Positions 1 through 64,000 of a stretch of DNA of 64,000 bases are shown here, one piece after another. Position numbers and translations under genes: made by a program. Position 1 is the stretch's first letter, and each line of letters begins with the position of its first letter. The stretch is from Blastomonas sp. (lineage in GTDB: Bacteria; Pseudomonadota; Alphaproteobacteria; Sphingomonadales; Sphingomonadaceae), in contig NZ_JAUCZC010000001.1 of the NCBI RefSeq assembly GCF_030373265.1, positions 1 through 64,000 of the forward strand. Direction: 5' to 3'. Below the pieces are notes generated by a model. It saw only the letters and a program-made list of their open reading frames with translations, had not been told where the DNA came from and searched no databases.

Positions 1-17
1 GCCCATGGCTGCGTAAC

Positions 18-542
18 TTAAACCAAACAGCCTCCGGGAAACCCGGTGCGGTTCACATCCATGATGGCCTGTCTCACAAACGCTGGCCCTTCGTCGCTAT
101 CCTGCAACTCTTCCATATAGACATTAATCAGAGCGATCATTTCTTTTCGCTCGTGTTCTTCGAGTTCAGGATAGCTTACAACTTGTCTGACTGTTTTCTC
201 CAAGAACCCTAACCGAGCACCGTGGTCCCTCATAGCCGGAAGTCCACCATTGCCGTGGTTCCAGACGTTAAAAAGAGCCGATCCAGCAAATCCATTCTTA
301 AACGCAGTGATCTCTTCTGCCGCTTTGTCGCGGTTGATCGGCTTCATGTCGGAAGCGACCACAATGTCATAGACCAGATCGGCACGTTCTAAAATACAGG
401 CTACAATCTTGTAGAATTCAGCTGACCAAGGTTCCACCTCAAACTTTTCTGCGAGGTAAGCACCGCCTTTTGTGTTGGTGCTGTCGAGGAGGTTTGAGGC
501 GACATCTGAAAGTTCTGTCGCGGGATCGGTTATTGTGGCCAT
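18..542 (-). CDS. Hypothetical protein (174 aa), element cargo
   Basis: I do not recognise this family. The protein is acidic and soluble-looking, with no signal peptide or membrane segment. It has a central segment rich in charged helices (residues about 35-75) and a Gly/His-containing patch (NVWNHGNGG). The stop is 18 bases from the window edge, so its downstream neighbour is not visible. No strong ribosome binding site precedes the ATG. It is divergent from nothing obvious and sits in the low-GC element. It could be a defence or anti-defence cargo gene, but nothing in the sequence shows that. Confidence 0.6.
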   Translation of the reverse strand: MATITDPATELSDVASNLLDSTNTKGGAYLAEKFEVEPWSAEFYKIVACILERADLVYDIVVASDMKPINRDKAAEEITAFKNGFAGSALFNVWNHGNGGLPAMRDHGARLGFLEKTVRQVVSYPELEEHERKEMIALINVYMEELQDSDEGPAFVRQAIMDVNRTGFPGGCLV

Positions 543-579
543 GCGCCGTTATAGCGGACGGCCGTTCACCGTGGAAGCG

Positions 580-846
580 TTAGGAAAGTTGCTTGCGGAT
601 AATCCGGTGGATCGTCTTCAATGGGCCGGAGGGAATCTTCCAGCCCAGCTGCTCCGCGATATGGTCGTCACTGCAACTCAGCTGCACCATCCTCAACCCG
701 GCTGTCATTCGCTCAGGATCGCCAATCGCGTCGGGCTTTTCCGGTCGTTCAATGGCGAGGAGGAAATGCCACGAGGATGGCCATGCGGTGATCTGCTGTT
801 GTAGGTCGCGGGCTTGCGCGAGGGTGAGGATAATGGGCGAGGTCAT
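580..846 (-). CDS. Small hypothetical protein (88 aa)
   Basis: Unrecognised small protein with balanced amino-acid composition and amphipathic segments; no signal peptide. No clear Shine-Dalgarno precedes the ATG, and an internal start (MTAGLRM) is possible. An overlapping opposite-strand frame at 472-804 is judged a shadow because its composition is Arg/Cys-rich and it lacks a ribosome site. Called with modest confidence. Confidence 0.4.
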   Translation of the reverse strand: MTSPIILTLAQARDLQQQITAWPSSWHFLLAIERPEKPDAIGDPERMTAGLRMVQLSCSDDHIAEQLGWKIPSGPLKTIHRIIRKQLS

Positions 847-938
847 GCTGTATTTAAGGGACCACGTAGCCTACACGGCTTGCCCATTAGCCCGATGCCT
901 GCTTTCTGCTTTTTCGAATGTTACTCGTGGGGGAGGCG

Positions 939-1877
939 ATGCCGGACAAGCTCTACAAATATAAACCGTTTGGGGTGAACACCCTCCGGGCGATAACCGA
1001 GGCGGAGGTTTTTTATGCCAAGCCTTCCACATTCAATGACCCACTGGACTGCGATCCAACAATCGACATGGATATCGATCGAACCCATTTGGAGCGGCTT
1101 CTGTTTCGAATGTTGATGAGAGATGAGACTGAGGACGATGCTCGAGAGCGGATTGGATACCTTCGTTACATGTCAACGGAATATGGAGATTTTAGAACGG
1201 ACCCGGACGTTGAAAACTACCTCATGCGAATGTTGGCACGGGATATAAAGTCTGAGTTGGATAAGGAGCTGGGTACAGAGGGAGTGCTTTCTTTGTCTGC
1301 TACCTGGCAAAGTGGATTGATGTGGTCGCACTATGCAGACGAGCACCGAGGCATTTGCATTGAATATGACACTCGTGACATCCCACATCCGTGTTTGGGG
1401 AAGGTGGATTACAAAGGTCCGCGCGCTGTCAAAACCAGCGACCTATACCGTTGGAAAGTTCAGGAGCGAACAGATGCCAAGGATCGGGTCTTTCAAACGT
1501 ACTTTTACACGAAGTCAAAAGAGTGGCGTTATGAGCGCGAGTGGCGTGACCGGCGATTCAAAAGCGGTGTAGCGGAAGTTCAATTCCGAACAACAGCTAT
1601 ACTTTTTGGATATCGCTGCAATTCAAGTGTCATCAAAAGCATTGTAAAGTTGCTAAACGACAACCCGGAAATCAAAATCTGGCAAGTGCTTCCAAAGGAT
1701 GAGGGCTTCGGCCTTCGTCGCCAACAGGTTGATAGGCGGGAAATTGACGCATTGGCAATCCGCGAGCCAGGATTCTTGATGTTCAAGGACATCGTTTGGG
1801 ATGACGATAATGCCGACACTGAAGACCTTGGACCAATTGCCGAGATACAAGCCGACGAACCGCCAAAGAAGGATTAG
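939..1877 (+). CDS. DUF2971 domain-containing protein
   Basis: The N-terminus (LYKYKPF...LRAI...VFYAKPSTFNDPLDC) is the hallmark of DUF2971 proteins, followed by the family's central SLS....S.LMWSHYAD.H.GICIEYD segment and the later K..EW.YE.EWR stretch. The whole domain is present (312 aa). The start at 939 is chosen over the upstream 918 ATG because GGGGGAGG lies just before it. Function of the family is not established; members are common on mobile elements and in defence-rich islands. The stop overlaps the convergent small gene by 4 bases. Confidence 0.85.
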   Translation: MPDKLYKYKPFGVNTLRAITEAEVFYAKPSTFNDPLDCDPTIDMDIDRTHLERLLFRMLMRDETEDDARERIGYLRYMSTEYGDFRTDPDVENYLMRMLARDIKSELDKELGTEGVLSLSATWQSGLMWSHYADEHRGICIEYDTRDIPHPCLGKVDYKGPRAVKTSDLYRWKVQERTDAKDRVFQTYFYTKSKEWRYEREWRDRRFKSGVAEVQFRTTAILFGYRCNSSVIKSIVKLLNDNPEIKIWQVLPKDEGFGLRRQQVDRREIDALAIREPGFLMFKDIVWDDDNADTEDLGPIAEIQADEPPKKD

Positions 1878-2080
1878 CCCAGCGCCAGCTTGAGCATGAT
1901 CGCGGTGGTGCGGTCGTTCAGGACGACGACGATCTTGGGCCGGATAGGATTGCGGCATAGGTAGGCATTTAGGAAATGGTCGGTGCGGGCATTTTCGTCC
2001 AGCCATTCAGGCAATTGGGATCGCCATGGTCGGCTTTTATGGTCGAAGTTCAGGTAAGCCTTATAGGGAGGCTCCCTCAT
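1874..2080 (-). CDS. Small hypothetical protein (68 aa), third gene of a coupled trio
   Basis: Starts with an ATG that overlaps the TGA of the preceding gene (ATGA), a classic translational-coupling arrangement, so I prefer this start to the longer one at 2113. The C-terminus (TTAIMLKLALG) resembles the C-terminal region of the first gene in the trio (DDAIMFKLAMW). No known domain recognised; no signal peptide or membrane segment. It is convergent with the DUF2971 gene with a 4-base overlap. Confidence 0.55.
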   Translation of the reverse strand: MREPPYKAYLNFDHKSRPWRSQLPEWLDENARTDHFLNAYLCRNPIRPKIVVVLNDRTTAIMLKLALG

Positions 2081-2328
2081 CGGTTGGCCTGCAAGGGTGC
2101 ATAGGTGAGGCATCTGGGTTTGAGGCTGTCGAACACGTCCTTGAACCTACTGTCGCAATCTGTTTCCTGCCATAGCGTTTTTAGTTGATCCTCATCCAAG
2201 GTCAGGTTCCAGCGATAGCCGATAGTGAATTGCACCTCACGTTCGTTGAGCTGTCGGGTATCGACGCGGAGGCGCGTGACCCTCGCAAGTGTGGTTTGAA
2301 CATCAAATGCTGCGTGGGGCTTTATCAC
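2077..2328 (-). CDS. Small hypothetical protein (83 aa), second gene of a coupled trio
   Basis: A GTG start overlaps the TGA of the upstream gene (GTGA); an ATG start at 2358 would overlap the neighbour by 34 bases and is less likely. The protein is basic at the N-terminus, with a possible beta-rich centre (VQFTIGYRWNLTL) and a helical C-terminal half. Family not recognised. The two four-base overlaps with its neighbours strongly suggest it is a real, co-translated gene. Confidence 0.55.
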   Translation of the reverse strand: MIKPHAAFDVQTTLARVTRLRVDTRQLNEREVQFTIGYRWNLTLDEDQLKTLWQETDCDSRFKDVFDSLKPRCLTYAPLQANR

Positions 2329-2804
2329 GGACGAGCATCCTCGCCGGGCGGCTTCCACATGGCCAGCTTGAACATGATCGCATCATCGCTGGATTTGAAC
2401 TGGATGAGGTAGGTTTCGACGCCTCGCGCCAGCTCAGCCGCATAGTTTTCTCTAGTGATCCCTGCATTCGAGACACCAACCTGAATGGCTACGCGGTTTA
2501 GCAGCCGGCGGCTGATGTTGGTCGGCAAGCCTAGCACGGTGACCGCAACCTTCTCATTGCTATCCGTGGATAGCAGGGCAATTCGCTCGATCAAATCCGT
2601 GATGCGATGGTAATCACCGCATTCACGCGCTTCTTGCTCGACAGTAATGCGCTTTATCTCTCGCCACTCATCAATGGTGAGATCACCCACCATTTCTCGT
2701 CGAGCGATGGTGTATCTGTCCGGTGTTAAGGTATGAAGGTATTCTGCCACTCTGTCGTATTCCAGTGTCGTGACGTTGAACTTGTAGGGATAGTGGTCGG
2801 TCAT
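2325..2804 (-). CDS. Hypothetical protein (159 aa), first gene of a coupled trio
   Basis: Well-placed AAGGAG ribosome site 8 bases upstream of the ATG. It is a soluble protein with a helical N-terminal half and a C-terminal FKSSDDAIMFKLAMW segment. I do not recognise a named domain. It heads a leftward operon of three small genes joined by GTGA and ATGA overlaps, and is divergently transcribed from the gene at 2986 across a 180-bp regulatory gap. Confidence 0.65.
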   Translation of the reverse strand: MTDHYPYKFNVTTLEYDRVAEYLHTLTPDRYTIARREMVGDLTIDEWREIKRITVEQEARECGDYHRITDLIERIALLSTDSNEKVAVTVLGLPTNISRRLLNRVAIQVGVSNAGITRENYAAELARGVETYLIQFKSSDDAIMFKLAMWKPPGEDARP

Positions 2805-2876
2805 TGTAGTTCTCCTTTCCTGACCCCCTATTTACGCAGATGGCTAACTCAGATTTTGCAGTGAGTCCGCGTCACC

Positions 2877-2933
2877 GGAAAAGAGTGAAATCAAGTCCAA
2901 AGAGTGGATGACGCAGGAGTCGGGCGATGTCTT
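2877..2933 (+). promoter_or_regulatory. Repeated upstream element, copy 1
   Basis: This 57-bp stretch matches 4888-4945 at 38 of 57 positions, with conserved blocks GGAAAAGAGTG, AGTxGATGAC and GATGTCTT at near-identical spacing. Both copies lie upstream of rightward small genes in the element. The second half reads as the start of a short peptide (see the entry at 2908). Confidence 0.5.
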
Positions 2934-2979
2934 TTACGATGATGTCGGCGCAATAGTGCAGCTGGCAAGATCGGAGTAA
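2908..2979 (+). CDS. Possible 23-aa leader peptide (MTxESGDV type)
   Basis: ATG at 2908 opens a 23-codon frame ending with TAA 6 bases before the next gene's ATG; its last codons contain the GGAG that serves as that gene's ribosome site. The first eight codons encode MTQESGDV, and the paralogous site at 4920 encodes MTGESGDV. Four of the five codons that differ change only at the third base. That pattern suggests selection on the peptide. The frame is actually open upstream to 2848, so a longer or decayed protein is an alternative. Confidence 0.35.
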   Translation: MTQESGDVFYDDVGAIVQLARSE

Positions 2980-2985
2980 CTCACA

Positions 2986-3414
2986 ATGGCTAAGTTCAAC
3001 CCCTCGCTGCTCGTTCCTGCAAACGCCCAGGCAGCAGCTTCCGCGCAGCGCAGTGCAAAGGAGGTCGCACTTGCAAACATTGACAAGCAAAAGCACCTCT
3101 TCAACACTCCGGAGGACAAGGAAGGCAAGCGGACGTTCAAATCCGTCGATGGCGGTCGGGTGCAGTTCACTCTCAGGGTCAGCAACACTCCGCTGGTTCT
3201 CGGTCAGTATGAGGTCGATGGTGTGAAGGCTGATGTTCGCGAGATGACCGTCCCGGCGGCAAACTTTGCTGAGGCGCTCGACTATTTCGCGGACAAGCTG
3301 AAGGCTGGAGAATTTGACGGCCAGCTGGCTGCGCTGGATGAAAAGAAGACTGCCCGCACTGCAAAGCTGCGCAAGACCCGTTCGGAGAAGAAGGCGGAAG
3401 CAAAGCCTGCATAA
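2986..3414 (+). CDS. Hypothetical protein (142 aa), paralogue of next gene
   Basis: Starts 6 bases after a putative leader peptide, with GGAG at good spacing. It is charged, with a Lys/Ala-rich C-terminal tail (residues about 115-142) suggestive of nucleic-acid binding or disorder. The central part (RTFKS..GGRVQF....NTPLVLGQ) and the following helix (ANFAEALDYFADKLKAGEFDGQLAAL) align with the downstream gene's RSWKLG..NAIRF....GNPVLIGG and helix, so the two appear to be tandem diverged duplicates. No family recognised. A strong rho-independent terminator follows. Confidence 0.7.
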   Translation: MAKFNPSLLVPANAQAAASAQRSAKEVALANIDKQKHLFNTPEDKEGKRTFKSVDGGRVQFTLRVSNTPLVLGQYEVDGVKADVREMTVPAANFAEALDYFADKLKAGEFDGQLAALDEKKTARTAKLRKTRSEKKAEAKPA

Positions 3415-3433
3415 CTGCAAGCCACCTCAACCC

Positions 3434-3465
3434 AAGCCCCGGTGCTAGTCACCGGGGCTTTTTTG
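3434..3465 (+). terminator. Rho-independent terminator
   Basis: A perfect 10-bp stem (AGCCCCGGTG / CACCGGGGCT) with a 5-base loop is followed by six Ts, 20 bases after the stop of the 142-aa gene. Confidence 0.85.
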
Positions 3466-3534
3466 CTGTCTGCTGTTGACCTCTGGTTAAGATTGTGTGC
3501 CTATCGCGCCAGCATCACACTTGTGGAGATCGAA

Positions 3535-4092
3535 ATGGCAGGCTTTCTGGAATTCATCGACAACACACTGGGCACTCATTTCGATGCACCAGTCTATGAC
3601 CCCTCAAAGGGCCGGAAGAAGATGGTGTCGGTAATCGACAAAGCGGCAGCACAGCACAATGAGGGAAAGACACCTCCCACGCGCTCGTGGAAGCTGGGCA
3701 GCAACAATGCCATCCGGTTTTCCCCAAAGATCAATGGCAATCCCGTGCTGATTGGTGGTGAAGCTGAGAACCATATTCCAGCTGATCGCTTTCAGGACTT
3801 CCTTGCCGGATTGAAGGCCGCAGTTGAGGCGGGTGATTTGGACGAGGAGATCAAGGCCGCGCTGGAAGGCGAGCAGGGCAGCACGGCTAAGCCAGCCCGC
3901 AAGCGCACCACATCATCCTCAAATGCCGATAAGCCTTGGGCTGTTCGGAAAGGCTGGGGAGAACTTTCGGCTGAGGATAAGCGCGCTGTTAGCTCACGTT
4001 ACCGCTGGGGCAAAAACCCCGACAATTCGATCATTGCGGAAGCGGGCCATAAGCCGGACGCGCCGATCTCTGCTGAGCGCAAGAAAGCCTAA
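3535..4092 (+). CDS. Hypothetical protein (185 aa) with basic C-terminal region
   Basis: The ATG at 3535 has GGAG about 8 bases upstream; a longer frame back to 3442 would run through the preceding terminator and is rejected. Residues about 45-105 resemble the upstream 142-aa protein. They are followed by a Lys/Arg/Ser linker (PARKRTTSSSNAD) and a second short domain (about 135-185: KPWAVRKGWGELSAEDKRAVSSRYRWGKN). This looks like the core paralogous domain plus an extra C-terminal module. Function unknown; no signal peptide or membrane helix. It is convergent with the DUF2958 gene. Confidence 0.65.
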   Translation: MAGFLEFIDNTLGTHFDAPVYDPSKGRKKMVSVIDKAAAQHNEGKTPPTRSWKLGSNNAIRFSPKINGNPVLIGGEAENHIPADRFQDFLAGLKAAVEAGDLDEEIKAALEGEQGSTAKPARKRTTSSSNADKPWAVRKGWGELSAEDKRAVSSRYRWGKNPDNSIIAEAGHKPDAPISAERKKA

Positions 4093-4099
4093 TAAGGAT

Positions 4100-4127
4100 G
4101 GAGCGGCTGAGACCGATCAGCCGCTCC
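4100..4127. terminator. Hairpin between convergent genes, probable terminator
   Basis: A perfect 11-bp stem (GGAGCGGCTGA / TCAGCCGCTCC) with a 6-base loop sits between the stops at 4092 (+) and 4135 (-). T-runs are short on both sides (GCTTTT on the plus strand), so it may act as a weak bidirectional terminator. Confidence 0.55.
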
Positions 4128-4134
4128 ACCGCTT

Positions 4135-4500
4135 TTAGCCTTTGATGTAACGCAATCGGGAAGCCTCGCTCGCATATTCGCTGAGCGTTTTCGTGGGCTT
4201 CCAATGCAAGTCCTGCTCAATGCGCAGGCCACCCATCAGCTTGAGGCTGGCTAGTTCGTCTAGGCACACATAACCCAACTCGGGTTCTCCCACGCCCAAA
4301 TCGCAAAGGCCGAATGCCAGGCTGCTATCGGGTTCGAGTTCGGTCAGTACCCACGTGCCTGACCCACAGGGGTTGAACAGCTTGACCACAGGTGTGAAGT
4401 CTCGTTCCTGTCTTGTGCCCTTGAGGGGCGCTTGTTCCTGCCAGTTCATCACCAGCTGCTGAACGTCCTCGGGGCGGATCATCTTGAGGAAGTCCATCAT
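4135..4500 (-). CDS. DUF2958 domain-containing protein
   Basis: The order of motifs fits DUF2958, a family carried mainly by plasmids and integrative elements: PVVKLFNPCGSGTWVLTELEPD, then FGLCDLGVGEPELGYVCLDEL, then GLRIEQDLHW and a C-terminal LSEYASEA. Full length at 121 aa. The start lies behind AAGGGAGG and overlaps the end of the upstream gene by 4 bases. Molecular function is not known. Presence supports the mobile-element reading of this region. Confidence 0.85.
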   Translation of the reverse strand: MMDFLKMIRPEDVQQLVMNWQEQAPLKGTRQERDFTPVVKLFNPCGSGTWVLTELEPDSSLAFGLCDLGVGEPELGYVCLDELASLKLMGGLRIEQDLHWKPTKTLSEYASEASRLRYIKG

Positions 4501-4808
4501 GCACCTCCCTTGTGGATAACAGGCTGCTTACCAGACCAGTCGATATTCTCGGCAATCCATGCGGGGACGAACTCCCAATCGAATGGCTGGTCATACTGGT
4601 CTTTGACCTCTGCCCAGGCGGCGTCGATCTCATCTACCCATTCAAGCACGGTGAGACGCAGGCCGCTTGTGCCGATTTCCTCGCGGATGCGATTGGCCTT
4701 TGCGCGCAGACCTTTTTGCCCTGCACCGCCGTTGAGAATTTCGAGAACGGCTTGCCATGCGACGGCTGCTGTTTCCAAACTGCTTGGGGGATATTGCTTG
4801 CTTGTCAT
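4497..4808 (-). CDS. Hypothetical protein (103 aa) upstream of DUF2958 gene
   Basis: The start at 4808 has AAGGAG 6-7 bases upstream, so the longer frame to 4841 is rejected. It is acidic overall with two helical stretches and a Trp-rich C-terminal half (YDQPFDWEFVPAWIAENIDW). Not recognised. It ends inside the first codons of the DUF2958 gene (TGA overlapping ATG), so the two are co-transcribed and likely coupled. Confidence 0.65.
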   Translation of the reverse strand: MTSKQYPPSSLETAAVAWQAVLEILNGGAGQKGLRAKANRIREEIGTSGLRLTVLEWVDEIDAAWAEVKDQYDQPFDWEFVPAWIAENIDWSGKQPVIHKGGA

Positions 4809-4887
4809 GTGGCTCTCCTTGTTTTGCCACAAGAACATCAAGCGCCTTCGGGCTGGGAGAGCAAGAACAAGGGTGGTCGGAGAGAAG

Positions 4888-4945
4888 GGAAAAGAGTGGC
4901 CGGTTGCGCCAGGAAGTAGATGACTGGTGAATCAGGTGATGTCTT
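4888..4945 (+). promoter_or_regulatory. Repeated upstream element, copy 2
   Basis: Partner of the element at 2877-2933: same GGAAAAGAGTG block, AGTAGATGAC and GATGTCTT at one base longer spacing. An ATG at 4920 behind AGGAAG opens a 31-codon frame beginning MTGESGDV, which overlaps the start of the following gene in another frame. Confidence 0.45.
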
Positions 4946-4977
4946 GATGTCCTTGCATGGAACAGGAGACACACGCC

Positions 4978-5151
4978 ATGCAGATCGATCTCAGTGCGCT
5001 CGCAACCTTTGTTGAAACTCTGGACTGTAACGCAGAGTTTGAAGATGATGCGTTCGCATTCACTTTTGATGATGTGCGCGTCTACTGCGAGCGCAAGCGT
5101 AGGCACTTCAACCTGCACATTGGTGCAGAGGTGCTACAAATGCCCCGCTAA
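4978..5151 (+). CDS. Small hypothetical protein (57 aa)
   Basis: The ATG at 4978 follows AGGAGA with 7-base spacing; an ATG at 4957 in the same frame is possible. It is a small protein with an acidic N-terminal half and a basic FDDVRVYCERKRRHFNLHIG segment. Not recognised. It stands alone downstream of the second copy of the repeated element, parallel to the arrangement at 2986. Confidence 0.5.
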   Translation: MQIDLSALATFVETLDCNAEFEDDAFAFTFDDVRVYCERKRRHFNLHIGAEVLQMPR

Positions 5152-5174
5152 GGGGTCTGCGCGGTTTGATAGGT

Positions 5175-5621
5175 CTAGAGTGCGCCTAATTTGCGGGCGC
5201 GGTCGGCCAGCTTCTCATATCGCCCGCCAACGATCTTACCGAAGTGGCGACACCACGCCGCTAGAAATGCCGCTTCTTCCTCACGGCGCTTGGCTTTGCC
5301 GAGAATGACGGCGATACGCCATGGATAGTAGGGCGCTGGCTGGTCGCCTTTTATAAACCAGTTATCCAGGCTTTCGTTCACAATGGCGATTTGCCTGCCA
5401 AGGTCATTGTCGATTGACCGCAGTTCGGCACGAAATGCCTCCTCCGATTGGTTGAGGATCGTGAGGCCGCCTGAAGCCTGCCCATATGTCTTGCCTTGCA
5501 GCATCGTAGGAAATGCAGCTGCAAACGACGCCCTAAAGAGGTCACTTGCCTGATGGCGAGGTAGGATTGCGGTCGTGTCGAGGCGATGGGTTATCTCACT
5601 CAATTCCTTTTGGAAGTCCAT
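5175..5621 (-). CDS. Hypothetical protein (148 aa) downstream of the recombinase
   Basis: Strong AAGGAG ribosome site upstream of the ATG. The protein is mostly alpha-helical, charged and soluble, with no recognised domain, signal peptide or membrane segment. It lies 55 bases after the recombinase stop on the same strand, so it is probably co-transcribed with it; a recombination directionality factor is one possibility to test, although such factors are usually smaller and basic. Confidence 0.65.
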   Translation of the reverse strand: MDFQKELSEITHRLDTTAILPRHQASDLFRASFAAAFPTMLQGKTYGQASGGLTILNQSEEAFRAELRSIDNDLGRQIAIVNESLDNWFIKGDQPAPYYPWRIAVILGKAKRREEEAAFLAAWCRHFGKIVGGRYEKLADRARKLGAL

Positions 5622-5676
5622 CGCTGTCTCCTTTGTTCGCAGTCTGTCCTATTTCCGTCCCTGCTGTCCAGAGCAT

Positions 5677-7458
5677 CTATAAGGCGCTTTGGTGTATCTG
5701 GTATTCGGCTTCGGGAAAATCAGGATGCCAGTCGATCTCACCATTGGGACCAAGGAAGGTTGTGCCTTGACCGTGTTCCTTTCCGATCAACTCACCTTCC
5801 TGATTGTATGACAAGCGCAGCGCATTGGCACCAATTACGATGTGCATGTTGCGCTCAGTGTCACATTCCATCGACTTGATGAGACTGTTGAGCGTTTGCT
5901 TCATCGCAACCCTGGCTGCATTTCGTGTTTCCGCATCATCTGAGAACACCGAAGTCTGCTGGTGGTCGATTAGCGCGAGAAAATCCGGGGAAGGGGAGGA
6001 GGATCGCAAGGACATCAGGTGCGCTTCAAGCGAGGCTATCTCTTTGGACTGTTCTGCGGCCTCTGCCTCAAGTTCAAGCATCAGCCGCTCCATTGTGGCG
6101 CTGTTGGTCCTGACGAAGCTAACGGCGGCATTGGCTGCTTGGGCTTGCTTGTCCTCCAGGTAGCGCCTCGCCTCTGCAACCTGCACCTCAACGTCTGAGA
6201 TGTCGGCAGTTGGAGCGCCTAACTGGTTTTGGGCAAGCCATCCTGACACGAGTTCGACAACCGCCTTTTCCAGTTTCTCGTATCGGACCCAATTTCGGTT
6301 CGTGCAGCGCGGTATGCCTCGCTCCTCGTCATGAACTCGATTGAGGGCGTTATGGCATTTCAGGTAGCTGAAGCTCTGCTTTGCAACATATTTGAGGTGC
6401 GGTGTTTTGCTATATCGCCTCAGGGCACCTTTCTTCACCGTTGTTTCGAGCTTCATCCGACCATCACAAACGCCGCATTTTGCGATGCCGGAAAAAAGGT
6501 TGTCGTGGGTTTTCTTCCATGAACCACTCGTGCTTTTCCTGGCTTGCCGTGCCGCGTGAGCCTTTGCGAAGGTCACGGGGTCTATGGCTTGTGGATAATG
6601 GTTGAGGACGACGACGCCTTTGCTGGTCATGGGACCACTGCGCGGCTGGTTCATCGGGTTGTATTCCCCCATAACCGCACGGTTCAGCACTAGCTTGGTC
6701 AGATAGCCGACGGTCCAACCATTGTTGCTTTTCTGTCCTAGGTGGTTCCAGACGGGTTCACCTCGCGCATTCAGTATTTTTGCAATCGACGGAGTGCCAT
6801 GCCCGTCAATGGTAAGCTGGAATATCTCGCGGAGGATGGCGACCCGATTGAGGTTTAGGGTCATCTTGTAGGCTGGTCGATCTGCTGCCTTGGTGATTCG
6901 TTTTGTGTCCAACCAAGCGGGCACGGTGGAGGTGTAACTGATATGTTGCCCAGCTGTTGACTGTGCCACCTCAACCTTCCGGTTATGCGCAGCGCGCAGG
7001 CGCTTGCTCTTTTTCTCGCTTTCCTCGCGTGACAGTTCCGACTTGACCACCGCCTCAATAACGCTCGTCATCGAGACGCGCTCATAGGCCGGGTAAACCC
7101 GGTCACCATCCACAGTTGCGACTGTTACGCCTTGGCTGGTCAGCTTTTGCAGGAAAGGCAGGATCGCATCGTAACCTTGGCGGCTGATGCGGTCCAAATT
7201 CTCGACGACCAGGACGTGCCCGTTCCGATAAAGCCCTGCTTCTGCTTCCTGCTCAAAAGCGAAGAGGAGGCCATGCTCTGACCTGTTTTTCCCGGTGTAG
7301 GCGCTGAGGCCTTCATCGACCAGCTCGCGGGCTGCTGAACCCTGCCAACCGCGTCGGGCTATCATGTCCCTGCACAGGATCAACTGGCGTGCCTTGCTGT
7401 TGCCTAGGGCTTGCTCGGCGTTTGAAAAACGCGCGTAAATTGTTGCTGGTAGCGTCAT
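5677..7458 (-). CDS. Large serine recombinase (site-specific integrase of the element)
   Basis: Resolvase/invertase catalytic domain at residues about 5-160: the YARFS motif puts the nucleophile at Ser12, and VVENLDRISR supplies the conserved arginines. A recombinase domain follows (about 180-290). A zinc ribbon comes next (about 328-390: KCGVC then LKC and PRC), then a coiled-coil stretch (about 420-490) typical of phage-type integrases. The start at 7458 has GAGGGG before it; the longer frame to 7497 lacks a site. The gene begins about 50 bp from the comEC junction, as expected for an integrase beside its own attachment site. It catalyses integration and, with a directionality factor, excision. 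Confidence 0.95.
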   Translation of the reverse strand: MTLPATIYARFSNAEQALGNSKARQLILCRDMIARRGWQGSAARELVDEGLSAYTGKNRSEHGLLFAFEQEAEAGLYRNGHVLVVENLDRISRQGYDAILPFLQKLTSQGVTVATVDGDRVYPAYERVSMTSVIEAVVKSELSREESEKKSKRLRAAHNRKVEVAQSTAGQHISYTSTVPAWLDTKRITKAADRPAYKMTLNLNRVAILREIFQLTIDGHGTPSIAKILNARGEPVWNHLGQKSNNGWTVGYLTKLVLNRAVMGEYNPMNQPRSGPMTSKGVVVLNHYPQAIDPVTFAKAHAARQARKSTSGSWKKTHDNLFSGIAKCGVCDGRMKLETTVKKGALRRYSKTPHLKYVAKQSFSYLKCHNALNRVHDEERGIPRCTNRNWVRYEKLEKAVVELVSGWLAQNQLGAPTADISDVEVQVAEARRYLEDKQAQAANAAVSFVRTNSATMERLMLELEAEAAEQSKEIASLEAHLMSLRSSSPSPDFLALIDHQQTSVFSDDAETRNAARVAMKQTLNSLIKSMECDTERNMHIVIGANALRLSYNQEGELIGKEHGQGTTFLGPNGEIDWHPDFPEAEYQIHQSAL

Positions 7459-7472
7459 CGTCCCCTCAATGC

Positions 7473-7515
7473 GTTGGGAGGGGTTAAAATATCCCAACTC
7501 CTATAACGGTATTAC
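7473..7515. other. Probable attachment-site junction (element / comEC)
   Basis: An inverted repeat GTTGGGA...TCCCAAC (arms 7473-7479 and 7492-7498) lies just inside the element. The comEC-like reading frame becomes recognisable from about 7505 (ITGAEVPTIRS). The crossover must lie near 7495-7515; the exact core needs comparison with an unoccupied comEC or the other end. Confidence 0.55.
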
Positions 7516-8713
7516 CGGCGCGGAGGTTCCGACGATCCGCTCGTGCGCGGCGGCGCTGCTGGTGCTCGCGGCGCTGGCGCTCGGGCGCGATCCGGTGTCA
7601 CCGCGGCTGATCGCGGCAGGGGCGATGCTGGTGCTGGTCTTCTGGCCGGAAACGCTGATGGGGCCAAGCTTTCAGCTGAGCTTTGCAGCGGTCACCGCGA
7701 TCATCGCGTTGCATGATCACCCGAAGATGCGCGGCTGGGCGACGGCCGACCTGTCGTGGCCGGGCCGCCTCGCGCGGTTTCTCGCCATGCTGTTCCTCAC
7801 CGGGCTGCTGATCGAGTTCACGCTGATGCCGATCGCGCTGTACCATTTCAGCAAGGGGGGGCTGTATGGCGCGTTGGCCAATATGATCGCGATCCCGCTG
7901 ACGACCTTCGTGATTATGCCGCTTGAGGCCATCGCGCTGCTGCTCGACATCGCAGGGCTGGGCGCTCCACTGTGGTGGCTGTGCGGTGCGGCGCTTGATG
8001 CGTTGCTGACGCTCGCGCACGCGGTTTCCGATGCACCCGGCGCGGTGACGCTGTTTCCCAAGATGCCGCCCTGGACGTTCGCGCTGTTCATCTTTGGCGG
8101 GTTGTGGGTGTTCCTCTGGCGCAGCCGCGCGCGCTGGCTGGGACTGGTTCCGATCGCGCTGGCCAGCGTGCTGGTCGCCCTGCAACCGGTGCCCGATCTG
8201 CTGATCACCGGCGATGGCCAGCATATCGCGATCACCGGACAGCAGGGCCAGATGGTGGTGCTGCGCGCGCGCACCGGCGATTTTGCGCTGCAGACGCTGA
8301 GCGAAAGCGCGGCGTTCGAGGGGGAGCCGACCGCGATGGAGGACTGGCGCGAGGCCAGCTGCAGCGCCGAGTTCTGCAGCTTTGCGCTGCCAGGGGATAC
8401 GCGGACGTTCACCGCGCTGGTCGGGCGCAACCGCGAGCGGGTGCCCGAGCGTGCGCTCGCGGCAGCTTGCAGGCGGGCCGATATCGTTATCGCCGCCCGC
8501 TGGCTTCCGCGCAGCTGCCGCCCGCGCTGGCTCAAGGTCGATCGGGCGATGCTGGCACGGACCGGCGGGCTGGCGCTGTATCTCGATCAGGGGGCAGTGC
8601 GCACCGTGGCTGCCAATCATCGCGGGCATCCGTGGTGGGACAGGGCGGTGGCGCTGCGCGAGGCGGATCGGGAGGCGAAGCGCGCCGCCCGGTTCAGCAC
8701 TCCACCACGTTGA
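7505..8713 (+). pseudogene. comEC: comEC, 3' fragment (N-terminal half displaced by the element)
   Basis: From TGAEVPTIRSC onward the protein follows the Competence domain of ComEC/Rec2, the inner-membrane channel for transforming single-stranded DNA: GPSFQLSFAAV, repeated hydrophobic helices, LYHFSKGGLYGALANMIAIPLTTFVIMPLE. A degenerate beta-lactamase-like C-terminal region follows (about the last 160 residues). About 400 residues remain of the roughly 700 expected. The N-terminal OB-like domain and first helices are absent upstream, where element DNA begins. The frame runs open into the element, so a short chimeric product is possible but unlikely to work. The end overlaps the convergent serine ammonia-lyase gene by 20 bases. 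Confidence 0.85.
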
Positions 8714-10076
8714 CCGCGAGCCCGCCCTGCGAGGTTTCCTTGTAACGCTCGTTCATGTCGAGCCCGGTGCGGCGCATCGTTTCGATCACCTCGTCGAGGC
8801 TGACCCGGTGGGTGCCGTCGCCCATCATCGAGAGCCGTGCCGCCTCGATCGCCTTGACCGCGCCGACCGCGTTGCGCTCGATGCACGGCACCTGCACCAG
8901 CCCCGCGACCGGATCGCAGGTGAGGCCCAGATTGTGTTCCATGCCGATCTCGGCAGCGTTCTCGACCTGCATCGCCGAACCACCCCAGGCGGCGACCAGC
9001 CCGGCTGCGGCCATCGAGCAGGCGACCCCGACCTCACCCTGACAGCCGACTTCGGCACCCGAGATCGAGGCGTTCTCCTTGAACAGCGAGCCGATCGCGG
9101 CGGCGGTCAGCAGAAAGCGTTCGACCCCGGCCTGGTCCGCGCCCGGCGCAAAGCGGTCGTAGAAGCGCAGCACCGAGGGCACGATGCCGGCGGCGCCGTT
9201 GGTCGGTGCAGTGACGACCTTGCCGCCTGCCGCATTCTCCTCGTTCACCGCCAGCGCCCACAGGTTGACCCAGTCGATGACGGTGAGCGGATCGGACAGC
9301 ATCCGTTCCTGCCGGGCCATCAGATGCGCCATGATCAGGGGCGCGCGGCGCTTCACGCGCAGGCCTCCGGGAAGCTCGCCGCCGGTGCGGATGCCGCGAT
9401 CGATGCAGGCTGACATCGCATCGGCAATCTTGGCCAGCCCGGCGGACAGCGTGTCGGCATCGCACGCAGCCAGTTCATTGGCGCGGGTGATCTCGGCGAT
9501 CGACATCCCGGTGCGCTCGGCGATCATGAGCAATTGCGCGCCCGAGCCGAAGACGTGCGGCGGATCCCACAGCCCGCCTGCGGCCGGGGCATTGGCTGCG
9601 GTTTCATCCTGATCGACCACCGCGCCGCCGCCGACCGAGAAATAGGCGCGCTGTTCGATCTGCGCTCCGGCGCAATCGAATGCGGTGAACGTCATCGCGT
9701 TGGAATGATAGTCGAGCCGCTCGCGCTGCAGAAACAACAGGTCGCTGTTTTCGTCGAAAGCGATGCGGTGGCGCTTGCCCAGCAGGATATCGCCCGAGCT
9801 GCGGATCTGCTCGACCAGCCGGTCGGCGGAGTCGGGATCGCAGCTCACCGGTTCTTCCCCAGCCAGCCCCAGCAGAATGGCACGGTCGCTGGCATGGCCC
9901 TTGCCGGTCAGCGCGAGGGATCCGTAGAGCCTGGTCTCGATCCGCACGACGCGGTCCAGCACCCCAAGCTCACGCAGCCGTACGACGAATCGGTTGGCAG
10001 CGACCATCGGCCCCATGGTGTGCGAGCTCGACGGCCCGATGCCGATCTTGAAGAGGTCGAAAACAGACGCGACCAT
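8694..10076 (-). CDS. sdaA: L-serine ammonia-lyase (single chain, iron-sulfur type)
   Basis: Converts L-serine to pyruvate and ammonia in the cytoplasm. The N-terminus has the family signature [11 protein letters not shown] (residues 13-23) and the 460-aa length matches the one-chain enzyme with fused beta and alpha domains. Cysteines in the C-terminal half ([32 protein letters not shown]) supply the 4Fe-4S cluster ligands, ending with a Cys near the tail as in this family. Convergent with the comEC fragment; the S9 peptidase gene starts upstream on the same strand with 21 bases between them. Confidence 0.95.
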
Positions 10077-10097
10077 TTTGTGTCCTTGTGTTGGGGG

Positions 10098-12083
10098 TCA
10101 GTCTGCCGAGCGGCCCTTGGCGCCGAGCAGGTGGCGTTGCCAGAACGCCAATGTTGTCCAGAACAGGAAGTCGGCATTTTCCTTGCGGCGAAAACCATGG
10201 CCCTCGTTGCGCGCCAGCAAATGCCAGGCGACGCCGCCACGCGAGCGCACCGCATCGATGATCTGGTCCGCCTCGCTCGCGGGCACCCGCGGGTCATTGG
10301 CACCCGTTACCACCAGCAAAGGCATCTTGAGCTCGTCGACTCGCGTGAGCGGGCTGATTTCCTCCAGCTTGGCGCGCAATTCGGGCACGCGCTCGTCGCC
10401 ATATTCGAAGCGTCTCAAATCCCGGCGGTATTCCTCTGTATTTTCAAGAAAAGTAACGAAGTTCGAAATCGCAACGATGCAGTTCGCGGCGTTGAACCTG
10501 CGGCTGTAGCGAATGGCGCTGGCATAACACATATAGCCGCCATAGCTGCCTCCGGTGACTCCGAAGCGTTTGGGATCGAGCATGGGATGCTTGCCGAGGC
10601 GATCGAGCAGCGCGCCGATATCCTTGACCGAGTTTTCGCGCAGGAATGGGCCGTTATCCAGGCTGACGAACCGTTTGCCAAAGCCTGTCGACCCCCGGAC
10701 GTTGGGATAAAACAGAGCGATTCCAAGCTCATTGATCAGATAGTTGCTGCGACCTAGGAAGCCTGCCGTGGCCTGGCCCTCCGGTCCGCCATGGATCGAC
10801 ATGATCAGCGGGCGTTTGCCGGGATGGCGCTTGGCGTCGGGACGGTAAAGCAGACCGGATATCGGCTCGCCATCGAAGCTCTGGATCTCGATCAGTTCGG
10901 GCAGGACGTTGTCGGCAGGGTCGAGTCCACCGGTTTCGCTTTCGGTCCAGCGGGTGATCCGCAGCGTGGCCGGATCGAGACTGTAGGCATCACCGGGCGA
11001 CTGGTTGGAATAGACCGTGAACCCCAAGGTCCCCCATGGCGCGAACTTCATGCCCGCCCCGATCTCCCCGGGGGGAAGCCCCGCCACGGGACGCTTGGCG
11101 CCGCTGTCAATATCGTACAGGTAAAGCCTGGAAAAGCCTGCCTCATTAACGACATAGGCAATGGTCTTGCCGTCGGCTGCAATATCGAAATTGCTGATGT
11201 CCCAGCGTTCTCCATCGATCATCGGGGTGAAAAGTCCCGTGGTCGGATCGAGCACGCCGATCCGCTGCACGTCCGAATCCTTGTCGCTCGATACCCAAAG
11301 CTGGCCATCGGGCGCGAATTTGAGCGTCCCGTACGCAACCGGCGTGGCATCGCGGGTCACCTTGCGGATCTCGCCGCTCGCCACATCGATGATATGCAAC
11401 TGGCTATCGGTCACCGAGATATAGTTGAACACCAAAAGTTCTTGGCTGTTGGGGGCAAAGTCGATCGCCACCCAGCCGCCGCTGTCGCTGGACAACACCA
11501 GCCGCGCCGACGCGGGATCGCGCGGATCCATCACATAGATATCGTTATACACGCCGGTGCGCATGTTGCTGCCAAACGCGACCAGTGTGCCGTCACCCGA
11601 CCAAGGGCCCAGCGTGTGACGGCTTTTGCCATCGCTCAGCAATGTCATCCGGCCGACGTCGAGCGCGTAGATCTGCGAAACTTCGTTGCCGCCAGCATCC
11701 TTTTCGACCAGCAGCATCGACCCGTCGGGTGACCAGCTGCCGCGATAGATCGGCTCTTCCTCGAAGCTGATCTGGCGCCGCGCGCTGCCCGGCGCGGCGA
11801 CGCGGTGGAGTTGCGAGACATTGCCGAACCGCGTGGTGATCAGCATCGAGCGGTCCTGGGGATGCCAGCCCGAAAAGCTGGCTGTGCGGTACTCCAGATA
11901 TGGCCGGGTGTCGGCGACCAGCGACAGCGGGATGGGCGGAACGCCATCGGCCAGCATCGCGACGGGCGGCGGCACGGCAGGCTCGGCGATGGCGCTTTCC
12001 TGGGCGATGGCGGACACCATAGTGGTCAGCATCCAAACAGCGCACAGGCACGGTGCAACTGCCCGCCATTTCCGTCTGCCCAT
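10098..12083 (-). CDS. S9 family prolyl oligopeptidase-type serine peptidase, exported
   Basis: An N-terminal signal peptide (about residues 1-27, ending near SAIAQ) is followed by a beta-propeller of TolB/WD40-like PD40 repeats (about 60-400) and an alpha/beta hydrolase domain (about 410-655). The triad is visible: Ser513 in GGSYGGY, Asp597 in TGANDPRVP and His629 in NEGHGF. The enzyme probably cleaves short peptides in the periplasm; specificity (dipeptidyl or acylaminoacyl) cannot be read from the sequence. It is divergent from pabBC across a 130-bp gap and precedes the serine ammonia-lyase gene, suggesting linked amino-acid catabolism. Confidence 0.9.
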   Translation of the reverse strand: MGRRKWRAVAPCLCAVWMLTTMVSAIAQESAIAEPAVPPPVAMLADGVPPIPLSLVADTRPYLEYRTASFSGWHPQDRSMLITTRFGNVSQLHRVAAPGSARRQISFEEEPIYRGSWSPDGSMLLVEKDAGGNEVSQIYALDVGRMTLLSDGKSRHTLGPWSGDGTLVAFGSNMRTGVYNDIYVMDPRDPASARLVLSSDSGGWVAIDFAPNSQELLVFNYISVTDSQLHIIDVASGEIRKVTRDATPVAYGTLKFAPDGQLWVSSDKDSDVQRIGVLDPTTGLFTPMIDGERWDISNFDIAADGKTIAYVVNEAGFSRLYLYDIDSGAKRPVAGLPPGEIGAGMKFAPWGTLGFTVYSNQSPGDAYSLDPATLRITRWTESETGGLDPADNVLPELIEIQSFDGEPISGLLYRPDAKRHPGKRPLIMSIHGGPEGQATAGFLGRSNYLINELGIALFYPNVRGSTGFGKRFVSLDNGPFLRENSVKDIGALLDRLGKHPMLDPKRFGVTGGSYGGYMCYASAIRYSRRFNAANCIVAISNFVTFLENTEEYRRDLRRFEYGDERVPELRAKLEEISPLTRVDELKMPLLVVTGANDPRVPASEADQIIDAVRSRGGVAWHLLARNEGHGFRRKENADFLFWTTLAFWQRHLLGAKGRSAD

Positions 12084-12213
12084 GCGCGATCTCTCCCGTT
12101 CTCGTTGCTGGCTGCTCTATGCGGGCGATGGCTTTTTGGCAATCAGTGCGCTCCAGGCGCTCTCCATGCGTTAGCCCTAGGCAGTGCTTGCACCACGTCC
12201 TAGAAGCCCCTGC

Positions 12214-14049
12214 ATGGACCGCACCGCCGCCCGTACCCCAGAACGTACCCCTTCCAGTAGCGCGCCCTTCGTTTTGCTGGACGACGCCCGGGCCGATCAT
12301 GCCAGCGCCGCGCGGCTGTATGCCGATCCGGTGCGCTGCCTTTCTGCGCGCACTGCTGGCGAACTCGACCTGCTGCTGGATGCGCTTCAGGCGGCGGGCC
12401 GGGAAGGGCTACATGCCGCAGGGTATTTTGCCTATGAGGCCGGGCTGGCGCTGGAGCCGCGATTGCGCCCGCTGCTGGCGGACATGCCGCCGATGACTCT
12501 GGCGTGGTTCGGACTTTTCGAGGGTCATGACGTCATGACACCGGATAGCGTGCCCGACTGGCTTGCCGGCCAGGGCGAGGCAGCCGACGCCTATCTCGCT
12601 TCGGCTCGCCCCGCGATGCTGCAGGAGGACTATGCCGCGCGCTTTGCCCGGGTCCACGATGGCATCTCGAGCGGCGACATCTATCAGGCGAACCTCACCT
12701 TCCAGAACCATGCGGCGATGTCGGGCCACCCGCTGGCCTTGTATGGCGCTCTGCGGGCCGGCTCGGCGGCGGGCTATGGCGGGGTGGTCTTCGATGGCAC
12801 CGACTGGCTGCTCAGCCTCTCGCCCGAACTCTTCTTCTCGCTGCGTGGTGGAGAGGTCACCGCACGGCCGATGAAGGGAACTGCCCCGCGCCACCGCGAT
12901 CCGCAACGCGACGCCGATGCCGCACGCGCGCTGGAAACCTCCGAAAAGGATCGCGCCGAAAACCTGATGATCGTCGATCTGCTGCGCAACGACCTGTCAC
13001 GGGTCGCAGTCCCTGGCAGCGTGGGGGTAACCGATCTGTTCCGCATCGAAAGCTACCCCACGGTGCACCAGATGACCTCCACGGTGCGCGCGGCCATCGC
13101 GCACGGGCTCGACGCGATCGATGTGGTGCGCGCAATCTTTCCGTGCGGCTCGATCACCGGTGCCCCGAAGATCCGCGCGATGGAGATGCTGCATGCTATC
13201 GAGGCCGGGCCGCGCGGGATCTATTGCGGTTCGATCGGCCGGATCGACCCCTATCGTGGCAAGGCCCCGGGCGATGCCGCCTTCAATGTCGCAATTCGCA
13301 CCTTGCATCTGGCAGGCGATGCGCAAAAGGTCTCGCTTGGGCTGGGATCGGGTGTGGTCGCAGATTCCAGCAGCAGTGCCGAATGGCGCGAATGTCTGGT
13401 CAAGGGGGCGTTCTTGAAGGCGGCGACGAAGCATTTCGATCTGATCGAAACCATGGGGTTCGATCCCGCGCAGGGCATATTGCGGCTCGAGATGCACCTC
13501 GAGCGGATGAAGGAGAGCGCGGCGGAATTGGGCTTTTCGTTCGATCGTCACGCCGTGCGCAATGCGCTCAACCATGCCTGTTTCTATCTCGACGCGCCCA
13601 CCCGGATACGCCTGCTGCTTGCGCCGAGCGGCGATACCGCGATCGAGATGCGCGCTGCGCCCGCACCGCTCGCCGAGCCGCTCCGCGTGGCAATCTGTCC
13701 CATGCAACTGTCGCCCGCCGACCTCAGGCTTGTGCACAAGACCACCGATCGTGCCTGCTACGACCAGCCGCGGCGAGCCTCTCAGGCGCAGCATGGCGCC
13801 GACGAGGTCGTGTTCACCGATGGCAATGGCGCCCTGACCGAGGGCAGCTTCACCAGCCTGTTCGTCGAGCGCGATGGCAGGCTGTTGACCCCCAAGCTGT
13901 CACAAGGCCTGCTGCCGGGCGTCTTGCGGCGCGAACTGCTGGAGCAGGGCAGGGCGGCCGAGGCGGTGCTGCACACAGACGATCTTGCCGATGGGTTCTG
14001 GCTCGGCAACTCGCTGCGCGGGTTGATGCGAGCCCAACTGGTCGACTGA
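12214..14049 (+). CDS. pabB-pabC: Aminodeoxychorismate synthase component I fused to 4-amino-4-deoxychorismate lyase
   Basis: Residues about 100-375 form a chorismate-binding PabB domain (SPELFFSLRGGEVTARPMKGTAPR, DLSRVAVPGSV, PCGSITGAPKIRAM). Residues about 400-611 form a class IV aminotransferase-like PabC domain with the pyridoxal-phosphate lysine at K509 (HKTTDR) and TEGSFTSLFVE. Together they make p-aminobenzoate for folate, using a glutaminase subunit encoded elsewhere. The ATG at 12214 is preferred over a leader frame from 12184. Such fusions are common in alphaproteobacteria. No partner folate gene is adjacent, although folA lies 10 kb away. Confidence 0.93.
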   Translation: MDRTAARTPERTPSSSAPFVLLDDARADHASAARLYADPVRCLSARTAGELDLLLDALQAAGREGLHAAGYFAYEAGLALEPRLRPLLADMPPMTLAWFGLFEGHDVMTPDSVPDWLAGQGEAADAYLASARPAMLQEDYAARFARVHDGISSGDIYQANLTFQNHAAMSGHPLALYGALRAGSAAGYGGVVFDGTDWLLSLSPELFFSLRGGEVTARPMKGTAPRHRDPQRDADAARALETSEKDRAENLMIVDLLRNDLSRVAVPGSVGVTDLFRIESYPTVHQMTSTVRAAIAHGLDAIDVVRAIFPCGSITGAPKIRAMEMLHAIEAGPRGIYCGSIGRIDPYRGKAPGDAAFNVAIRTLHLAGDAQKVSLGLGSGVVADSSSSAEWRECLVKGAFLKAATKHFDLIETMGFDPAQGILRLEMHLERMKESAAELGFSFDRHAVRNALNHACFYLDAPTRIRLLLAPSGDTAIEMRAAPAPLAEPLRVAICPMQLSPADLRLVHKTTDRACYDQPRRASQAQHGADEVVFTDGNGALTEGSFTSLFVERDGRLLTPKLSQGLLPGVLRRELLEQGRAAEAVLHTDDLADGFWLGNSLRGLMRAQLVD

Positions 14050-14268
14050 TCGACGCCGGCCATCGCCTTGCAGAATTGGCTGAACATTGCCCTGTGCGCT
14101 GGTTCACAGCGGATACAGACGATTTAGGCGAGCTTGGGGAGGCCCAAGCAATGCCATCACCGGTACGGCTTGATTCGCATCCGGCGCGGCATACGTCGCA
14201 TTCACGGTTGTAACCCCGCGGGCCATGCCGACGAACATTGGCTGCGGCAAGAAGAAGACGAGATCGAA

Positions 14269-14427
14269 ATGAGCATTATCCTGACATCGGACCTGTTCCG
14301 CAATTTCATGGGTGGATTTGTCATCGGCGCGGTGGCGTTGCTAGCGTTGCAGCCGCGTGAATCCGATGCCCGATCCTATTCTGCGCCGGTCGCGGTCGAA
14401 GCGCCCGTCACCGGCCTGGGGGTCTGA
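14269..14427 (+). CDS. Small membrane protein (52 aa) coupled to msrA
   Basis: One transmembrane helix (about residues 12-30, MGGFVIGAVALLALQP) with a short polar tail. The TGA stop overlaps the msrA ATG by one base (TGATG), so the two are translationally coupled. The longer frame from 14134 lacks a plausible start region. Unknown function; a role anchoring or partnering the periplasmic MsrA is inferred from coupling only. Confidence 0.55.
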   Translation: MSIILTSDLFRNFMGGFVIGAVALLALQPRESDARSYSAPVAVEAPVTGLGV

Positions 14428-15128
14428 TGGCGCTGCGTTCTGGCCCCTTGACCGCGCTGGCTGCGCTCGGCTTGCTGAGCGCTGCGGTGGTCGCCATCGG
14501 CGGTGGCACCCAGGCTTTTGCCGCCGAAGAGGCCAAGATCATCCCCGCGCCCAAACTCAAGGCGGTGGAATCCGGCAAGCAGCGGGTGGCGATTTTCGCA
14601 GGTGGCTGTTTCTGGGGTGTCGAAGGCGTGTTCAGTCACGTCAAGGGCGTCAAGAGCGCGGTGTCGGGCTATCATGGCGATGGCAAGGCGAACGCCAGCT
14701 ATGACGATGTGTCGAGCGGTGCGACGCGCCATGCCGAATCCGTCCGCGTGGTCTATGATCCTGCGCAGGTCAGCTATGGCCAGCTGCTGCAGGTCTATTT
14801 TTCGGTGATTGCGGATCCCACGCTGCTCAATCGGCAGGGCCCCGATACGGGCCGTCATTACCGGACTGCGCTCGTGCCGATGGACAAGGCGCAAGCACAG
14901 GTCGCGCGCGCCTATATCGTCGAACTTGAAAAATCCGGCGTATGGAAGAAGCGCATCGTCACTGCGGTCGAACCGTACAAGGGCTTTTTTCCGGCGGAAA
15001 CCTATCACCAGGACTTCATGTTCAAGAACCCCGACCATCCCTACATCCAGCGCTGGGATGCGGTGAAGGTCGTCAATCTCAAGCGTGTCTTTCCTGCACT
15101 CTATTCGGCAAAACCCGTCCGCGGCTGA
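14427..15128 (+). CDS. msrA: Peptide-methionine (S)-S-oxide reductase MsrA, exported
   Basis: Reduces methionine-S-sulfoxide in proteins. The GCFWG motif places the catalytic Cys at residue 61, and the usual MsrA landmarks follow (GYHGDGKANASYDDVSSGATRHAE, then VYFSVIADPTLLNRQGPDTGRHYRT and FFPAETYHQDF). An N-terminal hydrophobic signal segment (about 1-33, ending AFAAEE) indicates a periplasmic form. Cysteines other than C61 are not apparent, so regeneration probably depends directly on a thiol donor. Coupled to the upstream small membrane protein gene. Confidence 0.94.
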   Translation: MALRSGPLTALAALGLLSAAVVAIGGGTQAFAAEEAKIIPAPKLKAVESGKQRVAIFAGGCFWGVEGVFSHVKGVKSAVSGYHGDGKANASYDDVSSGATRHAESVRVVYDPAQVSYGQLLQVYFSVIADPTLLNRQGPDTGRHYRTALVPMDKAQAQVARAYIVELEKSGVWKKRIVTAVEPYKGFFPAETYHQDFMFKNPDHPYIQRWDAVKVVNLKRVFPALYSAKPVRG

Positions 15129-15186
15129 TACGCTGCCAGCATGCTTGCCATTGCAACCGGCGGGTGCGGCGCGTAGATACACAGAC

Positions 15187-15660
15187 ATGTCCACCGTCAA
15201 AGACCATGGCCACAGGCACAAGGAGCATGCGGGGGCAGACCTTGCCCATGCTGCGCGCGTATCGCTGGAAGCAGCGGGCGAGCAGTGGACCGACATGCGC
15301 GAGTCGATCTTCACCGCCTTGGCGGAAATCGAAAAGCCTGCATCAGCCTATGATATTGCCGACTCCGTCAGCAAAGCGCGTGGCAAGCGCGTCGCCCCGA
15401 ACAGCGTGTATCGCATTCTCGACCTTTTCGTCCGCACCAACCTTGCGCGGCGGGTGGAGAGCATCAACGCGTATATCGCCAATTCTCATCCGGGTTGCCT
15501 GCACGACTGCATCTTTCTGGTGTGCGATTCGTGCGGATCGGCGACCCATATCGACGACGACGGCCTGTCGCGCAGCGTTCGCAAGACCGCTGAAGCCGCA
15601 GGCTATGCCGACATCCGTCCGGTCATCGAGGTTCGTGGCCGCTGTGCGGAATGCGACTGA
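15187..15660 (+). CDS. zur: Fur-family transcriptional repressor, probably Zur
   Basis: A 157-aa protein with the Fur-type winged helix at about residues 30-90 (MRESIFTALAEIEKPASAYDIADSVSKARGKRVAPNSVYRIL is spread across positions 38-80) and a dimerisation/metal domain. It has CDSC and CAEC pairs that form the structural zinc site, and His ligands (HPGCLHDC, ATHID). A His-rich N-terminal tail (HGHRHKEH) and divergence from iron Fur favour the zinc-responsive member. The ATG at 15187 is chosen as the start of the Fur-like part. Targets are not visible here; it sits between msrA and dxs. Confidence 0.85.
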   Translation: MSTVKDHGHRHKEHAGADLAHAARVSLEAAGEQWTDMRESIFTALAEIEKPASAYDIADSVSKARGKRVAPNSVYRILDLFVRTNLARRVESINAYIANSHPGCLHDCIFLVCDSCGSATHIDDDGLSRSVRKTAEAAGYADIRPVIEVRGRCAECD

Positions 15661-15662
15661 AA

Positions 15663-15678
15663 CTCCGCATTTGCGGAA
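15663..15678. repeat. Short palindrome after the zur stop
   Basis: TCCGCATTTGCGGA (15664-15677) lies 3 bases after the zur stop and upstream of dxs. No T-run follows, so it is either a weak terminator or a protein-binding site in the dxs leader. Confidence 0.3.
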
Positions 15679-15774
15679 CTGTCCAAAAAACTTTACACTT
15701 ATCCCGCCAGTCCATGTCGGTTATTCGACAGAGCCCCGCAGTTGGGCTAGGATCAGCGGTCGAAAGGGAGCTCA

Positions 15775-17709
15775 ATGACCACTCTGCCCGCCACGCCACT
15801 TCTCGATACCGTCGATGTGCCTGCCGACATGCGCAAGCTCAAGCCTTCGCAGCTTCGCCAGCTTGCCGATGAGCTGCGGCAGGAAGTCATCTCGGCGGTT
15901 TCTGTCACCGGCGGGCATCTCGGCGCGGGCCTGGGCGTGGTCGAACTGACCACCGCGATCCATTATGTGTTCGATACGCCCAATGATCGGCTGATCTGGG
16001 ATGTCGGGCACCAGTGCTATCCGCACAAGATCCTCACCGGCCGGCGCGACCGGATTCGCACACTGCGCACCGGCGGCGGCCTTTCGGGCTTCACCAAGCG
16101 CTCCGAGAGCGAGTACGATCCGTTCGGCGCAGCGCACAGCTCGACCTCGATTTCCGCTGCGCTGGGCTTTGCCACCGCCAACCAGATGACCGGAGCGCCG
16201 GGCAAGGCGATCGCGGTGATCGGCGACGGTGCGATGAGCGCGGGCATGGCCTATGAGGCGATGAACAACGCCGAGCGCGCGGGCAACCGGCTGGTCGTGA
16301 TCCTCAACGACAACGACATGTCGATCGCCCCGCCGGTCGGCGGGCTGTCGGGTTATCTCGCACGCATCGTCTCGAGCCGCGAGTTTCTGGGGGTGCGCGA
16401 GGCGCTCAAGCGTCTGGCGCGCAAGCTGCCCAAAAGCCTGCACCAGGCGGCGCGCAAGACCGACGAATACGCGCGCGGAATGGCAATGGGCGGCACGCTG
16501 TTCGAGGAACTGGGCTTCTATTATGTCGGCCCGATCGACGGCCATGACATGGACCAGCTGGTCGCGGTGCTCGAGAACGTGCGCGATGCTGCCGAAGGGC
16601 CGTGCCTGATCCATGTCGTCACGCAGAAGGGCAAGGGCTATGCCCCCGCCGAGGCTGCCGCCGACAAATATCACGGCGTCGCCAAGTTCGATGTCGTCAC
16701 CGGCAAGCAGGACAAGGCCGCCGCCGGTCCGCCCGCCTATCAGAACGTGTTCGGCGAAACCTTGGCCAAGCTCGCCGACACCGACCCCCGGATCTGCGCG
16801 ATCACCGCGGCGATGCCTTCGGGCACCGGGGTCGACAAGTTCGCCAAGGCGCATCCTGACCGCAGCTTCGATGTCGGCATTGCCGAGCAGCACGCGGTGA
16901 CCTTCGCGGCAGGCCTTGCCGCGCAGGGCATGCGCCCGTTCTGCGCGATCTATTCGACCTTCCTCCAGCGCGCGTACGACCAGGTCGTGCACGATGTCGC
17001 GATCCAGAACCTGCCGGTGCGCTTCGCGATCGACCGCGCCGGCCTGGTTGGCGCGGATGGCTCGACTCATGCCGGATCGTTCGACGTCACCTACCTTGCG
17101 ACCCTGCCCAACATGGTGGTGATGGCCGCCGCCGATGAGGCCGAACTGGTCCACATGACCTACACCGCCGCCTGCCACGACAGCGGCCCGATCGCATTCC
17201 GTTACCCGCGTGGCAACGGCATCGGCATTCCGCTGCCGGAAGTTCCCGAGCGGCTCGAGATCGGCAAGGGCCGGATCGTGCGCGAGGGCAAGAAGGTTGC
17301 CATTCTGTCGCTGGGCACGCGTCTGGCCGAGGCGCGCAAGGCGGCCGACGTGCTCGATGCCAAGGGGCTGTCGACCACGGTCGCCGACCTGCGCTTTGCC
17401 AAGCCGCTTGACGAGGAACTGATCCGCAAGCTGCTCGCCACCCATGAGGTGTGCGTCACGGTGGAAGAAGGTGCGATCGGCGGATTGGGCGCGCATGTGC
17501 TGACGATGGCATCGGACGCGGGGTTGATCGATGCTGGCCTCAAGCTGCGCACGATGCGTTTGCCTGACGTCTTCCAGGACCAGGAAAAGCCCGAAGTGCA
17601 ATATGCCGAAGCCGGGCTCGATGCCGACGGCATCGTCGAGACGGTGCTCAAGGCATTGCGCCACAACAGCGCTGGTGTCAGCGTCGTCGGGGATGGTGCG
17701 CGGGCCTAG
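15775..17709 (+). CDS. dxs: 1-deoxy-D-xylulose-5-phosphate synthase
   Basis: Condenses pyruvate and glyceraldehyde-3-phosphate, the first step of the MEP isoprenoid pathway, with thiamine diphosphate. The 644-aa protein shows the full three-domain transketolase-like order: [16 protein letters not shown] and [16 protein letters not shown] near the start, the [17 protein letters not shown] cofactor motif at about 149, the [28 protein letters not shown] stretch around 400, and the C-terminal domain. An AGGGAG ribosome site precedes the ATG. Carotenoid-rich sphingomonads depend on this pathway. A strong terminator follows. Confidence 0.97.
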
Positions 17710-17741
17710 CTGTCCCGCGCCGCATCACCTGCGCCAGGCAC

Positions 17742-17781
17742 AAAAAAGCCCGGCCGATCGCGTGATCGGCCGGGCTTTTTG
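17742..17781. terminator. Bidirectional rho-independent terminator
   Basis: AAAAAAGCCCGGCCGATC and its complement form an 18-base-arm hairpin with a GCGT loop, A-run on one side and T-run on the other. It lies between dxs (+) and the leftward DUF3035 gene, ending both transcripts. Confidence 0.9.
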
Positions 17782-17799
17782 TATCCGGGGTGCCCGTGC

Positions 17800-18225
17800 T
17801 TATTGCGGGATGGAGGCTTTCGCGTCCTGCCCGTCGCCTTCAGGAGCAGCGACGATGTCGCGGGTTGTCGCGCCCTTGTCGGTGGTCTGGGTGGCGGGGT
17901 CGCCAACCTGCGAGCGGATCGCGGCATCGGGCCTTCCGGCACGGTCGAGCGCTGCGCCCTCGACACCGGGGCGCTGCTGCGGGCCGCCGAACAAAGCGTC
18001 GAGCGCCTGCTGGCTGGCCGGAACCGACTGCGGACGCGCGGCGCCGGGCGTAGGCGGGGTCAAGGCAAAATCGGGTGGGATCACCAGGGGTGCCTGGCGC
18101 GACACCGCGAACTCGTCCGGACGGTCGCGGTTGAAGACGCCGCCGCCCGAGCCGCAGGCCGACAATGTCGCTGCCGCGACCGAGACGCCGGCGAAGAGGG
18201 CCAATTTGCGGCCAGGATTAAACAT
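17800..18225 (-). CDS. DUF3035 lipoprotein (BamF-like)
   Basis: A lipoprotein signal peptide ends in LSAC (Cys at about residue 23), followed by a low-complexity Gly linker and the family core PDEFAVSRQAPLVIPPDFALTPPTPG. This pattern matches DUF3035, linked in alphaproteobacteria to the BAM outer-membrane assembly complex. The rest is Pro/Gln/Asp-rich and probably disordered. The ATG at 18225 has GGAG at 7-base spacing and overlaps the lspA 3' end, so it is the last gene of the ileS-lspA operon. Its place after lspA, the enzyme that processes lipoproteins, is notable. Confidence 0.8.
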   Translation of the reverse strand: MFNPGRKLALFAGVSVAAATLSACGSGGGVFNRDRPDEFAVSRQAPLVIPPDFALTPPTPGAARPQSVPASQQALDALFGGPQQRPGVEGAALDRAGRPDAAIRSQVGDPATQTTDKGATTRDIVAAPEGDGQDAKASIPQ

Positions 18226-18790
18226 GCTCATTCTCCGTTTTGGCGGCAGGGGCGCCATCGTTAGTCCCGCCAGCCTGAACCGCCGCTGTCGCAGGGTCCG
18301 ATTTCGAGGACTTGTCGCCGATTATCAGAACGCGGGCAAGCAATAACAACACCCCGATGGTGATCGCGGCATCGGCCACGTTGAAGATCATGAACGGCCG
18401 GAATGCGCCGATATGCAGGTCGGCATAATCGACGACATAGCCCAGCCGGGCGCGATCGATGATGTTGCCCAGAGCCCCGCCCAGGATCATCCCCAGCGCC
18501 AATATGTCGCCGCGCGCGCGTTCCTTCCACATCCACAACAGCACGATGGTGGCGATGATGCCGGTCAGCGCAACCAGCAGCCAACGCGCGGTATCGGTCT
18601 CGGCGGTGAGGAAGCCCATCGAGACGCCGCGGTTTTCGGCCCAGGTCAGGTTGAAGAACGAGGTGATCTCGATCTGCATCCGGCTTTTGAGCGCGAGCGG
18701 CCCTGCGACGATGAACTTGACGAGCTGGTCTGCGACCAGGATGGCGCCAGCCAGCGCGACGCCCTCGGTGCGATAGCGAGCGAGGGTCAC
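18218..18790 (-). CDS. lspA: Lipoprotein signal peptidase (signal peptidase II)
   Basis: An inner-membrane aspartyl peptidase that cleaves prolipoprotein signal peptides. About four membrane helices are visible. The catalytic aspartates lie in GNIIDRARLGYVVDY and FNVADAAI. The GTG at 18790 overlaps the ileS stop (GTGA), which fits translational coupling and gives 190 aa; an upstream ATG within ileS would add an unlikely basic extension. The C-terminal tail (about 25 residues, DKSSKSDPATAA...) is longer than the core enzyme needs. Linked ileS-lspA is a widespread arrangement. Confidence 0.95.
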   Translation of the reverse strand: MTLARYRTEGVALAGAILVADQLVKFIVAGPLALKSRMQIEITSFFNLTWAENRGVSMGFLTAETDTARWLLVALTGIIATIVLLWMWKERARGDILALGMILGGALGNIIDRARLGYVVDYADLHIGAFRPFMIFNVADAAITIGVLLLLARVLIIGDKSSKSDPATAAVQAGGTNDGAPAAKTENEHV

Positions 18791-21700
18791 GCCAGCATCT
18801 CCGTGCAGCGATCGCACAAGGTGCCGTCTTCGGTCACCTCGGGCAGGTGACGCCAGCAGCGGCCGCATTTGTGGTGGGTTGTGCGGGTGACTTCGATGAC
18901 CTTGGTCTCGGCAACAGCATCATCGGTAAAGCCGGTGACCTGCGCGGACGAAACGATGAGCAACTCGTCAAACTCTTCCTTGCCCAGCGAAGATGCAGAA
19001 GCAGCGGCAAGCGGGTCCTTCAGCTTGATAGCAACTTCGGCCTCAAGGCTTGAGCGAATGATCTTGTCCCTGCGGAATGGCTCAATGGCTGCGGAAACAC
19101 CAAGCCGCAGGTCTCGCAAACGCTCCCACTTCGCGACAAATTCCGGTTCCCCGCGAAGGCGGGGACCCATCTCCTGACCGTCCGATGATGGGCCCCTGCC
19201 TTCGCAGGGGACCGCGTCCGCGCCGCTCAGCAGCGCCGCAAAATCGGGCCATTCGAGCAGATGCACGCTGCCGCCATCGGGATAGCGCGTCGTCCACACC
19301 TCTTCCGCCGTGAACACCAGCACCGGTGCGGCATAGCGGACCAAAGCCTCGAACAGCACATGCAGCACCGTGCGGTACGCGCGGCGCTTGTCGGTGCCGT
19401 GCGGATGCGCGGGGCCGATGTCGCAGTACAGGCAGTCCTTGCGGATATCGAAGAAGAACGCCGACAGGTCGTTGTTGGCGAAATCGGCCAGCGACCGGAC
19501 ATAGGTGTTATAGTCGAAGTCCTCCACTGCCTGGCGCAGCTTGGCGTCGAGATCGGCGAGCAGGTGAAGCACATAACGCTCGAGCTCGGGCATGGCCTCG
19601 ACGCCGACCCGTTCCGCGTCATCGAACCCGGCGAGTGCGCCGAGCAGATAGCGGAAGGTGTTGCGCAGCTTGCGATACTGGTCCGAGACGCCGGCGAGAA
19701 TTTCCTTGCCGATGCGGTGGTCCTCGGTGAAATCGACCGACAGCGCCCACAGCCGCAGGATGTCCGCGCCCGAATCCTTGATCAGCGTCAGCGGATCGAT
19801 GGTGTTGCCCAGCGACTTGGACATCTTCATGCCCTTGGCGTCCATCGTGAAGCCATGCGTCAGTACCGCCTTGTATGGCGCATGGCCGCGCGTGCCGCAG
19901 CTTTCCATCAGCGACGACTGGAACCAGCCGCGATGCTGATCCGATCCTTCGAGATACAGGTCCGCCCACGGACCGACATGACCTTCGGGCCGCGTCAGAT
20001 CGGGCCATTTGCCGCTTTCGAGCACGAAGGCATGGGTGCAGCCGCTGTCGAACCAGACATCGAGAATGTCGGTGACGCGCTCGTAATCGGCGATGTCGTA
20101 ATCGGGGCCGAGCAGGGCAGGGGCGGCGGCGTCGTTCCAGGCGTCGACGCCGGCCTCGCGCATGGCCGCGACGATGCGGGCGTTGACGTGAATGTCCTTG
20201 AGATACTGGCCGGTCTTGCGGTTGACGAACAAGGTGATCGGCACGCCCCAGGCGCGCTGGCGGCTGATCACCCAGTCGGGGCGACCCTCGACCATCGAAC
20301 GAATGCGGTTTTCGCCCTTCGTAGGCACCCAGCGGGTTTCGGAAATCGCGGTCATCGCGGTCTCGCGCAGCGTGTGCGAGGCGCACAGGCCCTCGTCCGC
20401 CGGATCGATCGCGCCGCCTTCGTTTTCCCAGCCCTTTTCGGCGCGGGTCTTGGCGGGGAGATGGGTGAGCGGCGCGTCCATCGGGATGAACCATTGCGGG
20501 GTGCAGCGATAGATCACGCGCGCCTTCGACCGCCAAGAGTGCGGATAGCTGTGCTGGAATGCGGCGGCGGAAAGCAGGGCACCGGCGGCGCGCAGGTCTT
20601 CGCAGATCGGGCCGTCGGGTGCATTGAACTTGGGGTTGATCACCGACATCCGCCGCTCATCCGCGCCGCCGAGCCAGGCCCAGTCATCGCGATAGCGTCC
20701 GTCGCCCTCGACCGCGAATACCGGTTCGATGCCATGCGCCTTGCACAGATCGAAATCGTCCTCGCCATGGTCGGGCGACATATGGACGAGGCCGGTGCCC
20801 GCATCGGTGGTGACGAAATCGCCGGGCAGGAACGGGCGGGGCTTGGCGAAGAAGCCGCCGAGTGCGTGCATTGGGTGCCGGGCGGTGGCGCGATCGAGCT
20901 GCGAACCTTGCAGATTGTAAAAGCCGCCATCGAATTCAGCGGCGTCATACAGAAAGTCGTCAAATTCTACGATAGGGTTCTCGCTCGACCACTCAGCAGC
21001 GGATGGCAGCTCACGAAGCTGCCGTTCAACCCGCGCACGGAATTCCGGATACAGCTTTTTCGCAACAACGACTCTCTTCCCATTCCATGGCGCGTCGATG
21101 TGTGTCGTGATCTCAAAAAGCGCGTACTCAACCTCAGGCCCATAAGCGAGCGCCTGGTTCACCGGGATCGTCCAGGGCGTGGTCGTCCAGATCACCGCAT
21201 AGGCGCCAACAAGTTCGGGCGCATTGGGCGCATCGATGATCTCGAACGCCACATCGATCTGCGTGCTCGTCACATCGGCATATTCGACCTCGGCTTCGGC
21301 GAGCGCGGTCTTTTCGACCGGCGACCACATCACCGGCTTGGCGCCGCGATAGAGCTGGCCGCTTTCCGCGAACTTCATCAGCTCCTGCACGATGGTCGCT
21401 TCCGCAGCGAAGTCCATCGTCAGGTACGGATTGTCCCAATCGCCGTTGATGCCCAGGCGCTTCAACTGCTCGCGCTGGGTGTCCACCCAATGCTGGGCAT
21501 AAGCGCGGCATTCGGCGCGGAAGGCGACGGGATCGACCTCGTCCTTGTTGAGCTTCTTCTTGCGATACTGCTCCTCGATCTTCCATTCGATCGGAAGACC
21601 ATGGCAGTCCCAACCGGGAACGTACGGTGCGTCCTTGCCGAGCAGCGACTGGGTACGGCAGACCATGTCCTTGAGGATATGGTTGAGCGCATGGCCGATG

Positions 21701-21918
21701 TGCATGTCGCCATTCGCGTATGGCGGGCCATCGTGGAGGATGAACTTTTCACGACCTTTTCGTGCGTCCCGCAGCTGACGGTAGAGGTCGGCCTCCTGCC
21801 AGCGCGCCAGTATAGCCGGTTCCTTCTGGGCGAGGCCAGCCTTCATCGGGAAGTCGGTGGCGGGCAAAAAGACGGTGTCTTTATAGTCCGTGGCGGGGCT
21901 TGCAGTCTGGTCAGTCAT
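18787..21918 (-). CDS. ileS: Isoleucyl-tRNA synthetase, with an in-frame repeat insertion
   Basis: Class I synthetase charging tRNA-Ile. HIGH is at residues 73-76 (MHIGHALN), KMSKS at 698-702, and the C-terminal zinc finger reads HKCGRCWRHLPEV...LCDRC. The CP1 editing domain lies in between (WTTTPWTIPVNQAL to HGEDDFDLC). At 1,043 aa it is clearly longer than the roughly 940 usual for bacterial IleRS. Residues about 902-925 (VPCEGRGPSSDGQEMGPRLR) are encoded by a double-hairpin REP-type repeat, inserted in the anticodon-binding region without breaking the frame. Two stretches (residues about 260-335, and the C-terminal part after the repeat) have markedly lower GC than the rest. Operon with ribF upstream and lspA downstream. 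Confidence 0.97.
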   Translation of the reverse strand: MTDQTASPATDYKDTVFLPATDFPMKAGLAQKEPAILARWQEADLYRQLRDARKGREKFILHDGPPYANGDMHIGHALNHILKDMVCRTQSLLGKDAPYVPGWDCHGLPIEWKIEEQYRKKKLNKDEVDPVAFRAECRAYAQHWVDTQREQLKRLGINGDWDNPYLTMDFAAEATIVQELMKFAESGQLYRGAKPVMWSPVEKTALAEAEVEYADVTSTQIDVAFEIIDAPNAPELVGAYAVIWTTTPWTIPVNQALAYGPEVEYALFEITTHIDAPWNGKRVVVAKKLYPEFRARVERQLRELPSAAEWSSENPIVEFDDFLYDAAEFDGGFYNLQGSQLDRATARHPMHALGGFFAKPRPFLPGDFVTTDAGTGLVHMSPDHGEDDFDLCKAHGIEPVFAVEGDGRYRDDWAWLGGADERRMSVINPKFNAPDGPICEDLRAAGALLSAAAFQHSYPHSWRSKARVIYRCTPQWFIPMDAPLTHLPAKTRAEKGWENEGGAIDPADEGLCASHTLRETAMTAISETRWVPTKGENRIRSMVEGRPDWVISRQRAWGVPITLFVNRKTGQYLKDIHVNARIVAAMREAGVDAWNDAAAPALLGPDYDIADYERVTDILDVWFDSGCTHAFVLESGKWPDLTRPEGHVGPWADLYLEGSDQHRGWFQSSLMESCGTRGHAPYKAVLTHGFTMDAKGMKMSKSLGNTIDPLTLIKDSGADILRLWALSVDFTEDHRIGKEILAGVSDQYRKLRNTFRYLLGALAGFDDAERVGVEAMPELERYVLHLLADLDAKLRQAVEDFDYNTYVRSLADFANNDLSAFFFDIRKDCLYCDIGPAHPHGTDKRRAYRTVLHVLFEALVRYAAPVLVFTAEEVWTTRYPDGGSVHLLEWPDFAALLSGADAVPCEGRGPSSDGQEMGPRLRGEPEFVAKWERLRDLRLGVSAAIEPFRRDKIIRSSLEAEVAIKLKDPLAAASASSLGKEEFDELLIVSSAQVTGFTDDAVAETKVIEVTRTTHHKCGRCWRHLPEVTEDGTLCDRCTEMLA
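19145..19213. repeat. REPIN-like double hairpin inside ileS
   Basis: Hairpin 1 is TCCCCGC-GAAG-GCGGGGA (19148-19165); hairpin 2 is CCCCTGC-CTTC-GCAGGGG (19193-19210). They are joined by CCCATC...GATGGG arms, so the whole unit is one large imperfect palindrome. Related hairpins occur at 29057-29136. It is translated in frame as part of IleRS. Confidence 0.8.
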
Positions 21919-21948
21919 AGACGCTGGCGCTTAAGGCGCGCGGGGCTT

Positions 21949-22872
21949 TCAGGCAAGCAATTCCCGCGCGCGCACGCAGTCCGCCTCGATCTGCGCGGTC
22001 AGTTCCTCCATCGAGCCGAACTTCGCCTCGGGGCGGATGAAGTGGCGCAGCGCGACCTCGATCGTCTGGCCATACAGGTCTTCGTTGAAATCGAAGAAAT
22101 GCGGCTCGAGCAGTTCCTTGGGCGGATCGAACTGCGGGCGGATGCCAAGGTTCGCCGCGCCCTTGAGTACCCGGCCATCGGCGAGGTGCCCGGTAACGGC
22201 ATACACGCCGTATTTCGGCCGCAGATAACTGCCCATGTCGACGTTCGCGGTGGGATAGCCCAGCAGCCGCCCGTTCTTGTCGCCATGCTGCACAACGCCC
22301 TGCACCGCGAACGGGCGGGTCATCAGCCGCTCGGCCTCGTCGGGATGGCCGTCGATCAGGCACTGGCGGATGCGGCTCGACGAGATTACCGCGTCTTCGG
22401 TCGACACCGGGCCGATCGCCTCGCTGCGCAGGCCGAGCAAAGCGCCCAGATCGCGCAGCACCTCGATGTTGCCACCGCGGCCCTTGCCGAAGGTGAAATC
22501 CTCGCCGGTGACCACGCCCTTGGCGCCGAAGCGCGTCACCAGCAGATCGCCGATGAAATTGCCCGCGGTGGTGTTGGCGAGCTTTTCGTCGAAGGCGAAC
22601 ACCAGCATTGCGTCGGCCCCGGCCTCGGCGAATAACGTCTGGCGCTGGTCGAGACTGGTCAGGCGGAAGGGTGCGACGTCGGGCTTGAAATAGCGCACTG
22701 GGTGCGGATCGAAGGTGGCGACGATCGCGGGGCGATGGTCTTCTTTCGCCCAGGCGATCGCGCGGCCCACCACGGCCTGATGCCCGGCGTGAAAGCCGTC
22801 GAAATTGCCCAGCGCGATGATGCCCCCGCGCAACCGTTCTGGCAGCCGATCGCCGCCTTCCACCCTGATCAT
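21949..22872 (-). CDS. ribF: Bifunctional riboflavin kinase / FAD synthetase
   Basis: Makes FMN and then FAD from riboflavin. The N-terminal adenylyltransferase domain (about 15-185) has the GNFDGFHAGHQAV nucleotide-binding motif and the later TGEDFTFGKGRGG and SSSRIRQCL segments. The C-terminal kinase domain (about 185-305) has GYPTANVD, KYGVYAV and GIRPQFD. Length 307 is typical. It lies 30 bp upstream of ileS, the classic ribF-ileS-lspA order, and 9 bp after the dipeptidase gene. Confidence 0.96.
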   Translation of the reverse strand: MIRVEGGDRLPERLRGGIIALGNFDGFHAGHQAVVGRAIAWAKEDHRPAIVATFDPHPVRYFKPDVAPFRLTSLDQRQTLFAEAGADAMLVFAFDEKLANTTAGNFIGDLLVTRFGAKGVVTGEDFTFGKGRGGNIEVLRDLGALLGLRSEAIGPVSTEDAVISSSRIRQCLIDGHPDEAERLMTRPFAVQGVVQHGDKNGRLLGYPTANVDMGSYLRPKYGVYAVTGHLADGRVLKGAANLGIRPQFDPPKELLEPHFFDFNEDLYGQTIEVALRHFIRPEAKFGSMEELTAQIEADCVRARELLA

Positions 22873-22881
22873 GACATCGGC

Positions 22882-24066
22882 CTATAAGCGCTTGCCGGGC
22901 AGGGGTTCAATGCCCTGTTTGATGATCCGCAGAGCGTTGCCGCCCATCACGGCGCGAATCTCGGCCTCGGTGAAGCCGGTATCGAGCAACGCCTGGGTCA
23001 CCTGGACGATCTGGCTGGCGTCGAACCGGGTGGTCACCGCGCCGTCGAAATCGCTGCCCAGCGCGGCGTGCTCGATGCCGACGAGATCGCGGACATGCTT
23101 GATCGAGCGCGCAATCTGCACCGGATCGGTCGAGCACAACGCCCCATCCCAATAGCCGATGCCGATGATCCCGCCGGTCGCCGCGACGCCGCGAATCTCG
23201 GTATCGCTGAGGTTGCGGTTGACCCTGCACACCGCCTGCACGCCGCCATGGCTCGAGACGACGGGGCGGCGCGCCATGGCGAGGATGTCGGCGACCGCCG
23301 GATGGCTCGAATGCGCGATGTCGACGATGATGCCCTTGGCTTCCATCGCGCGGATCATCTTGCGGCCAAATGGGGTGAGCCCGCCTTTGGCCTCGCCGTG
23401 CATCGATCCGGCAAGATCGTTGTCGAAGAAATGCACCAGCCCCGCCATGCGCATGCCGACGCTGTAGAGGCGGTCGAGATTCTCCGCCTTGCCCTCGAGG
23501 TTCTGCAATCCTTCGACCGAGAACAGCGCGCCGGTGACCGGCTTGCCTGCAGCGCGCGCGGCGAGCAGTGTGTCGACATCGGCGGACCGGCGCACCAGCA
23601 TCAGCCGGCCATCCGAGGCTTTGGCGGCGGCCTCGAGCCTCTGGCCGTGCCACATTGAGCGTTCGTGCACCGAAAACCAGGTGCGCACCGGCTGCAACTG
23701 CGCCATCGCCAGCAGCGTGATGTTGTCGGTGTCGGCAGAGTTGCTGTCGTAGTTCTGCCCGCGCGGGGTCTTGGACACCGACGAGAAGATCTGCAGCGCG
23801 ACATTGCCCGCCTCGAGCCTTGGCAGATCGATGTGCCCGCGCTCCGCCGTGTCGAGCAGGTCGCGCTTCCACAGCAGGGTGTCGCCGTGCAGATCGGCGA
23901 TCTGCAGCGTCTTGTGCAACGCCGCCGCATCGGCGCGGATTTGCGGCAGCGGCTCGTCGGTGACGACATTGGTCTGCGCCTCGAACCGCCCCGGCAGCAC
24001 TGTGACCACGAACACCAGCCCCGCTGCCAGCAGCAGCACCAGACCGATCAGGATCTTGCGGATCAC
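22882..24066 (-). CDS. Membrane dipeptidase (M19 / renal dipeptidase family)
   Basis: Zinc dipeptidase. Family landmarks are DLHGDTLLW (metal ligands), the IFSS segment, HFFDNDLAGSMH, VDIAHSSHPAV, SSHGG and a C-terminal GSDFDGAV. The N-terminus is a single hydrophobic helix (about residues 5-25), so it is membrane-anchored or exported and probably hydrolyses dipeptides in the periplasm. A GTG at 24066 is proposed as start because it lies just after the folA stop; the longer frame to 24138 would overlap folA. Its place amid purine, folate and flavin genes has no obvious metabolic logic. Confidence 0.88.
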   Translation of the reverse strand: MIRKILIGLVLLLAAGLVFVVTVLPGRFEAQTNVVTDEPLPQIRADAAALHKTLQIADLHGDTLLWKRDLLDTAERGHIDLPRLEAGNVALQIFSSVSKTPRGQNYDSNSADTDNITLLAMAQLQPVRTWFSVHERSMWHGQRLEAAAKASDGRLMLVRRSADVDTLLAARAAGKPVTGALFSVEGLQNLEGKAENLDRLYSVGMRMAGLVHFFDNDLAGSMHGEAKGGLTPFGRKMIRAMEAKGIIVDIAHSSHPAVADILAMARRPVVSSHGGVQAVCRVNRNLSDTEIRGVAATGGIIGIGYWDGALCSTDPVQIARSIKHVRDLVGIEHAALGSDFDGAVTTRFDASQIVQVTQALLDTGFTEAEIRAVMGGNALRIIKQGIEPLPGKRL

Positions 24067-24073
24067 CGGCGGA

Positions 24074-24571
24074 TCATTTGCGCACGAGCGTGACGAAGCT
24101 GAACGCGGGCCGGTCGCGATGCTCGGGATCGGCCGCATGATCGGCGCGGGCGGTCTCGCGCCATGCGTCCGGGTCGAAGGCGGGCATCACCGTGTCGCCG
24201 GCTGGTTCGGCATGGACCTCGGTCAGCTCGATCCGGTCGGCGCGTGGCAGGAACAACGTGAAGATCTCGGCGCCGCCGATCACCGCGACATGCGGCGCGT
24301 TGGCAGCCGCGATCGCCGCGTCGACGCTGTGCACCACTTCGGCGCCCTCTTCGGCCCAGTCCTTGCTGCGCGTGAGCACGATGTGGCGCCGCCCGGGGAG
24401 CAGGCCGGGCAGGCTGTCGAAGGTCTTGCGGCCCATGATCATCGGCTTGTTCTGGGTCAGCGCCTTGAAGTGGCGCAGGTCCATCGGAAGGTGCCACGGC
24501 AGCGTGCCATTGGCGCCGATGACGCCGTTGCGCGCGCGCGCCAGCACCAGAAAGATATCGGGATGGTTCAT
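24074..24571 (-). CDS. folA: Dihydrofolate reductase
   Basis: Reduces dihydrofolate to tetrahydrofolate with NADPH. Visible signatures are the N-terminal IFLVLARARNGVIGANGTLPWHLPMDLRHFK (spread over residues 5-35, with the substrate-binding Asp at about 31), then PMIMGRKTFDSLPG and HVAVIGGAEIFTLFLP. At 165 aa it has the standard chromosomal length. Start codon overlaps the purK stop by 4 bases (ATGA). Target of trimethoprim; no resistance change can be judged from reading alone. Confidence 0.96.
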   Translation of the reverse strand: MNHPDIFLVLARARNGVIGANGTLPWHLPMDLRHFKALTQNKPMIMGRKTFDSLPGLLPGRRHIVLTRSKDWAEEGAEVVHSVDAAIAAANAPHVAVIGGAEIFTLFLPRADRIELTEVHAEPAGDTVMPAFDPDAWRETARADHAADPEHRDRPAFSFVTLVRK

Positions 24572-25662
24572 GCTTGCCCTCCCGCAGGCGTCAGCGAAAT
24601 GCGTGTGACATGGCCCATCTTGCGGCCGGGCGCGGCGCGATGCTTGCCATAAAGATGCAGGTGGTTGGCCGGATCGGCGAGCAGCTCAGGCCAGCGATGC
24701 GCGTCCTCGCCGATCAGGTTGCGCATCTCGGCGCTGTGGCAGGCCAAAGCGGTTTCGCCCAGCGGCAGACCGCATATCGCGCGGATGTGGTTCTCGAACT
24801 GGCTGGTGAACGCGCCCTCGATCGTCCAGTGGCCGCTGTTGTGGACGCGCGGCGCCATTTCGTTGAACACCGGACCGTCGGCGGTCGCGAAGAACTCCAG
24901 CGTCAGCACGCCGACATAATCGAGCGCTTGCGCCACCTTGGCGGCAAGCGCGCGGGCGGCGGGAACCTGCGCGGTGATGGCAGCGCTGGCAGGGACGGTC
25001 GATTTGTCCAGAATCCCTGCGACATGCGCATTTTCGGCGCTGTCCCAGAAGCGGATATCGCCATCGAGGCCGCGGGCTAGGATGACCGAGAATTCGGCAT
25101 CGAAGGTGACAAAGCCTTCGATGATCGCAGCCACAGCGCCGGCCTCTTGCCAGCGCGTAACCGGGTCGTCGCCGGGCATCACGCGCGCCTGGCCCTTGCC
25201 ATCATAGCCCATGCGGTTGGACTTGATGATCGCAGGGATGCCCGAGATGGCGATCGCAGCGGCGACATCGTCGGCAGTCTCGGCAAAGCCGTACGGCGCA
25301 GTGCGACCGCCCAGATCGGTGACGAAGCGCTTCTCGGCAATCCGGCTCTGCGCGATTTCCAGCGCTTTGGGCGAGGGGCGCAGCGGGACCTCGCCCGCTA
25401 TCGCGACCAGCGGCGCCACGGGCACGTTCTCGAATTCATAGGTCACCACGTCGCAGGCATCGGCAAAGGCGGCGAGCGCGGCCTGATCGGAATATTCGGC
25501 CTGGGTGCTGGCGGCGGAAACCTCCGATCCCGGGCTGGTCGCCTCGGGCGCGAAGATGTGGCAGCGATAGCCCAGTTGCGCCGCCGCCATGCTGAGCATC
25601 CGGCCAAGCTGGCCTCCGCCCATGATGCCGATGGTTCTGCCCGGGGGGATAATGCTGCTCAT
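24568..25662 (-). CDS. purK: N5-carboxyaminoimidazole ribonucleotide synthase
   Basis: ATP-grasp enzyme that carboxylates AIR at N5 in purine synthesis. [21 protein letters not shown] at the N-terminus, [15 protein letters not shown] in the ATP-grasp centre, and [30 protein letters not shown] near residue 270 are diagnostic. Length 364 aa is typical. It overlaps purE by 4 bases and folA by 4 bases, making a tightly coupled purE-purK-folA segment that links purine and one-carbon metabolism. Confidence 0.97.
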
Positions 25663-26198
25663 ACCGGGCGTTCACCCACCGATTCGCTCTGGGCGCTACG
25701 CCAGGCATCGAGCCGATCGGCCAGTGCCGGATCGGACAAGGCGAGGATCGAAGCGGCCAGCAGTCCGGCGTTCTTGGCGCCTGCCGGCCCGATCGCCAAC
25801 GTGCCGACGGGAATTCCGCCGGGCATCTGGACGATGGACAACAGGCTGTCGAGACCGCTCAGCGCCTTGCTGGAGACCGGAACCCCAAGCACCGGCAGCC
25901 GTGTCATGCTGGCGATCATTCCAGGCAGATGCGCAGCGCCGCCTGCGCCGGCGATAATCACCCGGAAGCCAGCATCGACTGCGGTTCTGGCAAAATCGGC
26001 CATCCGTTCGGGGGTACGATGGGCCGATACGATTCGGCAATCATGCGCCACCCCCAGATCGTCGAGCACGGCTGCCGCACCGGACATCGTTTCCCAGTCC
26101 GACTGGCTGCCCATGACGATCGCCACCGGGGGAGCAACGGAAGATGCTATGGAAGGCGCAACCGGCACCGGGTCGGGCTTATGGGATGGCTCGGCCAC
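25659..26198 (-). CDS. purE: N5-carboxyaminoimidazole ribonucleotide mutase
   Basis: Class I PurE, rearranging N5-CAIR to [18 protein letters not shown] at about residue 27 is the active-site loop, followed by [23 protein letters not shown] and [37 protein letters not shown]. It has an N-terminal extension of about 25 residues ([15 protein letters not shown]) not needed for activity; an internal start cannot be excluded. First gene of an apparent eight-gene operon ending at the terminator at 17742. Confidence 0.95.
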
Positions 26199-26422
26199 GC
26201 ATTTGTCTCCGCAGGTTTGCTGGTTCGATCAGCGTCTTAAAGCCAAAGACCTGCACCCGCAATCACCATGCAAAGGAAATTCAGCCCGTTCGCAAGCCCG
26301 AATAGCTGTCCCGGTTGTGCACACTTTATACTTGGTTTCCGGCATTTTCATCATGCTGCGCGGCATCAGAGTTGCTATGTCCGGCGTAGGGATCGCAAAC
26401 AGGGGCTTTCAGGTATCACTTC

Positions 26423-27052
26423 ATGAAAATGAACGACGTCCAAGGCAACGAGGGTGTGTATGCACCCCAGGCTGACATGGCGATGAGCCATGAACAGCTT
26501 GCGTTGCTTTGCTCCGATCTGAGGCAGCAAAATGCCTTTCTCAGCGCGCGGGTGCGCGTGCTGGAAGAGGAAATTTGCCGCGACACGCTGACGCCGTTGT
26601 TCAACCGCCGACATTTCGAACAGGCTGTGGCGGTCTCGATCGCGCATTGCCAGCGGTACGGCAGCCGCTCCGCGCTGCTGTTCATCGATGTCGATGACCT
26701 CAAGTCGATCAACGATTCGTATGGCCATGCTGCAGGCGATGAAGCGCTGCGCACCATCGCCCAGGTGCTGCTGGCCAATGTGCGATCGACCGATGTGGTC
26801 GCGCGGATCGGTGGCGACGAGTTCGCGTTGCTGCTGGGCACGATCAGCGATGACGATGTCGAGCAGAAGATCGCACAGTTGACCGCCGGAATCGCAGCCT
26901 GCCGTCCCGACTTTGCAGGCGGACAGGCCCGTCTTTCGGCGACGTTCGGCCATGCATTTATCCATCCGGATGACCGCGCCGACAAGGTTTTGGCCCGTGC
27001 CGACAGCCAGATGTACCGATCGAAGCGCTCAAGAGGCGGCCTGCTGCGCTGA
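26423..27052 (+). CDS. Diguanylate cyclase (GGDEF), cytoplasmic
   Basis: Makes c-di-GMP. The GGDEF active-site motif at residues 130-134 is intact and is preceded by RSTD, an RxxD product-inhibition site at the expected five-residue distance. The N-terminal 45 residues form a short helix (HEQLALLCSDLRQQNAFLSARVRVLEEEI) likely to be a dimerising coiled coil; no sensory domain is visible. It lies immediately upstream of a second cyclase gene with 61 bases between them and is divergent from purE. Confidence 0.9.
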   Translation: MKMNDVQGNEGVYAPQADMAMSHEQLALLCSDLRQQNAFLSARVRVLEEEICRDTLTPLFNRRHFEQAVAVSIAHCQRYGSRSALLFIDVDDLKSINDSYGHAAGDEALRTIAQVLLANVRSTDVVARIGGDEFALLLGTISDDDVEQKIAQLTAGIAACRPDFAGGQARLSATFGHAFIHPDDRADKVLARADSQMYRSKRSRGGLLR

Positions 27053-27113
27053 TTCGCGCGTTGCCCCCCCTAAATTCGGGGAGTGTTAACGCTTATGCTT
27101 TACGCGGCGTTAC

Positions 27114-27830
27114 ATGACCCAATGGCACAAGATCCTGATCGCGATGGGGTTCAGCGTTGGCGTAACACTGGCGTCCATGCTGGCGATGGCGACATTGACC
27201 GGTGAGGATATTCCCTGGCCATTCTGGGCTTGGGGCGCTGCCTGCCCGGCGCTGATCTCGGGTCCGGTCACCTATGTCCTTGCCAGCCAGGCAGAGGCCA
27301 ATCGCAGGTTGAACCGTCAGCTGCTGGCGACCCAGAGCGTCTTGCGAGCACAGGCCGATATCGATCATCTCACCGGCACGCTCAACCGCGCTGCCTTCTA
27401 TCGCTCGGCTGCGAGCTATGACGGGGACGCGCCCGCCTGCGTGCTGCTGGCGGACATCGATCATTTCAAGGCGATCAACGATCAGCATGGCCATGCGGCG
27501 GGTGATCACGCGCTCCGCATCGTGGCCAGAACGCTGCAGGCGGCGCTGCGTCCGGACGACCTGCTGGGTCGGGTGGGCGGCGAGGAGTTTGCCGTGCTGC
27601 TCGCCGGCATGCCGATGGAGTTGGGATTGACCATCGCCGAGCGGGCACGTTCGGCGATCGCTGGCCTTGAGGTGACGACCACAGAGGGCGTGCCGATCGC
27701 GCTGTCGATCTCGATCGGTGTTGCTCCGCTGGCGGCAGGGGCGGTGCTAGATCAGGCATTGGCGCAGGCCGATGCAGCGATGTATTCCGCCAAGCGCAGC
27801 GGCCGCAACCGGGTTCTGGCGGCGGTGTAA
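27114..27830 (+). CDS. Diguanylate cyclase (GGEEF), membrane-anchored
   Basis: Two N-terminal membrane helices (about residues 8-28 and 34-54) and a short coiled linker precede the GGDEF domain. The active-site motif is GGEEF at 155-159, with RPDD as an RxxD inhibition site five residues before it. No periplasmic sensing domain is large enough to be recognised. It is tandem to the cytoplasmic cyclase, perhaps co-transcribed, but the two proteins are not close duplicates outside the catalytic domain. Confidence 0.9.
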   Translation: MTQWHKILIAMGFSVGVTLASMLAMATLTGEDIPWPFWAWGAACPALISGPVTYVLASQAEANRRLNRQLLATQSVLRAQADIDHLTGTLNRAAFYRSAASYDGDAPACVLLADIDHFKAINDQHGHAAGDHALRIVARTLQAALRPDDLLGRVGGEEFAVLLAGMPMELGLTIAERARSAIAGLEVTTTEGVPIALSISIGVAPLAAGAVLDQALAQADAAMYSAKRSGRNRVLAAV

Positions 27831-27896
27831 CATCCCGATTGCAAGCCGGCCCACCCCCTGCAATGCTGCAGACCGGTTTGGAAACAGGGGTTTGCG

Positions 27897-29042
27897 ATGC
27901 GATCAAAATTGTTTGGACTGCTTTTGGCGTGTTCGGTGCTGGGCGCGCCAGCGTTCGCACAATCCGCTCCTGCTCCTGCGGCGACGCCGGGCTCCACCCC
28001 CGGTCCGGCCACCGGCACCGGCGCGGTGGATTACGCCGCCCAGCTCAAGCAGGGCGATGCGATCCTCAAGGATTTCAGCTTCGGCACCGGCGAGACCATG
28101 GCCGAACTGCGGATGCATTACGCGACATTGGGCACGCCCCGGCGCGATGCGCAGGGCAGGGTGACCAATGCGGTGATGGTGCTGCACGGCACCGGCGGCA
28201 GCGGACTGCAGTTTCTCCAGCCACAGTTCGCGCAGGAGCTGTTCGGCCCCGGCCAGCCGCTCGATATCACCCGGTATTATGTCATCCTCCCAGACAACAT
28301 CGGGCATGGCAAATCCTCCAAGCCGAGCGATGGGCTGAAGATGCAATTTCCCGCCTATGACTATACCGACATGGTCAAGGCGCAGCGGCGGATGCTGGTC
28401 GAGGGGCTGAAGGTCGACCGGCTGCGGCTGGTGATGGGCACATCGATGGGCTGCATGCACGGCTTCGTCTGGGGGCAGGTCGACCCCGGCTTCGTCCAGG
28501 CGATGATGCCGATGGCGTGCCTGCCGATGCCGATCGCCGGGCACAACCGCATGTGGCGCAAGGCCGCGGTGGAAGGGATCAAGGCTGACCCGGTCTGGGC
28601 GGGCGGTGATTATACCGCGCCGCCGGTGATGGGGCTGCGCGTCGCTGCCAGCCTGTTGCAGGTCGCAGGCTTCGCGCCGCTCTATCTGCAAAAGGCCTTT
28701 CCCACGCGCGATGCGGCGGACGCCTATATCACCCAGCGGATCGAGGCTTCGATCAAGGGCATCGATGCCAACGACATCATCTACCAGGTCGAATCCTCGC
28801 GCAATTACGACCCGTCCGCGAGCGTCGAGCAGATGACGATGCCGGTGACCTGGATCAATTCCTCGGATGATTTCATCAACCCGTGGGATTATGGCGTTGC
28901 CGAAGACTTTGGCGAAAGGCTGCCCGATGGCAAATATCTGCTGATCAAGGCCACCGACGACACCCGCGGCCACAGCACGCACACCTGGGCGAAGTTCTGG
29001 ACGGACGAGCTGGTGGCGCTGCTGGCGCGGAGCGGGAGGTAA
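27897..29042 (+). CDS. Exported alpha/beta hydrolase, MetX-like (homoserine O-acetyltransferase fold)
   Basis: A signal peptide (residues 1-22, GAPAFAQ) and a Pro/Ala/Thr-rich linker come before a MetX-type alpha/beta hydrolase. The nucleophile elbow is GTSMGCMH, an acidic residue lies in INSSDDFINPWD, and the catalytic histidine is in GHSTHTWAKFW. MetX enzymes of methionine synthesis are cytoplasmic, so the signal peptide argues for a periplasmic esterase or acyltransferase of unknown substrate. The ATG follows AGGGG. A REP hairpin 15 bases after the stop probably terminates the transcript. Confidence 0.85.
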   Translation: MRSKLFGLLLACSVLGAPAFAQSAPAPAATPGSTPGPATGTGAVDYAAQLKQGDAILKDFSFGTGETMAELRMHYATLGTPRRDAQGRVTNAVMVLHGTGGSGLQFLQPQFAQELFGPGQPLDITRYYVILPDNIGHGKSSKPSDGLKMQFPAYDYTDMVKAQRRMLVEGLKVDRLRLVMGTSMGCMHGFVWGQVDPGFVQAMMPMACLPMPIAGHNRMWRKAAVEGIKADPVWAGGDYTAPPVMGLRVAASLLQVAGFAPLYLQKAFPTRDAADAYITQRIEASIKGIDANDIIYQVESSRNYDPSASVEQMTMPVTWINSSDDFINPWDYGVAEDFGERLPDGKYLLIKATDDTRGHSTHTWAKFWTDELVALLARSGR

Positions 29043-29056
29043 CGCTTCTCCTTGCC

Positions 29057-29136
29057 GTCACCCCCGCGGACGCGGGGGTGACGCTTTTATAAGCCGATCA
29101 CGGCAAAGAAAGCGGGATTCCCGCGTACGCGGGAAT
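29057..29136. repeat. Pair of REP-type hairpins between convergent genes
   Basis: GTCACCCCCGC-GGAC-GCGGGGGTGAC (29057-29082) is a perfect 11-bp stem; ATTCCCGCGTACGCGGGAAT (29117-29136) is a perfect palindrome followed by GAC. They lie between stops at 29042 (+) and 29157 (-). The first is followed by CTTTTAT and can act as a terminator. Confidence 0.8.
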
Positions 29137-29156
29137 GACGGGGTTAAAACCGATAC

Positions 29157-29900
29157 TCAGGCGAACACGCTCGCGAGCTGGTCGCTGTTGGTGCCTTCTT
29201 TCGATCCGCGCAGCTCGATATAGACCGCAGCGATGCCCGCCGCGCCGACGGCGGCGCTCACCGTGCTGAGCAGCGCGCTGCTGACCAGCGAGAGGCTGGT
29301 GCTGATCAGCGAGATCACGCCGATCGGAATGGCGATGATCATGCTGAAGATGAAGAAGACCACGATCAGCCCCAGCAATTTCCAGCGCGATCCCTTTGTC
29401 AGCGCCGCGCTGCGGCTCAGCGCCTCGAAAACCCCCATATTTTCGACCATCAGCACCGGTACCGCGACCATCCACATCAGGTAGAGGATCACCCCGGGGA
29501 TGATCAGGAAGACAAAGCCGATCGAGACACCGATGGCCACGACGATGCCCAGGCCGATCAATGGAAGCAGCTTGGCGACGGCGCGGTTGACGCACTCGCC
29601 GAAATTGACCGGCCTGCCGGCAAGGTCGTTCGCCGACACCACGATCAGCGAGGCCTGCAGCACGATCGACAGGAACAGGAACACGATATAGCCGATCATG
29701 CTGGTGAAGATCGCTCCGGGGCTGGCGAACAGCGCCAGCGGATCCGATGACTGCGGTGTCGTTGCCATCCCGATCAGCAGCTGCGGCAGGCCGACAATGA
29801 TCAGCGACAGCCCCAGAAACAACGGTGCGTTGCGCGCGATCACGCCAAAGGTGTTTGAAAATACGTTCGAAATGCTGAAATCAGCCGGTCTGCTTGCCAT
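29157..29900 (-). CDS. Integral membrane protein, YciC/GPDP-membrane-domain-like
   Basis: About six hydrophobic helices spread over 247 aa, with the FIIPGVILYLMWMVAVPVLMVENMGVFEALSRSAALTKGSRW motif spread over residues about 130-170. This motif is typical of the bacterial membrane domain found in YciC-like and glycerophosphodiester-phosphodiesterase-associated proteins. No enzyme domain is attached, and the function is unknown. It is divergent from the DUF4129-MoxR-DUF58 operon and may share its regulatory gap. Confidence 0.7.
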   Translation of the reverse strand: MASRPADFSISNVFSNTFGVIARNAPLFLGLSLIIVGLPQLLIGMATTPQSSDPLALFASPGAIFTSMIGYIVFLFLSIVLQASLIVVSANDLAGRPVNFGECVNRAVAKLLPLIGLGIVVAIGVSIGFVFLIIPGVILYLMWMVAVPVLMVENMGVFEALSRSAALTKGSRWKLLGLIVVFFIFSMIIAIPIGVISLISTSLSLVSSALLSTVSAAVGAAGIAAVYIELRGSKEGTNSDQLASVFA

Positions 29901-30076
29901 GGAAATCTCCCCGTTATCGTGTCCCGAGCACCCGAATCCTTCTGGTTTTGCAGGGGCAACCTAACACGCAGGTCCAAGGCGTCCAGTGTCCCAGGACACA
30001 GGCCGGTTTCGCGGCCGCCCATGATCCTCTGCAAATCGCCTTGCTCCACCGCACGGCTTCTGCGATCAAACCGGCT

Positions 30077-30721
30077 GTGACTGCCGGCCCAGCCCTTTCC
30101 GCACCACGCCGTGACGGCTTTGACGCGGCCTATGATCAGGTGCGTGGGGGCAGTGATATCCAGTTTGCGCCCAGCTTCGCCAAACCCCCCGACCCGCCAC
30201 CCGCATGGTGGGGCGATGTGATCAAATGGCTCGAACAGGCTTTGGGCCCGGTGGCGCAGGCGCTGGCGAGCGCATGGCCGGTGCTGAGCAAGCTGTTGCT
30301 GGTCGCGCTGGCGGTGGGCGTGCTCGCGCTTGTGTGGGTGATCCTGGCCCCATACATCGCCGACTGGCGCGAACGCCGCGCAGGCGCGGCGCCTGACTGG
30401 ACGCCCGATCAGGCGCTGGCGCGCAGGCTGCTCGAGGAGGCCGACGCGCTGGCCGCCCGGGGCCGCTATGACGAGGCGGCGCACCTGCTGCTTTACCGGT
30501 CGATCGAGGATATCGCGGCCAAACGGCCCGAGCTGCTGCGACCCAGCACCACGGCGCGCGAGATCGGTGCGTTCGAGGCGCTGTCGGCGCGGGCGCGGTC
30601 TGCCTTTGGCGTGATCGCCGGGCATGTCGAGGCGAGCTTCTTCGCGCGCCGCCCGCTTGATCGCAGCGCATGGGACAGCTCGCGCGAAGCCTATCGCGCG
30701 TTTGCGCTGGATGGTGGCTGA
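30077..30721 (+). CDS. DUF4129 domain-containing membrane protein
   Basis: One membrane helix (about residues 65-90, LLLVALAVGVLALVWVIL) is followed by a cytoplasmic DUF4129 region with ARRLLEEADALAARGRYDEAAHLLLYRSIEDIA and LRPSTTAREI. The start is uncertain: the longest frame begins at 29894, overlapping the divergent gene's start, and a GTG at 30077 gives a more typical N-terminus. First gene of a six-gene operon (DUF4129, DUF4350, MoxR, DUF58, SpoIIM, RDD). Confidence 0.75.
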   Translation: MTAGPALSAPRRDGFDAAYDQVRGGSDIQFAPSFAKPPDPPPAWWGDVIKWLEQALGPVAQALASAWPVLSKLLLVALAVGVLALVWVILAPYIADWRERRAGAAPDWTPDQALARRLLEEADALAARGRYDEAAHLLLYRSIEDIAAKRPELLRPSTTAREIGAFEALSARARSAFGVIAGHVEASFFARRPLDRSAWDSSREAYRAFALDGG

Positions 30722-30722
30722 G

Positions 30723-32032
30723 ATGAGCAGCGGGGGTGGCACCAATCCTTTCGCGCGCGGCACGGTGCTGCTGATGGTCGCCATCGGTTTCGCCGCATTC
30801 CTGGCGCTGCTGTATGCGATCGGCGCTGGCGGGGCGCTCAGATCGGGCAACAATGGCGCGGCGCATGGCGCGTCGGTCAGTTCGATCGGCTATTCGGCTT
30901 TGGGGCGGCTGCTCGAGCAGACCGGCACCAAGGTAAGCTATGGCCGCGGCCCCAATGCACTGCAGCAGCAGGACATGCTGATCGTAACCCCCGAGATCAG
31001 CGCGGACCCCGAAGAACTCGCGGCCCTGGTCAATCAGCGGGCTTTTACCGGTCCCACCATCATCATCCTGCCCAAATGGCAGGTGACGCCCGAACAAGGC
31101 CTGAAAAGTGGTTGGGTGCGGCTGGATTCCCCGATGCTGGCGATGCAGGCGCCGCAACTGCTGAGCCAGCTTGCGCCGGCGCGCACCAAGCTCGAAGGGA
31201 TGGATGAAGCCCCCATCCCCGTGCCGTTCATTCAGCCGGAAAAGCCCGAGGATCGCGGCGTAATGATCCGCCAGGCGCTGACATCACGCGTCACCATCTC
31301 TGGCGATCGATTGAAAACCGTGCTGGCCGACACGGCCACCGGCCGCGCGCGGGTGGTGGTAATCGATGATGGCGGCTGGTACCCCGCACTCGATCGCACC
31401 GCGCCCGACAATCCCGCCGCAGCGCCCGGTATCCAGCAGGGCCGCTATCCGGTGGTCATCGTCGCCGATGCCGACCTGATGAACAACATGGGCCTGGCAA
31501 ACCGCGAGACCGCGCGGCAGGCGCTGCAGATCATCGACAGCGCCTGGTCGGGCGGCGGCGAAGGCGTAGTGTTCGACCTCACCCAGAACGGGCTGGGCGC
31601 GTCGGAAAACCTGCTCTCGGTCGCGTTCCGTCCACCCTTTGTCGGTGCGGTCGTGTGCCTCGTGCTCGCCGCCATCGCCTTTGGCTGGATGGCGTTCTGT
31701 CGGTTTGGTCCCGCACTCGCCGAGACCCGGCCCTTCGGCTTCGGCAAGACCGCGCTGGTCAAGGGCAGCGCTGGTCTGATCCGGCGGCTGGGGCGCGATC
31801 ATCTGATCGCAGACGCCTATGCGGATCTGGTGCGCGACCGGGCGGCGCGGTCGCTGGGCCTGCCGCCGGGCCTGCCGCGCGATCAGGTCGATGCGCGGCT
31901 GGCGATGGTTGCGCCCGACGTCGAAGGCCACAGCTATGAAACCCTCAGCGACAACATGCGCGCCGCGCGCGACCGCCCCGCTATCCTGGCGGCGGCGCGC
32001 GCGCTGAATGCCTGGAAGAAGGAACAATTGGG

Positions 32033-32036
<4 letters not shown>
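30723..32036 (+). CDS. DUF4350 domain-containing membrane protein
   Basis: 437 aa, with a membrane helix at about residues 15-38 and another at about 305-325 ([19 protein letters not shown]). Between them lies a soluble domain with the alpha/beta DUF4350 pattern ([43 protein letters not shown]). The start follows the DUF4129 stop by one base, and the end overlaps the MoxR start (ATGA). No catalytic residues are recognisable. Proteins of this type accompany MoxR-DUF58 modules. Confidence 0.8.
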
Positions 32037-32985
<949 letters not shown>

Positions 32986-32989
<4 letters not shown>

Positions 32990-34308
32990 TTGCGGTCTAC
33001 CCCAGTCTGCGCGCCGGGTTGCTGATCGCCGCCGGTGCGCCGGTGGCCATGCTGCTCGCGGCGGTTTCGCCGGGGTTGTGGGCCTTGGGCCCGGCGTGGT
33101 CAGCGGCCATGCTGCTGCTCGCCGCGCTCGATGCCCTGGTCGCGGGGCGCGCGCGCTCGATCCGGCTGGTGGTGCCCGCAAGCAGCGAACTGGGGCAGGC
33201 GGTCCACATCAGGGTGGAGGCCGAACTTTCGGGCCGCACGCCGGTGCGCCGCGCGCAGGCCAGCATCGCGGTCGAGACGCGTCTTGTGCCTGACGGTCGC
33301 GGCGATGGTGCGCTGGCGGACCCAGATGGGTCGGGCACCTTGTCCGGCACCATCAGCCTGCAACCTGTGCGCCGCGGCGCGCTGGTGATCGAGACGCTCT
33401 GGCTGCGCTGGCAGGGGCCGATGGGGCTCGGCTGGCGGCAGGCCAGCCGGGCGAGCGGCGAGAGCGTGGCTATCCTGCCCGACATCGCCGCGGTCCGCGC
33501 GCCCGCTTTGCAGGTGTTCCTGAAAGAGGCGATCTTCGGCATCCTTGCCCGGCAGGTGCGCGGCGAGGGCAGCGAGTTCGAAGCGCTGGTGGAATATCAG
33601 CCGGGGTTCGACCGGCGCGCGATCGACTGGAAGAGCTCGGCGCGGCACTCGAAGCTGCTGGCGCGCGAGTACGATACCGAGCGCAACAACCAGATCGTGT
33701 TCGCGCTCGATTCGGGCTCGGACATGTGCGAGCCGGTCGCGGGCCTTCCGCGGATCGACCGCGCAGTCTCGGCGGCTTTGCTGACCAGCTATGTCGCGCT
33801 CAAGGCAGGCGATCAGGTGCGGTTGTTCTCGTTCGCGGCCAGACCCGAACGCACCACCGGGTTCGTCTCGGGAAGCCGCAATTTCTTTCGCCTGCAGTCG
33901 GAGGCTGCGCAGATCGACTACCGGCACGAAGAGTCCAACTACACGCTCGCGCTCTCGACGCTGGCGGCGCAACTGCAGCGGCGGTCGCTGATCGTGGTGT
34001 TCACCGACTTTACCGACCCCACCAGCGCCGAACTGATGCTCGAATCGGTCGGAAGGCTGATCGACCGGCACCTGCTGCTGTTCGTGGCGATGGAGGACGA
34101 GGAGCTCATGGCGCTGGTCGATCAGGCGCCCGAGGCCAGCGAGCAGGTCGCGCAAAGCGTCGCGGCGGCGGGCCTGCTGGCGCAGCGGCGGCTGGTGATC
34201 ACGCGCCTCAGGCATCTCGGGGTCGAGGTGATCGAGGGGCGTCATGACGAGATCGGCACGCGGCTGATGAACGCCTATCTCAAGATCAAGCGGCGGGGAC
34301 AGTTGTGA
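32986..34308 (+). CDS. DUF58 domain-containing protein (vWA-like)
   Basis: Two N-terminal membrane helices (about 8-45) precede a beta-rich region and the conserved DUF58 core [42 protein letters not shown] at about 200-240. A vWA-like segment follows (FALDSGSDM). The DxSxS metal motif is degenerate here (DSGSD). It is likely the client or partner of the preceding MoxR. A TTG at 32986 overlapping the MoxR stop is taken as start. Confidence 0.88.
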
Positions 34309-35336
34309 ACGGATCGGTGGGCCAGCCCGGCGGTGAGCAGGCAGTCGCCGCAGCGGTGCTGCGCAGCGACCGCTTCCGGCTCGAGCGCGAGGCCGACTGG
34401 GTGCGGCTCGATGGCATGATCACCGCGATGGAGAAGGGGCGGCTCAAGCGGCTGGCGGATGACGATGTCATGGCGCTGCCGGTGTTGTACCGCAACCTGC
34501 TCTCGAGCCTGTCGATCGCACGCGAAAGCTCGCTCGATTCCGGGCTGATCGCCTATCTCGAATCGCTCACCTTGCGCGCGTATTTCATCGTCTATGGCAC
34601 GCGAACCACTTTTGGCGGATGGTGCCGCAGCTTCTTCGGCGGTGACCTCAGCCGCGCGGTGCGCGCGATCGGTCTCGATATCGTGATCGCGCTGGCGGCG
34701 ATGGTGATCGGAGCGATGGTCGGCTTCTGGCTTGTCGAGGCGGACCAGCAATGGTTCTACCGGCTGGTGCCAGCCCAGTTCAGCGATGTCCGCGTCCCCG
34801 GCGCCTCGCGCGAGGCGCTGCTCGGGACGCTGTTCGGCGATCCCGATGGCGAGGGTTTGGCGGTATTCGCCGCCTATCTGTTCAGCAACAACGCGCAGGT
34901 CGCGATCCTGGCCTTTGCCTTGGGCTTTGCCTTTGGCGTGCCAACGGTGCTGCTGCTGATCTACAACACCGCCTCGCTCGGCGCGATGCTGTGGGTCTTC
35001 GCCTCGCGCGGGCTGACGGTCGAGTTTGTCGGCTGGCTATCGATCCATGGCACGACCGAATTGCTGGCAATCCTGCTCGGGGGCGCGGCGGGTCTGCACA
35101 TCGGCCGCGCGCTCGGCTTCCCGGGACGGCGCAGCCATCTGGCGGCGCTCAGCCATTCCGGGCGGACCGCGGCACAGGTGATGACAGGCGTCATCGTCAT
35201 GCTGATCTGCGCGGGACTGCTCGAAGGCTTTGCCCGCCAGCTCGTTCAGTCGACCGAGATCCGCTATGCCATCGGCTACGGCATTCTCGCGCTGTGGCTC
35301 GCCTATTTCTTTGCGTTCCGTCCGAGGCGCAGCTGA
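34305..35336 (+). CDS. Stage II sporulation protein M (SpoIIM)-like membrane protein
   Basis: A cytoplasmic N-terminal part (about 1-100) is followed by five or six membrane helices including the family's ALGFAFGVPTVLLLIYNTASLGAMLWVFASRGL and STHG-like SIHGTTELLAILLGGAAGL segments. The organism need not sporulate; SpoIIM-like proteins commonly lie beside RDD and MoxR-DUF58 genes. The GTG start overlaps the DUF58 stop (GTGA), and the end overlaps the RDD start (TGATG). Confidence 0.88.
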   Translation: MNGSVGQPGGEQAVAAAVLRSDRFRLEREADWVRLDGMITAMEKGRLKRLADDDVMALPVLYRNLLSSLSIARESSLDSGLIAYLESLTLRAYFIVYGTRTTFGGWCRSFFGGDLSRAVRAIGLDIVIALAAMVIGAMVGFWLVEADQQWFYRLVPAQFSDVRVPGASREALLGTLFGDPDGEGLAVFAAYLFSNNAQVAILAFALGFAFGVPTVLLLIYNTASLGAMLWVFASRGLTVEFVGWLSIHGTTELLAILLGGAAGLHIGRALGFPGRRSHLAALSHSGRTAAQVMTGVIVMLICAGLLEGFARQLVQSTEIRYAIGYGILALWLAYFFAFRPRRS

Positions 35337-36271
35337 TGGCGCGCAAAGCCCAACTCGGTCGCAGCCACGGCACCGACCCCAAGCTGAAGCGCACTCTGGT
35401 GACGCCCGAAGGGGTGGCGCTCGATATCGCGGTGGCTCCGGCGAGCGCGCGTATCGGGGCTTTGTTCATCGACCTCACTGCGCTTTTCGGGCTGGTGCTG
35501 GCTTTCGTGCTGACGGTGTTTCTGATCGCCTGGGCCTATTCGAGTGCTGGCCTGCCTGCGGTGTCGGATGGCTTCACCGGCTTTCTGTTCGTGCTGTTCA
35601 TCATTGGCCTGTTTCTGGCGCGCAATGCCTATTTCCTGTTTTTCGAGCTCGGTCAGCGCGCCGCGACGTGGGGCAAGCGCGCGCTTGGCATCCGGGTGGC
35701 CTCGCGCGACGGCGGCAGGCTCACGGCAGAGGCGATCATCGCGCGCAACCTGCTGCGCGATATCGAGATGTTCCTGCCGCTCATGTTCATGACCTCGGGC
35801 GGCGTACAGGGCACGCTGAGCGAGTTCGCCGCCTGGTCGGGGATCATCTGGGTCGGCGTGTTTCTGGTCTTTCCATTGCTCAACAAGGACCGGCTGCGCT
35901 GCGGCGACCTGATCGCGGGCACCTGGGTGGTGGAAGCGCCGCGCTCGGCCCTGGGCGCGGTCGTTGCGAGCGGGGTCACGCCCGCGCCCGCAATGGGTGA
36001 CGGCCCGGGGCTACCAGCCGACCGCTACCGCTTCGAGGACGCCGAATTGTCGGTGTATGGCGAATATGAGCTTCAGATGCTCGAGACCGTGCTGCGCACC
36101 GCCAATCCCGACGCGATGGAAACGGTGGCCGCGACCATCTGCGCCAAGATCGGCTGGACCCCGCCGACCGGCGACGAACGCGCATTCCTGGAGGCTTATT
36201 ACACCCAGCTGCGCTCTCGTCTCGAACGCGGCCTGCGCTTCGGCAGACGCCGCGCCGACAAGAACAGCTGA
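35336..36271 (+). CDS. RDD family membrane protein
   Basis: 311 aa with an RDD domain: ASARIGALFIDLTALFGLVLAF helix, a second helix, the ATWGKRALGIRVASRDGGRLTAEAIIARNLLRDIE segment and a third/fourth helix with PLLNKDRLRCGDLIAGTWVV. The C-terminal 90 residues are cytoplasmic and helical. Function of RDD proteins is uncertain (some transport or ion roles proposed). The start at 35336 is set by overlap with the preceding stop; last gene of the operon. Confidence 0.88.
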   Translation: MARKAQLGRSHGTDPKLKRTLVTPEGVALDIAVAPASARIGALFIDLTALFGLVLAFVLTVFLIAWAYSSAGLPAVSDGFTGFLFVLFIIGLFLARNAYFLFFELGQRAATWGKRALGIRVASRDGGRLTAEAIIARNLLRDIEMFLPLMFMTSGGVQGTLSEFAAWSGIIWVGVFLVFPLLNKDRLRCGDLIAGTWVVEAPRSALGAVVASGVTPAPAMGDGPGLPADRYRFEDAELSVYGEYELQMLETVLRTANPDAMETVAATICAKIGWTPPTGDERAFLEAYYTQLRSRLERGLRFGRRRADKNS

Positions 36272-36451
36272 CATTTCCGCTCGATGCGAGGGGATCTGCA
36301 CCGTCTTCAGACTCTCATTTGACGCACCGCTGCAACGCTTCGTCGTTTCCCGCGTAAGGGTGATGTTCAATCGAAACGCACCAAAAAATCAGCCTTCTGC
36401 ATGGTCTGATCAGAAAAAACGGTGTGCTTCGTAATAGAGGGAAACATTACC

Positions 36452-36640
36452 ATGCCGATTCTCAGCTTGATTCTCGTACTTGTCGCCGTCGGCGTCGGCC
36501 TTTGGTTGATCAACAACTACATTCCGATGGACGGAAAGATCAAAAGCATTCTCAACGCGGTCGTGGTCATTGGTGTGATCATCTGGCTGCTGCAGGTTTT
36601 CGGCATTCTGGGTTCGCTCAGCGGCGTTACCGTCGGCTAA
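36452..36640 (+). CDS. Thivi_2564 family small membrane protein
   Basis: 62 aa with two hydrophobic helices separated by the conserved NNYIPMDGKIKSILNAVV turn, the recognisable core of this small membrane-protein family. The ATG at 36452 has AGAGGGA about 8 bases upstream. Monocistronic: a strong terminator follows within 10 bases. Function unknown. Confidence 0.8.
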   Translation: MPILSLILVLVAVGVGLWLINNYIPMDGKIKSILNAVVVIGVIIWLLQVFGILGSLSGVTVG

Positions 36641-36649
36641 ACGCAGTTC

Positions 36650-36690
36650 GGCCGCTCCGTCATTGTCGACGGAGCGGCCGATTCTTTTTG
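36650..36690 (+). terminator. Rho-independent terminator
   Basis: A perfect 12-bp stem (GGCCGCTCCGTC / GACGGAGCGGCC, arms 36650-36661 and 36668-36679) is followed by ATTCTTTTT. Confidence 0.9.
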
Positions 36691-36705
36691 ACGTTCGACG
36701 CGGGT

Positions 36706-37050
36706 TCAGCCGAAGCGGTTGCCCAGCAAGCCGCTGACGGCTTCCGACGTCGGCGCACCCTGGATGCGCATGGTCTGCATCGGATCAGCAAGCATCGCCT
36801 GAGCCGTCTGCCAGGCAAATACCTCCATCGAAGCATCCGAGCGATCGCCACCATCGATTGCCATCAACCGTGCAGCCGGAGGGCTTGCAGCGGATGGTCG
36901 GCTGATCAGGCTGATCACGCCGTCGTCGGGCGCGAGATTGGCCGGCGGATCGGTCGCAGGTGGCACGATCGCGCTGGTCTGGGTCGACGCGCGTATATAG
37001 ACCGTCCGCATGGCCGGCGATCCGGCAGGGTCTGAACTGTTGTTGATCAT
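36706..37050 (-). CDS. Hypothetical protein (114 aa)
   Basis: Unrecognised. The N-terminal half is Pro/Ala/Ser-rich and probably disordered, the C-terminal half helical and ending AVSGLLGNRFG. No signal peptide. The ATG at 37050 follows GGGA at long spacing; an ATG at 37068 is alternative. It lies between the terminator of the Thivi_2564 gene and the carboxylase gene. Confidence 0.5.
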   Translation of the reverse strand: MINNSSDPAGSPAMRTVYIRASTQTSAIVPPATDPPANLAPDDGVISLISRPSAASPPAARLMAIDGGDRSDASMEVFAWQTAQAMLADPMQTMRIQGAPTSEAVSGLLGNRFG

Positions 37051-37133
37051 GATGACACATCCCGGCAAAGTTTCAGCCGGAGAATGCCAGACGCGCCCTT
37101 AAACGAAACTTTAGAAACGTGGGCGCCGGCGTC

Positions 37134-38684
37134 TTAACGATGATTTGCCGCGGAGCACCGCCGTGTCGCGCCGAGCTTGGCCCAGGCGAGATCGGCGAAC
37201 TCGCACAATAACGGCCGTGTGTCACGCGGATCGATGATGTCTTCGATGGCAAAATGCTCGGCGCTGCGAAACGGGCTGCGGACCTTGTTCAGCCGTTCGC
37301 GGATTGCCTCCAGATGCGCCGCAGGATCGGCGCTGGCTTCGAGCTCGGACTTGTAGGCCACCTCGACGCCGCCTTCGATCGGCAGCGAGCCCCAGTCGCC
37401 GCTCGGCCAGGCGAAGCGATACTGGAAGCGCTCGGCGTTCGACATCGCCGATCCTGCGATGCCATAGGCACGGCGGACGATGACCGAGGCGAACGGCACC
37501 TTGGCGCGGTAGATCGCGTTCATCGCGTTGACGCCGTAGCGGATCGTGCCTGCGCGCTCGGCATCGGCGCCAATCATGAAGCCGGGATTGTCGACCAGAT
37601 GGACGATCGGCAGCCCGAACTGGTCCGCCAGCTTGACGAAACGCTCGGCCTTTTCGCTGGTCCTGGCCTCCCACGAGCCGCCCAGAAAGCTGGGATCGCT
37701 GGCGAGCACCGCGACCGGCCAGCCGTCGAGCCGGGCAAAGGCGGTGATCGCCGCGCGGCCCCATCGCTTGCCCATCTCGAACACGCTGCCGGTATCGAAC
37801 ACCTGTTCGAGCACGCGGCGCATCGCATAGACCTGCGCCGGGTTGCGCGGGACGGTGCTGAGCAGGGCCTCTTCTCGGCGGTCCGCCGGATCGTCGCAGG
37901 GCGTTCGCGCGGCGAGCGTATCGACCGACGAGGGGAGGTAGGAGAGGAATCGGCGCGCGACGGCAAAGGCTTGCGCCTCGGAGGCGACCTCTTCGTCGAC
38001 CACGCCGTTGCGGCAATGGATTTCGGTGCCGCCAAGGCCCTCCTTGTCCACCGTCTCGCCGATCGCGGCAGCGACTGCGGGGCCGGCGGCAAACAATTGC
38101 GACAGGCCCTTGACCATCACCGAATAATGGCTGGCGACGGTGCGCGCCGCGCCCAGCCCTGCGGTCGGCCCCAAAGCGAGCGCGACGACCGGCACGGTTT
38201 CCAGATTGGTGACGATATGGTCCCAGCCGGGGACCATCGGCACATAGGTGTAGCCCATCGTCTCGAGCGTCTTGACCGAGCCGCCGCCGCCGGTGCCATC
38301 GATCATCCGGATCAGCGGCAGCCGCATCTCGTGCGCCATCGCCTCGCACTGGACGAACTTGCGGTACACAGCGGCATCGCCTGCGCCGCCGCGCACGGTG
38401 AAATCGTCCGCGCTGGCGACGACGGCGCGGCCATTGATATCACCGCGCCCGAAGATGAAGTTGGACGCGGCAAAGTCGGCCAGATCGCCGTTGTCGTCAT
38501 AGCTGCCGCGCCCGGCGATCTTGCCGATCTCGCGAAAGCTGCCCGGATCGAGCAGGCCGTCGATCCGCGCGCGGGCATCCATCTTGCCGCGGCCATGCTG
38601 GCGCGCGACTTTTTCCGTGCCGCCCATGTTTTCGGCCAGCGCACGGCGCTGATTCAATTCGTCGATTTCGGTCTGCCAGGTCAT
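37134..38684 (-). CDS. Acyl-CoA carboxylase, carboxyltransferase (beta) subunit
   Basis: A 516-aa carboxyltransferase with both crotonase-like halves: FTVRGGAGDAAVYRKFVQCEAMA, GGSVKTLETMGY, LGPTAGLGAARTV in the first and SFLGGSWEARTSEKAERFVKLADQFGLPIVHLVDNPGFMIG in the second. It resembles propionyl/methylcrotonyl-type beta subunits. The substrate cannot be fixed, and no biotin carboxylase or carrier gene is adjacent, which is unusual. The ATG at 38684 is chosen over a 29-residue longer basic frame. Confidence 0.88.
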   Translation of the reverse strand: MTWQTEIDELNQRRALAENMGGTEKVARQHGRGKMDARARIDGLLDPGSFREIGKIAGRGSYDDNGDLADFAASNFIFGRGDINGRAVVASADDFTVRGGAGDAAVYRKFVQCEAMAHEMRLPLIRMIDGTGGGGSVKTLETMGYTYVPMVPGWDHIVTNLETVPVVALALGPTAGLGAARTVASHYSVMVKGLSQLFAAGPAVAAAIGETVDKEGLGGTEIHCRNGVVDEEVASEAQAFAVARRFLSYLPSSVDTLAARTPCDDPADRREEALLSTVPRNPAQVYAMRRVLEQVFDTGSVFEMGKRWGRAAITAFARLDGWPVAVLASDPSFLGGSWEARTSEKAERFVKLADQFGLPIVHLVDNPGFMIGADAERAGTIRYGVNAMNAIYRAKVPFASVIVRRAYGIAGSAMSNAERFQYRFAWPSGDWGSLPIEGGVEVAYKSELEASADPAAHLEAIRERLNKVRSPFRSAEHFAIEDIIDPRDTRPLLCEFADLAWAKLGATRRCSAANHR

Positions 38685-38733
38685 AACAGCGACGCTAGCG
38701 CGGGACCCTGGCCGGGTCACGCACCAATAGTGG

Positions 38734-39309
38734 TCAGCCCTTTTTCGCCTTGGCCATCGACTGGACCGCACCCAGCGTCAGCTTGACGTGATCGCGATAG
38801 TCCATGTCGTTGTGGAGGAAGGTGACGCGGCCATTGGGGGCGATGACCATGCTGGTGCGCCCGGTCATGTTGGGGCGTCCCGACAGGCCGACGCCATAGG
38901 ACTGGATCATCTGCGGGGTGGCCTGCGCGACGGCGAACTTGCTCTGGCACGCTTCGGTCGAGAACTTCTTGAGCTCGTCGATGCCGTCGGCGGACAGGCC
39001 GATCACGGTGGCGCCGGCCTTTTTGAAATCGTCCATGCGGGTGGCGAACTCATGCGCTTCTGCGGTGCAGCCGCTGGTGAACGCCTTGGGGAAGAAATAC
39101 AGCACCACCGGGCCTTTCTTGAGTTCGCTGGCGAGGCTGAGCTTGTAGGCCTTGCCCGCTTTCGCACCGGTGGTGGTGAACAACGGCGCCTTGCTGCCGA
39201 TCGCAAGCTTGGCGGTGTCTGCCGCGATGGCAGGGGCAGCCGCCAACAGGGTGGCGGTTCCCGCGGTCAGCGACAGGGCGGCGAGGCAACAGGCAATGGA
39301 AGCGCGCAT
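38734..39309 (-). CDS. Peroxiredoxin (AhpC/TSA, BCP-like), exported
   Basis: A signal peptide (about residues 1-29, ending PAIAAD) precedes a thioredoxin-fold peroxiredoxin. The peroxidatic cysteine is in FFPKAFTSGCTAEAHEF, with Gly-Ser before it in place of the usual Thr-Pro-Val. A second Cys in TEACQSKF may act in resolving. It probably reduces peroxides in the periplasm. Its stop lies 49 bases from the carboxylase gene on the same strand. Confidence 0.88.
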   Translation of the reverse strand: MRASIACCLAALSLTAGTATLLAAAPAIAADTAKLAIGSKAPLFTTTGAKAGKAYKLSLASELKKGPVVLYFFPKAFTSGCTAEAHEFATRMDDFKKAGATVIGLSADGIDELKKFSTEACQSKFAVAQATPQMIQSYGVGLSGRPNMTGRTSMVIAPNGRVTFLHNDMDYRDHVKLTLGAVQSMAKAKKG

Positions 39310-39403
39310 GGGTTTGGATCCTTCTGGAAGAAAGCTGTTTCACACTTAGGCACCGGACGCAGCTTTTCCAGTGCGGCATCGGCAATTGCCCCGCGCGTGG
39401 CGT

Positions 39404-39443
39404 GAAAACAACAAACCCTTCCGCCCAGGAGGGAGGAAGGGTT
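39404..39443 (-). terminator. Probable rho-independent terminator
   Basis: On the minus strand AACCCTTCC pairs with GGAAGGGTT around a 12-base loop, followed by TTGTTGTTTT. It lies just after the 99-aa gene at 39470. Confidence 0.6.
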
Positions 39444-39469
39444 CGTTGTGTTCGGGCTGAAACCCGGGC

Positions 39470-39769
39470 TTAAGCCTTGCGCGTGCCCGACATCGCCATG
39501 GTGCCGAAAGCGCCGGCCTTGACCTGACCGGTGATGGTGTCGCCCTCGACGGTGGCGGTGCCTTCCAGCTTCATCGGCATGGGCACCTTCATGTCCATGG
39601 TCCAGGTCAGCGTGTTGCCGTCGACCTTGCCGTCGTTGATGTCGAGCGCGCCCATCTGGCCGGCGTTCGATCCGGTCCAGCTGTCGCCATCGACATTGAC
39701 GGTGAGCACCGACTTCTGGTCGCCCATCGGCGATTTGGTTACGCAATCATATTGTCCAGCTACTGACAT
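39470..39769 (-). CDS. Hypothetical small beta-rich protein (99 aa)
   Basis: No signal peptide and no membrane helix. Alternating hydrophobic pattern and many Gly/Thr/Val residues (YDCVTKSPMGDQKSVLTV, TWTMDMKVPMPMKLEGTATVEGDTITGQVKAGAFGTM) suggest a small beta-barrel or sandwich. It resembles lipocalin-like polypeptides attached to alphaproteobacterial genes of unknown role. The ATG at 39769 has AGAGGA at 6-base spacing. It lies 36 bases downstream of the M16 peptidase gene on the same strand. Confidence 0.65.
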   Translation of the reverse strand: MSVAGQYDCVTKSPMGDQKSVLTVNVDGDSWTGSNAGQMGALDINDGKVDGNTLTWTMDMKVPMPMKLEGTATVEGDTITGQVKAGAFGTMAMSGTRKA

Positions 39770-39805
39770 GGTCATTCCTCTCTTGGGTGGTTGAAGTGAA
39801 AACGC

Positions 39806-42715
39806 TTAGTTGTCTCCGGCTGCCGGGGCAGCACGGCGAACTTCGATCGGCATGTTCAATGCCTTGAGCTGATCCTCGATCTTGGCGGCATCGCCGACGA
39901 TCAGCCAGGTCAGCGTCTTGGGGTCGAGCGCACCGCGCATCGCCCCATTGAGCTTGTCGGCGTCCATGGCGCGATACTGCGCGGCCAGGCTTTCGGCATA
40001 GTCCGCCGGGCGGCCATAGAGCACGTCCGACTGCATCTGCGACAGCACCGAGGCCGAGCGCTCATAGGTGCCTGCCAGCTCCAGGCTGTTGCCCTTGACC
40101 GTGCGGTCGAGCTCTGCAGGCGTCACGCCCTTGTCGCCGATGAAGCCGTTCATCTGCTCGATGATCGCGGCAACCGAGGGGCCGGTCTGGTTGGTCTGCA
40201 CCGGCGCGAAGATGAGGAACGGCACGTCGTTCTTGGGCCGCTGGATCAGCGAGCGCGAGCCGTAGGACCAGCCCTTGGTTTCGCGCAGGTCCATGTTGAT
40301 CCGCGACAGGAAGTCGCCGCCCATGATGTCGTTGGCGGTTTCCAGCGCGAGCAGGTTGTCGGTGCCTTTGGCCTTGAGCACCTGACCCGCCAGGATCAGC
40401 GACTGCGGCGAGTTGGGCCGGTCGACCAGGATGATTCTGCCCTGACCTTCGGGGATGGCCGCACTGAAGTCCTTTTCCAGCAGGGCCATGCGGTTCGACG
40501 GCCATTTGCCGAAGCGCTGCTCGAGCATCGGCAGCATGTCGGCGAGCGTGGTGTCGCCGACGACGAATATCGACGCGCGCTCGGGGCGCATCCACTGGCT
40601 GTGATAGGCGGCAAGCTGGTCGCGGGTCAGCGTCGTCACCGACTCGGGGTTGCCGGTGCCGGTCAGCGGAACGCCATAAGGGTGGTTCGCGCCGTACAGC
40701 AGGGGCGGCAGGTTGCGCAAAGCGATGCCCTGCGGCTGGCTGAGCTCGGCCTGGATGCGGGTGAGCTGCTGCACGCGGACGCGCTCGAGTTCCTTGGCAT
40801 CGAAGGCAGGGTTGCGGATGACATCGGCCAGCAGATCGAGCGAAGCGCCCAGGTTGGGCTTCATCGCGCTCATCGAGACGATGGTGCGATCAAGATCCGA
40901 CGAGGCGTTGATGTTGGTGCCCAGCCGCTCCTGCGCCTCGGCCAGCTGCACCGAGTTGAGCGTGCGGGTGCCTTCCTGCAGCAGCGCGATCATCAAGCTG
41001 TTGGTGCCCAGCGCATCCTTGGGGTCGCTGGCATAGCCGGCATCGAAGCTCACCGCGACGCGCACCACGGGGACGGCGGTCCGCTGGGCGAAGCGCACCT
41101 TGATGCCGTTGGACAGCTCGGCTTCCTCGACATCGGGGAAATCAAGATCGGGCACCGCGCCGGCTTCGGGGAAGGTCGAGCGGTCGACCGCGGCCAGCGG
41201 CTGCTTGCTCGCCGACCCTGCCGCGATCGCATCGGCGGACAGCGTCGAATAGAACGCCGGGGCGGCCAGCACGCCGGTGCGCATGGCGGGGCCTGAAGCA
41301 TCTGCGTCACCGGCAGCGCCGCCAGCGTCGTCCTCATAGGCATCGCGCTCACCGGGGAGCACGTGCAGCTTGGCGACCGGCCGCGTGAGCCACTTGTTCA
41401 TCGCTGCGGTGACCTTGGCCGGGGTCATTGCCGCGAGCATCTCGAGCTGCTTCTGGTAGAACGCCGGATCGTTGGAATAGAGCGCGCCTTCGGCGAGGGT
41501 AACCGCCTTGCCGCTGAACCCGCCGACCTGCTCAAGCCCGTTGATCCGCTGCGCTGCCTCGCGGGTGGCAACACGTTGAACCTCATCGGCGGTGGGGCCC
41601 TTGGCGATGAAGTCGGCCAGGATCGCGTCGAAGCGCTGCGAGACGGCGTCGATATCCGCGCCAGGTTTCACGTCGACATAAGCCTCGAACACGCTGCCGT
41701 GCACGAAGGGCAGGGCCATCGCGGTGACGGCGACCGCAGTCTGTTCCTCGCGCACCAGGATGTTGTCGAGCCGCGAGCTGGCAAGGCCGCCCAGTACGGT
41801 GGCAGCGACATCAAGCGCCGCATAATCGGGATCGTTGAGCCCCGGCACCGTCCAGAAGCGATACAGCCGCGCGGTAGGAACCTTGTCCTTCATCTCGGCA
41901 ACCTTGACGGCATCGAGCGTGGGCAGCGGCGGGTTGAGCTTGGCGACCTGCGGGCCGCGCGCGATATCGCCGAAATATTTTTCGACCAGCGGCCGCGCCT
42001 CGGCAACGTTGATGTCGCCGGCCAGCACCAGGATCGCGTTGTTGGGGCCGTAATGGTCAGTGAACCACTTTTTCATGTCGTCGAGCGAAGCGGCCTGCAG
42101 GTCGGCCATCGATCCGATCGTCGAGTGGCCATAGGGATGATCGGGCGGGGTCAGCATCTCGATCTGCTTGTATTCGACCAGGCCATAAGGCTGGTTGTCG
42201 CCCTGGCGCTTTTCGTTCTGCACCACGCCGATCTGGTTGGTCAGCTTTTCCTGGGTGATGCCGTTGAGCAGATGGCCCATGCGGTCGCTCTCGAGGAACA
42301 GCGCGCCTTCAAGCCCGGCCTTGGGCACGGTCTGGAAATAGTTGGTGCGATCGAACCAGGTGGTGCCGTTGAAATCGGTCGCGCCCAGCTTCTTGAGGTA
42401 CTCGAAATAGTCGCCCTCGGCGTTTTCCGAACCGTTGAACATGATGTGCTCGAACAGATGGGCATAGCCGGTCTTGCCCTTGGGTTCGTGCTTGGAGCCG
42501 ACATCATACCAGATCGACACCGCGACGATCGGTGCCTTGCGGTCCTCGTGCACGATCACCGTCAGGCCGTTGTCGAGCTTGAACTGCTGATAGGGGATAT
42601 TGACCGTCTTGACGAGATCGGCGACCGGTGCAGCCTGTTGCGCCGAAGCGGGTGCGATCGCGACGGTCAGCGCCAGCGAGGAGACGGCGATAAGCGAACG
42701 GAAAGGTTTGAACAT
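39806..42715 (-). CDS. M16 family zinc metallopeptidase (two-domain, exported)
   Basis: A signal peptide (about 1-26, PASAQ) is followed by four tandem M16 subdomains. The N-terminal half carries the inverted zinc motif HLFEH at 86-90; the C-terminal half (LGTNSLMIALLQEGTRTLNS) lacks it, as in one-chain pitrilysin-like proteins where it is structural. Probable periplasmic peptide-degrading enzyme. The ATG at 42715 follows AGAGAGG. An upstream frame to 42796 is considered 5' untranslated sequence. Confidence 0.93.
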   Translation of the reverse strand: MFKPFRSLIAVSSLALTVAIAPASAQQAAPVADLVKTVNIPYQQFKLDNGLTVIVHEDRKAPIVAVSIWYDVGSKHEPKGKTGYAHLFEHIMFNGSENAEGDYFEYLKKLGATDFNGTTWFDRTNYFQTVPKAGLEGALFLESDRMGHLLNGITQEKLTNQIGVVQNEKRQGDNQPYGLVEYKQIEMLTPPDHPYGHSTIGSMADLQAASLDDMKKWFTDHYGPNNAILVLAGDINVAEARPLVEKYFGDIARGPQVAKLNPPLPTLDAVKVAEMKDKVPTARLYRFWTVPGLNDPDYAALDVAATVLGGLASSRLDNILVREEQTAVAVTAMALPFVHGSVFEAYVDVKPGADIDAVSQRFDAILADFIAKGPTADEVQRVATREAAQRINGLEQVGGFSGKAVTLAEGALYSNDPAFYQKQLEMLAAMTPAKVTAAMNKWLTRPVAKLHVLPGERDAYEDDAGGAAGDADASGPAMRTGVLAAPAFYSTLSADAIAAGSASKQPLAAVDRSTFPEAGAVPDLDFPDVEEAELSNGIKVRFAQRTAVPVVRVAVSFDAGYASDPKDALGTNSLMIALLQEGTRTLNSVQLAEAQERLGTNINASSDLDRTIVSMSAMKPNLGASLDLLADVIRNPAFDAKELERVRVQQLTRIQAELSQPQGIALRNLPPLLYGANHPYGVPLTGTGNPESVTTLTRDQLAAYHSQWMRPERASIFVVGDTTLADMLPMLEQRFGKWPSNRMALLEKDFSAAIPEGQGRIILVDRPNSPQSLILAGQVLKAKGTDNLLALETANDIMGGDFLSRINMDLRETKGWSYGSRSLIQRPKNDVPFLIFAPVQTNQTGPSVAAIIEQMNGFIGDKGVTPAELDRTVKGNSLELAGTYERSASVLSQMQSDVLYGRPADYAESLAAQYRAMDADKLNGAMRGALDPKTLTWLIVGDAAKIEDQLKALNMPIEVRRAAPAAGDN

Positions 42716-42869
42716 TGAAGTGAGCCTCTCTTGGGAACGTTGCAATGCTTGTGGTTCGATCGCATCGACAGATGCGTCAGGACGGCGGTCTGTCATAGGT
42801 TGCTGATGGAAACCATAAGCACTGTGGCCCTCGATTCAAGCGGTGTTTCGCCCGAAATTCAGACATGGA

Positions 42870-45017
42870 TCAGGGTCGGTAGCGGCGTTTGGCATGCGGC
42901 ATCAACTGTTCGCGGGTAAAATAGACCGGCTTGGTCTTGTGGTCTACGAACAGCTTCGCCTGATCGGTATAATGCGGGCTGTCGGGCCGTGTCGTTGCCG
43001 CGCCGAAAGGTTGGATCGAACGCGAGGTGACATTGCCCTCGGCATCCCATTCGACGAACTGGATGAAGCTGTCGCCATGGCGCACCGCGAGCCGGCCGTC
43101 CGTCTCGTCGATATCCCACAAGGTCGCCGCGCGCAGCGTGTCCGAGCCACCATCCATCGGCAGATCGACCTCGCCCTGGCGCAGCCGCAATACGGTGCCG
43201 AGCTTCGGGTCGAGCGAGGCGAAATGCGTGTCCAAATGGTCGATCGTCTCGGTCAGGACCTCGCGCGCGTCAGGCAGCGGCAGGCGGCGATAGCTCTGCC
43301 GCATCGCCGGACGCATCACCATCAGCGCCAGGGCATCGCCTTTGCCCTTGCCGTCGAGCTGCCAGTCCCAGGCGCGCAGCAACGCCTGGGCCAGCGCGAT
43401 GCGGTTGTCGCCGTCTGGTTTGACCGCAAGCAGGGCCGCCATCCACTGGGTCGCGTAATCCGATTTGTCGTAGCCGACATCGTATTTGATCCGCTCGAGC
43501 GTCGCCGCGTCGATCTGGCCCGCCGCCTCGAACAGCTTGATCGCCTGCCGCGCGCGGTTGGTCATGTCGTCTTCGATCCCCATCAGCGGGGAGAAACTGG
43601 CAGGGTCGAGCTCGTCACCCGGGCCGGCGGCGACATAGGGCGTGTTGTTGGCGTTCATGATGTAACCCGATGCCGGATTGACCAGCATCGGCACCCGGTC
43701 CCACGGCAGATGCGTCTGCCAGATCAGGTCGCTGCGATTGCCCGGCAGCACGCCGCGCCAGTTCGCACCGGGTTTGCGCGCGGGGAACAGCGCATTGTAC
43801 GCCATCGCGATATTGCCCGCGGCATCGGCATAGATGAAGTTGGTCGCGGGCACGCCCTGGATCGCCATCGCCTGCTGCCATTCGGCGAAGTTACGCGCCT
43901 TGTTGATCCGGAAATACTGCTCCAGCATTTTCAGGTCATCTAGTCCGGCATAGCGGATGGCGAACGCCCCCTTGGCGTTGATGATCACCGGTCCGTGCGC
44001 GGAGCGGTAGATCGTCTGCGGATAGGGCAGGGTGAACGGCCCCATCTTGACCTTGAGCCACACCCGTTTCGCCTCGAGATCGCGCCACTGGCCGTCGAGC
44101 CGGTACTGCGTCTTGTCGTCGTTGAGTTCGAGCTTGTAGACATCGATCAGATCGGGGCGGTTGACGGTGTTGGTCCAGCCCAGGGTCTTGTTGTGCCCCA
44201 GGAACGGATAAGGCGATCCGGGGAAGGTCGCGCCGGCGAAGTCCCAGCCTTCTTCCGAATGCACCACGAGCTCGTACCACGCGACGCCGCCGCGCCAGGG
44301 CTGGTGCGAGTTGGACACCAGCCGGGTGACGTTGTCGGTCGAGCGGCCAGGGGCGATGGCAAAGGCGTTCGATCCGTTCATGTCGGGCTCGGGGCCGATC
44401 GGGGTGATCCGGTTTTCAGGCTCGCCGGTGAGCTTGGGTCCGCCTTCGATGGGCAAGTCCTTGCCCTCGGCCAGTGCGCCCAGCACCGAATCGAGCCCGA
44501 AGAAGAACGGCGAACGCAGCGCGAACCCCGCCGCGATGTCCTGGCCGTTGAGCGGGAACAGGCCGCTGAGGCTGACCTCTTCGGGATGCTTGTCGGCATA
44601 ATGATTAAGGCCGGCGGCATAGGCATCGAGGAGCGCGCGGATGTCGGCGGGCAGCGCGGCGTACTTGCGATCCACCGTTCCGCGGATGTCGAGCAGATGC
44701 GCGGCGAAATCGATCTTGGCGCCGTCGGCGCCCGAGAGTGCGCCCATCCGCGCCCGGGTCATCGCGGCGACTTCTTGCAGCGTCGAAAAGTCATCCTCGG
44801 CATGGGCATAGGCGATGCCGTACGAGACATCGGGGTCGGTTCGCCCAAAGATGTGCGGAACGCCGAAATCATCGCGGACAATCTCGACGTCATAAGCACG
44901 CTGCGCGGGCGCACGAACCTCTTCGGCCACCAGGGGTTCCCAGATGGCAAGCGCGATGGCGGTGACGAGGATCAGGGCGACGAGGCCGAGAGCGATGCGC
45001 TTGAAGACACGAAACAT
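42870..45017 (-). CDS. Penicillin acylase family protein (Ntn hydrolase)
   Basis: An N-terminal membrane/signal helix (about 8-28) is followed by the alpha segment. The auto-processing site lies at MNGSNAFAIAPG, where Ser216 becomes the nucleophile of the beta chain after cleavage. Downstream motifs (SNSHQPW, FPGSPYPFLGHNKTLGWTNTV) match the family. Natural substrate is unknown; such enzymes also cleave acyl-homoserine lactones and other amides. Start uncertain by 4 codons (alternative ATG at 45029). Same strand as the M16 gene, 154 bases away. Confidence 0.9.
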   Translation of the reverse strand: MFRVFKRIALGLVALILVTAIALAIWEPLVAEEVRAPAQRAYDVEIVRDDFGVPHIFGRTDPDVSYGIAYAHAEDDFSTLQEVAAMTRARMGALSGADGAKIDFAAHLLDIRGTVDRKYAALPADIRALLDAYAAGLNHYADKHPEEVSLSGLFPLNGQDIAAGFALRSPFFFGLDSVLGALAEGKDLPIEGGPKLTGEPENRITPIGPEPDMNGSNAFAIAPGRSTDNVTRLVSNSHQPWRGGVAWYELVVHSEEGWDFAGATFPGSPYPFLGHNKTLGWTNTVNRPDLIDVYKLELNDDKTQYRLDGQWRDLEAKRVWLKVKMGPFTLPYPQTIYRSAHGPVIINAKGAFAIRYAGLDDLKMLEQYFRINKARNFAEWQQAMAIQGVPATNFIYADAAGNIAMAYNALFPARKPGANWRGVLPGNRSDLIWQTHLPWDRVPMLVNPASGYIMNANNTPYVAAGPGDELDPASFSPLMGIEDDMTNRARQAIKLFEAAGQIDAATLERIKYDVGYDKSDYATQWMAALLAVKPDGDNRIALAQALLRAWDWQLDGKGKGDALALMVMRPAMRQSYRRLPLPDAREVLTETIDHLDTHFASLDPKLGTVLRLRQGEVDLPMDGGSDTLRAATLWDIDETDGRLAVRHGDSFIQFVEWDAEGNVTSRSIQPFGAATTRPDSPHYTDQAKLFVDHKTKPVYFTREQLMPHAKRRYRP

Positions 45018-45163
45018 GCAGCGCACCATATCAGCCCGGCAGGCCGCGTCTACTGACAAAGCTGTAGGTAGCGCGTGGTTGGCTAACACCCAGCCATTCG
45101 GCTAGGGCAGGTGCTCATTCACGGGCGGACAGGGAGAGCAGGCGATGCATCTGCGACAGCGCT

Positions 45164-46003
45164 ATGGAACTTGGGCGGCGGCTGGCGGGGACATTGTCCG
45201 TGGTTGATGGCGCCCGTCCGTTTGTTCTGCGCGAGCATTTCGCCGATGGCTCGCCGCCCAGCGCGATCGAGCGCGCGCTGGTCGAGGAGGCGCCGGTGGC
45301 GATCGAGATCAACGGGCTCGGCTATGCGGTGATGATGGCAACGCCCGCGGATCTTGAAGATTATGCGCTGGGTTTCTGCCTGTCCGAACAGCTGATCGCG
45401 TCGGCCGGCGAGATGGTGTCCGCTTATGCTGCGCCCGTCGACGCAGGCGGCTGGGTGCTGCGTGTGCAGCTGGATGTCGCCAACGCCGCGCCGCTGATCG
45501 AACGCGCCCGGTTGCGGCTGGCCGAGGGGAGCTGCGGACTGTGTGGGATCGAGAGCCTCGAGCAGGTGATGCGGCCGCTGGCGCCGGTCGCCGCCTCGCT
45601 GGACGTCGAGCCTGCGGCGATGTTCCGCGCGGTCGATGCGCTGCGCGACCGGCAGGTGCTGGGCAAGGTCACCCGCGCTGCGCACGCTGCGGCGTTGTGC
45701 ACGGCCGATGGCACGATCCGGCTGGTGCGCGAGGATATCGGGCGGCACAATGCGCTCGACAAATTGCTCGGCGCTGCCGGGCGGCAGGGATTGGCGATCG
45801 CCGAGCATTTCATCGTGCTCACCGCGCGGTGCAGCTTCGAACTCGTGCAGAAGGCGGTGATCGCCGGAGCGCCGGTGCTGGTCACGATCTCGGCGGCCTC
45901 GACGCTCGCGGCTGATCAGGCGGCGGCGCATGGCCTGCGCCTGATCAGCCTGGCGCGGCACGACAGCCTGCTGGAGCACGGCGGACCGGACATTCGCGGA
46001 TAG
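45164..46003 (+). CDS. fdhD: Formate dehydrogenase accessory sulfurtransferase FdhD
   Basis: Transfers sulfur to the molybdenum cofactor of formate dehydrogenase. The CGLCG motif places the functional cysteines at C124 and C127. The family's YALGFCLSEQLI, EDIGRHNALDKLLGA and FIVLTARCSFELVQKA segments are intact at expected positions. 279 aa is typical. No formate dehydrogenase or molybdopterin genes are visible within the window. Confidence 0.93.
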   Translation: MELGRRLAGTLSVVDGARPFVLREHFADGSPPSAIERALVEEAPVAIEINGLGYAVMMATPADLEDYALGFCLSEQLIASAGEMVSAYAAPVDAGGWVLRVQLDVANAAPLIERARLRLAEGSCGLCGIESLEQVMRPLAPVAASLDVEPAAMFRAVDALRDRQVLGKVTRAAHAAALCTADGTIRLVREDIGRHNALDKLLGAAGRQGLAIAEHFIVLTARCSFELVQKAVIAGAPVLVTISAASTLAADQAAAHGLRLISLARHDSLLEHGGPDIRG

Positions 46004-46048
46004 CTGTCCGGTTGCTCGGCTGCTCTACCAAACGTTGGCGCGTGCGGG

Positions 46049-48397
46049 TCAGGCTGTCCGGCGGGCGGCGGCTGCCGTCACCAGTTCCGGCACCGGCTTG
46101 GCATAGCGCATATTGGCGATCAGCGAATCGACCAGTTCGATCCCGACGGGTCGGCTGAACAGATAGCCCTGGATGTTCGAACAGCCCTGCGCGCGCAGCG
46201 CCTCGAGCTGCGCAGCGTCCTCGACGCCCTCCGCGATCGTTTCCATGCCCAGTGCCGCGGCGAGCGCGGTGATTGCGCCGATGATGGCACGCGCGCTGGC
46301 ATCGGTGGCGAGATCGTCGACGAAGCTCTTGTCGATCTTGATCTTGTCGAAGGGGAACGAGCGCAGATAGTTGAGCGAGCTGTAGCCGGTGCCGAAGTCG
46401 TCCAGCGCGATGCGCACGCCGCATTCGCGCAGCGCGTTGAGCATCGATGTGGTCCGCTCGATATTGTCGATGAACAGCGATTCGGTGACTTCGAGTTCGA
46501 GCCGCCCGGGCTTGAGGCCGGCCTTGTCGAGCGCCTGCATGACCAGCAGCGGCAGCCCGGCGTTCTTGAACAGCACCGGTGACAGGTTGACTGCGACTCG
46601 CACATCCTCGGGCCAGTGCCGCGCGCGCTGGCACGCTTCGTTGAGCACCCATTCGCTGATCGGCACGATCATGCCGGTATCTTCGGCGAGCGGGATGAAA
46701 TCTGCCGGGGACACCCGTCCGCGCAGCGGGTGCTGCCAGCGGACCAGTGCCTCGAACCCCATAACCCGGTCCTGCTCGAGACTGAACAGCGGCTGGTAGT
46801 TGAGGAAGAACTGGCCCTTGCGGACCGCCTCGCGCATGTCGATCTCCATCTGGTGGCGCTTGCGGGCCTCCATATCCATCGCCTGCTCGAAAAAGCACGA
46901 GCAATTGCGGCCCTCGTTCTTGGCGCGATAGAGCGCAAGATCCGCGTTCTTGATGAGATCATCCGGGCAATTGCCATCGCCCGGCGCGACCGCGATCCCG
47001 ATACTGCAGCTCGTTTCCAGCCGGTGATCGCGCAACTGGAAGGGGGCCTGGAAGACCGCGCTGACCCGGTCGGCGAGCAGAGCCATATTGGCATTGGGAT
47101 CGAGCTGGTCGATCAGGATGGCAAATTCGTCCCCACCCTGGCGGCTGATCAACGCTCCCGGCATCGTCGTGCGCAGCCGGTCTGCCACCGCGCGCAGCAA
47201 TTCGTCTCCCACCGGATGGCCCAAGGTGTCGTTGACCGCCTTGAAGTTGTCGAGGTCGAAATACATCACCATGATGCGTTCGGAGTTGATGCGCCGGCCC
47301 AGTGCGAACTCGAGCTGCTCGGCGAACAGCTTGCGGTTGGGCAGGTTGGTCAGGTCGTCGTGCAGCGCGATATGCGTGATCCGCTCCTCGCGTTCCTTGA
47401 TCGAATCGACCATCGAGTTGAAGCTGTCGGCGAGGCGCCCGACTTCATCCTGCGACGCGATCGCGACCTTGTCGCGCGATCCACGGCTGATTTCCTGCGC
47501 GGCGTTTTCCAGCGCTGCGATCGGGCGGGTGATGCCGCGCGAGACAATCGCGCCGATCGCGATCGACAGCACCAGACCGATCGCGCTCAGCGCCAGCAGA
47601 AGATATTTGATCGGGTTGTATTGAGCGAGCGCGCTGCCCAGCGAATAGCGCAATACCAGGCGCGGTTCGGGCCCCTTGTCGAGTGCACTCAGCGGCTTGG
47701 ACCAGTAAAGCGTCCGCTCGCCCGCGATCCGGGTTTCGACCGGCTCGGTGGCGCTCGCTTGCTGGAGCGTGATCCCGCCAGGCAGCTCGCCCGATGTCCG
47801 GATGCGCGCCGCCATGCCTTTGGGGGCGAGTTTGGCCATGTCGCGCATCGCTGCGGCGTCGAGTGGGCGGGCCAGCACCAGCCAGCCGGCAAGGTCGGGG
47901 ATCAGGATCGGCGCGGCCACCGCGTTGTAATGATGGTCGCCCACCTGGAGAACGCCGCGATCCAGCCCCGAATCGACGGCGTCCCACAGGGCGTCCTGTT
48001 CGGCTGGGCTCAACTGCGCGCCGGTGCTGACGAAATCACCCTGCAGCGGCACCATGATGGCCAGCGGTGCCCCCGCCCGGTCGCGCAGGCTGTCGAGCGC
48101 GCTGGCGATGGTCGGCTGGTCGCTGATCGCGAACGCCTCGCGGAAGCCGAAATCCGCCGCGAGCACGTCTGCCGAGGTGCGCATCTGCGCCGCCTGGAGT
48201 TCCAGGATCTTGTCGAATGTCGCAGCGCTGGTGGCCATCTCGCTGGTGGCAACGCTTTCGGCGTACCGTTCGACACCGCCGGTGGCGACGATGATGAAGG
48301 CGGTGAACGTCAGCGCAATCACTGCAGCGTACCAAACCGTGATACGGGTGGCGAGGGAGCGGAAGCGCCCGGGAACAGGTAGGGTTGCAAAAGCCAT
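46049..48397 (-). CDS. Membrane GGDEF-EAL protein with periplasmic sensor domain
   Basis: Two membrane helices (about 20-42 and 270-292) bracket a periplasmic domain of about 225 residues of no certain family. A HAMP linker follows (about 292-345), then GGDEF (SRQGGDEFAIL) and EAL (FEALVRWQHP, GVRIALDDFGTGYSSLNYLRSFPFDKIKIDKSFV spread over about 700-735). Both catalytic motifs look intact, so it may make or break c-di-GMP. It lies 6 bases after the cupredoxin-like gene and is likely co-expressed with it. Confidence 0.93.
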   Translation of the reverse strand: MAFATLPVPGRFRSLATRITVWYAAVIALTFTAFIIVATGGVERYAESVATSEMATSAATFDKILELQAAQMRTSADVLAADFGFREAFAISDQPTIASALDSLRDRAGAPLAIMVPLQGDFVSTGAQLSPAEQDALWDAVDSGLDRGVLQVGDHHYNAVAAPILIPDLAGWLVLARPLDAAAMRDMAKLAPKGMAARIRTSGELPGGITLQQASATEPVETRIAGERTLYWSKPLSALDKGPEPRLVLRYSLGSALAQYNPIKYLLLALSAIGLVLSIAIGAIVSRGITRPIAALENAAQEISRGSRDKVAIASQDEVGRLADSFNSMVDSIKEREERITHIALHDDLTNLPNRKLFAEQLEFALGRRINSERIMVMYFDLDNFKAVNDTLGHPVGDELLRAVADRLRTTMPGALISRQGGDEFAILIDQLDPNANMALLADRVSAVFQAPFQLRDHRLETSCSIGIAVAPGDGNCPDDLIKNADLALYRAKNEGRNCSCFFEQAMDMEARKRHQMEIDMREAVRKGQFFLNYQPLFSLEQDRVMGFEALVRWQHPLRGRVSPADFIPLAEDTGMIVPISEWVLNEACQRARHWPEDVRVAVNLSPVLFKNAGLPLLVMQALDKAGLKPGRLELEVTESLFIDNIERTTSMLNALRECGVRIALDDFGTGYSSLNYLRSFPFDKIKIDKSFVDDLATDASARAIIGAITALAAALGMETIAEGVEDAAQLEALRAQGCSNIQGYLFSRPVGIELVDSLIANMRYAKPVPELVTAAAARRTA

Positions 48398-48403
48398 GGC
48401 GGG

Positions 48404-49048
48404 TTACTTGAGCGGCCGCAGCTCGACGGATATGGGCCGAGACATGGCCTGACCGGCGGTTAGCGTGACGGCTTCCAGATGCTCGCCGGTACGGCTGCGC
48501 AGTCCCGGATGCCAGACCTTGATCGTCGCGGCTCCGCCCGGCAGCTGCGCCAGCCTGACCAGACCGTTGTGATCGGTCTTGGCGGCATAGGGCGTGTCGA
48601 CCACCTTGATATAGCCGCGCATCTTGTCGTGGATCTTGCAACCCAGCGAAACGCTGCCGGGGACCGCGAACGCGTGGGTCCGGGTTTCGTCGCGCCCATA
48701 AAGCTGGATGTCGATCTTGGCAGCCTTGGAAAAGCTGTAGATGCTGTGGCGCACCTTGTCGTGGTTGGGGAAGCGCACCGTGGCGCCTGCGGGCACGATC
48801 AGCGTGCCAGGGGTGAACGAGATGTTCGCCTGCGCCATGTCGTATTTCCAGCCGAAACGGATTGGCCCGGATGCACCCGCCGATTTGGGATACACCATCA
48901 CCACGGCGTCGCGGACGGGCAGGCCATTGGCCTGCTTGACGGTGACGGCCAGGCTGGCCGGTCCGGCCGCCTGTGACGAAGGGATGGCGGCGCAGGCGGC
49001 AAGCGCTGCGCACAAGGCCATGGAAGCGGGGAGTTTGGGGAAAGGCAT
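48404..49048 (-). CDS. Exported cupredoxin-like protein (methylamine-utilization-type)
   Basis: A signal peptide (about 1-27) precedes a beta-sandwich of about 190 residues. The likely type-1 copper ligand set is visible: His in NHDKVRHSIYSF, then Cys, His and Met in LGCKIHDKMRGYIKVV. Proteins of this kind are often labelled methylamine utilization protein without support. Here it stands beside a c-di-GMP sensor and is divergent from DUF3034 and a truncated haemoglobin, suggesting a periplasmic copper/redox role. Confidence 0.82.
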   Translation of the reverse strand: MPFPKLPASMALCAALAACAAIPSSQAAGPASLAVTVKQANGLPVRDAVVMVYPKSAGASGPIRFGWKYDMAQANISFTPGTLIVPAGATVRFPNHDKVRHSIYSFSKAAKIDIQLYGRDETRTHAFAVPGSVSLGCKIHDKMRGYIKVVDTPYAAKTDHNGLVRLAQLPGGAATIKVWHPGLRSRTGEHLEAVTLTAGQAMSRPISVELRPLK

Positions 49049-49212
49049 GCCGCTTCGCTAGCCCCGAAAGAGTTAAAATTTGCTGGAGCGCCCTATCGAT
49101 TCAACGTGTTGCGCGGTAAAAATCGCGTCAAAATGAATATTTTACATGGCGTTACCCTCGCAGCCCGCCATCCTTAACTTTTGATTAGCCAGTTTTCCCT
49201 TACCCGCTGTTT

Positions 49213-50097
49213 ATGAACGCTATTTCTTCCCATCGGCTCTTGGCGGGCCTGACCTGCCTGGCTGTTTTCACCTGTGGGCCTGCGCACGCGCAGGATCTGC
49301 GCAACGGCGGCAAGCTGCTCCTCACCAACGGCGTCAGCACGATCGAAGGATCGGGTGGCGGCGGGCTGGCCACCTGGAGCACGATCGCGGGCAATGCCAC
49401 GCAGGAGGGTATCGGTGCCTCGGCGCACGGAACGATCATCGAATTGCCCGACTATAACTGGACCAGCTATGGCGTCTCGCTCGGCTTTTTCGACCGGGTG
49501 GAACTGAGCTATGCGCGGCAGAACCTCGACACCATCGACGTCGGCACGGCGCTCGGCCTCGGGCGCGGCTATACGCTTAACCAGGACGTGTTCGGTGCCA
49601 AATTGCGGGTGGCTGGTGATGTCGTCTATGGCGATGCGCTGATGCCGCAGATCGCGGTCGGGGTGCAGCACAAACGGTCGAGCGACGATGCCGTCGTTGC
49701 CGCGGTCGGCGGAGCCTCGCCGCAGGGCACCGATTTCTATATCAGCGCGACCAAGCTGTTCCTGTCGCACAGCGTGCTGGCCAATGCGACAGTGCGGTTC
49801 ACCAAGGCGAACCAGGGCGGTCTGCTGGGCTTCGGCAGCGCGACACAGAACAATCACAAGCCACAGTTCGAAGGCTCGCTCGCCTATCAGGTCTCGCGGC
49901 GCTTCGTCATCGGCGGCGAGTATCGCACCAAGCCCGACAATCTGGCCATCGCGCGCGAGGATGACTGGCTCGACCTGTTCGCAGCCTATGCGCTGACCCG
50001 CAATGTCACCGTCACCGCCGCCTATGTCGATCTGGGCAGCATCGCCACTGCCGACAACCAGCGCGGCGGGTTTCTGTCGCTGCAGGCGGCGTTTTGA
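49213..50097 (+). CDS. DUF3034 family outer-membrane-type protein
   Basis: A signal peptide (residues 1-26, ACGPAHAQ-like end) precedes alternating hydrophobic strands typical of a small outer-membrane barrel. It ends in a C-terminal Phe (LSLQAAF), the usual BAM signal. The GGKLLLTNGVSTIEGSGGGGLATW opening and GFFDRVELSYARQ segment fit DUF3034. Function unknown. It is divergent from the cupredoxin-like gene across a 164-bp AT-rich gap and 16 bases upstream of the truncated haemoglobin gene. Confidence 0.82.
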   Translation: MNAISSHRLLAGLTCLAVFTCGPAHAQDLRNGGKLLLTNGVSTIEGSGGGGLATWSTIAGNATQEGIGASAHGTIIELPDYNWTSYGVSLGFFDRVELSYARQNLDTIDVGTALGLGRGYTLNQDVFGAKLRVAGDVVYGDALMPQIAVGVQHKRSSDDAVVAAVGGASPQGTDFYISATKLFLSHSVLANATVRFTKANQGGLLGFGSATQNNHKPQFEGSLAYQVSRRFVIGGEYRTKPDNLAIAREDDWLDLFAAYALTRNVTVTAAYVDLGSIATADNQRGGFLSLQAAF

Positions 50098-50113
50098 GTT
50101 TTCGTTTGGGAAT

Positions 50114-50653
50114 ATGTCCATGATCAGCCTCGTTTTCGCTCTTGCCCTGTCCACGTTGCAGGAGACGCCCATCGCCGATGAACCCGCGGTCGCAGGCGAA
50201 GCTGTGCCCGAGCCTCAGCGCGATCCGGTGACCGGCGAACTGCCGGTCGATCCTTATGAGATGTCGAACGCGCATGCGGGCGCTGCGCCGTTCACCGGGA
50301 CAGGGATGCGCGACGCGTTCCACGGGGAGGAGGGTATCCGCCGCGTCGTCGACGGCATGGTCGACCGCGCCATCGTCGATCCTCGAATTTCCGAAGTTTT
50401 CGTCTCGCACGATCTGGTCCGGCTGCGCCGGGCGTTGTTTGAGCAGTTCTGCCATATCCTCAATGCAGGCTGCGACTACACCGGCCGCGACATGGAAGCA
50501 TCGCACCGTGATCTCGGCCTGCAGGTCGATGATCTCAACGTGCTGGTCGAAAACCTACAGGCGGCAATGGCATCGGAAAAGATCGGGTTTGCCGCGCAAA
50601 ACCGCTTCCTGTCGAAGCTTGCACCCATGAAACGCGATGTGGTGACCCACTGA
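50114..50653 (+). CDS. Group 1 truncated haemoglobin, exported
   Basis: The last 110 residues (EEGIRRVVDGMVDR to the end) follow the truncated globin: FVSHDLVRLRRALFEQFCHILNAGCDYTGRDMEASHRDLG puts the proximal histidine at His131. A 60-residue N-terminal region begins with a hydrophobic signal-like stretch (MISLVFALALSTLQE) and a Pro/Asp-rich linker, so the globin is probably exported to the periplasm or envelope. It likely binds O2, NO or CO. Alternative start at 50120. Confidence 0.85.
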   Translation: MSMISLVFALALSTLQETPIADEPAVAGEAVPEPQRDPVTGELPVDPYEMSNAHAGAAPFTGTGMRDAFHGEEGIRRVVDGMVDRAIVDPRISEVFVSHDLVRLRRALFEQFCHILNAGCDYTGRDMEASHRDLGLQVDDLNVLVENLQAAMASEKIGFAAQNRFLSKLAPMKRDVVTH

Positions 50654-50754
50654 TCGAGTGGGGATCGGTGGCACGCCTGTTTGCAAGCGGCATCGCGCGT
50701 GGTATTGACACAGGTGTAAGCGGGTAGCCCGCCCGCCGCTGATCAGGTGCCACG

Positions 50755-51534
50755 ATGACCGAGCCCGTCTTCCGTCACCCCGACCGCCCCGTGCCGAAAT
50801 TCCGGCCGTTCAGGGCGATGCACCATTTCCGAAAGCTGGTGGCGGACAAGGAAGACACCGAGCAGGTGTTCCACATCTTCCAGTGCCTGCCGCGCAAGGG
50901 GCTGGTCGATGAGGCCAGGGCTTTCGTCTACAGCGATTTCGGCAAGGCCCTGCGCGCCAGCGAGCCGTATCTTCCTGACCTTCTCGACGACCATGACAGG
51001 TTGCGGAGGATGCCCCAGGGCAGCGTCGCGCACGCCTATGTCGATTTCATGCAGCGCGAAGGGCTGTCGGCGGCGGGCCTTGTCGAGGAATACGACCGGT
51101 TCCAGCGCGGGCGTCGCTTCGGCGATCTGATCGAATGGTACGTCAACCGGCTGCGCGACACCCACGACCTGCTGCATGTGCTCACCGGCTATGGCCGCGA
51201 TGCGCTCGGCGAACAGTGCGTGCTGGCGTTCACTTATGGTCAGAACCCCGCGCCGGGAAACATCTTCATCGCCTATCTGGGCGGGCTCAACATGAAGTGG
51301 ACGATCCCCAGCGATGCGCCGGTGTTCAAGGCGATTGGCGAGGCGCGCAGGCTGGGCAAGGCCTGCGCACGCATATCCGAGCAGTCGATTGCAGCCCTGC
51401 TGGCCGAGCCTCTCGACTCTGCGCGGCAGCGGCTGAACATCACGCCGCCCGAATTCTATGGCATGGCGCACGACCGGTTCAGGGCGCGCGGCATCGATCC
51501 GTATAACCTGCTGGGCAGGCCTCAGCCCGCCTGA
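50755..51534 (+). CDS. coq4: Ubiquinone biosynthesis protein Coq4
   Basis: Coq4 family, needed for oxidative decarboxylation of the coenzyme Q head group. The HDxxH plus downstream acidic zinc motif is present as THDLLHVLTGYGRDALGE at about residue 140. Flanking IEWYVNRLRDTH and IFIAYLGGLNMKW fit. 259 aa. It is convergent with cysQ, with 12 bases between stops. The alphaproteobacterial Coq4 branch is short and soluble. Confidence 0.92.
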   Translation: MTEPVFRHPDRPVPKFRPFRAMHHFRKLVADKEDTEQVFHIFQCLPRKGLVDEARAFVYSDFGKALRASEPYLPDLLDDHDRLRRMPQGSVAHAYVDFMQREGLSAAGLVEEYDRFQRGRRFGDLIEWYVNRLRDTHDLLHVLTGYGRDALGEQCVLAFTYGQNPAPGNIFIAYLGGLNMKWTIPSDAPVFKAIGEARRLGKACARISEQSIAALLAEPLDSARQRLNITPPEFYGMAHDRFRARGIDPYNLLGRPQPA

Positions 51535-51546
51535 CGTTGCGGGCGG

Positions 51547-52284
51547 TCAGGTCAGCGACCGCATCGCCAGCAACACCCGCTCCACCCATTCCGGGCGGCA
51601 GATCAGCAGGTCGGGCATGTAGGTGTCGGACTGGTTGTAGACCAACGCCGAGCCATCGACCCGGCTGACATGCAGACCGTGCGCCGCGGCCACCGCCACC
51701 GGGGCACAGCTGTCCCATTCGAACTGACCGCCGGTGTGGAGGTAGATCTCGGCCTCGCCGCGCACGATTGCCATCGCCTTGGCGCCTGCGCTCCCCATTG
51801 GCAGCAGCTCCGCGCCCAGAACCTCCGCCACCCCTAGCGCCTCTTTGGCGGGACGCGTGCGGCTGACCACCATGCGCGGGATCGGCGCGCCGGGCGGCAG
51901 GGTGAGCGGCTGATCGCTGCGCAACACGAGATCGAGCGCGGGCAGCGCGACCGCGCCGACGCTGGCGACGCCATCGATCGCCAGCCCGATGTGCACCGCC
52001 CAGTCGGCGCGTTCCTCGCCATATTCGCGGGTGCCATCGACCGGATCGATGATCCACACACGGCGATGCGCAAGCCGCTCGAAATCGTCCTTTTCCTCCT
52101 CGGACAGCACGCCGTCATCGGGCCGCTGTTCACGCAGGGCGTGCAGCAGGAACTGGTTGGCGGTCTGGTCCCCCGCCTGGCCCAGCGTCTTGCCGCTGAC
52201 CAGCCCGGAGGCACGGACCTCGAGCAGGATCTGCCCTGCGACATGCGCGAGATGCGCGGCGAGCTCGGCGTCGGTCCTGCTCAT
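51547..52284 (-). CDS. cysQ: 3'(2'),5'-bisphosphate nucleotidase (CysQ, inositol monophosphatase fold)
   Basis: Hydrolyses the PAP left by sulfate assimilation and keeps PAPS levels in check. Metal-binding motif [25 protein letters not shown] at about residue 75, EEEKDD upstream, and C-terminal [14 protein letters not shown] are diagnostic. Its start overlaps the cysNC stop by four bases, so it is the last gene of cysD-cysNC-cysQ. 245 aa is typical. Confidence 0.93.
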
Positions 52285-54185
52285 TTCAGCGGCAACAGCT
52301 GGCGGATGATATGCTCGGCAGCCTCTGCGGGGGTCATCGCGACGGTGTTGACGCAGATGTCGGGGCCTTCGGGCGGCTCATAGGGGCTGTCGATGCCGGT
52401 GAAGTTCTTGAGGTCACCCGCACGCGCCTTCTTGTAGAGCCCTTTCACGTCGCGCGCCTCGGCGACCTCCAGCGGAGTATCGACGAAAATCTCGACGAAT
52501 TCGCCCTCGGGCAGCATCTTGCGCACCAGCTCGCGTTCGGCGCGGAACGGGCTGATGAACGCGGTCAGCACGATGAGGCCTGCATCGGCCATCAGCTTGG
52601 CCACCTCGCCGACGCGGCGGATGTTCTCGATCCGGTCGGCCTCGGTGAAGCCCAGATCGCGGTTGAGACCGTGGCGGACATTGTCGCCATCCAGCAGGAA
52701 GGTGTGCCGGTTCATCACGTTGAGCTGCTTTTCGACCTCGTTGGCAATGGTCGACTTGCCCGATCCGGAGAGGCCGGTGAACCACAGAACCTTGGCCTTC
52801 TGGTTCTTGAGCGCGGCGTGCACCTCGCGGGTGACGTCGGTCGCCTGCCAATGGACGTTCTGCGCGCGGCGCAGGCTGAAATGCAGCATGCCAGCGGCAA
52901 CGGTGCGGTTGGTCAATTTGTCTACAAGCACGAACCCGCCCAAAGTCCGGCTGTCGGCATAGGCTTCGAACACCAAAGGCTTGTCGGTGGCGATTTCCGC
53001 CACGCCGATGGCGTTGAGCTCGAGCGTCTTGGCGGCAAGCTGTTCAAGCGTGTTGACGTTGACGGTGTATTTGGGCTGCTGCACCGTGACCGAGACGGTC
53101 TGGGTACCGAGCTTGAGCCAGTAGGAGCGGCCCACCAGCATCGCCTCGTCGTCCATCCACACGATGGTCGCTTCGAACTGGTCGGCGACCTGCGGCGGGT
53201 GGTCGGCGGTGGCCAGCACGTCGCCGCGCGAGCAATCGATCTCGTCGGCCAGGCACACGGTAACCGACTGGCCCGCCACCGCCTCATCGAGATCGCCGTC
53301 GAGCGTCACGATGCGGCTGACGGTGCTGGTCTTGCCCGAAGGCAGCACCCGCACCGGGTCTCCCGGCTTGACCGAGCCGGTGGCGATCAGTCCGGAAAAT
53401 CCGCGAAAGTCGAGATTGGGGCGGTTGACCCACTGCACCGGCATGCGGAACGGCTTGCCGGCATCGAGCGAGGACAGCACCTCGACCGTCTCGAGATGAT
53501 CGATCAATGTCGGTCCGGTGTACCACGGCGTATTCTCCGAACGCGTCGTGATGTTGTCGCCCTTGAAGCCGCTGATCGGCATCGCGGTGAAGCTCTCGAT
53601 GCCGATGCTGGTGGCAAATCCGCGATACTCGGCGACGATCTCGTCGAAGCGGGCCTGGTCGTAGTCCACCAGGTCCATCTTGTTGACCGCCAGCACGATG
53701 TTGCGGATGCCGATCAGCTGGCACAGATACGAATGCCGCCGCGTCTGCACGAGCACGCCCTTGCGTGCGTCGATCAGGATCACGGCAAGGTCCGCGGTCG
53801 AGGCGCCGGTGACCATGTTGCGGGTGTACTGCTCGTGCCCCGGGCAGTCGGCGACGATGAACTTGCGCTTTTCTGTGTTGAAGAAGCGATAGGCGACATC
53901 GATGGTGATGCCCTGCTCGCGCTCGGCGGCGAGGCCATCGACCAGCAGGGCGAAGTCGATTTCCTGGCCTTGCGTGCCGACCTTCTTGCTGTCGCTTTCG
54001 AGCGCGGCGAGCTGGTCCTCGAAGATCATCTTGCTGTCGTACAGCAGCCGCCCGATCAGCGTCGACTTGCCGTCGTCCACCGACCCGCAGGTGATGAAGC
54101 GCAGCATCGTCTTGTGCTGATGGACGTCGAGATACGCGTCGATGTCCTCGGCGATCAGGGCTTCGGTCTGGTAGATGGCGTCCAT
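52281..54185 (-). CDS. cysNC: Bifunctional sulfate adenylyltransferase subunit 1 / adenylylsulfate kinase
   Basis: An N-terminal GTPase CysN domain ([42 protein letters not shown]) is joined to a C-terminal APS kinase ([18 protein letters not shown] at about 450, [16 protein letters not shown]). Together with CysD it turns sulfate into APS and then PAPS. 634 aa is typical of the fused NodQ-like form common in alphaproteobacteria. It overlaps cysD by one base and cysQ by four. Confidence 0.97.
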
Positions 54186-55099
54186 CAGAAATAGCCCTCC
54201 TGCTTTTTCTTCTCCATGCCCGCGCCGCCGGCATCCTTGTCGATCACGCGGCCCTGACGCTCCGAGGTGGTGGTGAGCAGCGTTTCCTGGATCACCTCGC
54301 TCAGCGTGCTCGCGGTGCTTTCGACCGCGCCGGTCAGCGGGAAGCAGCCCAGGGTGCGAAAGCGGATCGAGCGTTCGGTGATTGCGGGCTTTTGGCCCAG
54401 CACCTTGGTCAGCCGATCGATGTCATCGGCCATGAACAGCTGCCCCTCCCATTCGAAGGTCGGGCGGACGGCGGCGAAATACAGCGGCACGATCGGCACA
54501 TCGTTGAGCTGGATATACTGCCAGATGTCGAGCTCAGTCCAGTTGCTTATCGGGAACACGCGGATGCTCTCGCCCTTGTTTTTCCGCGCGTTGTAGAGGT
54601 TCCATAATTCGGGGCGCTGGTTCTTGGGGTCCCAGCCGTGCGAGGCGGTGCGGAACGAGAAGATGCGCTCCTTGGCGCGGCTCTTTTCCTCGTCGCGCCG
54701 CGCGCCGCCGAAGGCTGCGTCGAAGCCGTGCAGGTCAAGCGCCTGTTTGAGCCCCTCGGTCTTCCACATGTCTGTGTGCAGCGGGCCGTGGTCGAACGGG
54801 TTGATCCCGCGCTCGGTGGCTTCCGGGTTCTGATAGACCAGCAGTTCCATGCCGCTCTCGCGCGCCATCCGGTCGCGCAAGCCATACATGTCCTTGAACT
54901 TCCAGGTGGTATCGACGTGGAGCAGCGGGAAGGGCGGGGGCGATGGGAAGAACGCCTTGCGCGCTAGGTGCAGCATCACCGCGCTGTCCTTGCCCACCGA
55001 ATACAGCATCACCGGCTTGTCTGCCTGCGCCGCCACCTCGCGCATGATGTGGATGGCTTCGGCCTCGAGCCGTTCCAGATGGGTCAGGGTGCGGGTCAT
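54185..55099 (-). CDS. cysD: Sulfate adenylyltransferase subunit 2
   Basis: The PP-loop-type ATP pyrophosphatase half of ATP sulfurylase. [18 protein letters not shown] near residue 40 is the signature, and [22 protein letters not shown] and [11 protein letters not shown] are conserved. 304 aa. The ATG at 55099 follows GGAG at long spacing; a frame to 55165 runs into the intergenic palindrome and is rejected. First gene of the operon and divergent from a LuxR-type regulator. Confidence 0.96.
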
Positions 55100-55157
55100 C
55101 GCGCAGGAACTCCATGTTTGCTGCACCCGGCCATGGCACAGGGGAGGGGGGCTTGAA

Positions 55158-55173
55158 CCTCCCATATGGGAGG
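55158..55173. promoter_or_regulatory. Perfect 16-bp palindrome between cysD and the LuxR-type gene
   Basis: CCTCCCATATGGGAGG is a perfect inverted repeat in the divergent gap. A dimeric regulator, possibly the adjacent LuxR-type protein, could bind here and control both directions. Confidence 0.6.
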
Positions 55174-55186
55174 GTATAAGCAGCGC

Positions 55187-56245
55187 ATGCGTGTTGATAC
55201 CGGCCTGCTAGAAGCCCTCCACGAGGGGATGTTCCAGACACCGCTCTGGGATGGCTTTCTGCAGCGTCTGCGCGCCAGCGCCGGCGCGGGGTTCGCACTG
55301 CTCGCGATCCGGCCGCAGGGGCAGAGCGTTGTCGCTGAACTCGTCGCGGGAGATGGGCCGGTTGCGCCGGTGCGCCGCCTGCTCGCGCGGGCCAATCTGC
55401 GCGAAGGGCGGGGCTATGCGCTCGATGAACTGCTCGATCTGGCAGAGCCGGATGCGCGCGCCGAAGTGCGCGAGGCGCTGCACGCTGCGCGGCTCACGGC
55501 ACTGCGCGCGATCCGGGTGACCGAGCCCAGCGGCGTTGACGGCTGGCTCGCGGTGGCGGGGGACCGGGCGCTGGGATCATCGGCGGGGGCGTTGTTGCTG
55601 GGGCTGGCCCCGCATCTGCGGATCGCGCTGCGCAGCTTTGCCGCGCTGGAGCGCGAACGCTTCCGCTCGGCGGTGACCGGCGAGGCGTTCAACCGGCTCA
55701 ACATCGCCTGGATGACGCTCGACGCGCAGGGGCGGATCGTCGAATCGACGCAAAGCATGGAGCAGATGTTCCAGTGGGGCAGCCTGCTCCGGCGCGGGCG
55801 CTACGACCGGCTGGTGCCGGCCTCGCCCGCGATCGACCGGCAGTTGACCGGCTATATCAAGCAGGTGGCGACAGGCACGACAGTACGACCGCTGGCGATC
55901 AATCTCAGTCAGGACCCGTGGTTCGACATGCTGGTCGCGCCCCTGCAGGGGGACACGATCTCGGGCCACCGCTCGGCCACGGTGATCGTCTATGTCAGCG
56001 GTGACCGCCGCAGCCAGGCAGACCGCTGCGAGCAGCTCGTCGACCTGTTCGGCCTTCTGCCCAGCGAGGCGCGGCTCGCCTGGCTGCTCGCGCAGGCGAC
56101 TAGCATCTCCGAGGCGGCGGACACGCTGGGCATCACGGTCGAGACCGCGCGCAATTATTCCAAGAAGATCTACGCCAAGACCGGCGCGCGCGGCCATGCC
56201 GAGCTTGTGCGGGTGATCATGACCAGCGTGCTGGCGCTGAGCTGA
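55187..56245 (+). CDS. LuxR-type helix-turn-helix transcriptional regulator
   Basis: The C-terminal 60 residues contain a LuxR/GerE helix-turn-helix ([55 protein letters not shown] is spread over about 290-345). The N-terminal 280 residues have a PAS-like region in the middle ([28 protein letters not shown]). No autoinducer domain signature. An ATG at 55166 lies within the palindrome, so 55187 is preferred. 352 aa. It probably regulates itself and perhaps cysD. Confidence 0.85.
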
Positions 56246-56361
56246 ACCGCGACGGTCCGAGGTCGCCGCGAGCGCTTGGCCATTGACCTGAATGCTATAG
56301 TGTAACATTCCTGTCGGCCATAACCAGGCCGGGGCACCAAGCTCCGCAAAAGGGGGTCGTC

Positions 56362-58758
56362 TTGCGTCATCGATTTACTGCATCCGCGTCCGCGCTCGCG
56401 TGCGCCGTTTCAATCCTCGCCACCCCGGCGCTGGCCAGCCCGGTCGAACAGACCAAGGGCAGTTACGAGGACAAGTTCCGCCAGCTCGAGGGCGAGGACT
56501 GGCCGACCCCGACCGATTACCGCAACGCCTCGGGCGCGCCGGGCTATCGTTACTGGCAGCAGCAGGTCGACTACGACGTGCAGGCGCGGCTCGACGAGGC
56601 CAGGCGCACCGTCAGCGGCACCCAGACGGTGCGCTATCAGAACAACTCGCCCGACGCCTTGCCCTATCTGTGGCTGCTGCTCGATCAGAACACCTACAAG
56701 CGCGATTCGATCGCCGCGATGACCGAAACGGTCTCGGGCGACAAGATCAGCCTGGGCGAGGTGCGCCGCATCAAGCGCATGCAGGAGTGGGAAGGCGGCT
56801 TCACCATCTCGGCGGTGCGCGATGCTTCGGGACGCGCGCTGCCCTTCACGATCGTCGACAGCCTGCTGCGGATCGATCTGGCTCAAGCGGTCGCCCCTAA
56901 TGGCGGCGAGACCAGCTTCTTCATCGAATGGTCGTTCCCGATGGTCGAGAACAAGGTCGTCGGCGGGCGTTCGGGCTATGAATGCTTCACCCAGCCGGGC
57001 GAGGACGGCAACTGCATCTTCGAAGGCGCACAGTGGTTTCCACGGCTCGCGGTCTATTCGGATTACGAAGGCTGGCACAACAAGGCTTTCATCGGTTCGG
57101 GCGAGTTCACGCTCGAGTTCGGCGATTACCGCGTCGCGCTGACCGTGCCCGCCGATCATGTCGTTTCGGCCACCGGCGTGCTGCAGAACCCCGATGCGGT
57201 GCTCTCTGCAGCGCAGCGCCAGCGGCTTGAGCAGGCGAAAAGCGCGACCAGCCCGGTCTATGTCGTCACCCCCGAAGAAGCGGTGGCGGCCGAACGCGGC
57301 AAGGCCTCGGGCGAGAAGACCTGGGTGTTTGCGGCGGAGAATGTGCGCGACTTCGGCTGGGCCTCGTCGCGCAAGTTCGCCTGGGACGCGCTGGGCGTCC
57401 GCCAGGATTATGCCGAGCAGCCTTTGGTGATGGCGATGAGCTTCTTCCCCAAGGAAGCGCGGCCGCTGTGGGATGCCTATTCGACCAAGTCGATCGCGCA
57501 CACCATCGACGTCTATGGCAAGTTCGCCTTCCCCTATCCCTATCCGGTGGCGCAGTCGGTCAACGGGCCGGTCGGCGGAATGGAATATCCGATGATCACC
57601 TTCAACGGCCCGCGCCCGGTGAAGGACAAGAAGACCGGCGAACTGACCTATACCGACCGCGCCAAATACGGGCTGATCGGGGTGGTGATCCACGAGATCG
57701 GCCACAACTGGTTCCCGATGATCGTCAATTCGGACGAGCGGCAATGGACGTGGATGGACGAGGGGCTCAACACCTTCCTCCAGTTCCAGGCCGAAAAGCT
57801 GTGGGACAAGGATTATCCCGTCCGCCGCGGCGAGCCCAAGGACATCGCCGAATACATGCTGTCGACCAACCAGATGCCGCTGATGACTCAGTCGGATTCG
57901 GTGCTGCAGTTCGGCGCCAACGGCTATGGCAAGCCCGCGACCGCGCTCACCATCCTGCGCGAGACGATCCTGGGCCGCGAGCTGTTCGACCGGGCGTTCC
58001 GCGAATATGCCGAGCGCTGGCGGTTCAAGCACCCGACCCCTTATGACTTCTTCCGCACGATGGAGGAAAGCTCGGGTGTCGATCTTGACTGGTTCTGGCG
58101 CGGCTGGTTCTATTCGACCGACCATGTCGACATTGCGCTCGACAAGGTGGTGCGCGCGACGCTGGAACCCGCCGATGCGGCTGCGGCTGCGGCCGAACGC
58201 AAGAAGCGTCGCGATGCCGAGCCGGGATCGCTCACCGCTGCGCGCAACGCCGGGCAGCAGACCGTGGTCGAGCGCGATCCGGCGACACGCGATTTCTACG
58301 ACGAGATCGACCCGCTCGATGTCACCGCGGCGGACAAGCGCAAGGCGGCCGAGGCCTATGCCGACCTGACCGAGGAGGAAAAGGCCGCGCGGCAGGCAAC
58401 GGACAATTTCTACCGGTTCACCTTCGCCAATCGCGGCGGGCTGGTGATGCCGGTGATCCTGAAAATGGACTTTTCCGACGGATCCAGCGAGACCGCGCGC
58501 ATCCCGGCAGAAATCTGGCGTTATAACCCCAACACCGTGACCTGGCAGTTCGTCAGCCCCAAGACGTTGGTCAAGGCCGAGGTCGATCCGCTATGGGAAA
58601 CCGCCGATGCCGACCGATCGAACAACATCTTTGCCGGATGGATCGAGCCCAAAACGCTGGGAGTCGATACGCCCGAGACGGGCAAGAACCGAATGAAGGA
58701 TTCGGATCGCAAGGTGCTGCCGGGTTCGCTGCGGACCTATGACGGAACATCGAAATGA
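56362..58758 (+). CDS. M1 family aminopeptidase-like metalloprotease, exported
   Basis: A signal peptide (about 1-26, TPALAS) precedes the M1 fold. The zinc motif HEIGH is at 444-448 with the third ligand Glu467 in TWMDEGLNTF, and the substrate-side GGMEYPMITF replaces the usual GAMEN. 798 aa. The TTG start has AGGGGG upstream. The gene overlaps the DUF6702 gene by four bases. Probably an envelope aminopeptidase-like enzyme; substrate unknown. Confidence 0.9.
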   Translation: MRHRFTASASALACAVSILATPALASPVEQTKGSYEDKFRQLEGEDWPTPTDYRNASGAPGYRYWQQQVDYDVQARLDEARRTVSGTQTVRYQNNSPDALPYLWLLLDQNTYKRDSIAAMTETVSGDKISLGEVRRIKRMQEWEGGFTISAVRDASGRALPFTIVDSLLRIDLAQAVAPNGGETSFFIEWSFPMVENKVVGGRSGYECFTQPGEDGNCIFEGAQWFPRLAVYSDYEGWHNKAFIGSGEFTLEFGDYRVALTVPADHVVSATGVLQNPDAVLSAAQRQRLEQAKSATSPVYVVTPEEAVAAERGKASGEKTWVFAAENVRDFGWASSRKFAWDALGVRQDYAEQPLVMAMSFFPKEARPLWDAYSTKSIAHTIDVYGKFAFPYPYPVAQSVNGPVGGMEYPMITFNGPRPVKDKKTGELTYTDRAKYGLIGVVIHEIGHNWFPMIVNSDERQWTWMDEGLNTFLQFQAEKLWDKDYPVRRGEPKDIAEYMLSTNQMPLMTQSDSVLQFGANGYGKPATALTILRETILGRELFDRAFREYAERWRFKHPTPYDFFRTMEESSGVDLDWFWRGWFYSTDHVDIALDKVVRATLEPADAAAAAAERKKRRDAEPGSLTAARNAGQQTVVERDPATRDFYDEIDPLDVTAADKRKAAEAYADLTEEEKAARQATDNFYRFTFANRGGLVMPVILKMDFSDGSSETARIPAEIWRYNPNTVTWQFVSPKTLVKAEVDPLWETADADRSNNIFAGWIEPKTLGVDTPETGKNRMKDSDRKVLPGSLRTYDGTSK

Positions 58759-59255
58759 TCGCCCGGCGTTGTTTCGGGTTGGCGCTGGCTGCGCTTGGAC
58801 TGGCGATGTTTCCTCCGCTGGCGCACGCGCATCGCGGGCATGATGCGATGACCGTGCTGACGCTGGCCGAGGACGGCGCGATGACCGTCTCGCACCGGTT
58901 CGAGGCGCACGATCTGGAACCCGCGCTGGCGGAGATCGCGCCGCAAGCCCAGGCCAGCCTCGACGATCCCGAGGCGATCGAGGAGCTCAAGACCTATCTG
59001 CTGGCGCATTTCAGCGTGTCGGCCGGTGGCACGCCGGTGCCGCTTGCGATCGCGTCGGTCGAGATCGGCGTGCGCGATGTGCGCATCGATTACAGCGGCA
59101 CGGTGCCGGGCAATCCCGCCGCGCTCGAACTGCGATCGACGATCCTGCGCGACATCTATCCGCGGCAGGTCAACCAGGTCCTCGTCCGGCGCGGCAGCAA
59201 TGTGCAGACGTTGCGGTTCGCGGGCAGCGAAGCCAAGGTGGTCGCGCTGCGCTGA
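58755..59255 (+). CDS. DUF6702 family exported protein
   Basis: A signal peptide (about 1-26, LAHAH) is followed by a beta-rich domain with HRFEAHDLEPALAE and a C-terminal VNQVLVRRGSNVQTLRFAGSEAKVV, fitting DUF6702. 166 aa. Its start overlaps the M1 stop (ATGA), and these two genes often travel together, so a joint envelope role is likely. No catalytic residues recognised. Confidence 0.75.
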   Translation: MIARRCFGLALAALGLAMFPPLAHAHRGHDAMTVLTLAEDGAMTVSHRFEAHDLEPALAEIAPQAQASLDDPEAIEELKTYLLAHFSVSAGGTPVPLAIASVEIGVRDVRIDYSGTVPGNPAALELRSTILRDIYPRQVNQVLVRRGSNVQTLRFAGSEAKVVALR

Positions 59256-59270
59256 CGCGGTCGGTGCGGA

Positions 59271-60608
59271 TCAGGCGGTCGTCCACGGTCCGGTGATCGC
59301 CAGCGTCATCGCCGGGCTGTAGAGATTGACGAACAGCGTCGATCCGTCGGGCGAGAAGCAGGCGCCGGCCAGCTCGGTCTGCAGGCGGCAGCGCGCCAGC
59401 GTGTAGACTTCGCCTGCAGGCGACACCCCGCGCAGATGGTTGTCGACCACCAGCGAATATTGATCCTCGCACACCACCAGATGGCCGTTCGGGGCAACGG
59501 TGAGGTTGTCACCGAAGTTGAACATTCTGGGATCGGTGGATTCGACGAAATTCTGCAGCATTGCAGGCGAGGATCGCTCTGCGGGCTGGCCTTCAGCGGA
59601 GCTGGGGCGATAGCGGAACACCTGGCCCAGTTTGGCCGCGCCGCCCGAGGTGCAGCAGAAATAGATCGACCCGTTGCCGAAATGCACGCCTTCGCCGCGC
59701 GCGAACCGGGCGGCGCTAGAAGCATGGCCGCGCAGGCGCAGGTCGTCGTCGGGGCTGTGGGTGCCATCCAGATCTATCCAGCGCACCGGGCGCGCTCCCC
59801 CGATGGGCAGCGTGACTTCGGACCAGTTGCGGGTGTCGTCGATCCCCGGTTCGACAAACGCCAGCGCCTGCAGCCGTCCGCCTGCGGAAAGCCGGCCGCG
59901 CTGCGCGGGCAGAAAGCGGTAGAACAGCGAATCGTCGCGGTCCTCGGTGAGATAGACGATGCCGGTCGCCGGATCGATCGCGGCGGCCTCGTGGTTGAAC
60001 CGCCCCATCGCGGTCAGCGGCACCGGCTCGACAAGCCCCTTGTGGCTTGCGGGAACCTCGAACACCCAGCCATGGTCACGCGCCACGCCGTTGCCGGCGC
60101 GGGTGACGTCTTCCTCGCAGGTCAGCCAGCTTCCCCAGGGGGTGACGCCGCCCGAACAGTTTCGGATCGTGCCCGCAAGGCTCTGATACTGCGCCTCGAC
60201 CTTTCGGCTGCGCAGGTCATAAACCAAAGTCGATGTGCCGCCGGGAAGCGCAAGGCCATCGTCCGAGCGGTCATAGGCAAGCGGCACCGGGCGCGATCCG
60301 AACGGGCCGCTTTCGTGGTGGCGCGCCTGCAGTTCATGGTTGCGCACCAGCGCGACGCGGCCGTTGCCGAGACCGAAGCACCCCATGCCGTCGGCGCGGT
60401 CGCCCACGACATGGCCGTCGTCCATCACATCGCCGCCACGCGAAATCACCCGGTACGCATAGCCCGGGCGCAGATCGAGAATGCCGTCGGGGTCCGCAAC
60501 GAGCGGGGAGGGGCCGCTGCTGCCGGTAAACAGGTCGCTCGCCGCGCAGCCGGCCAGACCGCCAAAGGCCAGCGCGGTGAGGCCAAGGCCAAATTCGCGG
60601 CGATCCAT
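59271..60608 (-). CDS. PhoX-like (DUF839) phosphatase, exported
   Basis: The start MDRREFGLGLTALAFGGLAGCA combines a twin-arginine-like motif with a lipobox-like Cys. The body is the DUF839/PhoX propeller (NGRVALVRNHE, GGVTPWGSWLTCEEDV, GRFNHEAAAIDPATGIVYLTEDRDDSLFYRF, FFGDN-like FNFGDNLTVAPNGHLVVCED). PhoX enzymes are calcium/iron phosphatases. An alternative start lies at 60623. Convergent with DUF6702, with 15 bases between stops; no Pho regulon genes are near. Confidence 0.85.
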   Translation of the reverse strand: MDRREFGLGLTALAFGGLAGCAASDLFTGSSGPSPLVADPDGILDLRPGYAYRVISRGGDVMDDGHVVGDRADGMGCFGLGNGRVALVRNHELQARHHESGPFGSRPVPLAYDRSDDGLALPGGTSTLVYDLRSRKVEAQYQSLAGTIRNCSGGVTPWGSWLTCEEDVTRAGNGVARDHGWVFEVPASHKGLVEPVPLTAMGRFNHEAAAIDPATGIVYLTEDRDDSLFYRFLPAQRGRLSAGGRLQALAFVEPGIDDTRNWSEVTLPIGGARPVRWIDLDGTHSPDDDLRLRGHASSAARFARGEGVHFGNGSIYFCCTSGGAAKLGQVFRYRPSSAEGQPAERSSPAMLQNFVESTDPRMFNFGDNLTVAPNGHLVVCEDQYSLVVDNHLRGVSPAGEVYTLARCRLQTELAGACFSPDGSTLFVNLYSPAMTLAITGPWTTA

Positions 60609-60690
60609 GTCAGCGACCTTCATGATGGGAATGAAACATTATATCTTGGGCGCCTAGCATCGCGACGAGCCTGCGTCCACCGCGGAGCGT

Positions 60691-62241
60691 TCACGCTGCC
60701 TGCGCCGCGCCCCGGTCGGGCAGTTTGCGGATCAGAAAGATCAGCACCACCGCCACCAGCGTCATCAGCCCGATCAGCAGCCAGGCATCGTTGATCGCAT
60801 CGACCAGCGCCTGCTGTTCGATCAAAGGTCGGACCATTTCCTCGGTAAACTCGTCGGGCGGTGTGCCGATCTGTTCGATAAACGCATCGCGCGGGATGCC
60901 GATGCCGACCGCCGTCTCGACATTGCCGTCCTGCAGCTCCTGCGCGATGGCCTCGCCGCGCGTGGCAGCGCGGCTGAAGATGGTGGTGTCGATCAGCGCC
61001 AGGCCGATCGCTCCGCCCAGATTGCGCATCAGGTTGAACAGCCCGCTGCCATCGGCGACCTTCTCGGTCGCAAGATAGCCCAGCGCGATGCGGGTGGGCG
61101 GCAGCAGGCAGAACATGCTCGCCGCCCCGCGCAGGATCTGCGGCACCAGCATCTCGGCAAAGTCGGTCTCGGCTGTCTGCCCGGTGCTGGCAAGCAGCCC
61201 CGCCGCGAACAGCCCGAAGCCGAACAGGCACAAGGTCCGCGCGCCGACACGTTGCTCCAGATACACCGCCAGCGGCGCCGACAGCAATTGCGCGATGCCG
61301 GTGACCAGCATGATCTGACCGATCCGGAACGCATCGTGCTCGCGCACCAGCCCCAGAAAGAAGGGCATCAGATAGGTCGAGCCGAACAAGCCGGCGCCGA
61401 GGATGAAGCTGAGCCCGCAGCCGACGGCAAAGTTGCGGTCGCTAAAGCAACGCAGTTCGACCAAGGGGGACGCAGCGTGCCAGGTGCGCCACGCGAACCA
61501 GCCGGTGCACACCACAAATCCTGCGAGCAGGGCTGCAACGGCAGGCGACAACCAGCCCAGCGTTGGCGCATCCTTGAGGCCGATCTGCAGCGCCGTCAGC
61601 CCCACGGCCAACAGCGCCAGCGCGATCAGGTCGATCGACCGGTCGCTCCGCGCATTGCTGGCGGCACCGCGCAGGGCGTAGGCTGCTCCCAACGCCGCGA
61701 GCACGCCGGGAACGATGTTGATCCGGAACAGCCAGTGCCAGGAATAGGTTTCGGTCAGCCAGCCACCCACGATCGGGCCGACGGTGGGCGCGAACACGGC
61801 GGCAACGCCGGCGATGGTGGTCGCCAGCCCTTGCGATCGCGGCGGAAACAGCAGGAACACGGCCGAGAACACCGCCGGGATCAGTGTTCCCCCGGCAAAA
61901 CCCTGCACGATCCGCCACGCGATCAGCGCCTCGAAGCTGTCGCTCTGGCCGCACCCGACAGAGGCGACGGTGAACACGCAGATCGCCGAGACAAACAGCC
62001 AGCGCATTCCGAGCTTGGCGGTGAAATAGCCGGTCAGCGGAATCGCGACGATCTCAGCGGTCAGATATGCGGTCTGCACCCAGATCATCTGATCGGTGCT
62101 GATACCCAGTGCCTGCTGGATGGTGGGCAACGATGTGGCGACGATCTGGATATCCAGGATCGCCATGAACATGCCCACGCACATGCACAGGAACCCAAGC
62201 CATGGCAGGAAGCCGGTGGGAGACGTTTCAGTCTGGTGCAT
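60691..62241 (-). CDS. DHA2-type MFS multidrug efflux transporter (EmrB/QacA family)
   Basis: 516 aa with about 14 membrane helices. The N-terminal LDIQIVATSLPTIQQALG and WVQTAYLTAEIVAIPLTGYFTAKLGMRW segments and the motif-C-like GPIVGGWLTETYSWHWLFRINIVPG are typical of the drug:H+ antiporter-2 group. No EmrA-like adaptor or outer-membrane channel gene lies next to it. Leftward, 82 bases downstream is the PhoX-like gene start. Confidence 0.93.
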   Translation of the reverse strand: MHQTETSPTGFLPWLGFLCMCVGMFMAILDIQIVATSLPTIQQALGISTDQMIWVQTAYLTAEIVAIPLTGYFTAKLGMRWLFVSAICVFTVASVGCGQSDSFEALIAWRIVQGFAGGTLIPAVFSAVFLLFPPRSQGLATTIAGVAAVFAPTVGPIVGGWLTETYSWHWLFRINIVPGVLAALGAAYALRGAASNARSDRSIDLIALALLAVGLTALQIGLKDAPTLGWLSPAVAALLAGFVVCTGWFAWRTWHAASPLVELRCFSDRNFAVGCGLSFILGAGLFGSTYLMPFFLGLVREHDAFRIGQIMLVTGIAQLLSAPLAVYLEQRVGARTLCLFGFGLFAAGLLASTGQTAETDFAEMLVPQILRGAASMFCLLPPTRIALGYLATEKVADGSGLFNLMRNLGGAIGLALIDTTIFSRAATRGEAIAQELQDGNVETAVGIGIPRDAFIEQIGTPPDEFTEEMVRPLIEQQALVDAINDAWLLIGLMTLVAVVLIFLIRKLPDRGAAQAA

Positions 62242-62331
62242 GTTGCAGCGTCAGGTCCCCGATCCGGGCACGCCGCCCGGTGGCCGCATCGTGACGATGG
62301 CGATTGGCGTGCGCGCGGAGCAACACGCCGG

Positions 62332-62625
62332 TTACTGGCTCGAGCCTTGTTCCCGTTCTGCCTTGATCCGGTACATCGCCGCCTTGCACTGCGGGGAGGT
62401 CTTCTCGACCTTGGCGATCATGCACGCCTCGACCTTCTTGCGGCTCATCGATTTCATCTCGGCTGGACACAGGGTGCGCGCTTCCTTTGCGCACGCTTTG
62501 CGGCCGGGATCGGGTGCAGCCTGCGCCGGCAAACCCAGCCCTGCCGTCAGCACGGCCGCGATCGCAAGGCTTAACGGGCGAAGAGCGGTCGGCGTTGTGA
62601 ACCGGCTGGCAATCTTTGTCGTCAT
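62332..62625 (-). CDS. Small exported Cys-rich repeat protein
   Basis: A 97-aa protein with a signal peptide (about 1-37, PAQAA) followed by one Cys-rich module: ACAKEARTLCPAEMKSMSRKKVEACMIAKVEKTSPQCKAAM (spread over residues 44-86) has the C-x-C-x-C-x-C spacing of cysteine-rich (GLG1-type) repeats. The longer frame to 62784 contains only low-quality leader. Periplasmic, disulfide-bonded; role unknown. It lies 90 bases upstream of the efflux gene on the same strand. Confidence 0.7.
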   Translation of the reverse strand: MTTKIASRFTTPTALRPLSLAIAAVLTAGLGLPAQAAPDPGRKACAKEARTLCPAEMKSMSRKKVEACMIAKVEKTSPQCKAAMYRIKAEREQGSSQ

Positions 62626-62847
62626 GCAGGGTCTCGCAGATGATACGGGTTCGAATTGGCCTCCAGGCGACAGAGGCGGCGGTTGGCGTCTGGCAGGAGT
62701 ATCCACCTTCTGCCCATGCATCAACCGCGCAATGCCGGTTCGGGTTTCATGAACGGGGAATTTTGGCCGTTTTTTGGGAACCACCTGCCGCGTGCGCCGT
62801 AAGCGTTCCGGGCAATCTAGTTCCAGTCATGTGAGGGAAAACGAGCG

Positions 62848-63585
62848 ATGGTCTCCGGAGCATCTTTGGCGGTGCCATATTGTGGGCTGACCGCCGCTGA
62901 TCGCTGGCTGGCGGAATGGAACCTCGACCCGGTGGTGCTGGCCGCCATTGGCGTCGCGATCGTGCTTGCGGTGCGCGCAGATCCAACCGTCCGGCGGTCG
63001 CGGTGGGCGGCATGCGGCCTTCTGGTCCTGCTGTGGGTATCCCCGCTGTGCGCGGCCTCCGCGACCCTGCTTTCGGTGCGGGTGGCCCATCACATGATCG
63101 TCATGCTGCTGCTTGCGCCCGCGCTGGCGCTCGGCTTCCCGAAGCTCCGCGCCGGCGAGCCAATGACCTGGGCGATCGGCGCCGCGCTCACGCTCAGCGC
63201 ATGGTTCGTTCCTGCGGTCTACAGCTTTGCCTGGGATTGGGATGCGGGCTACTGGCTGCTGCAACTCGGGATGCTGGGCGCTGCCTGGCAGTTCTGGGCA
63301 ACCTGGTTCGACCCCGCCACCGATGAGCGACCGCTGGTCATGACCGCAGCCCCCGCGTTGCTGGCGATGGTGATGGGGTTTGTCGGCGCACTGCTGACAT
63401 TCGCGCCCACACCGCTGTTTTCGGAACATATCTTCACCACCGTGCTGTTCGATGTATCGCCTTTGGCGGACCAGCAGTTGGCTGGGCTGGTGATGTGGAC
63501 CGGCGGCATGGTGCCGATGGCGCTGCTGGCGTTTGTCCGGCTCGGCAGCATGGCAAAAGCGGCCCAAGAGCGCGCGCAATGCTGA
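62848..63585 (+). CDS. ctaG: Cytochrome c oxidase assembly factor CtaG (caa3 type)
   Basis: About seven membrane helices with conserved VAHHMIVMLLLAPALALG and AWFVPAVYSFAWDWDAGYWLLQL stretches fit the Caa3-CtaG membrane family, which helps mature haem-copper oxidases. 245 aa. The ATG at 62848 follows GAGGGAAAACGAGCG. The last bases overlap the next gene's start, so they are co-transcribed. Confidence 0.85.
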   Translation: MVSGASLAVPYCGLTAADRWLAEWNLDPVVLAAIGVAIVLAVRADPTVRRSRWAACGLLVLLWVSPLCAASATLLSVRVAHHMIVMLLLAPALALGFPKLRAGEPMTWAIGAALTLSAWFVPAVYSFAWDWDAGYWLLQLGMLGAAWQFWATWFDPATDERPLVMTAAPALLAMVMGFVGALLTFAPTPLFSEHIFTTVLFDVSPLADQQLAGLVMWTGGMVPMALLAFVRLGSMAKAAQERAQC

Positions 63586-64000
63586 TTGTCTGGTCGACCC
63601 TGGTTTTCAAGGCGCTGCACATCTCGACCATCGCCTTATGGGCGGTGGGACTGATCATGCTACCCCTGCTGTTTCGCGCCTATCGTCCACAGCTCAGCGA
63701 TTCGGCCTATATCCGCTTCCGCCAGCTGACGCATTACAGCTATGTCCGCTTCCTGACGCCGGCCGCCGTGATCGCGGTGGGAACAGGCATCGTCCTTATC
63801 CTGCTGCGCGGGATATTTGAGCCGTGGCTGTTTGCCAAACTGGCACTCGTGTCCATCCTTGCCGTGCTTCATGCCTATGTCGGCCACATGATCGTGCAGA
63901 CAGCCGAAACCCGCGGCAGGGTGGAACTTCCCCCGCCATATCTGGTGCTTGCGCCGGTGATGCTGGTGCTGGCCGGGATACTCGTGCTGGTGTTGGCCAA
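63579..64000 (+). CDS. CopD/HemJ-like membrane protein (truncated by window end)
   Basis: The ATG at 63579 overlaps the ctaG stop region by seven bases. Visible residues (about 140) hold three to four membrane helices with ALHISTIALWAVGLIMLPLLFRAYR and KLALVSILAVLHAYVGHM, the pattern of small CopD-like four-helix haem/copper membrane proteins (UPF0093/HemJ relatives). The frame is still open at base 64000. Coupling with ctaG fits a role in oxidase assembly. Confidence 0.75.
   Translation, partial: MLIVWSTLVFKALHISTIALWAVGLIMLPLLFRAYRPQLSDSAYIRFRQLTHYSYVRFLTPAAVIAVGTGIVLILLRGIFEPWLFAKLALVSILAVLHAYVGHMIVQTAETRGRVELPPPYLVLAPVMLVLAGILVLVLA

Follow-up and report, generated by a model that had tools for sequence, protein, structure and literature searches.

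A serine-integrase element inside comEC of Blastomonas sp. and a possible cassette system at the same site in related genomes

Near the start of the 64,000-nucleotide stretch of Blastomonas sp. DNA analysed here (the window), comEC coding sequence resumes in mid-protein beside a recombinase gene. We wanted to know whether this joint is the border of an element integrated inside comEC, as the first-pass annotation had proposed, and what the recombinase may do at this site. The relevant features are given below; G, C and L numbers designate genomes, contigs of the window's genome and loci, respectively.

1 to 55, minus strand: end of an IS3-family insertion sequence, where the contig stops; the same end occurs elsewhere in the genome and in plasmid matches
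56 to 7515: right arm of the element, 7,460 bp visible, from the IS end to the AC core of attR
918 to 1877, plus strand: DUF2971 protein, PHROG 1762 (domain/PHROG match)
2986 to 3414, plus strand: protein matching the G398 prophage (45% over 175 aa, 2914-3411)
3535 to 4092, plus strand: protein matching the G398 prophage (61% over 153 aa)
4135 to 4500, minus strand: DUF2958 protein matching the G398 prophage (55% over 118 aa)
5175 to 5621, minus strand: 148-aa protein adjoining the integrase; a similar 148-aa protein lies beside the G484 integrase (translations compared by eye)
5677 to 7458, minus strand: large serine integrase, 593 aa
7497 to 7508, plus strand: P arm of attP, 12 bp, with a perfect inverted partner on contig C32
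7514 to 7515: AC core dinucleotide of attR, the presumed crossover point, common to attL, attR and comEC of 8/8 congeners
7516 to 8713, plus strand: comEC 3' part, from the B' half of attR onward (PF03772 positions 68-269)

A Pfam scan of 5677-7497 on the minus strand detected PF00239, PF07508 and PF13408, all above cut-off and all in one protein, and 5677-7458 matched the PHROG 95 integrases (E 7e-58). The three domains together in a single protein of about 500-700 aa are those of a large serine integrase. Its start is likely the ATG at 7458, 58 bp from position 7516, where comEC coding restarts; the first-pass annotation had put this spacing at about 50 bp. The Pfam Competence model (positions 68-269) is matched from 7502 onward, and a start at 7469 would yield a chimeric protein of 414 aa running into the comEC 3' part. 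The left flank had also been described as low in G+C, and in 500-base windows the G+C content is indeed 49-57% to the left of the joint versus 58-71% to its right (to 20 kb).

As had been noticed, the N-terminal half of comEC is missing from the window, since base 1 of contig C1 is also where the window starts. The 5' half is present on contig C32 of the same genome (C32:29086-29322; Pfam Competence positions 1-72), where it is cut at the base matching the C1 joint and ends in the matching att half. When the two halves were joined in silico at their common AC, an uninterrupted, in-frame comEC was obtained (...LLTGAEVPT...), and the same join yields an attP whose 12-bp perfect inverted arms, read from the sequence, are centred on AC. 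The ComEC protein is interrupted after ...YTLLT, and attB, attL, attR and attP could all be placed to the AC dinucleotide. A 2-bp core common to attB and attP and inverted attP arms are features of large serine integrases, and insertion between exact att sites with an empty site in relatives is that of a prophage. The alignment with element-free relatives proposed earlier gave a continuous comEC in 8/8 congeners, which carry a single open frame across the joint, with AC as the attB core. AC is also present in 17 further comEC genes recruited by the site model; since these make up 17 of the 25 attB loci within the mismatch limit (29 loci given, 26 aligned), only the eight congeners are unbiased. 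Two findings had been named as evidence against integration, a comEC frame continuous with this sequence in relatives and the lack of a 5' half on the left: comEC of the congeners is continuous but free of the element, and the 5' half exists. Integration inside comEC thus holds, and the coordinates assigned to the joint were good, with the element continuing to the left beyond the start of the window.

All eight elements with integrases at least 56% identical, including that of the window, sit at this comEC site, and in all eight genomes comEC is in two complementary pieces. The integrases of the seven other genomes are 56-71% identical to that of the window, and those genomes that are named belong to Sphingomonas or Sphingobium. 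The uninterrupted gene in 8/8 congeners and its disruption at the same site by seven other elements argue that the split is not due to chance. No comEC was found beside the integrases of L043 (38%), L090 (39%) or 17/17 more distant matches (flanks fetched, mostly 1.5 kb). Genomes G397, G398 and G484 carry both comEC halves on a single contig with the insert in between. In G484, which has kept the integrase and left-end genes, the halves are only 4.29 kb apart; in the two other elements they are 48.7 and 49.9 kb apart. The G398 element, one of these two and partly annotated among them, contains terminase, portal, capsid, head, tail and tape measure genes (nine proteins scanned). No relatives of the integrase were found in viral contigs, and a phage collection gave five partial matches (22-39% identity).

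The endolysin gene, located on C32, is the sole gene of the virion, packaging or lysis kind found in the window's element. The G398 portal had no match in a search of the window's whole genome run without a positive control, and the G398 phage proteins (ORFs of at least 120 aa) had none in C33-C58 or in the fetched stretches of C14, C23 and C29. Given the missing portal, this copy of the element may be damaged or incompletely assembled. With the outer attL as its sole site of that type, it might also be a dead remnant. The IS terminus at positions 1-55 recurs where contigs C23, C29 and C40 begin and where C32 ends, and is matched by 187 plasmid records (92-96% identity among the 20 matches listed), several of which are annotated as IS3 family transposase. 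A bridge between C32 and C1 by a single IS copy was rejected, because both contigs end in the same terminus and one copy cannot span between them. A pattern search (up to 2 mismatches) gave C14 as the only candidate for the opposite terminus.

Four of the elements contain attL-like sites inside attL, all in one orientation, which bound cassettes of 0.5-1.8 kb. We denote these sites b-O-P', where b is a half-site resembling the comEC half-site, O the core and P' the constant phage half-site. The cassette borders coincide with b-O-P' sites, and the cassettes contain genes, on either strand, for a glyoxalase, an HNH nuclease, DUF7946/7947 proteins and others. A site profile run over about 405 kb gave 22 matches, all on the same strand: outer attL sites, sites within arrays and one viral record. 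It detected no internal cassette site in the window's element. The attR-type (P-O) pattern, with up to 6 mismatches, occurs only at outer attR sites, internal borders being b-O-P'. The HNH cassette takes second place in the G397 array and fourth place in that of G398 (84.6% in a site-to-site alignment). The two genomes are collinear in comEC plus the first cassette (90%) and across 3.55 kb of adjoining phage DNA (95%). The AC core is lost in 2 of 13 internal sites, being AG in G398_4 and AT in G535_4. In G398, the HNH cassette that changed position has G398_4 as its left border and a weak site (E 0.002) as its right one. Two b halves are indistinct from background, with 9% and 16% of background windows scoring equally well. 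Within the arrays, repeats of 33-76 bp are 84-99% identical, for example 98.7% over 76 bp in G535. One plasmid carries a glyoxalase gene homologue that lacks both cassette ends; two other cassettes had no match among plasmids.

In genome G540, which belongs to another species, a 702-bp cassette alone interrupts comEC, joined exactly at the core. It is 99.2-99.6% identical to cassettes in three prophage arrays, versus only 68-75% for the flanking comEC sequences. No related integrase was found in this genome at E ≤ 1e-100, and the 8.5 kb fetched at the locus had no match to the G398 phage proteins or integrase. The right border of the cassette is a b-O-B' joint with comEC, without a second P' copy. 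This, together with the low identity of the comEC flanks, means that homology does not explain that border.

We consider it probable that the window holds the right end of a temperate-phage-type element, placed at the AC of comEC by its own serine integrase, and that this kind of integrase moves the cassettes of the relatives. Judging from the sequences of these relatives, the integrase may move genes as well as the phage, much as integrons do. If the phage were excised by recombination of attR with an inner b-O-P' site, the outer cassettes would stay in comEC, and the leftover b-O-B' site would serve the following phage as a fresh attB. Were the outermost attL used instead, the cassettes would be taken along. 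Any insert at the site would block DNA uptake by the ComEC route, so that competence would be lost by integration and regained on excision. The chances are about even that the phage integrase runs a full cassette system at comEC, in which cassettes are stacked, dropped and picked up, phage-free ones included, as an independent serine-recombinase counterpart of the integron.

Other explanations have to be weighed against such a system. Phages might have integrated in tandem at comEC and deletions might have left only their left ends, the extra sites being fossils without a cassette function. The 4.29 kb retained in G484, the absence of a portal match in the window's genome and the changed core of two internal sites would fit such plain accretion and decay. 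Random deletion is, however, not expected to set the right borders of successive remnants on b-O-P' sites, to place the same cassette at position 2 in one array and position 4 in another, bordered by sites, or to produce the core-exact 702-bp cassette in comEC of G540, and we regard this explanation as unlikely. It is also rather unlikely that homologous recombination between the P' repeats, and not the integrase, shuffles the cassettes. The length and identity of the within-array repeats and the altered core of G398_4, where the moved HNH cassette begins on its left, are in favour of it, but the right border in G540 is b-O-B' without a second P', and identity between its comEC flanks and those in the array genomes compared is only 68-75%. 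Homologous recombination combined with one cycle of integration and excision could explain both moved cassettes.

One or a few genes per cassette, a single site orientation and a unit made up of site plus gene would also suit an integron-type system with folded attC-like sites and a tyrosine integrase. Yet the adjoining integrase is a serine recombinase, the genes lie on either strand, and 12 sites did not fold clearly better than shuffled sequences (z -2.06 to +0.59, one strand). Integron identity was rejected on the class of the adjoining recombinase and the absence of clear folding in these sites, and this reading is very improbable. Finally, the halves of comEC lie on separate contigs in the window's genome, as would be seen if unrelated contigs ended in comEC pieces by chance through misassembly. 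The joints are nevertheless internal to the contigs (C1 base 7,515; C32 base 29,321), and G397, G398 and G484 have both halves on one contig around the insert, which makes an artefact extremely improbable.

Serine-integrase prophages of the Listeria A118 type split the competence gene comK, which encodes a regulator, and regulated excision is established there. The likeness to these phages drawn in the first-pass annotation is fair as an analogy, both being serine-integrase prophages in a competence gene; we know of no cassette ladder in A118-type prophages. In mobile integrons, the tyrosine integrase IntI acts on attC sites that fold as single strands. The comEC arrays resemble integrons in their small cassettes with a site at each border, their one orientation and their changing order, but differ in the serine recombinase, the attL-type sites without clear folding, the phage vehicle and the genes on either strand. 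Site-specific recombinases of SCCmec, ECC and ICE-CIME systems stack elements, including recombinase-less ones, at one att site, and SCC/CIME-type modules have an attL and an attR belonging to a single target as their borders. In contrast, each comEC cassette, of 0.5-1.8 kb, ends in its own B-like half, not in comEC, and modules lying between attL and attR of one target were not what we found. An Enterococcus cassette chromosome (ECC) paper (PMC6222049) and an IME review (PMC5704250) deal with systems of this kind.

A closer analogue than the Listeria phages is Phi1207.3 of Streptococcus pyogenes. According to the accessible parts of PMC4260502, Phi1207.3 and Phi10394.4 (52.5 and 58.8 kb) are inserted at a fixed GA dinucleotide inside the comEC coding sequence, and Phi1207.3 carries serine recombinases and accessory genes; those parts describe no attL-like site arrays or cassettes. 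The S. pyogenes prophages differ in host group, in their GA core versus AC here and, as described in the same parts, in having three serine recombinases versus the one found here. Phi1207.3 was not among the five phage records matched by the window's integrase. Prophage VAI-C_pp_2 of Variovorax, another proteobacterium, sits in the ComEC/Rec2 gene, but has a tyrosine integrase and another core, as far as the parts of PMC9658991 consulted describe it. A prophage in a competence gene is thus already known, and is extended here to Sphingomonas/Sphingobium relatives with exact att sites. We found no report, in the open-access PMC literature, of an attL-like ladder with exchangeable cassettes or of a lone cassette in a phage-free comEC. 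If the integrase does run such exchange, phages have a cassette route for accessory and candidate defence genes. A trackable infection history would then be written into one gene that also governs DNA uptake, and phage-free cassettes would still block this uptake and still offer a landing site to the next phage.

The sites were also searched for more widely. A pattern search (1 mismatch) of 397 genomes of the family gave matches in four, the window's genome among them; the remaining three loci match no comEC, lack a second site and appear fortuitous. An exact-repeat test near distant integrases (L174-L181, six genomes, 32-44% identical), L043 and L100 revealed no arrays, but is weak, as it missed one of three positive controls (G398). 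Two site matches were obtained in viral contigs: one contig shares an identical 100 bp with G397_4 and presumably represents the Leaf34 prophage, and the other is an unplaced 40-kb record. With stricter filters, matches to the site model at E ≤ 0.01 came from 88 of 295 genomes, the site-model count being limited to nine genomes above 25 bits. For weaker matches, 21 loci (L120-L140) were fetched; both halves of comEC, and with them an intact attB, are present in 16, a count that leaves out L124, L128, L129, L134 and L140 and weak matches without a locus.

The window covers bases 1-64000 of contig C1. Its comEC locus has the following features, the last of which lies on contig C32 of the same genome (3.66 Mb, 58 contigs):

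1-55, contig C1: IS3-family terminus, which recurs on other contigs and matches plasmids
56-7515: right arm of the integrated element, G+C 49-57%
5677-7458, minus strand: large serine integrase, 593 aa
from 7516: comEC coding resumes in mid-protein, matching Pfam PF03772 positions 68-269
L003:9495-10403, contig C32: TIR-domain protein of the CAP12/PCTIR type (PF10137; PADLOC candidate PDC-S35, E 1e-73)

The first-pass annotation had proposed a serine-recombinase element integrated inside comEC, and the integrase, the low-G+C left flank and the position at which comEC resumes all bear this out. The missing 5' half of comEC and a matching core, which were to be sought to the left of the window, are present on contig C32. 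The search of the genome gave a single further PF03772 match (positions 1-72), on C32, where the 5' part of comEC passes into foreign DNA and ends after ...LLTSAL. When the halves on C32 and C1 are joined at their common AC, an in-frame sequence (...GIAYTLLTGAEVPTIRSC...) is obtained. Joining the outer arms gives attP, the rejoined phage site, with 12-bp arms, ACTCCTATAACG and CGTTATAGGAGT, that form a perfect inverted repeat around this AC. Alignment of related genomes defined the empty site attB as anticipated: comEC is a single open frame (748-881 codons) in all eight congeners, with AC[C/T]GG at the crossover point in each case. The same motif is present in 17 further comEC genes, which were themselves selected by a model of the site. 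Symmetry, coding and relatives all point to the same crossover dinucleotide, AC. To the right of comEC are two long minus-strand ORFs, 8694-10076 and 10098-12083, which by eye we take to encode an L-serine dehydratase and a prolyl oligopeptidase-type peptidase, respectively.

The IS3-family terminus of C1 is shared with the starts of C23, C29 and C40 and the end of C32; a candidate for the opposite terminus was seen only at C14. It matches 187 plasmid records, with 92-96% identity among the 20 matches listed, several of which are annotated as IS3 family transposase. Up to the IS, the C32 arm encodes the TIR-domain protein, small genes and a phage endolysin. The TIR-domain gene lies directly inside attL, the place where relatives carry gene cassettes.

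A scan of genome contigs identified five relatives of the integrase. Four of them (56-71% identity), from Sphingomonas Leaf34, Sphingomonas PP-CE-1A-559, a Sphingomonas MAG and a Sphingobium MAG, directly adjoin the 3' half of comEC; no comEC adjoins the fifth (38%). Around one relative, 295 genomes were searched and gave seven matches (E <= 1e-100) in six of them. The six with at least 56% identity adjoin comEC (three were already found in the contig scan), and the remaining one (39%) is not beside it. Among 397 genomes of the family (E <= 1e-30), 17 further matches (26-44% identical) had no comEC in the fetched loci, mostly 1.5 kb per side. Among these is another large serine recombinase from the window's own genome (C7:75715-77205; 33% identical), with comEC likewise absent from the fetched locus. 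Since integrases with at least 56% identity lie beside comEC, eight distinct elements use this site, and comEC is in two complementary pieces in all eight (the window's genome, G397, G398, G399, G400, G484, G488 and G535). Prevalence is low: an element or cassette is present in comEC of 7 of the 295 genomes of the searched genus. Among the 397 family genomes, the site model (E <= 1e-4) matched only the window's genome and G095, the latter at an intact comEC attB.

Both comEC pieces are on one contig in G398 and G397, with 49.9 and 48.7 kb between cores; in G484 this distance is just 4.29 kb. Seven of nine scanned proteins of the G398 element fall into families of head, packaging or tail proteins (terminase, portal, head morphogenesis, major head, tape measure and two of tail-fibre type), and this element is therefore a prophage. 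The G398 portal had no match in the window's genome, in a search run without a positive control genome, so the window's element may be damaged or incompletely assembled.

comEC is already known as a prophage target in S. pyogenes (PMC4260502) and Variovorax (PMC9658991). The S. pyogenes prophages Phi1207.3 and Phi10394.4 use a GA site, whereas the sphingomonad elements use AC, and the Variovorax prophage in comEC has a tyrosine rather than a serine integrase. Disruption of Acinetobacter comM by mobile elements is discussed in PMC11472951. In the open-access literature searched, titles and abstract openings revealed neither a Sphingomonas comEC prophage nor serine-integrase gene cassettes of the form described here.

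Extra copies of attL, all oriented as attL, are present inside attL of G398, G397, G535 and G399. A profile built from 12 internal sites gave 22 matches in about 405 kb of element DNA: the 12 input sites (one in an unplaced viral record), eight outer attL and two more array sites, in G535 at 4761 (E 3e-11) and in G398 at 5370 (E 0.002). All are on the plus strand; in every record but the viral one, comEC is read from this strand too. The right half of each site, P' (GCGTTATAGGAGTCAA plus some further bases), is constant; the left half, b, resembles the comEC half-site. Against a matrix built on 25 comEC attB sites, 11 of the 13 b halves (12 distinct) scored within the top 1.5% of 5,854 AC-anchored background windows; the exceptions were G535_4 (16%) and G693_1 (9%). 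The core is altered, to AG and AT, in two internal sites, which are probably dead. Sites are spaced 0.5-1.8 kb apart, and the genes between them, one to a few per stretch and in either orientation, encode a VOC/glyoxalase protein, an HNH nuclease similar to type IV restriction enzymes, a DUF7946/7947 protein (another one scores under the Pfam cut-off), a trypsin-like protein that weakly matches LmuA, and unknown proteins. Palindromes of the GTCCGC...GCGGAC type, presumably REP-like as judged by eye, are located just upstream of b in three cases (the VOC cassette end, G399_3 and G535_3), and one of this type lies near the end of similarity at an uncassetted glyoxalase locus. In the window's element, the outer attL scores 26.5 bits (nhmmer) and 47.3 bits (site model), and neither method found an internal site, so the ladder is not visible there.

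When G397 and G398 were compared, two stretches proved collinear: comEC together with the glyoxalase cassette, at 90% over 1.5 kb, and the phage DNA on the far side of the array, at 95% over the 3.55 kb compared. The HNH cassette, by contrast, takes second place in G397 and fourth in G398, and the match spans site to site (2873-4068 and 4214-5408, respectively; 84.6%). Of the two sites that border it in G398, the left one has an altered core and the right one is weak. In G540, comEC is broken by the glyoxalase cassette alone (702 bp core to core). The copies in G535, G397 and G398 share 99.2-99.6% identity with this cassette, against 68-75% for comEC on either side; in silico removal of the cassette rejoins comEC in frame. 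This genome had no integrase match at E <= 1e-100, nor did the 8.5 kb around its comEC match G398 phage proteins or integrase. Eleven plasmid records match the glyoxalase cassette; the best (82%) covers only bases 71-661 of 707, lacking both ends, which suggests that these ends are part of the cassette rather than of the gene. From these comparisons we infer that cassettes move between positions and genomes.

Serine integrases recombine attP with attB for integration, and attL with attR, together with a directionality factor, for excision. This standard chemistry would be enough to generate both the arrays and the phage-free cassette. Phage exit by recombination of attR with an inner b-O-P' site would leave the outer cassettes in comEC together with a b-O-B' site, which is the structure seen in G540. 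The same DNA would result if cassette circles inserted directly. After inner-site exit, the next phage could integrate at b-O-B', giving the observed order B-O-P'[g1]b-O-P'[phage]P-O-B', and exit from the outermost attL would carry the cassettes away. The sequence comparisons make it likely that the window's element belongs to a group of comEC-targeting serine-integrase prophages of sphingomonads, four relatives of which have an apparent phage-borne gene-cassette system; our confidence is lowered by the altered core of the site that borders the moved HNH cassette on the left.

The 40-kb viral record, IMG/VR 2887985739_000002, had no comEC match; its one cassette-type site, at about 35.6 kb, is beside a small gene and, by eye, transposase-like ORFs. 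Across the 295 genomes, the site model exceeded 25 bits in nine: six element genomes, G540, and G507 and G687, whose weak b-O-P'-like matches (both around 1500 of the fetched loci, L118 and L119; 27 and 25 bits) are outside comEC. The G507 site adjoins an Mrr-type restriction endonuclease gene.
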